40,611 nucleotides of DNA from Bacteroidota bacterium (lineage in GTDB: Bacteria > Bacteroidota > Bacteroidia > UBA7662 > JAIXUI01), in contig JAIXUI010000106.1 of the NCBI GenBank assembly GCA_027484125.1, positions 1 to 40,611 on the forward strand, written 5' to 3'. Of this stretch, positions 1 through 40,611 are shown in pieces. Within the stretch, counting starts at the first letter, position 1. Each line of letters starts with the position of its first letter. The notes below the pieces were generated by a model. The model did no database searches and was not told the DNA's origin. It worked only from the letters and a program-made list of their open reading frames with translations. The translations under genes were made by a program, and so were the position numbers.

Positions 1-404
1 ATAAGCCCCTGAGGATTAGCTGGTATGCCAATTCCGCCACCATTCACAAAACCAGTGGGCGGATTCACCAAAAAACAAAATGCCAAACCGTCAGCCGAGG
101 TTCCATCAAAAATCCTAAACTCAAACTCAACCGTAAATCGATTGCAAGCACCAAGATTGGCAGGTGTGGAGTAAAAAACACCACCGGAGGTAAAAGCAGT
201 ATTGGGACAAACAACAAGTTCATTAGGGAAATTGTCGGCGTCACCGGGAGTATCTCCTGCCTGAGCATTTCCTGTAAGATTCCAACCTGCTGTGTTAATG
301 TTTGGACTGCCCGTGAGCGAAGCGAAAATAGTCCCCTGCCCATAGCTTGGCTTCAATTGGAATAAGAAGCAAGTAAGGAGAAGAAAAAAGCATGAAATGC
401 GCAT
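1..404 (-). CDS. Secreted L-type lectin-like protein, 3' part outside window
   Basis: The reading frame starts at the ATG ending at 404 and stays open to the left edge, giving 134 residues of an incomplete protein. Residues 1-22 form a signal peptide (MRISCFFLLLTCFLF, then cleavage near YGQ). The mature part contains FTVEFEFRIFDGTSADGLAF followed about 15 residues later by a GGGIGIP turn. That layout matches the sugar-binding sandwich of bacterial legume-type (L-type) lectin domains, where the ADG-F segment and the GGG-G loop are characteristic. In this phylum such proteins are usually large surface adhesins carrying a T9SS sorting domain, but that end is not visible. It is divergent from the hydrolase at 531. 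The family call rests on short motifs only. Confidence 0.6.
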   Translation of the reverse strand, partial: MRISCFFLLLTCFLFQLKPSYGQGTIFASLTGSPNINTAGWNLTGNAQAGDTPGDADNFPNELVVCPNTAFTSGGVFYSTPANLGACNRFTVEFEFRIFDGTSADGLAFCFLVNPPTGFVNGGGIGIPANPQGL

Positions 405-530
405 CTTTTATTCGAAATCAATTTCAAAATAAGAACAAAATCAACGAATTCGAATAAATCTACCCAACCAATTTCTAATTATCCACACATGCAACATGCG
501 ATAAGCTATTCCGTATATTTGGACGGGTTC

Positions 531-1730
531 ATGAAGCGAGGAAAATATCTAGGAATTTTTACAGGGTTAATAGGAATTTGGTTCCTGCTAACTTCCTATT
601 ATCCAAACGGAAATAACGTTGAAAAGCCTATTTCTCGAAGTGGAACAGACAGCTTATCTGCCTTGGAGCGTATACAGCTTTTCGAGAAATCTCTTGCACT
701 CACCCAACTTATCGAAGAGAAGAAGCTCATCAAGAATTTCACAGGCACTGTGCTCATCGCAGAAAAAGGCCAGATTTTATTTGCAGGAGCCTATGGGTAT
801 GCGAATAAAAACAACAAAGAACCCATCAACCTTGAATCAGCCTTTGAGCTCGCATCGGTCTCGAAAACCTTTACCGGAGTCGCTATCATGATGCTTTATG
901 ACCAAGGGAAACTGCAATTTGATGACCCTGTAAGCCTTTATCTCCCTGACTTCCCCTACCCTGCCATCACCATCCGCCACTTGCTTACACATCGTTCAGG
1001 GCTCCCAAATTACATGTGGCTCGCAGAAAAGTATTGGAATCGCCGTCAAGCCTTGACCAATGAAGACATGTATAAGCTGTTTGCACAACACAAACCTAGG
1101 CTCATCTTCAACATCAACGGAAAATTTGACTACTCCAACACGAACTACGCCTTCCTTGCTTGTATCGTTGAACACATCACCCAAACTAAGTTTGACGACT
1201 TTGTAGAACAGAAAATCTTCCTTCCGCTGGGAATGACTGCTTCCAAAGTCCATCATGCAGCCGAAAAAACCGAAGTCCCGCTGATGGTATCCGGCCATAA
1301 ATATGCGGTTCAGCAACCCATCGACAAAGACAGTTACTTCATCAATGGCGTGATGGGCGACAAAGGGGTTTACAGCACAGTCACCGATATGCTAAAATTT
1401 GACCAAGCACTTTACACGGACTTCCCGGTCAAACAAACTACCCTGCAACTAGGATTTGCTCCAGGCTCTCCGGAGGCCCAATATGCCAACAAAAATTATG
1501 GCTTTGGCTTTAGAATGAGAATCGATGGAGGTAAAAGAATCATCTACCACAATGGCTGGTGGCAAGGCTTCAAAACCGCCTTCAAACGATACGTTGACGA
1601 GAAAAAAACACTGATTGTGCTTAGCAATAGCGACAGAAAACTCCCCCAACCTTACATCCTTGAATATGCCCTTCTTCATGGCAAAGAAGCCTTCGCCGAG
1701 GCCGACAGCCTTTTTGTAGAAGAAGAATAA
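531..1730 (+). CDS. Serine hydrolase of the beta-lactamase / class C penicillin-binding family
   Basis: A 399-residue protein of the beta-lactamase superfamily (PF00144 type), acting as a peptidase or esterase in the periplasm. Residues 1-25 form a signal or anchor segment (MKRGKYLGIFTGLIGIWFLL). Catalytic motifs are in order: S109-V-S-K112 in ELASVSKTF, Y201-S-N203 in KFDYSNTNY, and H340-N-G near the C-terminus replacing KTG. An ATG at 489 is in frame, but its extra 14 residues precede the signal peptide, so I prefer 531. The sequence TATATTTG at 514-521 resembles a Bacteroidota -7 element, though a transcript from it would have almost no leader and no good -33 element is present. Substrate is unknown; similarity to true beta-lactamases does not imply antibiotic resistance. 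Confidence 0.85.
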   Translation: MKRGKYLGIFTGLIGIWFLLTSYYPNGNNVEKPISRSGTDSLSALERIQLFEKSLALTQLIEEKKLIKNFTGTVLIAEKGQILFAGAYGYANKNNKEPINLESAFELASVSKTFTGVAIMMLYDQGKLQFDDPVSLYLPDFPYPAITIRHLLTHRSGLPNYMWLAEKYWNRRQALTNEDMYKLFAQHKPRLIFNINGKFDYSNTNYAFLACIVEHITQTKFDDFVEQKIFLPLGMTASKVHHAAEKTEVPLMVSGHKYAVQQPIDKDSYFINGVMGDKGVYSTVTDMLKFDQALYTDFPVKQTTLQLGFAPGSPEAQYANKNYGFGFRMRIDGGKRIIYHNGWWQGFKTAFKRYVDEKKTLIVLSNSDRKLPQPYILEYALLHGKEAFAEADSLFVEEE

Positions 1731-1739
1731 TTATTCCCT

Positions 1740-2513
1740 ATGCTCCAACTTTCCCGGCCTATAGCTTTCATCGATCTGGAGGCTACCGGTCTCAGCATCA
1801 CCCAAGACAGAATCGTAGAAGTAGCGGTTCTTCGTGTCCGCCCTGATGGGCAACAACACCATCTCACCCAGCGCATCAACCCGGAAATGAACATCCCGGA
1901 TGAAGTGGTGAACATTCATGGTATCCGCAACGAGGATGTTGCCGATATGCCCACCTTCAAGCAGTTCGCTCCAAAGTTGAAAGACTTCCTTCAAGATTGC
2001 GACTTCGCAGGATACAACTCCAATCAATTTGACATCCCCATGCTGATGGAAGAATTCCTTAGGGTGGAAGTCGATTTTGATATGAAGGGAAGAAAAACAG
2101 TAGATGTTCAAAACATCTTCTTCATGAACGAACCACGCGATTTAAAAGCTGCCTTGCGCTTCTATTGTGGCAAAGACTTAGAAAATGCCCATAGTGCAGA
2201 AGCAGATGTGTCTGCTACTTACCAGGTTTTGATCGCCCAACTAAATCGTTATACACACCTGAAGTCAGACATTACATTCCTCCATAAATACAGCTCCAGA
2301 CAGCATAAACTCGCTGATTTTGCAGGTAAAATTGTTTTCAATGACAAAAATCAGGAAATATTCAATTTCGGAAAATACAAAGGTCAGGTAGTCGAAGACG
2401 TACTCTCAAGAGAACCAGGCTTCTATGACTGGTTTATGAATGGCGATTTTCCTCGCTATTCAAAAAAAATACTTACAGGAATTCGTTTGAGAAAACTAAA
2501 TTCCATGGGCTGA
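1740..2513 (+). CDS. DnaQ-type 3'-5' exonuclease (DEDDh) with C-terminal ExoX-like region
   Basis: A 257-residue protein of the RNase T/DnaQ exonuclease superfamily. The five metal and catalytic positions are visible: D12 and E14 in FIDLEATG, D98 in NQFDIPML, H151 and D156 in HSAEAD, which defines the DEDDh class. After the exonuclease domain (about 1-175) comes a short domain with FGKYKGQVVEDVL and a WF-NGDFP segment, like the C-terminal part of exodeoxyribonuclease X or DUF3820 proteins. It starts 9 bp after the hydrolase and is probably co-transcribed. It could serve as a proofreading subunit or a stand-alone DNA repair exonuclease; the ExoX-like tail favours the latter. Confidence 0.88.
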   Translation: MLQLSRPIAFIDLEATGLSITQDRIVEVAVLRVRPDGQQHHLTQRINPEMNIPDEVVNIHGIRNEDVADMPTFKQFAPKLKDFLQDCDFAGYNSNQFDIPMLMEEFLRVEVDFDMKGRKTVDVQNIFFMNEPRDLKAALRFYCGKDLENAHSAEADVSATYQVLIAQLNRYTHLKSDITFLHKYSSRQHKLADFAGKIVFNDKNQEIFNFGKYKGQVVEDVLSREPGFYDWFMNGDFPRYSKKILTGIRLRKLNSMG

Positions 2514-2532
2514 TTAGACTATTTTGTCTAAT
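2513..2532 (+). terminator. Weak hairpin after the exonuclease gene
   Basis: The 7-bp arms ATTAGAC (2513-2519) and GTCTAAT (2526-2532) flank a TATTTT loop and overlap the last base of the stop codon. There is no strong T-tract afterwards, so this is at best a weak terminator or an mRNA 3'-end hairpin. Confidence 0.35.
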
Positions 2533-2590
2533 TAATAAGGTTATTTGTAGAGTATGAAAATACTTTCAAAAAAGATAAAAAAGTAGCAAC

Positions 2591-2598
2591 TAAATTTG
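2591..2598 (+). promoter_or_regulatory. Possible -7 promoter element of the membrane protein gene
   Basis: TAAATTTG fits the Bacteroidota -7 consensus TAnnTTTG and lies 14 bp before the ATG at 2613. No good TTG -33 element sits at the expected distance; the nearest is TTTC at 2564-2567 with 23 bp spacing. The surrounding AT-rich 100 bp is otherwise non-coding. Confidence 0.35.
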
Positions 2599-2612
2599 AA
2601 TCATTAAGGAAA

Positions 2613-3653
2613 ATGGCGCCCGTTATGTTAAGAGAAGCTAATCTGGTCCGGAGTGTGGCCGATCATCTGGTGGCCCTGGGATATCGGGAAGATCAGCTCA
2701 TCGTGGAGTGGACCTATACCAGAGAGCAGGTCTTTGATCTCGCTATAATCAATCCTGATAACCACAAAGCACTCGCCGTATTTATCTTTTGTCCCAACAA
2801 AAACGTAGATACTGTCACAGAAACGGTTGTGAGAATGTCTCGCTTGGATAATAAATTCCAAACGGCCATCTACCTCGTTTTCCCTTCTCGGAAAACCCGC
2901 TTCGAAGTGTTTCAGCTAAGCCTCATCGATGGCATTAGCGACCTCAAACGCATCAATCAGTTCCCCGACTATGCCAGCCTCGATTACCGAGTGACTGCTA
3001 AAGCCATGGATGAAATCAACTTGGAACTTGCTGATTTAGGGATAAAAGAGTTTGTTGCAAAAGAAGTAACACCAGAAGTTGGCGCAGAACCAGTGATAAC
3101 TGAAGCTGTTGCACCTCTCTTAGACCCTTCCCGCCCCACTATCTCTGAGTTTGAAACCGACTCAAAAGAAGCTGTTGCAGAAGCTGCCAAAGAAGAACTT
3201 GCCGCTGCTTCCACCATCAAAGCGGCTGAGGAAGCTCCCGCAACCATAGCCCGCGAAATCAAACAGTCAGAAAAAGAACTCGACAATGTAATCCGCCCTA
3301 CTCAACGGCTACAAGCTGATCCCGCTGATTTGCTGGTTCAAACGCAGCCCGCCAGAAACCGTATGGAGCCGGAACGCATCGAAATAAAGCAAGAAGCCAA
3401 CTTAGTGATGGAACAAATCAGCCAGGATAAGTTTAATAAACTCTTGGTTTACCTCTATCGAAAAGAACGCTACAGAAAATTGCTTAAATCCAGAAATGAC
3501 TTGGTTAATCTTGCTATTGGCTCTGTTGTTATTCTGATGTTTGTGCTCAGCCTCTTCAATGTGTTAAGAATTAGTACCGGCACCGCCATTCTTATGGCTG
3601 CTTCCGCCTATTTCATCCAGCAATACCTGATTGCTTACTTCAACAAAGATTAA
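2613..3653 (+). CDS. Membrane-anchored protein with a restriction-nuclease-like N-terminal domain
   Basis: I do not recognise this 346-residue protein as a named family. Residues 1-110 have the helix-strand-strand-helix-strand order of the N-terminal domain of type I restriction R subunits (PD-(D/E)XK fold): helix LREANLVRSVADHLVALGY, strands around EWTYTREQVFDLAIIN and KALAVFIF, helix TETVVRMSRLDNKFQ, strand AIYLVFP. D42 could match the motif Asp, but the following strand (AVFIF) lacks the catalytic E-x-K, so it is probably catalytically inactive. Residues 140-265 are Ala/Glu-rich and low in complexity, likely a disordered or helical linker. Two hydrophobic segments (about 300-316 and 320-341) follow, with the N-terminal domain probably cytoplasmic. 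Only the stop-codon region overlaps mnmD, which converges on it. Function unknown. Confidence 0.75.
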   Translation: MAPVMLREANLVRSVADHLVALGYREDQLIVEWTYTREQVFDLAIINPDNHKALAVFIFCPNKNVDTVTETVVRMSRLDNKFQTAIYLVFPSRKTRFEVFQLSLIDGISDLKRINQFPDYASLDYRVTAKAMDEINLELADLGIKEFVAKEVTPEVGAEPVITEAVAPLLDPSRPTISEFETDSKEAVAEAAKEELAAASTIKAAEEAPATIAREIKQSEKELDNVIRPTQRLQADPADLLVQTQPARNRMEPERIEIKQEANLVMEQISQDKFNKLLVYLYRKERYRKLLKSRNDLVNLAIGSVVILMFVLSLFNVLRISTGTAILMAASAYFIQQYLIAYFNKD

Positions 3654-4312
3654 GCTGTTTTTTCAGCCCACAACATTTCTCTTTTGCCCGGTGCGCCGGG
3701 CATTTTTTTTGTCGTCCAGCCAAGCTCATGCAAGCTCCTGCGGATATGCCCACGGATACAGTAAGTGACTAGTACCGTGCCTGGCTTTGTCCAAGCATTG
3801 AGAAAACCCAGCCGCTCTGTGGTCCACATTTCAGGCTGATGGGTAGGTGAAAAGGCATCGTAGTAAATAAGGTCAACTGGCAATGCCCATGGTTCACTTT
3901 TCTCCAAACCAACATTCGGAACATGCAAACGGAAGTAATTTCCCAATTCTAGTTGCTCAATAGTCGGCCATTGTTCCAGTATTGGCGCCCAAGTTGAGTC
4001 GTTTTCTATCAACGGGCTAAGCATGTCAACCGGAAGTGGAAATGGTTCTAAGCCCCAGTAATCTAGCTTCCAAGAACGTCGTTTGGCAAGTTCCGCCGTT
4101 AACCAAGCATTCAGTCCCGTCCCAAAACCTACTTCCAACACCTTTCCATCCGAAAGTCCATGAGCTTCGAAGAAAGGAATCAGTCCGCTGTTCAAAAACA
4201 CATGCTCCGACTCCGTTTGAGCACCATGTATAGAATGGTAATGTTCGCCCACAACTGGATGAAAAACGGTAGCACTTCCGTCGGCAGTTTTTACTCTGGA
4301 AAAGGTAGCCAT
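3650..4312 (-). CDS. mnmD: tRNA 5-methylaminomethyl-2-thiouridine-forming methyltransferase MnmD
   Basis: A 220-residue SAM-dependent methyltransferase of the DUF752/MnmC N-terminal family, acting in the last step of mnm5s2U34 formation in the wobble position of tRNAs. Motifs: E60-V-G-F-G-T-G66 for SAM, the YYDAFSP segment near the middle, and the family's GAPGKREM signature near the C-terminus. It corresponds to the methyltransferase half of E. coli MnmC only; the FAD oxidase half is absent, as in other stand-alone MnmD proteins. A longer frame reaches 4399, but it would overlap rarA, and the family begins near the TADGS and EHYHS-HGA motifs, so I use the ATG ending at 4312. Its 3' end overlaps the preceding forward gene by 4 bp and contains that gene's terminator. 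Confidence 0.9.
   Translation of the reverse strand: MATFSRVKTADGSATVFHPVVGEHYHSIHGAQTESEHVFLNSGLIPFFEAHGLSDGKVLEVGFGTGLNAWLTAELAKRRSWKLDYWGLEPFPLPVDMLSPLIENDSTWAPILEQWPTIEQLELGNYFRLHVPNVGLEKSEPWALPVDLIYYDAFSPTHQPEMWTTERLGFLNAWTKPGTVLVTYCIRGHIRRSLHELGWTTKKMPGAPGKREMLWAEKTA
3686..3710 (+). terminator. Rho-independent terminator inside the mnmD coding sequence
   Basis: Perfect 6-bp GC stem GCCCGG (3686-3691) and CCGGGC (3696-3701) with a TGCG loop, followed by A and eight T. It is correctly oriented and placed 33 bp after the stop of the 2613-3653 gene. The same bases, read on the other strand, encode the KK-MPGAPGK part of MnmD. Confidence 0.8.
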
Positions 4313-4340
4313 TGCGCTAAAATCGCCAATTTTGACTGAT

Positions 4341-5600
4341 ATGTCTTGGGAAAGTCCATTATCCGAACGAATTCGACCACAATCGCTCGATGAGCTCATC
4401 GGTCAAGACCACCTAAAGCCTCTTTTAAAGCGATTTACGGAAGATGGATTGCTCCCTTCCCTCATCTTTTGGGGACCACCAGGGGTAGGAAAAACCACGC
4501 TCGCTCGAATTTTAGCCCAAAGCTGCAAAAAGCCTTTCTACGAACTGAGTGCCATTCAAGCCGGCGTGAAAGAGGTTCGAGAGGTAATCCAACGCGGACA
4601 AGGCATGTTCAAACCGGTATTGTTCATCGACGAAATTCACCGTTTTTCAAAATCACAACAAGACGCTCTTTTAGGTGCTGTAGAAAAAGGCACTATCACA
4701 CTCATCGGGGCTACCACCGAAAATCCTTCCTTCGAACTGATTCCAGCTTTGCTTTCACGGTGCCAAGTGTACGTATTGAAAAGCTTTGGCCCAGCTGAGC
4801 TCCGCACCATGTTGCAACGCGCACTGGCCCACGATAGTAAACTGAAAAATTCAGGCATTGCCCTCATCGAAGACGAAGCGATTATCGGTTTAAGTGGAGG
4901 TGATGGAAGAAAATTGCTGAATCTGCTTTCCCTTGTCGCCGACACTTATGCTGGAAATGCAGCCATCACCAACGAGCTAGTCATGGCGGTGGCCCAACAA
5001 TTCAACAGCCGCTACGATAAAAACGGTGAGCAGCATTACGACATCATCTCCGCCTTCATCAAATCGATGCGGGGTTCCGACCCCAATGCCACTGTTTATT
5101 GGCTTGCCAGAATGATTCACGCTGGCGAAGACCCTGTGTTTATAGCCAGAAGAATGTTGATTTTAGCCTCAGAAGACATCGGTAATGCCAACCCAACCGC
5201 CATGATTATGGCGCAAAATTGCATGCAAGCCATCCAACAAGTAGGAATGCCCGAAGGCAGGATTATCCTGAGTCAAACCGCCATTTACCTCGCATGCTCC
5301 GCGAAAAGTAACGCCTCCTATATGGCCATCGAACAAGCCCTGGAAGATGCCAAAAATCATGGCGATGCCGAAGTGCCTCTTCATCTACGCAATGGCGTAA
5401 CCAGGCTAATGAAAGAAATGGGCTATGGAAAAAATTATCAATACGCCCATGAGTTTGAGCAAAACTTCATCGATCAAGAGTTTTTACCAGACGCAGTTAA
5501 GGGAACAGCCTACTTCAATCCCGGTAACAATGCGCGAGAAAATGAAATGAGGCGCTTTCTGGCAGCACGATGGAAGGGCAAATACGGATACGAAGCGTAA
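4341..5600 (+). CDS. rarA: Replication-associated recombination protein RarA (AAA+ ATPase)
   Basis: A 419-residue AAA+ ATPase related to clamp loaders, of the RarA/MgsA/WRNIP1 family, which acts at stalled replication forks. It has the family opening PLSERIRPQSLDELIGQDHL, Walker A GPPGVGKT (residues 45-52), Walker B VLFIDEIHRF (about 95-104), sensor 1 in GATTENPSFE, and the C-terminal tetramerisation part with FIKSMRGSDPNA and Y-PLHLRNG-like segments. A TTG at 4332 would add three residues; the ATG at 4341 fits the family better. Only 28 bp separate it from the divergent mnmD start, so its promoter probably lies within mnmD. A 24-bp gap leads to the carboxylase gene. Confidence 0.95.
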   Translation: MSWESPLSERIRPQSLDELIGQDHLKPLLKRFTEDGLLPSLIFWGPPGVGKTTLARILAQSCKKPFYELSAIQAGVKEVREVIQRGQGMFKPVLFIDEIHRFSKSQQDALLGAVEKGTITLIGATTENPSFELIPALLSRCQVYVLKSFGPAELRTMLQRALAHDSKLKNSGIALIEDEAIIGLSGGDGRKLLNLLSLVADTYAGNAAITNELVMAVAQQFNSRYDKNGEQHYDIISAFIKSMRGSDPNATVYWLARMIHAGEDPVFIARRMLILASEDIGNANPTAMIMAQNCMQAIQQVGMPEGRIILSQTAIYLACSAKSNASYMAIEQALEDAKNHGDAEVPLHLRNGVTRLMKEMGYGKNYQYAHEFEQNFIDQEFLPDAVKGTAYFNPGNNARENEMRRFLAARWKGKYGYEA

Positions 5601-5624
5601 CTTCGCGCCACATCCTTTCTACCT

Positions 5625-7166
5625 ATGAATCAAAAACTTGATCTGCTTGCCAGAAAAAAAGCAGAGGCCAAGCTCGGAGGCGGTCAAAAACGCATCGACT
5701 CCCAGCACGCCAAGGGCAAATTAACCGCCAGAGAGCGCATAGAACTTCTTTTAGACCAAGGTTCATTTGAAGAAATCGGGATGTTGGTGACCCACCGAAG
5801 TACCGATTTTGGCATGGAAAACCAACAGTTCCTAGGCGATGGCGTGGTGACCGGTTACGGCACCATAGCAGGAAGGTTAGTTTACGTCTTTTCCCAAGAC
5901 TTCACCGTTTTCGGTGGTTCATTATCTGAAACTCATGCAGAGAAAATCTGCAAAATCATGGACCTCGCCATGAAAAACGGTGCACCAGTCATCGGCCTCA
6001 ACGACTCCGGCGGTGCTCGTATTCAGGAAGGCGTGGTTTCACTCGGCGGCTATGCCGACATTTTCTATCGAAACACCCTCGCCTCTGGCGTCATTCCACA
6101 AATTTCCGCCATTATGGGTCCTTGCGCCGGCGGAGCGGTGTACTCTCCAGCCATCACCGACTTCATTCTTATGGTGGAAAAAACCAGTTACATGTTTGTA
6201 ACCGGACCGAACGTAGTAAAAACGGTGACCCATGAAGACGTAACCAGTGAAGAGCTAGGCGGTGCTCATACCCACGCCTCCAAATCCGGGGTTACCCATT
6301 TTGCCTGCGCCCATGAGCTAGATTGTATTCAGCATATCCGCAAGCTGCTCTCCTTCATGCCACAAAACTGCGAGGAAGAGGCCCCTGCTTTAGCTTACAC
6401 GCCATCTGACGAAACCAGACCAGCACTGCGTGACCTAATTCCTGCCAATCCTAACCAGCCTTACGACATGCGCGATGTTATTGCCGGCATCGTTGATGAG
6501 GACAGCTTCCTCGAAGTCCATAAAGATTTTGCTGAGAATATCGTGGTAGGATTCGCTCGTTTGGCAGGGCGCAGCATCGGGATTGTGGGCAATCAGCCAG
6601 CCGCACTCGCCGGTGTTCTCGACATTCACGCTTCTACCAAAGGAGCCCGTTTCGTTCGCTTCTGCGACTCTTTCAACATTCCATTGTTGGTTTTGGAAGA
6701 TGTTCCAGGCTTCCTTCCCGGCACCGACCAAGAATGGAACGCCATCATCACCAACGGAGCGAAATTGCTGTACGCCTTCTGCGAAGCTACCGTTCCACGA
6801 ATCACCGTTATCACCCGAAAAGCCTATGGCGGCGCTTATGATGTGATGAACTCCAAACACATAGGAGCCGACATGAACTATGCGTGGCCTTCAGCAGAAA
6901 TTGCCGTAATGGGCGCTAAAGGTGCCGCCGAAATCATTTTTAAAGGTGAAATAGAAAAAGCCGAAAACAAAGACGCTAAGCTCCAGGAGAAAGTGGACGA
7001 ATACACCGAAATGTTCGCCAATCCTTACAAAGCCGCAGCACGTGGATTTGTGGATGAAGTAATCGATCCCGCTGAAACTCGTCAGAAACTGATTCGCGCT
7101 TTTAAAATGTTGCAAACCAAAGCAGTGAAACTGCCAAGAAAAAAACACGGAAACATCCCTTTATAA
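5625..7166 (+). CDS. Acyl-CoA carboxylase carboxyltransferase (beta) subunit, propionyl-CoA carboxylase type
   Basis: A 513-residue biotin-dependent carboxyltransferase subunit with the usual length of PccB/MmdA proteins. It opens with the [13 protein letters not shown] signature and has two crotonase-like halves: the first with [11 protein letters not shown] and [12 protein letters not shown] forming an oxyanion hole, the second with [15 protein letters not shown] and [11 protein letters not shown]. The likely reaction is transfer of carboxyl from biotin to propionyl-CoA, giving methylmalonyl-CoA; the decarboxylase alpha subunit of the same family cannot be excluded. No biotin carboxylase or biotin carrier protein gene lies in the window, so partners must be elsewhere. 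The next gene starts 6 bp after its stop. Confidence 0.92.
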
Positions 7167-7172
7167 TTGAAT

Positions 7173-7784
7173 ATGAATAAGCTCAACCAAGTACTCGTTC
7201 CTGTATTACTCGTTGCAGTTGCCTGGTTAATGTACCGCGACTTCAGTCATCGTGCTTCTTCTCAAACAGAGCCACCTGTCATCAAACTACCCGCAAAAAA
7301 AGACGATGGTAAAGGCACCAAAATTGCCTTCATCAACGCAGACTCTTTGCTCAAGCAATATGACTACTTCACTGAAACTAAATCTGCTTATGAAGCCAAA
7401 GCAGAGCGTGCAGAGAAATCGCTCGAAGAAAAAGCCAAGAAAATCGAAGCGGAATACATGATGTATCAGCAAAAAGCCCAAACCATGACGCAAGAACAAT
7501 TGCGGAATGCAGAGCAATCGCTTATGATGAAGCAACAAGACTTAGCGAAAGAAAAAGAGAAGCTCACTAAGCAATTAATCGAGGAAGAAGATCGTCTAAA
7601 CAAAGAGCTTCGTGAAAAGGTTAATGCTTATATGAAGAAGCTGAGCGAGAAAAACGGTTTCGATTACGTACTCTCCTACCAAAAAGGAAGCACGCTGATT
7701 TACGGAGACCCCGCCTTCGACATCACCACCGAAGTCATCAGCGACTTGAATAAGCAGTACAACGAAGAAAAAAAGAAGAAATAA
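7173..7784 (+). CDS. OmpH/Skp family periplasmic chaperone-like protein
   Basis: A 203-residue protein. Residues 1-20 (MNKLNQVLVPVLLVAVAWLM) form an uncleaved anchor or signal sequence. After a Pro/Lys-rich spacer the Skp core begins with KIAFINADSLLKQYDYF, followed by a long Lys/Glu/Gln-rich coiled coil (about 65-150) and the closing segment NGFDYVLSYQKGSTLIYGDPAFDIT, a good match to OmpH/Skp ends. Skp-like proteins hold unfolded outer-membrane proteins in the periplasm. The frame can be extended to a TTG at 7167, but the ATG at 7173 is preferred. It lies between the carboxylase (6 bp) and ferritin (1 bp), so the three genes are probably one transcript despite unrelated roles. Confidence 0.85.
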   Translation: MNKLNQVLVPVLLVAVAWLMYRDFSHRASSQTEPPVIKLPAKKDDGKGTKIAFINADSLLKQYDYFTETKSAYEAKAERAEKSLEEKAKKIEAEYMMYQQKAQTMTQEQLRNAEQSLMMKQQDLAKEKEKLTKQLIEEEDRLNKELREKVNAYMKKLSEKNGFDYVLSYQKGSTLIYGDPAFDITTEVISDLNKQYNEEKKKK

Positions 7785-7785
7785 A

Positions 7786-8295
7786 ATGATTAGTCCTCGC
7801 ATCGAAAAACTGATCAATGATCAGTTCAACATGGAGTTGTTCTCCTCCAACCTGTATTTATCCATGACGTCATGGTTTTTATCCCAGGATTTAGATGGCT
7901 TCGCTAACTTCTTCCGCATTCAAGCTCAGGAAGAAATGATGCATGCCATGAAACAGTTCGACTACCTCCACAACGTGGATGGAAAAATCAATATGATGGC
8001 CGTAGGTGCACCCGAACAAACATTCAATTCAATCGTAGATTGTTTCGAGAAAACCTTAGCGCATGAGCAGAAAGTTACTGCAAGTATCAGCAACATCCTA
8101 CATTCTGCCTTAGAGGATAAAGATTATGCTACGCATACTTTCTTTCAATGGTTCATCAACGAGCAAGTGGAAGAAGAGGCTACCATGAAAACCATGTTGA
8201 AAAAGGTGAAATTGATTGGTGAAAACTCCTCTTCGCTTTACCTCCTCAACGCAGAGCTTCTTCAACGCACTTTTCAAGCAGAAGAAGGCGCTTGA
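7786..8295 (+). CDS. ftnA: Non-haem ferritin
   Basis: A 169-residue iron-storage ferritin. The ferroxidase centre is visible: E17 in NMELFSSNLY, E50 and H53 in QEEMMHAMK, and the later Glu residues in KTLAHEQKV and NEQVEEEA. The four-helix bundle is full length compared with bacterial FtnA (about 165-170). The protein would form 24-mers in the cytoplasm that oxidise Fe(II) and store the mineral. It follows the Skp-like gene with a single base between stop and start, indicating translational coupling. An AT-rich hairpin with a T-run follows the stop. Confidence 0.95.
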   Translation: MISPRIEKLINDQFNMELFSSNLYLSMTSWFLSQDLDGFANFFRIQAQEEMMHAMKQFDYLHNVDGKINMMAVGAPEQTFNSIVDCFEKTLAHEQKVTASISNILHSALEDKDYATHTFFQWFINEQVEEEATMKTMLKKVKLIGENSSSLYLLNAELLQRTFQAEEGA

Positions 8296-8308
8296 TTGTC
8301 AGGTGGTT

Positions 8309-8339
8309 AAAAAAATGAATCACTTTTTTTCATTTTTTT
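8309..8339 (+). terminator. Terminator after ferritin
   Basis: A 10-bp AT-rich stem AAAAAAATGA (8309-8318) and TCATTTTTTT (8330-8339) with an 11-base loop, 14 bp after the ferritin stop. The descending arm supplies the T-tract. It separates the ferritin transcript from the tRNA promoter just downstream. Confidence 0.55.
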
Positions 8340-8351
8340 CTCATTTGACAC

Positions 8352-8381
8352 TTGTCTAAAAACTCAACTGCCGTATATTTG
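8352..8381 (+). promoter_or_regulatory. Bacteroidota-type promoter of tRNA-Asp
   Basis: TTG at 8352-8354, 19 bp spacer, then TATATTTG at 8374-8381, matching the TTG...TAnnTTTG form. Transcription would start near 8388, about 15 nt before the mature tRNA. Confidence 0.8.
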
Positions 8382-8403
8382 CACACGCTTTACGGCAGAC
8401 CAC

Positions 8404-8477
8404 GGTCCGGTAGTTCAGTTGGTTAGAATACATGCCTGTCACGCATGGGGTCGCGGGTTCGAGTCCCGTCCGGACCG
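8404..8477 (+). tRNA. tRNA-Asp (anticodon GTC)
   Basis: A 74-base cloverleaf: acceptor GGTCCGG pairs with CCGGACC, anticodon stem CATGC/GCATG encloses the loop CTGTCAC with anticodon GTC, and the T arm contains GGTTCGAGTCCC. The discriminator base is G, as expected for tRNA-Asp. The CCA end is not encoded. It has its own promoter (8352-8381) and a terminator two bases later, so it is a single-gene unit. Confidence 0.97.
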
Positions 8478-8478
8478 C

Positions 8479-8510
8479 AAAAGCCCATCTCTCTGAGATG
8501 GGCTTTTGTA
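8479..8510 (+). terminator. Rho-independent terminator of tRNA-Asp
   Basis: A 13-bp stem AAAAGCCCATCTC (8479-8491) and GAGATGGGCTTTT (8495-8507) with a TCT loop, starting two bases after the tRNA. The terminal TTTT of the stem and further T residues serve as the release tract. Confidence 0.85.
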
Positions 8511-8590
8511 TTTTAGGGATGTGGGATCTGCTGTGTAATTTCTATGAGCTAGCTTAGCCTAAAGAAACCTCTCCAGGTAGAAAATGTTAG

Positions 8591-8643
8591 AATAAGCAAC
8601 AAGAAGCTTTAAACTCCAACTGCTTATTGGATTGACGGAGTTT
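8591..8643. repeat. Two interleaved inverted repeats
   Basis: AATAAGCA (8591-8598) pairs with TGCTTATT (8621-8628), and AAACTCC (8611-8617) pairs with GGAGTTT (8637-8643). The arms alternate, so the two stems are either alternative folds or a pseudoknot. The segment follows the reverse-strand small gene (ends 8658) and could be part of its 3' untranslated region. The remaining bases from 8511 to 8657 show nothing recognisable. Confidence 0.35.
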
Positions 8644-8657
8644 CAAAAAGCCGTCTC

Positions 8658-8867
8658 TTATTTACTAAATTCAACATCCACTTCGCCTAAGTCTAGTTTC
8701 CCGGCTTGACTATCAACAACCATCCAGGATAATCCAGCAACCATTCCAATTTCGATGGTTACTCCATGCGAGGTTTCTTCTTTTATTTCAATATCAAAGC
8801 CTTTGCTAACATGTTGCATGTATTGCGCTAATTGCTCGTCAGATAATTCAATCTTGATGGTTGGCAC
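8658..8867 (-). CDS. Small acidic protein of unknown function
   Basis: A 69-residue frame with a GTG start (no ATG is available after the upstream in-frame stop near 8894). I do not recognise it. The sequence, opening with MPTIKIELSDEQLAQYMQ, alternates charged and hydrophobic residues in strand-like patterns, has no signal peptide or membrane segment, and has a central hydrophobic stretch VAGLSWMVV. It lies 35 bp after the esterase stop on the same strand and could be co-transcribed with it. Coding is plausible from composition and spacing but not proven. Confidence 0.5.
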   Translation of the reverse strand: MPTIKIELSDEQLAQYMQHVSKGFDIEIKEETSHGVTIEIGMVAGLSWMVVDSQAGKLDLGEVDVEFSK

Positions 8868-8902
8868 GGTTGGTAATTGCTTTTGGGTTGTTTATTCGCT
8901 TT

Positions 8903-9760
8903 TCACTTTCTAGCGGGCAGTTTGAGCCACCAATTTAAAAAGTCTGGGATTACTTGGCTCCAAGTGTGCTGATTATGTTGTCCTGATTTCGCCAACACAA
9001 AGCGAAGGTCTTCGGGCTTGTTGAATCCTAGCTTTTTCAACTCTTTCATTAAATCCAGCGTATCCTCGATGGCGTCAATGATGCCATTGCCGTTGCGGTC
9101 GGCTTGTTCGTCTTCTGAGCCTGCTTGTAACCAAACTCGCCACGATGCTGGCTTGCGGGTTGTCCTAACAACTTGATGTATGATTCGATCGGCATCGGTA
9201 TAGCCTTTGTTGAGGTCTTTCGAGCGCCACCAAAAGGATGCAGAAAAAGCTCCGGCAACAGGAAATAGCCCTGGATTTCGCCACGATAAATCAAAGGCAG
9301 ACAGCCCACCTAATGAAAAACCGATAAAAGCATTTTCAGGATGGTCAGCCTTTACAGCCAAGATGGTTTCAAGATGCGGAAGTAGCTCTTCCAATAAAAA
9401 CTGTTGATAAAGGTGCGCTTTACTGCCACGTTGATGACAGTCAGGGCGATTAACCACGCCGTACTCGTGCATGCGATCGCCGGCATGGACGCCCACCCAG
9501 ACAAAAGGACGGTCCGGATTCGCCCCAAGCCATTGCGCCATCAGTACTTCCACCTTCAAGTCGTCGCAATCTTGACCGTCGTTCATCAAAAGCAGCGGTA
9601 ACGCCTCCTGTCCGTTATAGTTAGCCGGCAGGAAGAGTTCGAAGGTCACCATTCGTTTCAGGATACGCGACTTCAAATGCCGCCCACGTCGCGCCTCAAG
9701 CAGTTTTAACTGCTCGGGTTTGGCCGTAGGCCATTCGGGCTGGATTGCTATTACCGGCAT
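8903..9760 (-). CDS. Esterase D/Fes-type alpha/beta hydrolase
   Basis: A 285-residue protein of the putative esterase family (PF00756). The nucleophile elbow is GFSLGGLSAF. A likely acid lies in the GSEDEQADRNGNG loop, and the catalytic His in SGQHNQHTW is followed by a WWLKLP end. There is no signal peptide, so it is probably cytoplasmic. Family members cleave esters of siderophores, S-formylglutathione or acetylated sugars; the substrate here is unknown. The NGNGIID segment in the acid loop resembles a calcium-binding loop, which is unusual for this family. It is divergent from another, only distantly similar esterase at 9850. Confidence 0.85.
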   Translation of the reverse strand: MPVIAIQPEWPTAKPEQLKLLEARRGRHLKSRILKRMVTFELFLPANYNGQEALPLLLMNDGQDCDDLKVEVLMAQWLGANPDRPFVWVGVHAGDRMHEYGVVNRPDCHQRGSKAHLYQQFLLEELLPHLETILAVKADHPENAFIGFSLGGLSAFDLSWRNPGLFPVAGAFSASFWWRSKDLNKGYTDADRIIHQVVRTTRKPASWRVWLQAGSEDEQADRNGNGIIDAIEDTLDLMKELKKLGFNKPEDLRFVLAKSGQHNQHTWSQVIPDFLNWWLKLPARK

Positions 9761-9849
9761 AGAACAAACTTAAAGAAATTAGACCAAGCGGCTAAAAAGC
9801 ATCTGTTTTTTTGAAAATTTCATACGAACTTGAGCTCAAAGAAGATTGA

Positions 9850-10551
9850 ATGAAAGAAGAATATTACAAATGGTACTCCAATGACTTGGGGTTGGAAACC
9901 GAGATGCTGGTGTTCGGCGAGCGTGGCAAGCCGGTAATCCTGTTCCCTACTTCTATGGGCCGTTTTTTTGAAAACAAAGATTTTAAGCTGATTGAGTCGG
10001 CGGCTTGGTTTGTTAACAATGGTCTGGTGCGTATTTACTGCCCTGATGGCATCGACTCGCTCTCTTGGTACAACAAAGGGGTTCATCCGGCCCAGCGGGT
10101 ACGCAATCATATGCACTACGACGCCATGATTTACAACGATGTAGTGCGAAAAGCTCAACAAGATACTGGTCACCATCATGTGGTGACTGCAGGCTGTAGC
10201 TTTGGCGCTTACCATGCTACCAACTTTGCGTTCCGTCATCCTGATGTAGTGAGCCATGTGTTCAACATGGGTGGTGCTTTTGACATCAAAGACCAGCTCG
10301 ACGGTTACTACGATGACAATGTTTACTTCAACAACCCGCCCGACTATATCCCCGATGCCAACGATCCCCAACTGTGGAACCTCGGGCTAGTGTTCGGCAC
10401 CGCAGAGCACGACTTCTGCAAAGGCGCGAACCAGTATCTATCAGATATCCTGAACCGCAAGGGCATCAACAACTGGCTCGACATCCGCCCCGGCAACCAC
10501 GACTGGCCCGTATGGAAAGAAATGTTTCCGCACTATCTGTCGCTGATATAA
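9850..10551 (+). CDS. Esterase D-type alpha/beta hydrolase, compact form
   Basis: A 233-residue cytoplasmic esterase of the PF00756 group. The nucleophile motif is GCSFGAYHA, a Cys preceding the Ser. The acid is likely in FGTAEHDFCKGANQ and the His in GNHDWPVWKEMFPHY. The N-terminus (YYKWYSNDLGLETEMLVFGE) is typical of short bacterial esterase-family proteins. It starts 89 bp from the divergent esterase at 9760. Its last codons overlap the ATG that opens the degraded sigma factor frame. Substrate unknown. Confidence 0.85.
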   Translation: MKEEYYKWYSNDLGLETEMLVFGERGKPVILFPTSMGRFFENKDFKLIESAAWFVNNGLVRIYCPDGIDSLSWYNKGVHPAQRVRNHMHYDAMIYNDVVRKAQQDTGHHHVVTAGCSFGAYHATNFAFRHPDVVSHVFNMGGAFDIKDQLDGYYDDNVYFNNPPDYIPDANDPQLWNLGLVFGTAEHDFCKGANQYLSDILNRKGINNWLDIRPGNHDWPVWKEMFPHYLSLI

Positions 10552-10775
10552 GGAACGAAACGGCCGGCACCTCCCAAACTACTCCTGCTATTCATCCTGA
10601 AAAGTGGGTAGAAGCTTATGGCGATGCGCTGTATCGCTATGCTTTTGCCCACTGTAAGAACAAATTCTTGACTGAAGATCTGACACAGGCCCCCTTTATT
10701 GCGGCACTGAAAACAAGTCAAGGATTTCAGTATAAATCAAAGGAGCTACCCTGGTTTACCGGAATTTTGAGATAG
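10512..10775 (+). pseudogene. Remnant of an ECF (sigma-70 family) sigma factor
   Basis: The frame from about 10554 to a TAG at 10773 encodes a clear match to sigma region 2 of Bacteroidota ECF factors: WVEAYGDALYRYAFAHC, then LTEDLTQAPFIAALK, then KSKELPWFTGILR. Intact family members read like EDLVQETFLAALK and SSE-TW-GILK-KI and continue for a linker and region 4, which are missing here. The only in-frame ATG is at 10512, inside the esterase gene, and gives an 87-residue product with 14 non-homologous leading residues. Changes at usually conserved positions (QAP for QET, ELPW for E-TW) fit decay. No region 4 was found in 10776-10959, which appears non-coding. Confidence 0.7.
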
Positions 10776-10959
10776 ACTGTACGTTTTCGTAAAATCAGTT
10801 TGAATACCTTTTATTTCCTTGCGATTTTATAGCATAGGTTAAAAGGGATTGTTAGCCATCTTCTTTAATGATGCCGTAGTTTCTTTTCCGAAATACTTTG
10901 AAATAAAAAGCAACTAATTCGTTGCAGACGAACTGCTTCGGCTTAACAAACCAAGAAAC

Positions 10960-11514
10960 CTAATGGTTGAGTTGTGCGTATTCGCTCCGAAGTAGTGCGT
11001 AAGAAATAGTGTCTGTAAACGCCTCACCAGAACGCCAATGTTGCTTTAATATCCCCTCGGTGCTGAAATGAAACTTCTCCATTATTTTAATTGAGGGCAG
11101 ATTCTCAGTACCAACTAAGGCTTCGATTCTATTCAATTGTAGCTTTTGAAACCCATATTGGATAATCGCTCTGACGGCCTCTGTCATTAATGCTTTTCCT
11201 TTAAACGTTTCATCTTCCATTCTATATCCGATTTCAGCCCGAAAGTGTTCTTCGTTCCAATTGTGAAATCCGCTACGTCCAATGATTTTTCCGGATGCTT
11301 TATCGATCAAAAGAAAAAGCAAAAATTTCCTATTGTAGGCTGAGTATCCCTGTTTATGCTTTTGCTCTTCCTGAAGGTAGGCTTCGTTTGATTGGTGGCC
11401 CAAAACCGCCATTATTTCTTCTTTTGGAAAATTGTCAAACAAGAATTTCATGTCTTGGGAGGAAATTCCTTTCAAAATCAGACGCTCTGTTTCAAGTTTT
11501 ACAATATTCATCAC
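10960..11514 (-). CDS. GNAT N-acetyltransferase, RimJ/RimL-like
   Basis: A 184-residue acetyltransferase of the GCN5 superfamily (Acetyltransf_3 type). It opens with LETERLILKGIS, has the strand segment IGRSGFHNW, the AEIGYRM strand, the acetyl-CoA binding region around KGKALMTEAVRAIIQYGF, and the closing LNRIEALVGTENLPSIKIMEKFHF typical of RimJ/RimL proteins. The usual Q/RxxGxG/A loop appears as DETFKGKA, which is a weak form. Two adjacent ATG codons (11514 and 11511) are possible starts. Substrate unknown: family members modify ribosomal protein N-termini or small amines. It stands alone, with non-coding DNA on both sides. Confidence 0.88.
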   Translation of the reverse strand: MMNIVKLETERLILKGISSQDMKFLFDNFPKEEIMAVLGHQSNEAYLQEEQKHKQGYSAYNRKFLLFLLIDKASGKIIGRSGFHNWNEEHFRAEIGYRMEDETFKGKALMTEAVRAIIQYGFQKLQLNRIEALVGTENLPSIKIMEKFHFSTEGILKQHWRSGEAFTDTISYALLRSEYAQLNH

Positions 11515-11909
11515 TGTTTTAAAACTGAAATTTAAACTTCCTACGAAGACGAATCGGGAATAACTGAGTTAATACCCTGTTAAAACCCAAGACTGAATAA
11601 ATCACTTAGGTTTTGGCATTTCTGTTTAAGAAGAAATATTCAAGTTGAAGAAGACAGTTGAAAAATAATGGGGAAATAAGTAGATGTACCCCTTATCGTA
11701 ATGCTTTTGCGTATTTATTAAAGAGCAAGGCACGCGACTTAATTGGGTTAACAGGCACGTTAGTTATGGCTTGTCATTTTAACATTTTGCCTGAAAAAAC
11801 CTCTTTAAATAAATGAATGAATGACTAAAACGTCCATACACATTTAGTAGTAACAATTGGCATTTGAAATTGCTACAACGACGAACTAAGGTAGGTGGAC
11901 GATGCTGGG
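11515..11909. other. 395-bp gene-free stretch
   Basis: No convincing coding frame or RNA gene. It contains a near-palindrome TAACTGAGTTA (11561-11571), the hexamer GGCACG twice around 11730-11760, a triple AATGA-type repeat (about 11811-11825), and a small inverted repeat CAATT...AATTG near 11855-11872. It separates the GNAT gene from the 3' end of the amidotransferase gene, both on the reverse strand, and should hold the GNAT promoter. Confidence 0.5.
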
Positions 11910-13817
11910 TTAATACGCTCGTTCGTCGCGGCCTTCCATCCAATTGACGAAGGCTCGGTTGGCGACGCGGTTGCCGCCTGGCGTGGGATAGTTGCCGGAG
12001 AAGTACCAATCACCGGCATGTCCGGCACATGCGATGTGCAGATTCTCAATCGTCTGATAGAGGATGCGCACCGGCACTTGCAACTTTTCAGGCTTCACTA
12101 TCGCACTGATGCGTGCTGAGATTTCATCGTCGGTGAAGGAATCGTATATGGCCTTCACTTGGTTGACACTTGCTTCTAATGGAAGATCCAAATCGGCTTT
12201 CGCCTTCTCATAAGCATCGCGAAGGACTTGCTCACGTCCTTGTTCTTTCAACAAAGAAACCGCAGCTTGAAACGCCACAAACTCACCCATCTTACTCATG
12301 TTGATGCCGTAGCAATCGGGATAACGGATTTGAGGCGCAGAAGAAACAATCAAAATTTCCTTCGGCTTCAATCTCCCCAGAATAGTAAGAATGCTCTTTT
12401 TCAGCGTGGTACCTCGGACGATGGAGTCGTCCATGATGACTAGGCGGTCTTGTTCCGGCTGAAGGATGCCGTAGGTGATGTCATAAACATGCGCAACCAA
12501 ATCATCACGAGCGTCGTCCTCGGTTATAAACGTTCGGAGTTTCACGTCTTTGATGGCTGCCTTTTCTACCCGCGGGCGCTCACTAAGCAGCTGTACCAAT
12601 TCCGCTTCGGAACCATTGTTCGCTTTCCATTCCAAAAGCTTGGTTGCACGCTGTGCTTCCATCGCTTGTTCCAAACCTTTGATTAAACCAAAAAAGGCGG
12701 ATTCTGCCGTGTTGGGAATGTAGCTAAATACAGTATGCTTGAAATCGTGATCAATGGAGTCAAGGATTTTCGGCACCAGCAGTTCACCGAGGTGCTTGCG
12801 CTCCCGGTAAATGGCTTCGTCGTTACCACGGGAAAAATATATCCGTTCAAATGAACAAGGCGTAGGAGTAACAGCAGGTGAGAGGATTTCTTCCTCGTAG
12901 TAACGGCCATCTTTCCTGACAATAAAAGCATGTCCAGGTTTGATTTCCTGAATTTTATCAGCGGGAAGGTTAAAGCCCGTTTGAATGGCGGGGCGTTCGC
13001 TGGCTACCACCACCACCTCATCATCGGCATACCAAAAAGCAGGGCGGATTCCGGCAGGATCTCGCATGACAAAAGCATCGCCATGACCGATTAGGCCAGC
13101 CATGGCATATCCCCCATCGAAATGGCGACAAGCGCGGCGAAGTACATTGCCTAAGTCGAGTTGCTGCTGAATTTTAGCCGTGATTTCCTGGTTACCGAGC
13201 CCTTCTGCCTTAAACTGCTCGAAGAGCATCTGATTTTCAAGGTCGAGGAAGTGGCCTATTTTCTCCATCACGGTTACTGTATCGGCTTTTTCTTTGGGAT
13301 GCTGCCCAAGCCTGATGAGTTGATCGAAAAGCTCATCTACATTGGTGAGGTTGAAATTTCCTGCCACCACCAGATTACGACTCATCCAGTTATTCTGCCG
13401 AAGGAAAGGATGACATTGCTCGATGGTTTGGCCGCCGTAAGTGGCGTAACGCAGATGCCCAAGAAGCAACTCTCCCATGTAAGGAAGGTTATCCTTCATC
13501 CATTCGGTATCGCGGAGTTTCTCTGGTTGATGCTGCCTGAGTTGTTCGAAGTGCCAGTTTACTCGCTCGAAGATGTCTTTGATTGGCTGTTGCGCCACAG
13601 AACGAGTTCGGCTGATGTACCGGTCGCCCGGCTTTACATGAAGTTTGATGGTAGCGATTCCGGCGCCATCCTGACCCCGGTTGTGCTGTTTCTCCATCAG
13701 GAGGTAGAGTTTGTTCAAGCCATAATTGAACTGCCCATACTTTTCCTGATAATAGCTTAACGGTTGGAGGAGCCGAATAAGCACGAGACCACACTCGTGC
13801 CGGATAAAATCACTCAT
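11910..13817 (-). CDS. Long amidophosphoribosyltransferase-like protein (PurF family)
   Basis: A 635-residue protein with an N-terminal class II glutamine amidotransferase domain and a C-terminal phosphoribosyltransferase domain. The N-terminal nucleophile is Cys9, after an 8-residue leader (MSDFIRHE) that would be cleaved. NRGQDGAGIA and LGHLRYATYG are family motifs, and RDPAGIRPAFW and SERPAIQTGF follow in the glutaminase half. The PRPP loop is VIMDDSIVRGTT near residue 460. Canonical PurF is about 470-510 residues; the extra length lies mainly in an insertion in the glutaminase half and in the C-terminus. The reaction would be transfer of glutamine ammonia to PRPP in purine synthesis, but it may be a second, specialised paralogue. 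apaG is 40 bp upstream on the same strand. Confidence 0.88.
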   Translation of the reverse strand: MSDFIRHECGLVLIRLLQPLSYYQEKYGQFNYGLNKLYLLMEKQHNRGQDGAGIATIKLHVKPGDRYISRTRSVAQQPIKDIFERVNWHFEQLRQHQPEKLRDTEWMKDNLPYMGELLLGHLRYATYGGQTIEQCHPFLRQNNWMSRNLVVAGNFNLTNVDELFDQLIRLGQHPKEKADTVTVMEKIGHFLDLENQMLFEQFKAEGLGNQEITAKIQQQLDLGNVLRRACRHFDGGYAMAGLIGHGDAFVMRDPAGIRPAFWYADDEVVVVASERPAIQTGFNLPADKIQEIKPGHAFIVRKDGRYYEEEILSPAVTPTPCSFERIYFSRGNDEAIYRERKHLGELLVPKILDSIDHDFKHTVFSYIPNTAESAFFGLIKGLEQAMEAQRATKLLEWKANNGSEAELVQLLSERPRVEKAAIKDVKLRTFITEDDARDDLVAHVYDITYGILQPEQDRLVIMDDSIVRGTTLKKSILTILGRLKPKEILIVSSAPQIRYPDCYGINMSKMGEFVAFQAAVSLLKEQGREQVLRDAYEKAKADLDLPLEASVNQVKAIYDSFTDDEISARISAIVKPEKLQVPVRILYQTIENLHIACAGHAGDWYFSGNYPTPGGNRVANRAFVNWMEGRDERAY

Positions 13818-13857
13818 GGCGCTGGATGCGCGAAGGTAGATAAAACAAAGGAATCTG

Positions 13858-14244
13858 CTAATTCAAAACCAGAGGCGTAGCCATTACAAAAGCAGGAATT
13901 TCAACCTCGAAATGATCGCCATTCTCAGTATTGACAAACAAATAGGAACCCCACATCTTCCCAACCTGATTTTTGAGGTTGCACATGGAAACATATTGAT
14001 GCTGTTCACCCGGTTCAATGACCGGTTGCTGCCCTACTACACCTTCTCCTTCTACTTCCCTCAAGGCCGATGCACCATCACGGATATACCAATGGCGGCT
14101 AAGTAACTGAACGGTGTGCCGGCCATTATTCCTGATGGTAATGCGATATGCGAAAATATTCTCCGGACTATTCGGCTGGGAATAATCAGGTTGAAAGGCC
14201 GTTTCCACGGCTACAAGAATATCGTTGGTGATGAGTGCCGGCAT
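13858..14244 (-). CDS. apaG: ApaG domain protein
   Basis: A 128-residue ApaG/F-box-associated beta-sandwich protein, full length for the family. Typical segments are VETAFQPDYSQP, FAYRITIRNNG, VQLLSRHWYIRD, GEGVVGQQPVIEPGEQHQY and the closing GSYLFV-T-NG-HFEVEIPAF. ApaG is linked to Co2+/Mg2+ resistance in enterobacteria, but its biochemical role is not settled. A longer frame to 14328 would overlap the divergent rlmB start; the ATG ending at 14244 gives the family's normal N-terminus. It is probably co-transcribed with the downstream amidotransferase gene. Confidence 0.92.
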   Translation of the reverse strand: MPALITNDILVAVETAFQPDYSQPNSPENIFAYRITIRNNGRHTVQLLSRHWYIRDGASALREVEGEGVVGQQPVIEPGEQHQYVSMCNLKNQVGKMWGSYLFVNTENGDHFEVEIPAFVMATPLVLN

Positions 14245-14326
14245 GGTTGAAAAAACGATTGAATTGAAAAAAGGTTTATCGCCAAGGAACTTCCCTGAAG
14301 TGAGCGCCAATGTGTAGGTTTGCAGC

Positions 14327-15133
14327 ATGTCAGATTACAGGCAGGACCGTTCCGGAGGCTCTTCATTTGGAAGCCGGAGACCACAGCCGCCAAGAGAAAG
14401 AGATCAGCTGGTTTATGGCCTTCACGCCATAGAAGAAGCTTTGAAAGCAGGTAAAGAGTTCAATAAAGTGCTTGTCAACAGGCAACTGAGGGGCGAAGGA
14501 CTGAATGAAATTAAACGTGAATGCCGTCAACGGGGCATTCCGGTTCAAGAAGTGCCAGCTGAAAAGCTCAATGGCATTACACGGGCCAATCACCAAGGCA
14601 TTATTGCCTTCCTTGCTGCAACTGAGTACATGCCACTGGAAGAAGTGGTGAGTGGCTTGTTCGAGCAAGGAGAAGTACCGCTTTTACTCATTTTAGACAG
14701 GCTCACCGATGTTCGAAACTTCGGCGCCATCGCACGTTCAGCCTGGGCTGCAGGGGCACATGCCATTATCATTCCGGCTTATAACTCCGTTCAGGTTACT
14801 GCAGACGCCATTAAAACTTCCGCTGGAGCGTTGAACCATTTGCCGGTATGCCGAGTGGGCTCGCTCGACAAAGCGGTAGATTACCTCAGAAACAGCGGTA
14901 TTCAAGTGATCGCTGCTACTGAAAAAGCAGTAAATCCGTATTTCAACGAAGACTTTACCGGCCCTCTGGCGTTGCTTTTGGGCGCTGAAGACGAAGGCAT
15001 TCACCCTGATTTACTTCGTAAAGCCGATGTGCTAGCTAAAATCCCAATGCCTGGAAAATTAGATTCCCTGAACGTATCCGTCTCTGCGGGAATTTTGTTG
15101 TTTGAAGCAGTCAGACAACGTTTTCAACCTTAG
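14327..15133 (+). CDS. rlmB: 23S rRNA (guanosine-2'-O-)-methyltransferase RlmB
   Basis: A 268-residue SpoU/TrmH-family (SPOUT) methyltransferase. It has an N-terminal substrate-binding domain (about 28-100, VYGLHAIEEALKAG) and a knotted catalytic domain with motif 1 N131-FGAIAR137, motif 2 LLLGAEDEGI and motif 3 DSLNVSVSAGILLFE. RlmB methylates G2251 in the peptidyl-transferase P loop; a relative acting on another guanosine is possible. Residues 1-27 form an Arg/Ser/Gly-rich tail. TAGGTTTG at 14315-14322 fits the -7 consensus but lies very close to the ATG and has no clear -33 partner. uvrB follows after 2 bp. Confidence 0.93.
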   Translation: MSDYRQDRSGGSSFGSRRPQPPRERDQLVYGLHAIEEALKAGKEFNKVLVNRQLRGEGLNEIKRECRQRGIPVQEVPAEKLNGITRANHQGIIAFLAATEYMPLEEVVSGLFEQGEVPLLLILDRLTDVRNFGAIARSAWAAGAHAIIIPAYNSVQVTADAIKTSAGALNHLPVCRVGSLDKAVDYLRNSGIQVIAATEKAVNPYFNEDFTGPLALLLGAEDEGIHPDLLRKADVLAKIPMPGKLDSLNVSVSAGILLFEAVRQRFQP

Positions 15134-15135
15134 CA

Positions 15136-17181
15136 ATGTCAGGATTCAGGCTAATTTCTACCTACAAACCCACCGGAGACCAGCCGGAAGCCATCAGGTT
15201 ACTTAGCGATGGTATTCAGGATGGTGAAAAAGCCCAAGTGTTATTGGGGGTTACGGGGTCAGGAAAAACCTTCACTGTCGCGAATGTGGTGGAAAAAGTA
15301 CAGCGTCCAACGCTGGTACTCACCCATAACAAAACTTTAGTAGCCCAGCTTTATGGTGAATTCAGGCAGTTTTTCCCGGAGAATGCGGTAGAATACTTCG
15401 TGAGTTACTACGATTACTACCAGCCTGAAGCCTTCATTCCTACTACCAATACTTATATCGAAAAAGACCTGAGCATCAACCAGGAGATTGAAAAGCTGCG
15501 TTTGCGCACAACCTCCTCGCTGATGTCTGGTCGAAGGGATGTGCTGGTAGTTGCCTCGGTGAGCTGCATTTATGGCATGGGCAACCCCAAGGATTACACG
15601 GATAAAATCATTCGACTGACCAAAGGCATGTTGCTTAGCAGAAATACTTTACTTCATGCCTTGGTGGATATCCTTTACGCCAGAACCGTAACTGAGTTTA
15701 AGCGAGGCACCTTCCGGGTTAAAGGAGAAACCGTCGATATCTTCCTAGCTTACGCAGATTATGCGCTGCGTGTTTCTTTCTATGACGATGAAATCGAAGC
15801 ACTTACGTTAATTGAGGCCGATTCAGGTAGGAAAATTGAGGAGGTGGACTCCGTCGCTATTTTCCCCGCCAACCTTTACGTTACCCCCAAGGAGCAAATG
15901 ATTCATACCATCCACCAAATTCAGGATGATATGATGGCACAAGTGGAATACTTCAAGCAAGAAGGAAGGCTGCTGGAAGCCACTCGTTTGCAAGAGCGGG
16001 TGAGTTTCGACCTTGAGATGATGCGTGAATTGGGCTATTGCTCCGGCATCGAAAACTATTCCCGCTATTTCGACAAGCGGAAACCCGGCGACCGCCCTTT
16101 CTGCTTACTCGACTATTTCCCGGACGATTTCCTCTTGGTGATCGACGAAAGTCATGTGACCATGCCTCAACTAAGAGCCATGTTTGGTGGAGACCGATCA
16201 CGCAAGCAAACGCTGGTAGAACACGGGTTCCGGTTGCCAGCTGCCATGGATAACAGGCCATTGAAATTTGATGAGTTTGAAGGGCTTATTAACCAAGCGA
16301 TTTATGTGAGTGCAACCCCTGCAGAGTACGAATTATCCCAAGCCGGTGGTGTGGTAGTGGAACAGGTTATCCGCCCTACTGGCTTGTTAGATCCGCCTAT
16401 TTTGGTACGCCCTGCTGGAAACCAAGTGGATGACTTGTTGAACGAAGCCGATAAGCGGGTGAAAGCCGGGGACCGAGTATTGGTGACCACGCTCACCAAA
16501 AGAATGGCGGAGGAACTCACCAAATTCATGTCTGGTATCGGCCTAAAATGCCGATACATCCACAGCGATGTAGAAACCCTCGAGCGGGTTGAAATCCTTC
16601 GGGATTTGCGCCTTGGCAAATTTGATGTGTTGGTTGGGGTCAACTTGCTCCGTGAAGGCTTAGACCTTCCGGAAGTTTCACTGGTAGCCATCCTCGACGC
16701 CGACAAAGAAGGTTTCTTGCGTTCCGGGCGTTCTCTTACCCAAACCGCTGGTCGTGCTGCCCGAAATGTGAATGGCTTGGTGATCATGTACGCCGATACC
16801 ATCACCGACTCGATGCGAGAAACCATCAACGAGACGGAAAGAAGAAGAGCCAAGCAAATGGCTTATAACGAGCTTCACGGCATCACCCCGCAAGGCATTA
16901 GAAAGTCGAAGGAAGAAATCATGAAACAAGCTTCCGTGCTCGACATAAGATTCCAAGGGCAAGTGCCGGAGCCGGAAGCTTATATCGAGCCGGATTATAC
17001 AGAAAGTATGGCCGCAGATCCTGTAACTACCTACTTGAACGCCGACCAGCTCACCAAACTCATTCAGCAGACGCGAAAGAAAATGGAGAAAGCCGCAAAG
17101 GAGCTCAACTTTATGGAAGCAGCTCGATTACGAGACGAGATGTTCGAGCTCGAAAAACAAAAAGAGCAGCTTAATCCTTGA
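15136..17181 (+). CDS. uvrB: Excinuclease ABC subunit B
   Basis: A 681-residue UvrB, the helicase-like damage verification subunit of nucleotide excision repair, working with UvrA and UvrC. Seen: GDQPEAI, Walker A GVTGSGKT (38-45), the beta-hairpin region YYDYYQPEAFIP, the DEAD-like motif VIDESHVTMPQ, motif V VGVNLLREGLDLPEVSLVAILDADKEGFLRS, motif VI QTAGRAARN, and a C-terminal UVR motif (KMEKAAKELNFMEAARLRDE) that contacts UvrC. It starts 2 bp after rlmB and its 3' end overlaps the convergent deaminase gene by 11 bp. Confidence 0.98.
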   Translation: MSGFRLISTYKPTGDQPEAIRLLSDGIQDGEKAQVLLGVTGSGKTFTVANVVEKVQRPTLVLTHNKTLVAQLYGEFRQFFPENAVEYFVSYYDYYQPEAFIPTTNTYIEKDLSINQEIEKLRLRTTSSLMSGRRDVLVVASVSCIYGMGNPKDYTDKIIRLTKGMLLSRNTLLHALVDILYARTVTEFKRGTFRVKGETVDIFLAYADYALRVSFYDDEIEALTLIEADSGRKIEEVDSVAIFPANLYVTPKEQMIHTIHQIQDDMMAQVEYFKQEGRLLEATRLQERVSFDLEMMRELGYCSGIENYSRYFDKRKPGDRPFCLLDYFPDDFLLVIDESHVTMPQLRAMFGGDRSRKQTLVEHGFRLPAAMDNRPLKFDEFEGLINQAIYVSATPAEYELSQAGGVVVEQVIRPTGLLDPPILVRPAGNQVDDLLNEADKRVKAGDRVLVTTLTKRMAEELTKFMSGIGLKCRYIHSDVETLERVEILRDLRLGKFDVLVGVNLLREGLDLPEVSLVAILDADKEGFLRSGRSLTQTAGRAARNVNGLVIMYADTITDSMRETINETERRRAKQMAYNELHGITPQGIRKSKEEIMKQASVLDIRFQGQVPEPEAYIEPDYTESMAADPVTTYLNADQLTKLIQQTRKKMEKAAKELNFMEAARLRDEMFELEKQKEQLNP

Positions 17182-17587
17182 GGTGCGCGATGCACTTCAA
17201 TTCAATAGCGATTGGCGTAGGCAAGCAATTAATCTCTAGTGTGGTGCGGCATGGAGGATTTTCTCCAAAATACTCTGCCCAAAGGCGGTTGTAAGTAGGG
17301 AAATCGTCTTTCATATTCGTCAAGAATACGGTTACATCCACCAAGTCGGTCCACTGAGCACCGGAAGCCTCCAGAATCGCACGCACATTTCCAAATACAG
17401 AACGGCATTGGATTTCGATGTCGTAAGAGGTGATGTTTCCATTTTCATCCAGTTCTACTCCGGGAATTTTCTTGGTTCCTCGCTCGCGAGGACCTACCCC
17501 TGAAAGAAAAAGTAAATTTCCTACCCTGCGTGCGTGAGGGTAAAGTCCCACAGGCTCAGGCGCTTTGTCTGAATTGATGACTGACAT
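17171..17587 (-). CDS. RidA-family protein resembling 2-aminomuconate deaminase
   Basis: A 138-residue member of the YjgF/YER057c/RidA family. It matches the subgroup of 2-aminomuconate deaminases of the kynurenine and 2-aminophenol routes in its SDKAPEPVGLYPHARRVGN start, the FLSGVGPRERG insertion, the FGNVRAILEASGA helix, and the PCRTTLEINCLPTPIAIELK end, in which the conserved Arg is present. Typical RidA proteins are shorter (about 125) and lack the GPRERGTKKIPG segment. No other tryptophan or kynurenine genes are nearby, so it may act elsewhere in the pathway or on other imines. It is convergent with uvrB, sharing 11 bp. Confidence 0.85.
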   Translation of the reverse strand: MSVINSDKAPEPVGLYPHARRVGNLLFLSGVGPRERGTKKIPGVELDENGNITSYDIEIQCRSVFGNVRAILEASGAQWTDLVDVTVFLTNMKDDFPTYNRLWAEYFGENPPCRTTLEINCLPTPIAIELKCIAHLKD

Positions 17588-17632
17588 GCCCCAAAACTAC
17601 CGGATTTTTTCTTGAAATTATTTTCCAAGCGC

Positions 17633-17662
17633 TTGGAAGTATTCCATTCGCCACTATCTTTG
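17633..17662 (+). promoter_or_regulatory. Bacteroidota-type promoter of tRNA-Phe
   Basis: TTG at 17633-17635, 19 bp spacer, TATCTTTG at 17655-17662. The layout and spacing equal those of the tRNA-Asp promoter. Transcription would start close to 17669, about 9 nt before the tRNA. Confidence 0.8.
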
Positions 17663-17677
17663 CAACCCACAAACGGA

Positions 17678-17750
17678 GGTGATATAGCTCAGTTGGTAGA
17701 GCAAAGGACTGAAAATCCTTGTGTCGTTGGTTCGATTCCGACTATCACCA
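17678..17750 (+). tRNA. tRNA-Phe (anticodon GAA)
   Basis: A 73-base cloverleaf: acceptor GGTGATA pairs with TATCACC, D arm GCTCAGTTGGTAGAGC, anticodon stem AAGGA/TCCTT around the loop CTGAAAA (anticodon GAA), T arm GGTTCGATTCC, discriminator A. The CCA is not encoded. It is a single-gene unit with a promoter before it and a terminator 11 bases after it. Confidence 0.97.
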
Positions 17751-17759
17751 CACCTCCCA

Positions 17760-17790
17760 AACCGCAGCCCAAAAGCTGCGGTTTTTTTTT
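17760..17790 (+). terminator. Rho-independent terminator of tRNA-Phe
   Basis: Stem CCGCAGC (17762-17768) and GCTGCGG (17775-17781), loop CCAAAA, then nine T. Two flanking A bases (17760-17761) extend pairing into the T-tract. Confidence 0.88.
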
Positions 17791-17848
17791 GCCTGAACAT
17801 CCTCAAAAGCCAACCAAAAACCTTCCTTCCTGTTTAGTATATTACATC

Positions 17849-18946
17849 ATGGCCGATTACCGTTTCACCCATTTCGAAGCAGAGCAGGAAGGCGAAAAGC
17901 CCTTCGATCGGCTGCTCAAAATTTTCTTGGAACTGCTCACTTATACGTCTGGTGATGTGGCCGAAGCCTTAGATTGGTTCAAGGAGCTCGATCAGGAATA
18001 CAAGTTGACCAATGAAGACTATTCCATGGAGGACTTCTTGGAAGAGTTGAAACGCAAAGGTTATCTACAGGAAGGCGAGTCAGGTGAAGCTGTGATGACG
18101 CCAAAAACGGAACACGCCATTCGCTCACAAGCACTTGAAACCATTTTCGGGAAGCTCAAACGAGGAGGAGCCGGTGAACACCGCACCCACCATGTAGGGC
18201 AAGGCCAGGAAGCCTCTGCTGACTTCAGGCCGTGGCAGTTTGGTGATAAAAGTGAACACATCGCCTTTACCGAAGGATTGAAGAATGCCCAGATTCGGAT
18301 GGGGCCAGACCATTTCAGCTTGTCAGAGCACGATCTGGAAGTGGTCAACTCCGACCATTACACCCAAACAGCCACTGTGCTCATGATCGACATCAGCCAC
18401 TCCATGATATTGTATGGCGAAGACCGAATCACCCCGGCCAAACGAGTGGCTATGGCCTTGGTTGAATTGGTGCGCAGGCGTTATCCTAAAGATAGCCTCG
18501 ATATCCTCGTTTTTGGCAATGATGCGTGGCCTATTCAGGCAGAAGAGCTGCCCTATTTACAAGTTGGCCCTTTCCATACCAACACGGTTGCCGGCTTAGA
18601 ATTGGCCCTCGACCTGCTTCGCAAAAGAAGGCATGCCAATAAGCAAATCTTCATGATTACCGATGGCAAGCCGACTTGTTTGAAAGAAGGCGATGAATAT
18701 TACAAGAACAGCTTCGGGCTAGACAGAAAAATTACCAACCGATGCCTCGATTTAGCCATGCAGTGCAGAAAACTTCGAATTCCGGTGACCACTTTCATGA
18801 TTGCCAGCGACCCTTATCTGCAAGAATTCGTGAAGGAGTTTACTGAAGTCAATCAAGGAAGAGCATTTTTCAGCAGCCTTCAAGGCTTAGGCGATATGAT
18901 TTTTAGGGATTTTGAGCTTAATAAAAGCAAGAGAACCCGTTTCTGA
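17849..18946 (+). CDS. VWA domain protein with intact MIDAS motif
   Basis: A 365-residue cytoplasmic protein (no signal peptide). Residues 1-85 are helical and acidic. The VWA domain occupies about 165-355, with the metal-ion-dependent adhesion site D-I-S-H-S in VLMIDISHSMILYGEDRITPAKR and the later T and D positions in NTVAGLELALDL and MITDGKPT. The DGKPTCLKEGDEYYKNSFG loop is typical of the stand-alone VWA proteins that pair with MoxR/BchI-like AAA+ ATPases. No such ATPase is in the window. The open frame extends upstream through the tRNA, but the ATG at 17849 is the first after the tRNA terminator. Likely a metal-dependent scaffold or chaperone subunit; exact role unknown. Confidence 0.85.
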   Translation: MADYRFTHFEAEQEGEKPFDRLLKIFLELLTYTSGDVAEALDWFKELDQEYKLTNEDYSMEDFLEELKRKGYLQEGESGEAVMTPKTEHAIRSQALETIFGKLKRGGAGEHRTHHVGQGQEASADFRPWQFGDKSEHIAFTEGLKNAQIRMGPDHFSLSEHDLEVVNSDHYTQTATVLMIDISHSMILYGEDRITPAKRVAMALVELVRRRYPKDSLDILVFGNDAWPIQAEELPYLQVGPFHTNTVAGLELALDLLRKRRHANKQIFMITDGKPTCLKEGDEYYKNSFGLDRKITNRCLDLAMQCRKLRIPVTTFMIASDPYLQEFVKEFTEVNQGRAFFSSLQGLGDMIFRDFELNKSKRTRF

Positions 18947-18960
18947 CCCTAAATTCGAGG

Positions 18961-19836
18961 GTGGAAGTGAACGAACCCCTCATTCTTGAAAACGGCCCAT
19001 TAAAAATTGCTGTTAAACCTCAAGGCGCAGAATTGTGCAGTCTTCAATTGGAAGGACACGAATACTTGTGGCAAGCCAATCCTCACTTTTGGCCCCGTCA
19101 CGCGCCGCTCTTATTCCCTGTAGTTGGCAAACTAAAAGACGACCAATACGTTTGGAAAGACCGCATCTATCGGATGAAGCAACATGGCTTCGCCCGAGAC
19201 AAAACATTCAAGTTGATACAGTCGTTACCGGATCGGTTGGTGTTTCAGCTTAAATCGGACGATCAAACCAGGCAGCAATACCCCTTTGAGTTTGAGTTGG
19301 AAGTTGAATTCCGATTAAAAGGCAAGCAGCTATGGCAGTTATTTCGGGTGAAAAATTCCGGAGAAGGGCTCATGCCTTTTAGCTTAGGCGCACATCCAGC
19401 TTTTGCATTGCCGTTAGACGAAGGACTAAGTCCATGGGATTATTCTATTCGATTTGAGCAAGCAGAGGACTGCGCAGCCTATAAAATCAAAGAAGGACTG
19501 CTTACAGAGGAGCCACATTTCCAATTTCGGCAGCAAGCTACCCTAGCACTGAGTTCGCACACTTTTGACCAAGACGCTTTAGTATTTACCCAATTGCGGT
19601 CAAAAGTTGTCTCGATTGCTGCAGAACAAGGCAAGAGAGCTGTGATAATGGATTTCAATGGATTTCCAACATTCGCTTTATGGGCCAAACCACAAGCACC
19701 CTTTGTTTGCTTGGAGCCTTGGAATGGGCACCATGATCCCCTAACTCACCATGGAGCATGGAAGAACAAACCTGGATTAATTTGGCTACCTGCCAGTGAG
19801 ACTTGGAAAGCCGCTATTTGCATCACTGTCTTATAA
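18961..19836 (+). CDS. Aldose 1-epimerase-like protein (LacX type)
   Basis: A 291-residue galactose mutarotase-fold protein of the LacX subgroup. Key segments are PQGAELCSLQ near the start, W-RHAPLLFPVVGKL (the conserved R-H/LFP-VG region), KQHGFARD with a putative catalytic His, SLGAHPAFALPL, and FVCLEPWNGHHD, in which Glu is the likely base. It would interconvert alpha and beta anomers of a hexose or hexose derivative in the cytoplasm. No ATG occurs before the conserved region, so the start is GTG at 18961 or 18967. It lies 14 bp after the VWA gene and is probably co-transcribed with it. Confidence 0.87.
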   Translation: MEVNEPLILENGPLKIAVKPQGAELCSLQLEGHEYLWQANPHFWPRHAPLLFPVVGKLKDDQYVWKDRIYRMKQHGFARDKTFKLIQSLPDRLVFQLKSDDQTRQQYPFEFELEVEFRLKGKQLWQLFRVKNSGEGLMPFSLGAHPAFALPLDEGLSPWDYSIRFEQAEDCAAYKIKEGLLTEEPHFQFRQQATLALSSHTFDQDALVFTQLRSKVVSIAAEQGKRAVIMDFNGFPTFALWAKPQAPFVCLEPWNGHHDPLTHHGAWKNKPGLIWLPASETWKAAICITVL

Positions 19837-19855
19837 ATTCTCTAAATTGTAACTA

Positions 19856-20305
19856 ATGAAACTTGTAAAGGAATTTAAAGAGTTTGCCATGCGTGGCAAC
19901 GTGGTGGACCTTGCAGTAGGTATCATCATCGGTGCTGAGTTTGGCAAAATTGTTAACTCGGCCGTAAATGATTTACTAATGCCACCACTGGGACAGTTGT
20001 TAGGCGGGGTCAACTTCAACGAATTTTACATCGCCTTGGATGGAAAAACCTACGAAACATTAGCGAAAGCCAAGGAAGCCGGAGGTGCAATTCTGGCGTA
20101 TGGCGCTTTTATCCAATCCATTCTTAACTTCATCATCATTGCAGCAGCCATATTTTTCATGGTGAAACTGATGAATAAAATAAAAAAAGAAGAGAAGCAA
20201 GCAGAAGAGGCAACACCTCCGGCGGTACCGGTAGTTACCGAAGAAGCTAAGCTGCTTCAGGAGATTCGTGATCTATTGAAATCCGGCTCGAATAACCGGA
20301 CTTAA
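19856..20305 (+). CDS. mscL: Large-conductance mechanosensitive channel MscL
   Basis: A 149-residue inner-membrane channel that opens under hypo-osmotic shock. It opens with [31 protein letters not shown] (first helix, gate region), has a periplasmic loop of about 40 residues, a second helix around [25 protein letters not shown], and the cytoplasmic KKEEK bundle ending in [15 protein letters not shown]. Length is normal for the family. Its last 59 bp overlap the 3' end of the convergent HU-like gene. Confidence 0.96.
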
Positions 20306-20675
20306 CAAACTTAACATTGGCCAGTTTGTCCCTTAAGGCGGGAGCCGGTTTGAAGTTAAGCCGGTAAGTTTCGATGCTTTCCCGGGTAACATGGGCCGGA
20401 CTCGTTTCGCCTCGACTTTTCAGGGACAGGCAGAGAGACCCTAACCCGCCAATCCGGACTATCTGGCCGTTTTCGAGTGCTTCCGGGATGAAATGTCCTA
20501 GTTTTTTGAGCACACTGAACACTTGTTGACTTTTCAAACCGGTGGCAAGTGCAATCTGGGTTGAAAGTCTTCGCATGCTGAGTTCGCCCTGAGACCGTGC
20601 AGAAGCATAATACCGGCGTCCAGGTTTGGATCGAAACGGGGTTTTCTTTTCGATCACATTGTAATGAATGGGCAT
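20247..20675 (-). CDS. HU-like DNA-binding protein, Bacteroidota long form
   Basis: A 142-residue member of the DNABII-related family common in this phylum. It begins with the family signature [14 protein letters not shown]...[23 protein letters not shown], continues with the dimerisation helices ([39 protein letters not shown]) and ends in a tail with [18 protein letters not shown]. It presumably bends or coats DNA. The segment GLGSLCLSL corresponds to the G-F-G-SF-L turn of HU. A good promoter lies upstream at 20721-20748. The 59-bp 3' overlap with mscL means the last residues of both proteins are encoded by the same bases. Confidence 0.9.
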
Positions 20676-20720
20676 GTTTCAAATTGGTTTAAAGGTTTGT
20701 GATTGATTATGAATGTGATT

Positions 20721-20748
20721 CAAAATTATTTGTCTTGCCCTACTTCAA
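20721..20748 (-). promoter_or_regulatory. Promoter of the HU-like gene
   Basis: On the reverse strand, TTG (20748-20746), 17 bp spacer and TAATTTTG (20728-20721) match the TTG...TAnnTTTG pattern. The transcript would start about 40 nt before the ATG ending at 20675. Confidence 0.6.
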
Positions 20749-20851
20749 TTCTAAATCTGTATGACCAATTCTCGCAAAAATTGAATCCACATTCCGCCAA
20801 CTTTCTCATTTTAAGCGACTTTTAACCTTCCAACTTCTATTCTCTCAAATA

Positions 20852-22204
20852 ATGCGACAAAACGACAATAAACTGAGTTTGCTTGATGCGTCCATGATCA
20901 TCATGGGCTCGATGATTGGCTCTGGAATTTTTATAGTTTCAGCAGGCATGGCCCGTGATTTAGGCTCAGCTGGCGCACTTTTACTCGCCTGGGCGCTCAC
21001 TGCCGTTATTACCTGGCTTGCAGCACTTAGCTATGGCGAGTTGGCCGCTGCTATGCCAAGAGCCGGTGGTCAGTATGTTTATCTTCGAGAAGCTTTTGGA
21101 CCACTTACTGGATTCTTGTACGGCTGGACTTTGTTTACCGTCATTCAATCAGGTACTATTGCAGCTGTTGCAGTCGCTTTTGCCCGCTTTTCCGCCGTAT
21201 TCTGGCCTCAAATTTCTCCAGACCCTATTCTGCCTTTTCTCTCGTCTCAACAACTTCTTGCAATCGCTATAGTGGCCTTACTGAGTGTTTTCAATTTTGG
21301 GAAAGTCAAGAATAGCGCTTTACTACAAAACACCTTCACCTTCGGAAAGATTGGCGCACTCCTCTTCATGTTTGGTGCAGGGATTTGGTATGTATTCACT
21401 CATGAACCTCAGCACCCCATCAATTGGAATCCTATCCCTGATGGAGTCAATTTTTCTTGGCTTAGCTTACTTGCTGTAGCCATGACAGGCTCACTTTTCT
21501 CCGCAGATGCCTGGAACAATATCACGTTTACCGCAGGTGAAATCAGAAAACCCGAACGCAATCTCCCGTTAGCGCTCATCATTGGGACCGGAACTGTTCT
21601 CAGTATTTATTTCCTCATCAACTTAATGTACGTGCATGTTTTGCCTTTTGACGCCATCAAAAATGCGCCTTCTGACAGGGTAGGTACTGCATTTTTACAC
21701 GTTATCCTAGGCGATACCGGCCTTTATCTTATGGCAGGACTCATCATGCTTTCAACCTTTGGCTGCTTGAATGGCATCATTTTATCTTCGGCCCGTGTGT
21801 ATTTTGCTATGGCAAAGGATGGCTTGTTCTTCAAAAGAGCAGCACAACTCAACAAAAACGAATCGCCTCAATATGCTTTAATCATCCAGATGATTTGGGC
21901 TTCTTTACTCACCCTCTCCGGCTCTTATTCAGATTTATTGAACTATGTCATGATGGCTGTACTGCTATTTTATATCATCACCATTTTTGCATTATTCAAA
22001 CTAAGAAAAACTAAACCGGCCATGGAAAGGCCTTATCGCGCTATTGGATACCCGGTAGTCCCTATTCTCTACATTGTATTAGCCGGCTTCGTATGCCTTT
22101 CCCTACTCCTTCTTAAACCTTCTTACACTTGGCCGGGAATTGGAATTGTAGCTGCAGGTGCTCCTGTGTACTTTTGGCTCGTTAGAAAGAAAAAAACAAC
22201 CTAA
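20852..22204 (+). CDS. APC-family amino acid permease
   Basis: A 450-residue integral membrane protein with about 12 hydrophobic segments. The first has the APC hallmark MIIMGSMIGSGIFIVSAGMARDLGS (unwound helix 1 with the GSGIF substrate-binding turn), then PRAGGQYVYLREAFGP and, in the sixth helix region, LFSADAWNNITFTAGEIRKPERNLP. It resembles the LAT-type/YfnA-like amino acid exchangers. It probably imports amino acids by proton symport or exchange. It is followed after 4 bp by a Xaa-Pro aminopeptidase gene, a sensible pairing for peptide-derived amino acid use. Confidence 0.92.
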   Translation: MRQNDNKLSLLDASMIIMGSMIGSGIFIVSAGMARDLGSAGALLLAWALTAVITWLAALSYGELAAAMPRAGGQYVYLREAFGPLTGFLYGWTLFTVIQSGTIAAVAVAFARFSAVFWPQISPDPILPFLSSQQLLAIAIVALLSVFNFGKVKNSALLQNTFTFGKIGALLFMFGAGIWYVFTHEPQHPINWNPIPDGVNFSWLSLLAVAMTGSLFSADAWNNITFTAGEIRKPERNLPLALIIGTGTVLSIYFLINLMYVHVLPFDAIKNAPSDRVGTAFLHVILGDTGLYLMAGLIMLSTFGCLNGIILSSARVYFAMAKDGLFFKRAAQLNKNESPQYALIIQMIWASLLTLSGSYSDLLNYVMMAVLLFYIITIFALFKLRKTKPAMERPYRAIGYPVVPILYIVLAGFVCLSLLLLKPSYTWPGIGIVAAGAPVYFWLVRKKKTT

Positions 22205-22208
22205 CAAC

Positions 22209-23498
22209 ATGCGTCATCAACCTTTAAACCCTGAACTTTTTATCTACAATAGAAAGAAGTTCACCTCCAAAATTCTCCCTAATAGCATTGCTATTTTCAC
22301 GGCTTCCCCTCAATATCCAAGAAACGGTGACGCCAACTTACCCTATCGTCCACACTCAGAGCTTTATTGGCTGACAGGAATTCCTCAGGAAGAAACTTGC
22401 TTGATTCTATTTCCCGATTGCCCAAACCCTGACCTAAGAGAGATTCTTTTCCTTCGTGAAACCAATGACCATATTGCAGTTTGGGAAGGACACAAATTCA
22501 CAATGGCAGAAGGTCGCCAGTTGAGCGGCATCAAAAAGGTGATGTGGACTACGTCCTTTGAAAGCATTTTTCGCCAATTGATGAATTATGCTGACCATGT
22601 TTACCTCAACACCAATGAAAACGACCGCTCCACCTTCTTCGAGGATGGAGACATTCAATTCGCGAATCGTTGCAAGAAGGAATATCCACTGCATCAGTAT
22701 CACCGAGCAGCTACTATTCTTAGAGAAGTAAGAAGTGCTAAACATGAAGAGGAAATCAAAACCTTACGACGTGCTATTTCCATCACCGAGCAAGCATTTT
22801 ATGATGTCCTCAAATTTGTCAAGCCCGGAATTATGGAATACGAAGTAGAAGCCAAGCTTATACACCGCATTATCGCTTCGGGTGGAAATGGCTTCTCTTT
22901 CGAACCTATTGTAGCATCCGGTCCATCTGCCTGTGTACTTCACTACATTGAAAACAACAAGCGATGTGAAGATGGACATTTGATGCTATTGGATTTCGGT
23001 ACCGATTACGGTTATTACGCTGCGGATATGACCCGCTGCTTCCCCATCAACGGGAAGTTCAGTGAACGGCAAAAAGAAGTGTACAACGCGGTCCGAAGTG
23101 TGATGAAGCAAGCGGTTAAGTTGCTACACACCGGAAATAGTTTGAATGATTATAACAGTCAAGCTGCTTTAATCATGGAAGCGGAACTACTCAAACTCGG
23201 ATTAATCACTCAGGAAGATATCAGGAATCAAAATCCTGAATGGCCGGCCTACAAAAAGTACTTCATGCATGGAACAGGTCACTTTCTGGGAATCGACACT
23301 CATGACATAGGACGCCGGTATGAAAAGCTTCCTGAAGGAGCTGTAATCACCCTCGAGCCGGGAATTTATATTCCAGAAGAAGGAATTGGAATCAGAATTG
23401 AGAACGACATACTCGTTACAGCCAATGGTCCGGTGGATTTAATGGAAGGTGTAGCCATTGAAGTGGAAGAGATTGAATCTATCATGTTAGCTCGATAA
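22209..23498 (+). CDS. pepP: Xaa-Pro aminopeptidase (aminopeptidase P)
   Basis: A 429-residue M24B metallopeptidase that removes an N-terminal residue preceding proline. An N-terminal AMP_N domain (about 1-160, with PYRPHSELYWLTGIPQEE) precedes the pita-bread catalytic domain. The five metal ligands are D262 (LLDFGTDYG), D273 (AADMTRCFP), H358 (HGTGHFLG), E383 (TLEPGIY) and E398 (RIENDI). The frame can be extended to 22158 within the permease, but the ATG at 22209 matches the family. It is probably co-transcribed with the permease and ends at a strong terminator. Confidence 0.95.
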   Translation: MRHQPLNPELFIYNRKKFTSKILPNSIAIFTASPQYPRNGDANLPYRPHSELYWLTGIPQEETCLILFPDCPNPDLREILFLRETNDHIAVWEGHKFTMAEGRQLSGIKKVMWTTSFESIFRQLMNYADHVYLNTNENDRSTFFEDGDIQFANRCKKEYPLHQYHRAATILREVRSAKHEEEIKTLRRAISITEQAFYDVLKFVKPGIMEYEVEAKLIHRIIASGGNGFSFEPIVASGPSACVLHYIENNKRCEDGHLMLLDFGTDYGYYAADMTRCFPINGKFSERQKEVYNAVRSVMKQAVKLLHTGNSLNDYNSQAALIMEAELLKLGLITQEDIRNQNPEWPAYKKYFMHGTGHFLGIDTHDIGRRYEKLPEGAVITLEPGIYIPEEGIGIRIENDILVTANGPVDLMEGVAIEVEEIESIMLAR

Positions 23499-23502
23499 AA
23501 TG

Positions 23503-23540
23503 AAAATACCCGGGACAACTCAATGCTCCGGGTATTTTTT
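23503..23540 (+). terminator. Rho-independent terminator after pepP
   Basis: An 11-bp stem AAAATACCCGG (23503-23513) and CCGGGTATTTT (23528-23538) with a 14-base loop and a T-tract, 4 bp after the pepP stop. Confidence 0.85.
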
Positions 23541-23544
23541 CTCC

Positions 23545-23578
23545 AATAAAAAAGCCCACTTTGGTGGGCTTTTTTATT
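23545..23578. terminator. Bidirectional terminator between pepP and gldJ
   Basis: A 15-bp stem AATAAAAAAGCCCAC (23545-23559) and GTGGGCTTTTTTATT (23564-23578) with a TTTG loop. A-tract and T-tract flank the GC core symmetrically, so it can work for gldJ on the reverse strand (stop at 23596) and as a second stop for pepP. Confidence 0.85.
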
Positions 23579-23595
23579 TACTGCCTGAATTCTTA

Positions 23596-25020
23596 TTAGC
23601 GCTTGCTTTTCACTTTAGCGCCTTTTCCTTTAGGGCTACCAACACGAACCATGGCACATCTGAAACCTAAGTCATCAGAACTTTCAGTTTCATCCATGAA
23701 ACGGCGGGTACCTGGACTCAACCAATACATCAAATCTCTCCATGAACCGCCTTTGTATACACGAGAACTGTTGGAGATTAAAGTATTCTTTTCGTTGTAC
23801 ATACTCAAAGAATCGAGGTGATCCATCACATTCGGATTAGAATAACGCTTATTGTCGAGTTCTTTAACCAAACGACCAACGCTATCTTTTGACATAGCAC
23901 CATCAGCATCCTTCTTAACAACTTCGTACTTGTTACCACGGAAAGTGTTGAAGTCTTCAGCATCTTGGAAAGAAAGCGGACGATACAAATCAAGCACCCA
24001 TTCATTGACGTTACCAGCCATGTTGTACAAACCGTAGTCATTAGGTGGATAAGAGTAGATTTCAGCAGTAGGTGCGGCATTGTCATTCAACTTACCAGCA
24101 ACACCCATGTAGTCACCACGACCTCTTTTGAAGTTAGCGACGATATCACCTTGTTGTTTGCCACGTTTCGGGTTACGAGCAGAATGTCCGTTCCAAGGAT
24201 ACATTTTGCGATCAGAAACGTTTTCACCAGCAGCGTTGCCAATTAAGCCGATAGCGGCGTATTCCCATTCAGCTTCAGTTGGAAGGCGATAAGCAGGAAG
24301 GGTAATACCATCTTCTCTCATGACTTTACGATTCTTCTGACCAGGTGCATAGCTTTTAGGCTGCTTTTTGGTCTGAGGTTCGTAGAGGCCTGCGTAGTAA
24401 GAGTCGGTGTTGAAGTTTTCCTGACCTTGTTGGTTAGGATTTTTCTTGATATATCCTTTTTTAGCGAGGATTTCTTCGTTCACACGGTCTGTTCTCCAGA
24501 TGCAGTACTCATTGGCTTGTTTCCAGTTAACCCCTACAACCGGGTAGAAATTATAAGCTGGATGGCGATAATAATTTTCAACCAAAGGTTCATTGAAGGC
24601 AAGCTCACGTCGCCAAACAGTAGTGTCGGGCACAGCAGCTTGAACTACTTCCGGGTTACTTTGACCAAAAACGAGGGAGAGCCAATACACGTATTCACGG
24701 TAATGGACATTAGCGACCTCGGTTTCGTCCATGTAAAAAGAAGCAATAGTAACGCGGCGGGGGATGTTATCCTGCTCAAACGTAACATTTTGCTCGGTGT
24801 TACCCATGGTAAAGGTACCACCTTCAATAAGCACCAAACCAGGACCGGTTTGCTGCTCCTTGTACTTTTTAACTTCAAAGCCGCCATTTTTCTTATTGTT
24901 ATAAGCTTGGCCGGTCTTAGATGATTTTTTGACGTTTGGCTTCTTACCGGACTTGCTGCAAGAAGCAACCAGGAGTCCGGAGACCAATAACATCGAAAGG
25001 ATGATGCGTGAGCGGTTCAT
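23596..25020 (-). CDS. gldJ: Gliding motility / T9SS lipoprotein GldJ
   Basis: A 474-residue lipoprotein: signal peptide with lipobox LVAS-C21. The rest is a formylglycine-generating-enzyme/sulfatase-modifying fold, with GGTFTMGNTEQN, FYMDETEVANVHYREYV, PVVGVNWKQANEYCIWR, LPTEAEWEYAA, NMAGNVNEWVLDLY and a closing GGSWRDLMYWLSPGTRRFMDE---DLGFRC. The AVPDTTVWRREL and RTDRVNEEIL segments fit GldJ better than its paralogue GldK, as does the position next to porU/porV, a neighbourhood known for gldJ in Flavobacterium. GldJ is required for gliding and stabilises GldK in the secretion machinery. It lies 49 bp after porP, probably in one transcript. gldK identity is the main alternative. Confidence 0.85.
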   Translation of the reverse strand: MNRSRIILSMLLVSGLLVASCSKSGKKPNVKKSSKTGQAYNNKKNGGFEVKKYKEQQTGPGLVLIEGGTFTMGNTEQNVTFEQDNIPRRVTIASFYMDETEVANVHYREYVYWLSLVFGQSNPEVVQAAVPDTTVWRRELAFNEPLVENYYRHPAYNFYPVVGVNWKQANEYCIWRTDRVNEEILAKKGYIKKNPNQQGQENFNTDSYYAGLYEPQTKKQPKSYAPGQKNRKVMREDGITLPAYRLPTEAEWEYAAIGLIGNAAGENVSDRKMYPWNGHSARNPKRGKQQGDIVANFKRGRGDYMGVAGKLNDNAAPTAEIYSYPPNDYGLYNMAGNVNEWVLDLYRPLSFQDAEDFNTFRGNKYEVVKKDADGAMSKDSVGRLVKELDNKRYSNPNVMDHLDSLSMYNEKNTLISNSSRVYKGGSWRDLMYWLSPGTRRFMDETESSDDLGFRCAMVRVGSPKGKGAKVKSKR

Positions 25021-25069
25021 TACCCTGTTTAAAATATTTGAAATTGGAAACGCGAATTAAGTATTAATA

Positions 25070-26059
25070 TTAGAAAGTGGGGCATTTAATTTTTGCCATT
25101 TTTCTACCTCTGCTACGAACTACCTCCTCGAAAGCTAGGCCAAGGGAAAATTCATGAGATCCTCTGGCCGCTTGATTAAGCGCTGAGAAGATGACATCGT
25201 AGCTGTAACCGAAGCGGAATACGCCTGTTTGAACCCCTACCAGTGCAATCAACGAACCTTCAGTAGTGCGATACCAAAGACCACCCACTAGTGGACCACG
25301 CTGCGCATACATACCTAAGTTAAGCTGTTGGCTTTCTCCTTGACGCTGATAGATGATGTTAGGAGAAATGGTGAGTCCTGGTTTACGGAAATTACCTTTT
25401 ACCGCCTCGATGTTCATACCCGCATGAACCGTGTACTTCATGAAGAGCGGAGAATCACCACCTGGCAACAGCGATTGGTTAGGCTGAGTGAGGTGATGAA
25501 GCGCTATACCCACATAGTATTTTTCACTGTAGAGCATTGTTCCTGCAGAGAAATCATACATGAGTCGATTGGTTTGACCATTGTTTGGGAAGTTAATCAA
25601 TTCCTGAGAAACAGGACGAGCAATTCCGAAACGAGGGTCAAGCTGATCCTCAAACACAAATTGATTCCAGTTCAAAGTTTTTTGTGACAACGAAAACTGG
25701 AAGCCTGTTTTGAGGTATAGTTTTCTGTTGATTTTTAAACTGTTGGAATACATCATACTCGCGCCTTGGTGGGTGTAAACATCGCCACCTGACTGATCGC
25801 GAAATGCTTGAAAGCCAAGGCCACCACTAAGTGCATCGAAATTTTGGTCATATGAGACCATATACGTGCTGAAGTTGCCGGCAAGATTGCTGTATTGATT
25901 GCGGTAGTTCGCCATAATACGAGCACCACCATTAGATCCTGCCATTGCAGGATTCAGATACAATGGGTTGGCATAAAATTGCGAGAACATTGGGTCTTGT
26001 GCAGACGCAATACCGCTGGCCGAAACGACCAATAAAACCGTGAGTAGCTTTTTGAGCAT
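25070..26059 (-). CDS. PorP/SprF family type IX secretion outer-membrane protein
   Basis: A 329-residue outer-membrane beta-barrel protein. The signal peptide is MLKKLLTVLLVVSASGIASA, then the family start QDPMFSQFYANPLYLNPAMAGSNGGARIMANYRNQY, repeated amphipathic strands, and a terminal FGYSYDVIFSAL---GSHEFSLGL signature. A longer frame to 26137 lacks a sensible N-terminus, so I use the ATG ending at 26059. Family members sit in the outer membrane and couple the periplasmic GldK/PorK ring or specific cargo such as SprB to the translocon. It is upstream of gldJ in a two-gene unit and divergent from porU. Confidence 0.9.
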   Translation of the reverse strand: MLKKLLTVLLVVSASGIASAQDPMFSQFYANPLYLNPAMAGSNGGARIMANYRNQYSNLAGNFSTYMVSYDQNFDALSGGLGFQAFRDQSGGDVYTHQGASMMYSNSLKINRKLYLKTGFQFSLSQKTLNWNQFVFEDQLDPRFGIARPVSQELINFPNNGQTNRLMYDFSAGTMLYSEKYYVGIALHHLTQPNQSLLPGGDSPLFMKYTVHAGMNIEAVKGNFRKPGLTISPNIIYQRQGESQQLNLGMYAQRGPLVGGLWYRTTEGSLIALVGVQTGVFRFGYSYDVIFSALNQAARGSHEFSLGLAFEEVVRSRGRKMAKIKCPTF

Positions 26060-26186
26060 CAAAGCAGAATTTGAGCTGTAAATTTTGGGAAGAAAATTCA
26101 ATGCGGCAAAATAAAAGGTTTTCAATTTTTGTTTCACTATCGGTTTTAACTTCTATTGACAGAAACTCGAGGCATCTTTGTAACAC

Positions 26187-29100
26187 ATGGGTAAACGTAA
26201 ACTTCTCTTCCTGATTGTATGGCTCTCAACATTCTTTGTAGCCGCACAACAAACAGATAATCAATTGATTACTTTCATTCCTACTTGGAAAGGTGTTAAG
26301 TCAATTGCCTTGACCGACGAGGTAAAAGTAGTCAGAATTATGGCAGATGAAGCCTTGTATGAAGGAAATTTAAGGCAAATCCCTCACTTTCTCATACCCC
26401 TACCTGATGGGTACACGGCACAAAATATTTCGACCAGTTACGATTTTTTATCCGGTTCGGAGTCTAATTTACTATCAAGCATGACCCTCGAAGCGGGAGA
26501 TTATTGGAAAATTCTTGATCAAGGCTCCAATAAGGCCATTCGAATCAAAGGGATAATCAGAGAGAATGGAAGCCTGAAAAAATTAACTTCCATTCGTTAC
26601 CAGCTAACACAATTGCCTCAGGCTCGAACCAGTTCATCCGCCGGGTTACAATTTCCTAACCGCTCTGTTTTATCCAGTGGCACTTGGTATAAACTAGCTG
26701 TGAATCAGTCAGGGATGTACAGAATTGACCAGACCTTACTCAACCAAATGGGCATTTCTGCCTCCAGCATAGACCCACGTCAAATTCGGATTTTCAGTAA
26801 TAAAGGTGGAATGCTGGCAGGCCCTAACCTTTCAAACCGGATTTCAGACTTAGTAGAACTGCCCATTTTCGTAACAGGCGAAAGCGACGGAAGATTCGAT
26901 GCAGATGATCGCGTGATTTTTTACGCGGAAGGTCCTCATCAATGGAAACTGGTTAATGGCAAATTCCAACACGATCTTAACTTGTACGATGATCGTCATT
27001 ATGTATTTCTCACCATCGGCCCCGGCAACGGCCTTAGGATAACCAGTAAAGCGCCTGTTAGCGCACCCGGTAGCTTAGACATTACCACTTTTGACGACTA
27101 CCAATTTTGGGAAAAAGAAGAGAGAAATTTTCTCAAGAGTGGCAGAAAATGGTACGGAGAAGAATTTGACCTCCAATTGAGCAGAAATTACAGCTTCAAT
27201 TTCCCTAACCGAAACACCGCCATTCCGGTTACGCTCACGGCAGCCTTAGTAGCGAGGAGTTACGGATTCTCGAGTTCATTCACCCTTGATTTTGGAAATG
27301 GACAACCACAAACTGTGACACTGCCAGGATTACTCTCAGGCCCATACGCCAATGTTGGTGCTGAATCAAGCACCAGCTTTACTTTCAATCCTTCAGGAGA
27401 CGGAGTCAATCTTAATCTACGCTTCAATAAAAATGCAACTACCTCCATAGGTTGGTTAGATTTTCTTGAAGTTCAAGCGAGTAGAAACCTCCAACCTGTA
27501 GGGAACCAAATGTTATTCAGGAGTATTGAAGCACTCAATCAAGACATCGTTCGATTTAAAATTGAAGATGCTTCCAATGGTTACAACGTTTGGGAAGTAA
27601 CGCATCCGTGGGCCATAGCTGCTATGAACACCAGTACAAACGGCTCACAACTCAGCTTTACCGACAGTGGCCGAGTACTGAGAGAATACCTCATTTGGAA
27701 AGGAACCGATTTTGCAAGGCCCGATTATGTAGGCAGGTTACAAAATCAGGACTTACATGGTATCGCTCAGGCTGATTATGTGATTGTAGGTCCTTCCGCC
27801 TTTTTACCGGCAATGAATCGGTTGGCAGAAATACACCGAAGGAAAAATGGCCTCACTGTATCGGTTGCTACCACTGAAGCCATCTACAATGAATTTTCCA
27901 GTGGCCGTCAGGATCTTACAGCAATTCGAGACTTTATGCGAGTACTTTGGAAAAAGCAAAGTTCTCCCGCTACTCGACCAAAAAATCTCTTGCTGATGGG
28001 AAGAGCCTCTTATGATTTTAAAGACCGAGTAAAAAACAATACCAACTTTGTTCCCGGCTTTCAAAGTGAAAACTCTTTAGCTCCGTTAGCCACCTATTGC
28101 TCTGATGCCTACTTAGGTTTTATGGACGATTCAGAAGGTTTTTATGACAATCAAGCCTTTGAGCAAATTGACATAGGAATTGGACGACTTCCGGTAACCA
28201 GTCTGCAAATGGCAGAGCAAATGGTAGATAAAACCGATCGTTATCTCTCAGGTGCCAGCCAAACTGATGCTCGAAACATGGTGACCATGATTGCCGATGA
28301 CGGAGATGGCAACTTACACCTTGACCAAACTGAGAGCATCTCTTCTTTGATAAGGTTGCGTAATCCTGCTTTAAACTTGGAAAAAGTCTATCTCGACGCT
28401 TACAACCTACAGTCATTACCAGGAGGTAATCGCTATCCGGCTGTAAATGCTGCCATCAATTCCAGGATGAGCAATGGTGCCTTATTGGTGAATTATATAG
28501 GCCATGGTGGGGTCAACGGCTGGGCCGATGAGCGAGTATTAACCATCCCTGATATCAACTCTTGGCAAAGCCCCTATGGCATGCCCTTGTTTGTAACCGC
28601 AACTTGTGAATTTAGCCGATTTGATGAGGCCGAACGGCTTTCTGCTGGCGAACTTGTTCTACTCAACTCGAATGGAGGTGCTATAGGTTTACTCACTACC
28701 AGCAGGGTTACCTTCTCTGGCGACAACTTCGCTTTGAGCTCTCATTTATTCAACAATGTCATGTTTCAACGTGAAACCGACGGTAGCGGACTTAGTTTTG
28801 GTGAGATTTTCAGACGTACGGTCAATGTTTCGCTCTATTCCACCAACACCAGAAACTTTACTCTACTTGGAGACCCTGCCTTGAAATTGCCACTTCCCTC
28901 CAATCAATCGCTGGCTTTAAAGTTGAACAACGTAACCATTGGACCCGCTGCTGACACTTTAAAAGCCCTTTCTAAGGTGACCATCACAGGAGAAATCAGA
29001 ACCGGCACAGGTTCACTCATTCAAGATTTCAATGGAATAATTTACCCAACAGTTTTTGATAAAAGAACCAGCACTCGAACACTAGGCAACTCAAGAGAAA

Positions 29101-29984
29101 GCATTCCTACCGTTTTCTCAGATCAAACCAGCATCTTGTTCAAGGGTAGAGCCAGCGTTGCCAATGGCCTTTATAGTTTTAGCTTCATCGTACCGAAAGA
29201 CATTGCCTATAATTTTGGTTACGGACGGGTAAGTTTATACGCCTCAGAATCTAACGGACGAGAAGCCAATGGATTCAACGACAGCATCATGGTGGGAGGA
29301 GCGGCCACTTCCTTCGTCGCTGACAATACAGGGCCACAAATCAGGCTTTATTTAAACGACAATAAGTTTGTATCTGGAGGATTGGTCAATGACCAACCAA
29401 CGCTATTAGCCCGATTGAATGATAGCTCAGGCATCAACACCGTTGGCAATGGCATCGGACATGAGATTACCGCCATCATCAACCAAAACACCAACCAGCC
29501 TATCAACCTGAACCGCTTTTACCAATCAAAGTTGGATGATTTCCGTGAAGGAGAAATTCGCTACCCACTAAGCAAGTTGGATCCAGGCACCTATACCCTT
29601 CGTTTGAAGGCATGGGATGTTTACAACAACTCTTCTGAAGAACAAATCGAATTTGTAGTAGCAGACGGACAACAGTTGAAGATTAAAAATTTGTTGAATT
29701 ATCCTAATCCTTTCACCTCCCAAACGCGTTTTCATTTCGACCATAACCGCCCCGGAGTTCCGATGGAAGCCACACTTCGCATTCACTCCGTAAGCGGACA
29801 ATTGGTTAAAAGCATGAAAATGACCCTACAGAGTGCCGGAACCCATGATGACTCCTTCCAATGGGACGGATTCGATGAATTTGGCGACCGCCTCGGACGT
29901 GGTGTATATTTTTACACCATACACTTACAATCTTCCGACGGACAAAGCGTTCAAGCCAGACAAAAATTGGTCCTCTTGAAATAA
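26187..29984 (+). CDS. porU: Type IX secretion system sortase PorU
   Basis: A 1265-residue secreted C25-family cysteine peptidase that removes C-terminal sorting domains from T9SS cargo and links cargo to A-LPS on the cell surface. Signal peptide: MGKRKLLFLIVWLSTFFVAAQQ. An N-terminal beta-rich region (about 30-480) precedes the caspase-like domain, with catalytic H773 in NYIGHGGVNGWADE and C807 in VTATCEFSRFDEAERLS. Beta-sandwich domains follow, and the protein ends in a type A C-terminal domain with NYPNPFTSQTRFHF, QWDGFDEFGDRLGRGVYFYTI and VLLK. A near-consensus CATCTTTG (26173-26180) precedes the ATG by 6 bp. porV follows after 44 bp. porP and gldJ are divergent. Confidence 0.95.
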   Translation: MGKRKLLFLIVWLSTFFVAAQQTDNQLITFIPTWKGVKSIALTDEVKVVRIMADEALYEGNLRQIPHFLIPLPDGYTAQNISTSYDFLSGSESNLLSSMTLEAGDYWKILDQGSNKAIRIKGIIRENGSLKKLTSIRYQLTQLPQARTSSSAGLQFPNRSVLSSGTWYKLAVNQSGMYRIDQTLLNQMGISASSIDPRQIRIFSNKGGMLAGPNLSNRISDLVELPIFVTGESDGRFDADDRVIFYAEGPHQWKLVNGKFQHDLNLYDDRHYVFLTIGPGNGLRITSKAPVSAPGSLDITTFDDYQFWEKEERNFLKSGRKWYGEEFDLQLSRNYSFNFPNRNTAIPVTLTAALVARSYGFSSSFTLDFGNGQPQTVTLPGLLSGPYANVGAESSTSFTFNPSGDGVNLNLRFNKNATTSIGWLDFLEVQASRNLQPVGNQMLFRSIEALNQDIVRFKIEDASNGYNVWEVTHPWAIAAMNTSTNGSQLSFTDSGRVLREYLIWKGTDFARPDYVGRLQNQDLHGIAQADYVIVGPSAFLPAMNRLAEIHRRKNGLTVSVATTEAIYNEFSSGRQDLTAIRDFMRVLWKKQSSPATRPKNLLLMGRASYDFKDRVKNNTNFVPGFQSENSLAPLATYCSDAYLGFMDDSEGFYDNQAFEQIDIGIGRLPVTSLQMAEQMVDKTDRYLSGASQTDARNMVTMIADDGDGNLHLDQTESISSLIRLRNPALNLEKVYLDAYNLQSLPGGNRYPAVNAAINSRMSNGALLVNYIGHGGVNGWADERVLTIPDINSWQSPYGMPLFVTATCEFSRFDEAERLSAGELVLLNSNGGAIGLLTTSRVTFSGDNFALSSHLFNNVMFQRETDGSGLSFGEIFRRTVNVSLYSTNTRNFTLLGDPALKLPLPSNQSLALKLNNVTIGPAADTLKALSKVTITGEIRTGTGSLIQDFNGIIYPTVFDKRTSTRTLGNSRESIPTVFSDQTSILFKGRASVANGLYSFSFIVPKDIAYNFGYGRVSLYASESNGREANGFNDSIMVGGAATSFVADNTGPQIRLYLNDNKFVSGGLVNDQPTLLARLNDSSGINTVGNGIGHEITAIINQNTNQPINLNRFYQSKLDDFREGEIRYPLSKLDPGTYTLRLKAWDVYNNSSEEQIEFVVADGQQLKIKNLLNYPNPFTSQTRFHFDHNRPGVPMEATLRIHSVSGQLVKSMKMTLQSAGTHDDSFQWDGFDEFGDRLGRGVYFYTIHLQSSDGQSVQARQKLVLLK

Positions 29985-30028
29985 AGAGGGCCGTTATGTT
30001 ATATTTACCCCGTTAACAGCCCTTTTAC
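29985..30028 (+). promoter_or_regulatory. Hairpin or internal promoter between porU and porV
   Basis: Arms AGAGGGC (29985-29991) and GCCCTTT (30019-30025) pair, with one G-T pair; after a C/A mismatch GTTA pairs with TAAC, leaving a 17-base loop. The loop contains TATATTTA (30000-30007), one base from the -7 consensus, with TTG at 29976-29978 (21 bp spacing). Either an intercistronic hairpin or a separate promoter for porV is possible. Confidence 0.4.
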
Positions 30029-31297
30029 ATGACGAATTCCTTCCGAAAGTTATTCCTAGGCCTTGCCGGAGCTACTGTTTTGGCAGCAACATCCACACAG
30101 GCACAAATCAATCCGGGAGATTTAGGTGGTGGCAATCGCCTCAATACCATTACAACCGCAGTCCCTTTTCTTATGATATCGCCTGACGCACGCTCAGGTG
30201 CTATGGGAGATGTGGGTGTAGCCACCAGCCCTGATGCTTTTTCCATTCATTGGAATGCAGCCAAATTGGCTTTTCTCGAAGAAAAAACAGGATTTTCGGC
30301 GTCTTATACCCCTTGGTTAAGAAACCTAGTTCCTGATATCAACTTGCTATACGCTACCTTCAATTACAAACTGGATAAACTCCAGTCGTTCGGTTTGGCG
30401 TTGAAATATTTTTCATTAGGAGATATCAACTTCACCGACATGAACGGAACCAACATTGGCCGTTTCAACCCCAATGAATTCTCCATTGACGGCGCTTACA
30501 GCCGAAAATTGAGCGATAACTTTTCGGTAGGTATTGCCATGCGATACATCTACAGCAATCTCGCAGGTGGCTTAGACCCCAATATGCAGACCACCGCAGG
30601 TACTGGTTTCGCCGGCGATATTTCGGCTTACTATCGTAAAGACATCAAACTCTTTAAAGTACCTTTTGAATGGAGCTGGGGAGCCAACATTTCCAATATT
30701 GGTAACAAAATTCGCTATACCCAAAGTGGCCAAGCCAACTTTATTCCCGCTAACCTACGCTTAGGAACAGGACTGAAGTATGATATTGACAAGTACAATG
30801 CCTTCTCACTCTTCCTCGAGTTCAACAAGTTGCTGGTGCCCACCAACCCAATCTACGCACGCGACGCTACCGGCAGATTCATCTACGACAATCAGAACAA
30901 TCTCGTAGTAGAGCGCGGCGAAAATCCCAATGACAAATCTGTCATCGAAGGAGCCCTCAGCTCCTTTACAGATGCACCAGATGGATTCAAAGAAGAACTT
31001 CGCGAAATCAACACTTCCGTTGGAGCGGAGTATTTGTACAATAAGATGTTTGCGGTACGTGCGGGCTACTTTTACGAACACCCAACTAAGGGAGGTCGCC
31101 AGTATGTAACCTTTGGAGCCGGAGTAAAATTCAACTCTTTCCAACTACACCTTTCTTACTTATTCCCAACTTTCCAATTGCAGCGCAGTCCACTCGAAAA
31201 TACCCTTCGCTTTTCCTTGCAGTTTGACTTGGGCGCATTCAAATCCAACAGCAACTCTTCCACTCCATCCGGAGGAAGTACACCTTCACAGTTTTAA
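30029..31297 (+). CDS. porV: Type IX secretion outer-membrane protein PorV (LptO)
   Basis: A 422-residue FadL-like outer-membrane beta-barrel that collects cargo from the SprA/Sov translocon and brings it to PorU. It has a signal peptide (MTNSFRKLFLGLAGATVLAATSTQAQ), then the hallmark FLMISPDARSGAMGDVGVATSPDAFSIHWNAAKLAF, alternating strand segments, and a terminal HLSYLFPTFQLQRSPLENTLRFSLQFDL signature. A Ser/Gly/Pro-rich tail ends the protein. Together with PorU it forms the core of the attachment complex. It is 44 bp after porU and 3 bp before ispF, so the secretion and isoprenoid genes share a transcript. Confidence 0.95.
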   Translation: MTNSFRKLFLGLAGATVLAATSTQAQINPGDLGGGNRLNTITTAVPFLMISPDARSGAMGDVGVATSPDAFSIHWNAAKLAFLEEKTGFSASYTPWLRNLVPDINLLYATFNYKLDKLQSFGLALKYFSLGDINFTDMNGTNIGRFNPNEFSIDGAYSRKLSDNFSVGIAMRYIYSNLAGGLDPNMQTTAGTGFAGDISAYYRKDIKLFKVPFEWSWGANISNIGNKIRYTQSGQANFIPANLRLGTGLKYDIDKYNAFSLFLEFNKLLVPTNPIYARDATGRFIYDNQNNLVVERGENPNDKSVIEGALSSFTDAPDGFKEELREINTSVGAEYLYNKMFAVRAGYFYEHPTKGGRQYVTFGAGVKFNSFQLHLSYLFPTFQLQRSPLENTLRFSLQFDLGAFKSNSNSSTPSGGSTPSQF

Positions 31298-31300
31298 GCC

Positions 31301-31789
31301 TTGGCCGGAGCTCCATTCAGAATCGGTTACGGATTCGATGTCCATCAGCTTGCTGAAGGACGCGAATTCTGGTTAGGCGGAATTAAATTTGAGCATCCGA
31401 GCGGTCCTTTGGGACACTCGGATGCTGACGTTTTACTCCATGCCATTTGCGATGCGCTACTAGGCGCCCTTGCATTAGGCGACATTGGTCAGCATTTTCC
31501 TGATACCGACGCCACCTTCAAAAACATCGATAGTAAAATCTTGTTGAAGCAAGTGACTGCCCTAATTCGCCAAAACGGCTATGAAATAGGAAACATCGAT
31601 GCAACTATCATTTTAGAAAGCCCCAAAGTCATGAAACGAGCTGTAGAAATGCGGGAAACAATCGCGGATTGCATGGGCGTAACCCCGGAACAGATCAGTT
31701 TGAAAGCCACAACCTCTGAAAAAATGGGCTACATCGGACGCAAGGAAGGTCTTGCGGCACACGCCGTGGCTCTCGTTTATCAACCATAG
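31301..31789 (+). CDS. ispF: 2-C-methyl-D-erythritol 2,4-cyclodiphosphate synthase
   Basis: A 162-residue enzyme of the MEP isoprenoid pathway that cyclises CDP-ME 2-phosphate to MEcPP with release of CMP. The metal site is D13, H15 (YGFDVHQL) and H47 (LGHSDADVLLHA); IGQHFPDTD and the C-terminal KATTSEKMGYIGRKEGLAAHAV are also conserved. Active as a trimer. No ATG exists before the conserved core; the in-frame TTG at 31301, 3 bp after the porV stop, is the likely start and suggests coupling to porV translation. Confidence 0.95.
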   Translation: MAGAPFRIGYGFDVHQLAEGREFWLGGIKFEHPSGPLGHSDADVLLHAICDALLGALALGDIGQHFPDTDATFKNIDSKILLKQVTALIRQNGYEIGNIDATIILESPKVMKRAVEMRETIADCMGVTPEQISLKATTSEKMGYIGRKEGLAAHAVALVYQP

Positions 31790-31791
31790 TT

Positions 31792-32778
31792 ATGCAGAAA
31801 CCTCTCCTTTGGGCTACTTGCCTTGCACTCAGCTTGGGAAGTTGCGTGAGTAAAAAAAAGTTCGACAGCTTAACTGAGGAAAAAAATAGCCTCGCTAAGG
31901 ACAACCAAAAGCTACTCGACCGAATCGATAGCCTTGGCTTTCAGTCGATGGACTTGAAATCGCAATTAGAGTTAAGCCGAAAAATGGCAGAAGCTCTGCG
32001 AAAAGACAGCATCGAATGTGCGGAGCAGATTGTGCAACTGAAGAAAAACAACAAGGAGCAGTCCGCTAAAATGGCTGAGTTAGTGCGTAGTAGTGAAAAT
32101 AGTTTAGCAGCCAATCAAAGCGAAAATGCTCGATTGGCGGCAAGACTCAGAACTACAGAGTTGCAGCTGGAACAAAAAGCAAAAAACTTAACTGAACGTG
32201 AAGCTGAAACTTCTCGCCTTGCCCAGGAATTAAGTGCCACCCGCAAGGATTTGGAGGCAAGAGAGAAAAAACTGAAAGAGCTGGAAAGTGTGCTGAGCCG
32301 CAAAGACTCGGTTGTTAACGCGCTTCAGCGAACGGTTACCCGAGCACTCAACGGCTTCACAGGCTCCGGCTTGAACGTAACCAAGAAAAATGGTAAGATT
32401 TACGTTTCACTTTCAGAGCAGTTGCTCTTCGCTTCCGGAAGCCGACAAGTAGAAACTCGCGGTAAACAAGCGCTCAAAGAACTCGCTAAGGTACTGGAAA
32501 ACAACCCTGATATCAACGTAATGGTAGAAGGCCATACCGATGATGTAGGAGAAACCTACTACAACTGGGATTTGAGTGTGGAACGCGCAACCAGCATCGT
32601 GCGAATTCTTACTGAAGGAACTAAAATCGATCCTTTGAGGATTACCGCAGCGGGTAGAGGCAAATACAGCCCTATTGATCCAGCCAAAACACCGGAAGCC
32701 CGCTCAAGAAACAGGCGTACTGAGATTATCCTAACACCCAAACTTGACGACCTATTCAGCATCATCGAATCGAACTGA
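31792..32778 (+). CDS. OmpA-like lipoprotein with coiled coil
   Basis: A 328-residue lipoprotein: lipobox LSLGS-C18. Residues 25-180 form a long coiled coil rich in Glu, Lys, Leu and Gln. The C-terminal OmpA/Pal peptidoglycan-binding domain (about 200-315) has LLFASGSRQVETRGKQAL, VMVEGHTDDVG, W-LSVERA and the closing AAGRGKYSPI---RSRNRRTEII with the diaminopimelate-contacting Asp and Arg positions. It probably spans the periplasm to tie a membrane to peptidoglycan. It starts 2 bp after ispF and is followed 1 bp later by the DoxX-like gene. Confidence 0.9.
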   Translation: MQKPLLWATCLALSLGSCVSKKKFDSLTEEKNSLAKDNQKLLDRIDSLGFQSMDLKSQLELSRKMAEALRKDSIECAEQIVQLKKNNKEQSAKMAELVRSSENSLAANQSENARLAARLRTTELQLEQKAKNLTEREAETSRLAQELSATRKDLEAREKKLKELESVLSRKDSVVNALQRTVTRALNGFTGSGLNVTKKNGKIYVSLSEQLLFASGSRQVETRGKQALKELAKVLENNPDINVMVEGHTDDVGETYYNWDLSVERATSIVRILTEGTKIDPLRITAAGRGKYSPIDPAKTPEARSRNRRTEIILTPKLDDLFSIIESN

Positions 32779-32779
32779 T

Positions 32780-33889
32780 ATGCGTGCTTTGACTCTTATC
32801 GTCCGAATCTTTGTAGGACTTCTCTTCATTGTTTCCGGTTTTGTAAAGATTAACGACCCACTCGGATTTGGTTTCAAACTCGAAGAATATTGGGAAGTAT
32901 TTGGAATGCCTTGGCTCGGCCCTTATTCTACCGCAATGGCCTGGTCCGTCTGTTTGGCAGAAATCGCGCTCGGTATCGCCTTGCTGACCGGATATTTAAA
33001 GAAAACTACCCTCTGGCTCTTGAGCCTGATGATCGTTTTCTTCACCTTCCTCACTTTTTACTCCGCTTGGTTCAACAAAGTTACCGACTGCGGCTGCTTT
33101 GGGGATGCGCTCAAGCTAACTCCTTGGCAGAGCTTCACCAAAGACGTCGTTTTATGCGTACTGATTGGCCTTTTATGGATGGGAGAACAACACCTCAAGC
33201 CCTGGGGCAAAAACCCCGGAAAGCCGGTCTGGTGGTTGAGTCTTTTCTTCGGACTCTACGGATGCTGGAGCTTGTACGACCTTCCTCTCATCGACTTCAC
33301 AGCCTATAAAAAAGGCAACAACATCCCGGAGTTGATGAAAATCCCTGAAGGAGCACCTTTGGATAGCTTCTCAACCATGTTGGTGTATGAGAAAAACGGA
33401 CAGGAGCAAGAATTCACCATGGACAACTACCCGGCTGAAGACAGCACCTGGAAATGGAAAGACACCCGCAATGTGTTAGTTCGCAAAGGGTATGTCCCTC
33501 CTATTCATGATTTTACCATCGATGATTTGGATGGAAATGCCTACACGGAAGATTTTTTAGTGGCAGAAAACGCTTTGATTGTAGTCTGCAGAAAATTGCA
33601 GCAAACTGACCTCGCACCATTGCAAGCTATGAATGCACTTTTGCCTTGGGCTGATAGCAAAGGCATCAAAATCGCGGTAGTCAGTGGTTCTGTAAAAGAG
33701 GAAGTGCTAGCGTTCAAAAAGAAGAACCAGCTACAACTTCCATTTTACGTGATGGATGGCACTACCATGAAAACCATGGTGAGGTCGAATCCAGGGCTAT
33801 TAATGTTACGCAAAGGCGTCATTGTAGGAAAATGGTCTGAAAACCGCTGGCCATCTCAAACCGACATTGAAGCCTTGATGCAGCCCTAA
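32780..33889 (+). CDS. DoxX/MauE-like membrane protein of the BT_3928 type
   Basis: A 369-residue inner-membrane protein. The N-terminal part has four hydrophobic helices typical of DoxX/MauE proteins (ALTLIVRIFVGLLFIVSGFVKINDPLGF, then AMAWSVCLAEIALGIALLTGY, LWLLSLMIVFFTFLTFYSAWF, DVVLCVLIGLLWM). The cysteine pair in TDCGCFGDALKLTPWQSF suggests a redox role. A fifth helix follows, then a soluble domain (about 210-369) with a thioredoxin-like outline but no CxxC. It may help cysteine redox chemistry of the envelope; this is inferred from the family. The ATG at 32780 sits 1 bp after the stop of the OmpA-like gene; aroK follows after 4 bp. Confidence 0.8.
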   Translation: MRALTLIVRIFVGLLFIVSGFVKINDPLGFGFKLEEYWEVFGMPWLGPYSTAMAWSVCLAEIALGIALLTGYLKKTTLWLLSLMIVFFTFLTFYSAWFNKVTDCGCFGDALKLTPWQSFTKDVVLCVLIGLLWMGEQHLKPWGKNPGKPVWWLSLFFGLYGCWSLYDLPLIDFTAYKKGNNIPELMKIPEGAPLDSFSTMLVYEKNGQEQEFTMDNYPAEDSTWKWKDTRNVLVRKGYVPPIHDFTIDDLDGNAYTEDFLVAENALIVVCRKLQQTDLAPLQAMNALLPWADSKGIKIAVVSGSVKEEVLAFKKKNQLQLPFYVMDGTTMKTMVRSNPGLLMLRKGVIVGKWSENRWPSQTDIEALMQP

Positions 33890-33893
33890 AACG

Positions 33894-34397
33894 ATGCCCC
33901 TTTTCCTGGTTGGAATGCCGGGCAGTGGTAAAACCACCGTGGCCGGTTTATTATCAAAAGCATTAGGCTGGCCTGTAAACGCTTCAGATTCCGCCATTGA
34001 AGCGCAGGAAGGTTTACCTATTCCTGAGATTTTCGCTACTTATGGTGAAGGTTATTTCAGGCAACAGGAAGCAGATTGGTTCTATCGACTTCCTCAATGG
34101 GGCAATTACATCGCGGATACGGGAGGAGGACTTCCTTGTCATCATCATTTGATGCTTGGCATCCGAACTATGGGGCCTTCCGTTTACCTCGAAGCCAGCC
34201 CTGCGGTTTTGTTACAAAGGCTCAACCAACGCGGCCACTGGCCCGCTTCGGTAGGAGAAGAGCGCTTACCTGAATTAGAAACTTTGCTTGAAACCAGGAA
34301 GCCCTTCTATCGCCTCGCCGACTTAGTCATTCCCTGCGACAACCTTACTCCGGAAGCCGTTGCCCACGAAATCATCCGTTACTTTGAGTTATCATGA
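33894..34397 (+). CDS. aroK: Shikimate kinase
   Basis: A 167-residue P-loop kinase that phosphorylates shikimate in aromatic amino acid and chorismate synthesis. Walker A is GMPGSGKTT (residues 7-15). The shikimate-binding DS-IE motif is present in ASDSAIEAQEG, though the first Asp of the usual DTD is replaced. GEGYFRQQE and DTGGGLP are conserved, and the LID Arg probably lies in NQRGHWPA. Length is normal. Its end overlaps the Sua5 gene by 4 bp (ATGA), a clear sign of translational coupling. Confidence 0.9.
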   Translation: MPLFLVGMPGSGKTTVAGLLSKALGWPVNASDSAIEAQEGLPIPEIFATYGEGYFRQQEADWFYRLPQWGNYIADTGGGLPCHHHLMLGIRTMGPSVYLEASPAVLLQRLNQRGHWPASVGEERLPELETLLETRKPFYRLADLVIPCDNLTPEAVAHEIIRYFELS

Positions 34398-35353
34398 ACA
34401 TCGGGCAGGACATTAACAAGGCCGCTACTTTGTTGGAAGGCGGCGGTTTGGTGGCAATTCCTACTGAAACCGTTTATGGACTCGCTGCCAATGCCTTGAA
34501 TGAAGACGCCGTTAGCGAAATCTTTCGGGTAAAAAACCGACCACAATTCGATCCACTAATTGTACATATTCCTCACTTTTCGGCTTTAGAACGCTACGCA
34601 GCGCTACCTCCGGAAAATGACCTCCGTCTCTTGACGCATTTCTGGCCTGGTCCGCTCACTTATCTTTCTCCTAAGAAATCCATTATTCCAGATTTGGTGA
34701 CCTCCGGCAGCCCGTTAGTGGCTATTAGAGTGCCGAAACAGCCCCTCACTTTGGCATTGCTACAACAGTTAGACTTTCCGCTTGCGGCACCGAGTGCTAA
34801 TCCCTTCGGCTATGTGAGTCCTACCACTGCTCAGCATGTGGCCAACCAACTAGGCGATCAGATTCCCTACATCCTCGACGGGGGCGCCGCTGAAGTTGGT
34901 ATTGAAAGTACCATTTTGGGAAGAGTCAATAATCGGTTGGTGGTGTATCGGCTAGGAGGAGTTAGTCTTGAAGAGATTGAGGACATCAGCCAAGAGAAAA
35001 TTGCGGAGGTAAGAAGATCAAGCAGTAAGCCAGATGCGCCGGGTATGCTAAGCCTGCATTATTCTCCTCATTGTAAACTTGCACTTCTTGATGCAAATCA
35101 GTCGATTGCTGATTTAACTATTGTACCTGATGTGTGGCTGGGATTTGGCGAAGTACCTCAAGAATTACCTTCTTCTACCCCTATATTTTGGCTATCTGCC
35201 TCAGGAGATGTGATGGAAGCCGCGAGAAATGTATTCAAAGTTTTACGCCAGCTCGACGAGCATAACATCAAGAGGGCTGCTGTACGCTTATTGCCGGAAA
35301 TCGGCTTGGGTAGAGCCGTCAACGACCGCCTTCTCAGGGCAGCCGCTCGCTAA
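34394..35353 (+). CDS. L-threonylcarbamoyladenylate synthase, Sua5 type
   Basis: A 319-residue enzyme that makes threonylcarbamoyl-AMP from threonine, bicarbonate and ATP for t6A37 modification of ANN-decoding tRNAs. The YrdC domain (about 1-200) has GGLVAIPTETVYGLAANA, the K-x-R motif in RVKNRPQFDPLIVHI, and S-x-N in APSANPFGY. Residues 212-319 form the Sua5 C-terminal domain (DAPGMLSLHYSPHCKLALL), which distinguishes it from short TsaC proteins. The 4-bp overlap with aroK and the terminator at 35518 mark it as the last gene of the run starting at porU. Confidence 0.93.
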   Translation: MNIGQDINKAATLLEGGGLVAIPTETVYGLAANALNEDAVSEIFRVKNRPQFDPLIVHIPHFSALERYAALPPENDLRLLTHFWPGPLTYLSPKKSIIPDLVTSGSPLVAIRVPKQPLTLALLQQLDFPLAAPSANPFGYVSPTTAQHVANQLGDQIPYILDGGAAEVGIESTILGRVNNRLVVYRLGGVSLEEIEDISQEKIAEVRRSSSKPDAPGMLSLHYSPHCKLALLDANQSIADLTIVPDVWLGFGEVPQELPSSTPIFWLSASGDVMEAARNVFKVLRQLDEHNIKRAAVRLLPEIGLGRAVNDRLLRAAAR

Positions 35354-35517
35354 TGGCTGACTTTTTTCAATTCTACCTACCCGTTTAATAAGCTATGTCA
35401 GTCGGAAGGAAGTAAGAATAAAAAACAGCTTACCGATTTTTTTATTTATGCTCACATTCCAGCCAACCATTCCATAGCAATAAGGCTTGATAGTTTCATC
35501 TAGCACGCTTTCAAACG

Positions 35518-35560
35518 CCAAAGCCCCCAGAAACAGGTTGGTCTGAGGGCTTTGGTGTTT
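35518..35560 (+). terminator. Terminator after the Sua5 gene
   Basis: A 9-bp stem CCAAAGCCC (35518-35526) and GGGCTTTGG (35547-35555) with a 20-base loop, followed by TGTTTTT. It lies 165 bp after the Sua5 stop. The 35354-35517 stretch before it shows no gene. The same stem could also act on the reverse strand for the cargo gene ending at 35592. Confidence 0.6.
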
Positions 35561-35578
35561 TTAGGACGAAGTCCTAAA
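35560..35578. repeat. Small perfect hairpin before the cargo gene end
   Basis: TTTAGGAC (35560-35567), loop GAA, GTCCTAAA (35571-35578). An 8-bp perfect stem adjacent to the terminator and 13 bp past the stop of the reverse-strand gene. It lacks a T-tract of its own and may help the neighbouring terminator in the reverse direction. Confidence 0.45.
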
Positions 35579-35591
35579 CCTTTAGTGCTTT

Positions 35592-36638
35592 CTAAGGAAG
35601 CATCAGTTTTAGCACTTGATAGCCGGAGCCGGCTTGGTTGATGCGAAGCAAATACACCCCTTTGAAACGGGAATCGAGGGTGATGGAACTGTTGCCTTTT
35701 TCCAAGGTGTAAGCCGCCACTTCCCTACCCTGCATATCGAGGAGTGTGGCTGGCTGATTTTGCTCCAAAGTAAAATGTACGCGGTGGGTTCCTGCTTCAT
35801 GCCAAAGTTTATTCTGCCAGTCAGCTTCTGAAACATTGACCGGCCAAAGTCGGGCAATATCTCGGTAGGTAACCCTGTTGGCCACAAAGTTGGCACCTTG
35901 TTGCGTGCCTTGAACTTCTAACAACGGAAGCTTCTGTCCATTGGTCAGCCAACGAATTTCCTGGCGATTATTCGGAAAGCCAAAGGAAAAGGGTACTGGT
36001 TGACTAATGGTTAAGCTGTCATTTGAAATGATAGAGCTCGTCACGCGAATGCAGGGATAAGTGCCATAAGGCGTGGTGATATTTCCCCAGCCATCCACCC
36101 TGTTGATCCGATAACCTTTACTTTTAAAAGTCCCAAGGGTAGGGATGTTGAGTGAAACAGCGAATGTGGTGCTGTCAAAATCGTTGTATGCGAGCGGGAA
36201 AGTGTATTGCTCATCGGGATCAGAGTAATCTGCTGCAAGAGGAATCCCATTGACTGAGACGCCTAAGCCTTCAGCCGTGAACTTTTGAGCCGTTCTTCGG
36301 TAAAAATTATAGACATTTTTGAAAGAAAACGCTCCAAAACCACCCAAAGAGTCTGCGATTTTATTGCCGTAAGTATTCAGGAAATAGAACCCGTATGGGG
36401 TGGAAAGGGAGCTCACATACCTCACCACTTCTTGAGAGCCGGCTTGAAGCGTACTAAAGTCCCAATTTGTGTTCGCACCGGTTTGGTTGAAGTTCAAACT
36501 GTTAGCCAGAGGCGTAGCCACACTAATCCGAATGGTATCATTAACAACCGGCATATCTGCCTGAGTAATGGTGATTTGCGCCTTTAACCCGGCAAGACTA
36601 ATCAGCATCATCCATCCTGCCGCGAACAATTTTTTCAT
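35592..36638 (-). CDS. Secreted protein with T9SS-type C-terminal sorting domain
   Basis: A 348-residue protein. Signal peptide MKKLFAAGWMMLISLAGLKA is followed by a beta-rich body (21-265) that I do not recognise, with NWDFSTLQAG, a conserved-looking segment RINRVDGWGNITTPYGTYPCIRV, and NDSLTISQPVPFSFGFPNNRQEIRWL. This pattern recurs in Bacteroidota secreted proteins of unknown function. Residues 275-348 resemble a short type A sorting domain: QPATLLDMQGREVAAYTLEKG, then SRFKGVYLLRINQAGSGYQVLKLMLP. It would be exported by the Sec and type IX systems and processed by PorU. It is isolated, with terminators downstream and a divergent protease gene upstream. Confidence 0.82.
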   Translation of the reverse strand: MKKLFAAGWMMLISLAGLKAQITITQADMPVVNDTIRISVATPLANSLNFNQTGANTNWDFSTLQAGSQEVVRYVSSLSTPYGFYFLNTYGNKIADSLGGFGAFSFKNVYNFYRRTAQKFTAEGLGVSVNGIPLAADYSDPDEQYTFPLAYNDFDSTTFAVSLNIPTLGTFKSKGYRINRVDGWGNITTPYGTYPCIRVTSSIISNDSLTISQPVPFSFGFPNNRQEIRWLTNGQKLPLLEVQGTQQGANFVANRVTYRDIARLWPVNVSEADWQNKLWHEAGTHRVHFTLEQNQPATLLDMQGREVAAYTLEKGNSSITLDSRFKGVYLLRINQAGSGYQVLKLMLP

Positions 36639-36712
36639 TTCCTTAACCTTATTGAATAGGGAAGATAAGCAATATCCCCCGCTAATAGTGCTATTTTCAG
36701 CCTGTAAACAAT

Positions 36713-38773
36713 ATGATAAAACGCCTCTTTACCTTATTGGCATTTTTGCCGATGGTTCTATCCTGTTCAGCCTCAGACAGCACCAAAGTTGCGGGAATAC
36801 TCGCACCGGAGGAGCATCACAGGCAGGTGGCCATGCTTACTGCCCAAATTCTGAAAAGTAATCATTATGCCAAACCTTCTTTCAATGACAGCTTATCCTC
36901 CCATGTATGGGCGGAATTTCTGAAAAATGTAGATTTCGCCAAGGCTTTCTTGCTGAAAGAAGACGTTGACAAGTTCGCGAAATACCGTTATGAACTGGAC
37001 GATATGCTTCAGCAAGGCGATAATCAAGCGGCTTTCGAACTTTACAATACTTATGTGAATCGCAGCCTTGATCGCATTCAGAAGGTTTACACTTTGTTGA
37101 AAGATTCATTCAATTACGACAGAATCGACTCTTTCCAAGTGAACAGAGAGAAAGCGCCTTGGTTCGCCAATATGAGTGAAGCCGATGCTTACTGGAAGCG
37201 GAGAATCATGTATGAATGCTTGACGTATCAAGTCAATGGTACAGACTGGAAATCTGCTTCAAGCAACATTGAAAAGCGCTATAAAAACTACGAGAAGCAG
37301 CTGCGTAAGATTAAAAGTCAAGACGTATTTGACGTTTGGATGAACTCTTTCACCGAAGTGGTAGATCCCCACACCGCCTACATGTCGCCACGCCGCAGCG
37401 AAGACTTCAACATCAACATGAGTCTTTCCTTAGAGGGCATTGGCGCAACCTTACAAACCGACAACGACTACACCGTCATTCGGGATTTGGTAAAAGGTGG
37501 CCCGGCAGAAAAAAGTAAGCAACTCAAAATAGGAGACCGCATTGTAGCCGTTGGACAAGGCGATGAGGGCGATTTCCTGGATGTGGTGGGTTGGCGAATT
37601 GATGATGTGATTCAGCACATCCGAGGAAAACGCAATACCATAGTAAGGCTAAGCATTTTGCCTGCTGATGAAACCAACGCCTCAAAAACCCGCGTGGTTA
37701 AACTTGTTCGTGATAAGATTAAATTAGAAGAGCAAGCGGCTAAAGGAGAAGTGCAGGAATACAAAAAAGGTCGAAAAACCTACAAGTTGGGCGTTATCAA
37801 ACTGCCGACCTTCTACCTTGACTTTGCCGGCATGAACCGCGGCGATAAAGACTACAAAAGCACTACTTCTGACGTTCGCAAATTGTTGGATGGATTCAAA
37901 AACCAAAAAGTTGATGCTGTAATTGTGGACTTGAGAAACAATGGCGGCGGTTCTTTGCTGGAAGCAGTTCAAATGACCGGCTTATTTATTGATAAAGGAC
38001 CGGTGGTTCAGGTAAGAAACACCGACGGAAGTACCTCAGTAGAAGCTGATCAAACCTCTGGAGCCAGCTGGACCGGACCATTAGCCGTGATGGTCAATCG
38101 ATTTAGTGCTTCAGCCAGCGAAATATTTGCAGCTGCCATCCAGGATTACCGTCGTGGTATTGTCATCGGTGAGAACACCTTCGGAAAAGGGACTGTTCAG
38201 AACCTGTTGAACATGGATCAGTTTGTGAGCAATGGAAAAGGCGGACAGCTTAAGCTCACCATCGCGAAATTCTACCGCATTGATGGGGGCAGCACCCAGC
38301 TCAAAGGCGTGAAACCCGATGTGGAAATTGCCGGCATGTTCGACGAAAGCATTTATGGTGAAGCCGCAAGCCCTTATGCCCTGAAGTGGGACAAAATCCA
38401 AGCAGCAGCTTATTCTACCACCAGAGATGTGGACGCTTCTATGGTTCAAGAACTTATAAAAGGTCAAAAAGAACGCGCTTCCAAAGATTTGGCATACGTA
38501 AACCTTCAAGAAGAAATTGACGAAAGCAGAGCCAACCGCAACAAAGCCTTCGTAACCCTCAATAAAGGACTGATGAAGGAAGAAAATGAAGCGGCGGAAG
38601 CAAGGAAAAAAGCACGTAAAGCCCGCATTGGCGAGGTTGAGCCTGCTGACAAGGAGAAAAAAGAGAAAAAAACTGATGAAGACGCTGAAGAAGTTCCTTT
38701 GTACGAAAAATCTGACCTTTACTTCAAAGCCAGCCGCGATATTGTGGTTGAACTACTACAGAAAAAATCTTAA
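36713..38773 (+). CDS. prc: Tail-specific (carboxy-terminal) protease, S41 family
   Basis: A 686-residue Prc/Tsp-type protease with lipobox VLS-C18, so probably a periplasmic lipoprotein. The N-terminal helical domain (about 25-220) has the Prc features SSHVWAEFLKNVDFAKAFLL and FTEVVDPHTAYMSPR. The PDZ domain (about 240-330) contains SLEGIGATLQ and GDRIVAVGQG. The S41 core has the catalytic dyad S467 (FSASASEIFAAAIQDY) and K492 (TFGKGTVQ), 25 residues apart as in E. coli Prc. A Lys/Glu-rich C-terminal region follows. It degrades or trims envelope proteins from the C-terminus. It starts 74 bp from the divergent cargo gene and is followed after 10 bp by ppa. Confidence 0.94.
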   Translation: MIKRLFTLLAFLPMVLSCSASDSTKVAGILAPEEHHRQVAMLTAQILKSNHYAKPSFNDSLSSHVWAEFLKNVDFAKAFLLKEDVDKFAKYRYELDDMLQQGDNQAAFELYNTYVNRSLDRIQKVYTLLKDSFNYDRIDSFQVNREKAPWFANMSEADAYWKRRIMYECLTYQVNGTDWKSASSNIEKRYKNYEKQLRKIKSQDVFDVWMNSFTEVVDPHTAYMSPRRSEDFNINMSLSLEGIGATLQTDNDYTVIRDLVKGGPAEKSKQLKIGDRIVAVGQGDEGDFLDVVGWRIDDVIQHIRGKRNTIVRLSILPADETNASKTRVVKLVRDKIKLEEQAAKGEVQEYKKGRKTYKLGVIKLPTFYLDFAGMNRGDKDYKSTTSDVRKLLDGFKNQKVDAVIVDLRNNGGGSLLEAVQMTGLFIDKGPVVQVRNTDGSTSVEADQTSGASWTGPLAVMVNRFSASASEIFAAAIQDYRRGIVIGENTFGKGTVQNLLNMDQFVSNGKGGQLKLTIAKFYRIDGGSTQLKGVKPDVEIAGMFDESIYGEAASPYALKWDKIQAAAYSTTRDVDASMVQELIKGQKERASKDLAYVNLQEEIDESRANRNKAFVTLNKGLMKEENEAAEARKKARKARIGEVEPADKEKKEKKTDEDAEEVPLYEKSDLYFKASRDIVVELLQKKS

Positions 38774-38783
38774 TTCATAATCG

Positions 38784-39461
38784 ATGTCACAGTCTGATCC
38801 TATCTGGCACCTTCTGGGCCTCCGTTACAAATCTCACCCTTGGCATGGTGTTTCTCCAGGTGATAACCTTCCGGAGGAAGTTACTTCTTTCATAGAAATT
38901 GTACCTTCTGACACCATCAAATACGAAATCGACAAAACCACCGGTTATCTGATGATTGACCGGCCTCAAAAATTCTCCAACATCATCCCAGCGTTGTATG
39001 GGTTTGTTCCAAAAACTTACTGCGCAGAATCGGTTGCTTCCTTTTGTATGGAGAAGACCGGCCTTTCGGACATTAAAGGCGATGGTGATCCGTTGGATAT
39101 CTGCGTACTCACCGAACGCATCGTGTCGCATGGCGATATATTGGTATCTGCTGTGCCTATTGGTGGCTTCCGAATGATTGACTCCGGCGAAGCTGACGAT
39201 AAAATTATTGCGGTGTTGAAAGGCGATTCTTTGTACGAGCAATACAAGGATGTGAGCGAGGTACCTTCGGCGGTGATTAAACGGTTAGAGCACTACTTCC
39301 TCACCTACAAGCAAAAACCGGGAGAGGCAGTGAAAAAGATTGAAATCACGCATACTTACGGCAGAGAAGAGGCCTATGAGGTAATCCGGAGGTCAATTGC
39401 TGACTACGACAAACGCTTCGGACATTTGGAGCAGTTGCTATCAGCGGCGTTACGTGGGTAA
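38784..39461 (+). CDS. ppa: Inorganic pyrophosphatase, family I
   Basis: A 225-residue soluble enzyme that hydrolyses pyrophosphate to drive biosynthesis. Conserved pieces are SFIEIVPSDTIKYEIDKTTGYLMIDRP, the metal-binding signature GDGDPLDICVL, then SAVPIGGFRMIDSGEADDKIIAVL and the closing Lys/Glu helices. It is longer than E. coli Ppa (about 175), with extra residues at both ends, as usual for this phylum. It starts 10 bp after prc and ends at a strong terminator 17 bp downstream. Confidence 0.95.
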   Translation: MSQSDPIWHLLGLRYKSHPWHGVSPGDNLPEEVTSFIEIVPSDTIKYEIDKTTGYLMIDRPQKFSNIIPALYGFVPKTYCAESVASFCMEKTGLSDIKGDGDPLDICVLTERIVSHGDILVSAVPIGGFRMIDSGEADDKIIAVLKGDSLYEQYKDVSEVPSAVIKRLEHYFLTYKQKPGEAVKKIEITHTYGREEAYEVIRRSIADYDKRFGHLEQLLSAALRG

Positions 39462-39478
39462 TAGTTCTCGTTGCATAC

Positions 39479-39512
39479 CAACAAAAAAGGGCCTTACGGC
39501 CCTTTTTTGTTG
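39479..39512. terminator. Strong terminator after ppa
   Basis: A 15-bp perfect stem CAACAAAAAAGGGCC (39479-39493) and GGCCCTTTTTTGTTG (39498-39512) with a TTAC loop. A-tract and T-tract are symmetrical, so it can act on both strands. Confidence 0.88.
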
Positions 39513-39740
39513 GGCGGAGCTGCTGATGAGCCACATGCGTGAGGGACCCGTGGGCGCGCTTGCGCGGTGTGGCAGGGCGGCCGGTAATGGTTAGTGATGA
39601 ATGACTAAAGATGAATGCCGAAAAGCTGGTGACGCCGCCCTGACGCACGGAACCCCAACGGCGGCCCGACCCCGGCCACGAAGCTGTTTTGTTGACTCGG
39701 AGTTGCGCCGTAGGGAATGCAAAGACTGGCCGGGGGCACG
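39513..39740. other. GC-rich, strongly self-complementary gene-free segment
   Basis: No credible gene. Composition is clearly richer in G and C than the flanking genes. Paired arms: CAGGGCGGC (39573-39581) with GCCGCCCTG (39634-39642); CCGTG (39548-39552) with CACGG (39646-39650) and GGG (39543-39545) with CCC (39653-39655) outside it; GCGC-GCTT-GCGC hairpin (39554-39565) inside it; and CCCCGGCCA (39670-39678) with TGGCCGGGG (39727-39735). Together they suggest a branched structure, as in a non-coding RNA or a non-autonomous repeat element. Terminators flank it on both sides (39479-39512 and 39750-39782). Confidence 0.5.
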
Positions 39741-39749
39741 CCCAAAAAA

Positions 39750-39782
39750 AAGGAAGCATCAACCTGAGGCTCATGCTTCCTT
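39750..39782. terminator. Terminator before the right-edge cargo gene
   Basis: A 10-bp stem AAGGAAGCAT (39750-39759) and ATGCTTCCTT (39773-39782) with a 13-base loop. A run of A precedes it and T-rich sequence follows, so it can end transcripts of the reverse-strand gene (stop near 39841) or of the GC-rich segment on the forward strand. Confidence 0.7.
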
Positions 39783-39840
39783 AATTGTTTTCAGAAAAAG
39801 GCTGTTTAACGGCGTAAATGGAAGGGAGAAATAGGCTTGT

Positions 39841-40611
39841 TTAAGGAACCACTACCAAACTTTGGCGGGTAAATGCCTGTCCTTGTTTTAGAATCACCTG
39901 ATAAATGCCGGGAGCCATTTCCGGGAGGCTGGTAATTCCGATGCCGGAATCTTCGTCCATGGCATAAAAGGTATTGGACCAAATCACCCTTCCCTGCATG
40001 TCCATAACGGAAGCTAAGAGCGGCGCTTGCGTTAATGTTCCTTTTTCAAAAGACATACTCACCGGCTGATGTGCTTTTACGGGGTTCGGATATAGTTTAA
40101 ATCCGCCTAAGGTGAGGCTGCTTACGCCCACTGTACTGCCCAAAACGAAGCAGTTGGTGTCGTTGGCGGCGTTGGAATCGGCAGGCATGTTGGCCCAAAC
40201 ACAGAAATTAGAACCGGAAGGCAGTCCGATGGGGCTAAGTGGCACATTGAAAGTGAAAAGCAAAGAGTCGCCCGGGTTAATGGGGTTTCCAGTATAAATC
40301 TGGGTGACCGGATTTCGAGCGCCGGCCCGGTAACCGATGGTAAAGCCGGAAGCTTGGGTATTGCCGAGGTTTTTCAGCCAAATGCTAACAGGCGTATTCC
40401 CTACGGGCATCACGCCAGCCTGAGGCGAAGTGACCAATGGTACGCTTAAATCGTTAACGGAAATTCGTTCTACATCCAATCCCATGAGGAAATCTTCCTG
40501 ATCTCTGGCTCGGTAATCGGCCCAAATTCCACCTAAGATTTCATAAGTACGACCTGAAATGGGCGAGGTAGTATCTCTCGCGAGGGTGATGTTGGCGCCT
40601 CGCATGTCCCA
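39841..40611 (-). CDS. Secreted protein with T9SS sorting domain, 5' part outside window
   Basis: An open frame of 256 residues that continues past the right edge; an ATG ending at 40605 is in frame, but the codons before it are also open, and no signal peptide is present, so the true start is probably outside. The visible part has a CARDB-like beta-sandwich (about 45-150, with SPQAGVMPVGNTPVSIWLKNLGN and NPGDSLLFTFNVPLSPIG) and then a type A sorting domain: GGFKLYPNPVKAHQPVSMSF, LLASVMDMQGRVIWSNTF, MAPGIYQVILKQGQAFTRQSLVVVP. This is the standard end of a T9SS-exported surface or extracellular protein. The function of its N-terminal domains is unknown. Confidence 0.85.
   Translation of the reverse strand, partial: WDMRGANITLARDTTSPISGRTYEILGGIWADYRARDQEDFLMGLDVERISVNDLSVPLVTSPQAGVMPVGNTPVSIWLKNLGNTQASGFTIGYRAGARNPVTQIYTGNPINPGDSLLFTFNVPLSPIGLPSGSNFCVWANMPADSNAANDTNCFVLGSTVGVSSLTLGGFKLYPNPVKAHQPVSMSFEKGTLTQAPLLASVMDMQGRVIWSNTFYAMDEDSGIGITSLPEMAPGIYQVILKQGQAFTRQSLVVVP

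Follow-up and report, generated by a model that had tools for sequence, protein, structure and literature searches.

The locus

The window analysed here is a stretch of 40,611 nucleotides from a Bacteroidota bacterium. Near its right end, an inorganic pyrophosphatase gene on the plus strand faces a minus-strand ORF that has no Pfam match and gives the impression of a secreted protein (Table 1). An earlier note, made from the sequence alone, had drawn attention to the segment between them, 39513–39740, as GC-rich, structured and devoid of a credible gene. The observation is real. The G+C content is 0.60–0.64 across the segment in steps of 100 bases and 0.37–0.57 in the other steps between 38000 and 40600. 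The ORFs in the segment are mechanical, and copies of the element described below range in length from 126 to 214 bases. Both proposed 9-bp pairings are read directly from the sequence, CAGGGCGGC at 39573–39581 being the perfect complement of GCCGCCCTG at 39634–39642, and CCCCGGCCA that of TGGCCGGGG; the nested GCGC hairpin and the outer stem are present as well. The limits, however, had to be moved: the true unit is the repeat of Table 1 plus an A-run up to 39751, and 39513–39536 lie outside it.

The segment had also been described as insulated by terminators. Terminator-like hairpins do flank it at this site. A consensus terminator scan returned a weaker piece of the right hairpin only and did not list the left one. 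The only Rfam matches of the window at the gathering threshold are two tRNA genes (8404–8477 and 17678–17750).

Table 1. Features at and around the structured repeat (positions in the window)
Feature	Position	Strand	Remarks
Inorganic pyrophosphatase gene, left neighbour	38784–39461	+	Pfam PF00719
Terminator-like flank, perfect inverted repeat with A/T tails, after the pyrophosphatase gene	39480–39511	.	outside the repeat; sequence read directly
Complete structured repeat (copy of subfamily B, a label coined here)	39537–39745	+	BLAST, model R1, own-genome copies
P1 5' arm GCGTG	39537–39541	+	pairs with 39737–39741; compensated, GCGTT/AACGC in C153 and GCCTG/CAGGC in C130
P2 5' arm GGG	39543–39545	+	pairs with 39665–39667; GGT/ACC in C57 and C153, GTG/CAC in C157
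P3 5' arm CCGT	39548–39551	+	pairs with 39658–39661; weakest helix, 62.5% of cells paired
P4 5' arm GGG	39552–39554	+	pairs with 39653–39655; invariant
P5 short hairpin (the GCGC hairpin)	39555–39566	+	2 of 5 pairs changed on both sides
P6 5' arm (includes 39573–39581)	39567–39581	+	8 of 12 counted pairs changed on both sides
P6 3' arm (includes 39634–39642)	39634–39648	+	arm swap, covariation
P4 3' arm CCC	39653–39655	+	invariant
P3 3' arm ACGG	39658–39661	+	covariation table
P2 3' arm CCC	39665–39667	+	covariation
P7 5' arm CCCCGGCCA	39670–39678	+	all five inner pairs counted changed on both sides
P7 3' arm TGGCCGGGG	39727–39735	+	arm swap, covariation
P1 3' arm CACGC	39737–39741	+	unconstrained fold, covariation
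Terminator-like flank, hairpin with A-run, towards the minus-strand gene	39744–39782	.	sequence read directly
ORF, right neighbour	39841–40611	–	no Pfam match

Copies in the genome of the window

A BLAST search of the segment against its own genome (G000) gave further copies, and a covariance model built from ten copies identified 12 full copies. They have common ends and a seven-helix fold. The 5' start is GCGTGAG in ten of them and GCGTTAG or GCCTGAG in the other two, in which the 3' ends are changed to match. The own-genome covariance model (R1) scores the window copy at 91 bits, this copy itself being included in the model. A short BLAST match in apparent coding sequence (contig C13) was excluded. 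The analyses of context, strand, likeness and 3' flank hairpins described below used 9 of the 12 full copies as the own-genome set. Plain BLAST of the segment against the genomes of 39 relatives at E 0.001 gave no match outside its own genome.

Half copies, which were left out of the pair counts, were found at the end of contig C161 and at the start of C106; both contigs terminate in the same half copy, and the assembly is broken within the repeat.

Fold and compensatory changes

Helix P1 closes the ends of the element. P2, P3 and P4 connect to a junction from which the short hairpin P5 and the long hairpin P6 branch; GACC and hairpin P7 follow. The earlier note had considered a multi-branch fold plausible; an unconstrained prediction for 39537–39747 matches the helices that are supported by covariation. 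Pair-keeping changes on both sides were found in 22 of 40 pairs among the 12 copies, compared with 11.5 ± 1.9 in shuffles, and none of 500 shuffles was as high, so that the pairs do covary. A version with ten copies gave 20 of 40 pairs (shuffle mean 9.0; again none of 500 reached it). A shift of the partners lowers pairing in the 12 copies from 89% to 33–51%. When arms were exchanged among copies, pairing fell from 0.949 with the true partner to 0.694 for P6 (nine own-genome copies) and from 0.978 to 0.733 for P7 (ten own-genome copies), a difference reached in 0 of 5000 trials in either case. P4 gives no covariation evidence for or against because it is invariant, and P3 requires a shift of one base to pair in some copies. 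The P1 variant GCGTT/AACGC recurs in two Bacteroides plasmid copies.

The covariation counts for the window's genome were obtained with hand-cut pieces; raw MAFFT columns of the full copies are misaligned in the stems. Automatic parsing of P7 set a wrong register in the runs of the own-genome, G036 and three other sets, with mostly non-significant outcomes. In one such run, the flavo, gc and G056+G066 sets gave 0 of 5000 with 17 of 37, 41 of 75 and 13 of 31 copies dropped, respectively.

Relatives and their distribution

The exact 12-base sequence GGGCACGCCCAA occurs 57 times in genome G036, 35 times in G056 and 11 times in G000, and its reversed-pattern control is absent from each. Counts in the other 57 genomes scanned range from 0 to 5, some of the matches lying in coding sequence, and five genomes of one genus, each more than 90% complete, have 35, 3, 0, 0 and 0; such short-pattern counts vary with the subfamily. 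A canonical form, GCGTGAGGGATNGNAGCGGAAAGCCC, was found at 80 loci or more in genome contigs, which are taken as Bacteroidota from the titles of the matches listed. These canonical relatives have G-N-A / G-N-A internal loops, and the base of their P7 is mainly A/G, G/A or A/T (17, 6 and 3 of 29 copies). A second covariance model (R2), built from 29 canonical copies, matched under strict filters 15 of 24 genomes of class Bacteroidia and 1 of 75 from other classes. Its whole-genome search of G000 gave no match, which places G000 among the nine matchless Bacteroidia genomes.

R1 recovers 11 of 15 loci from other genomes at E ≤ 0.01 (best 1.8e-4), and R2 recovers 3 of the 12 own-genome copies at E ≤ 0.01 (best 3.1e-4) and 8 at E ≤ 1, missing four even at that value; the window copy scores 15.9 bits with R2 (E 0.33). 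An intermediate locus, L174, is detected by both models (E 2e-5 with R1 and 1.4e-4 with R2). Cross-detection being partial, the kinship is therefore based on the common ends, on R1 and on the intermediates L174, L046 and C130. The wider superfamily, defined here as GCGTGAGGG...GACC-P7-GGGGCACGCCCAAA, is held together by common ends, P1, P2, P7 and reciprocal model detection.

The element extends to plasmids. Matches at E 0.01 were found in 84 plasmid records: 59 from Bacteroides, 12 from Phocaeicola, 11 from Parabacteroides and one each from Butyricimonas and Moraxella. Between p5482 and pMMCAT_BxylCL11T00-2 the element and about 112 bases downstream of it are 94% identical, the sequences to the left differ and the junction coincides with the 5' end of the element; this single case presents a boundary and not an empty site, and is no proof of mechanism. 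The coding sequence of a LuxR-type protein of pMMCAT_BxylCL11T00-2 terminates within the element. Near-identical copies (up to 96–97%) have unrelated flanks, and it is from this, together with the patchy copy number, that we infer mobility.

Relation to the Flavo-1 RNA motif

The Flavo-1 RNA motif (Rfam RF01705) was reported by Weinberg et al. 2010 (PMC2864571); the literature consulted here assigns it no function, and Rfam types it as an sRNA gene. Among 16 loci of relatives that were scanned, four exceed the Flavo-1 gathering threshold of 42 bits (L042 with 63, L049 with 54, L063 with 52 and L090 with 43.5 bits), and further loci match below it. The window copy does not match at the gathering threshold or up to E 5, nor do ten other own-genome loci (nine full copies and one half copy) up to E 5, and we therefore place it in a divergent subfamily, B, of a wider Flavo-1-like superfamily. 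Like Flavo-1, which also occurs in Bacteroidetes, the canonical relatives have the core helix GAU-G-AGCGGAAA / AGCGGAWAGC, the 5' half of which belonged to the search pattern; this core is absent from the own-genome copies. Absent in turn from the Rfam model, which has 76 positions, are the closing helix GCGTG/CACGC, the end GACC-P7-GGGGCACGCCCAAA and the P5 and P6 branches. As a whole, the element exceeds the Rfam model of Flavo-1 in size and has several subfamilies. Among the matches listed in a search of open-licence papers, no title or abstract describes the full element.

Genomic context

Copies are mostly intergenic and occur in any orientation. With a simple ORF caller, 66 canonical loci were usable: 14 lie between convergent genes, 14 between divergent and 27 between co-directional ones, one is one-sided and ten fall apparently within an ORF. 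The neighbours examined were the closest ORFs at up to 700 bases from the canonical copies; they were trimmed to 380 residues and limited in total length, and are thus a subset of all neighbours. They comprise 117 proteins with 138 Pfam families, none of which occurs in more than three proteins, and cis-regulation of a gene class was rejected on these grounds. The best 25 of the 138 include no family of transposases, integrases or reverse transcriptases; the remaining families are single-protein matches.

A link of insertion to terminators was likewise rejected, as hairpins are not in consistent excess in the 3' flanks. In the five sets of copies, observed and expected numbers were 0/0.4, 3/2.2, 4/1.2, 3/2.7 and 0/1.3 for stems of at least 8, a test that misses the right hairpin of the window itself because its loop is too long; stems of at least 7 with longer loops gave 5/3.6, 13/8.3, 8/8.2, 14/11.7 and 4/4.7. 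Insulation by terminators, true of this site, is therefore not supported for the family.

Strand preference and persistence at orthologous sites

The folding energy of the window copy is not significant (z −0.32 for 39513–39750, −0.54 for 39537–39747 and −1.14 in a separate script), and z over nine own-genome copies spans +0.73 to −5.92. Judged by z, the better fold is that of the plus strand in 114 of the 159 copies of five sets; three of the 159 are counted twice, and related copies are not independent. By set, the numbers are 28 of 37, 19 of 28, 54 of 73 and 9 of 12, and 4 of 9 in the window's own set. This preference points to a strand-specific single-stranded form, either RNA or DNA.

Four Flavobacterium genomes contain 7, 14, 11 and 9 copies by pattern. 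By their flanks, eleven of the 14 copies of G072 have a counterpart in another species, which for L312 and L337 is recognised from a single flank. Since many copies sit at orthologous sites, movement in Flavobacterium is at best rare. When orthologous sites were compared for target-site duplications, they were filled or could not be aligned, and no clean empty site was obtained. A copy from the same genome was more alike than the ortholog in 22 of 26 orthologous pairs, a number inflated because the most similar of many copies in the genome was taken. Six of the eight short-P7 copies of G072 have a CGC..GCG stem in P7, which none of the 14 in three relatives has (p 0.0004); one of the eight, L337, appears to be a long P7 that was parsed wrongly. 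The likeness of copies within a genome fits concerted evolution. Gene conversion accounts for it equally as well as active copying, and it could also reflect a common mutation bias.

Possible mechanisms and alternative explanations

The segment is one of the dispersed copies of a structured repeat that is non-coding and patchily distributed across the class Bacteroidia. We consider it nearly certain that it is a covarying structured repeat of a superfamily that includes the Flavo-1-like elements. The earlier note had named three candidates, namely a structured RNA, a mobile repeat of the non-autonomous kind and a DNA structure with a regulatory role; the segment did turn out to be repeated and structured, but no regulatory tie to terminators or to particular genes emerged. 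The explanation that we prefer, to which we give an even chance, is a trans-acting, non-autonomous mechanism. The plus strand, when single-stranded as RNA or DNA, would fold, and a trans-acting factor would recognise the folded strand. This factor might spread copies and partly rewrite them, or else the rewriting may be due to gene conversion; the analysis revealed no partner enzyme. The element would then be a passenger, non-autonomous and probably selfish, whose presence between genes is tolerated by host genomes. The ends of IS200/IS605 elements, where a folded single strand is recognised by an enzyme while the letters of the stem vary, may be analogous, and so may the integron attC site, a folded single-strand recombination site; they differ in that no such enzyme or cassette context was found at the copies here.

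A functional structured RNA, whose copies would each give a transcript, either an sRNA or part of an untranslated region, and whose fold would be preserved for the sake of RNA function, is rather unlikely. The strong covariation, the better folding of one strand, the conserved unpaired bases and purine-rich internal loops of the canonical form, the stability at orthologous sites and the typing of Flavo-1 in Rfam all argue for it. However, neither orientation nor neighbour is fixed, the pattern copies number from 0 to 57 among related genomes, and a scan for promoters of the sigma-70-like type gave none at the window copy. In Flavobacterium psychrophilum, moreover, Flavo-1 matches may have either sense with respect to transcribed regions, and many are situated beyond such regions, according to a transcriptome study (PMC9723704).

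The trans-acting explanation can be taken further, though we regard the extension as speculative and rather doubtful. Class-wide, ORF-less selfish elements of Bacteroidia might spread by way of a strand-specific folded single strand of RNA or DNA and, while long fixed at their sites, be rewritten in place by copies of the same genome. This would amount to homing without a linked gene, with Flavo-1 as one branch. In any case, the element is class-wide and includes plasmids of gut Bacteroides, its compensatory evolution is seen within single genomes together with signs of concerted evolution, and whether it acts as RNA or single-stranded DNA, and which factor recognises it, are now directly testable questions.

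That the element is a DNA cruciform, or a site bound by protein, maintained by selection for a role in the host (in the nucleoid, replication or insulation) is improbable. Such a site could well be mostly intergenic, indifferent to orientation and kept at orthologous sites, as the copies are; yet a folding advantage of one strand in most copies is not expected of a cruciform, the association with terminators is not consistent and many near-complete relatives have no match.

An element of the REP type that depends on a REP-associated tyrosine transposase (RAYT/TnpA-REP) for its movement is very improbable. REPs are described as palindromes of 20–40 bp with a GTAG- or CGTC-type tag (PMC3733652), or of up to 65 nt, and Bacteroidetes RAYT genes of subclass 2.6 as flanked by "atypical secondary structures" (PMC6006769). 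The element resembles REPs and BIMEs, as these sources portray them, in being dispersed, mostly extragenic, hairpin-forming and patchy, but with about 70–280 bp and an asymmetric, multi-branch fold it is no short tagged palindrome. A link was suggested by one copy in G034, where a Y1_Tnp gene (PF01797) lies about 180 bases downstream of the element. It was rejected: an R1 or R2 copy was found in just this one of 79 PF01797 loci, which are a subset of all matches to that family and were examined over about 1.5 kb on each side where contigs allow. Further, PF01797 has no match in G036 (57 pattern matches), G035 (5) or G106 (5 R2 matches). Adjacency to RAYT genes is thus largely refuted. The G034 gene (locus L127, RAYT-like) has different, inverted hairpin repeats of its own at 1309–1401 and 1854–1986, and looks like a REPtron unrelated to the element.

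A chance GC-rich island with accidental pairings, with which the z of the window copy (−0.3 to −1.1) would agree, is refuted by the further copies in the genome and by their covariation, and its probability is negligible.

Atypical copies

A few copies deviate from the common pattern. L042 and L060, which lie 9.4 kb apart on one contig (G052:C4), are near-identical with common flanks and form part of a larger duplicated unit. L091 and L103 (G056:C27 and C110), a full copy and one with an internal deletion of 37 bases, are followed by an identical 3' flank, the result of either a duplication or an assembly chimera. The copy near 1375–1430 of L356 (Phocaeicola salanitronis pBACSA01) is shortened, apparently also by internal deletion. 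In G036 (L044, L062, L080 and L086) and in L046 and L106, the variable arms contain other palindrome-like repeats, for example CCCTTCGACAAGCTCAGGG in the G036 copies, which look like foreign hairpins taken up to extend the stems.
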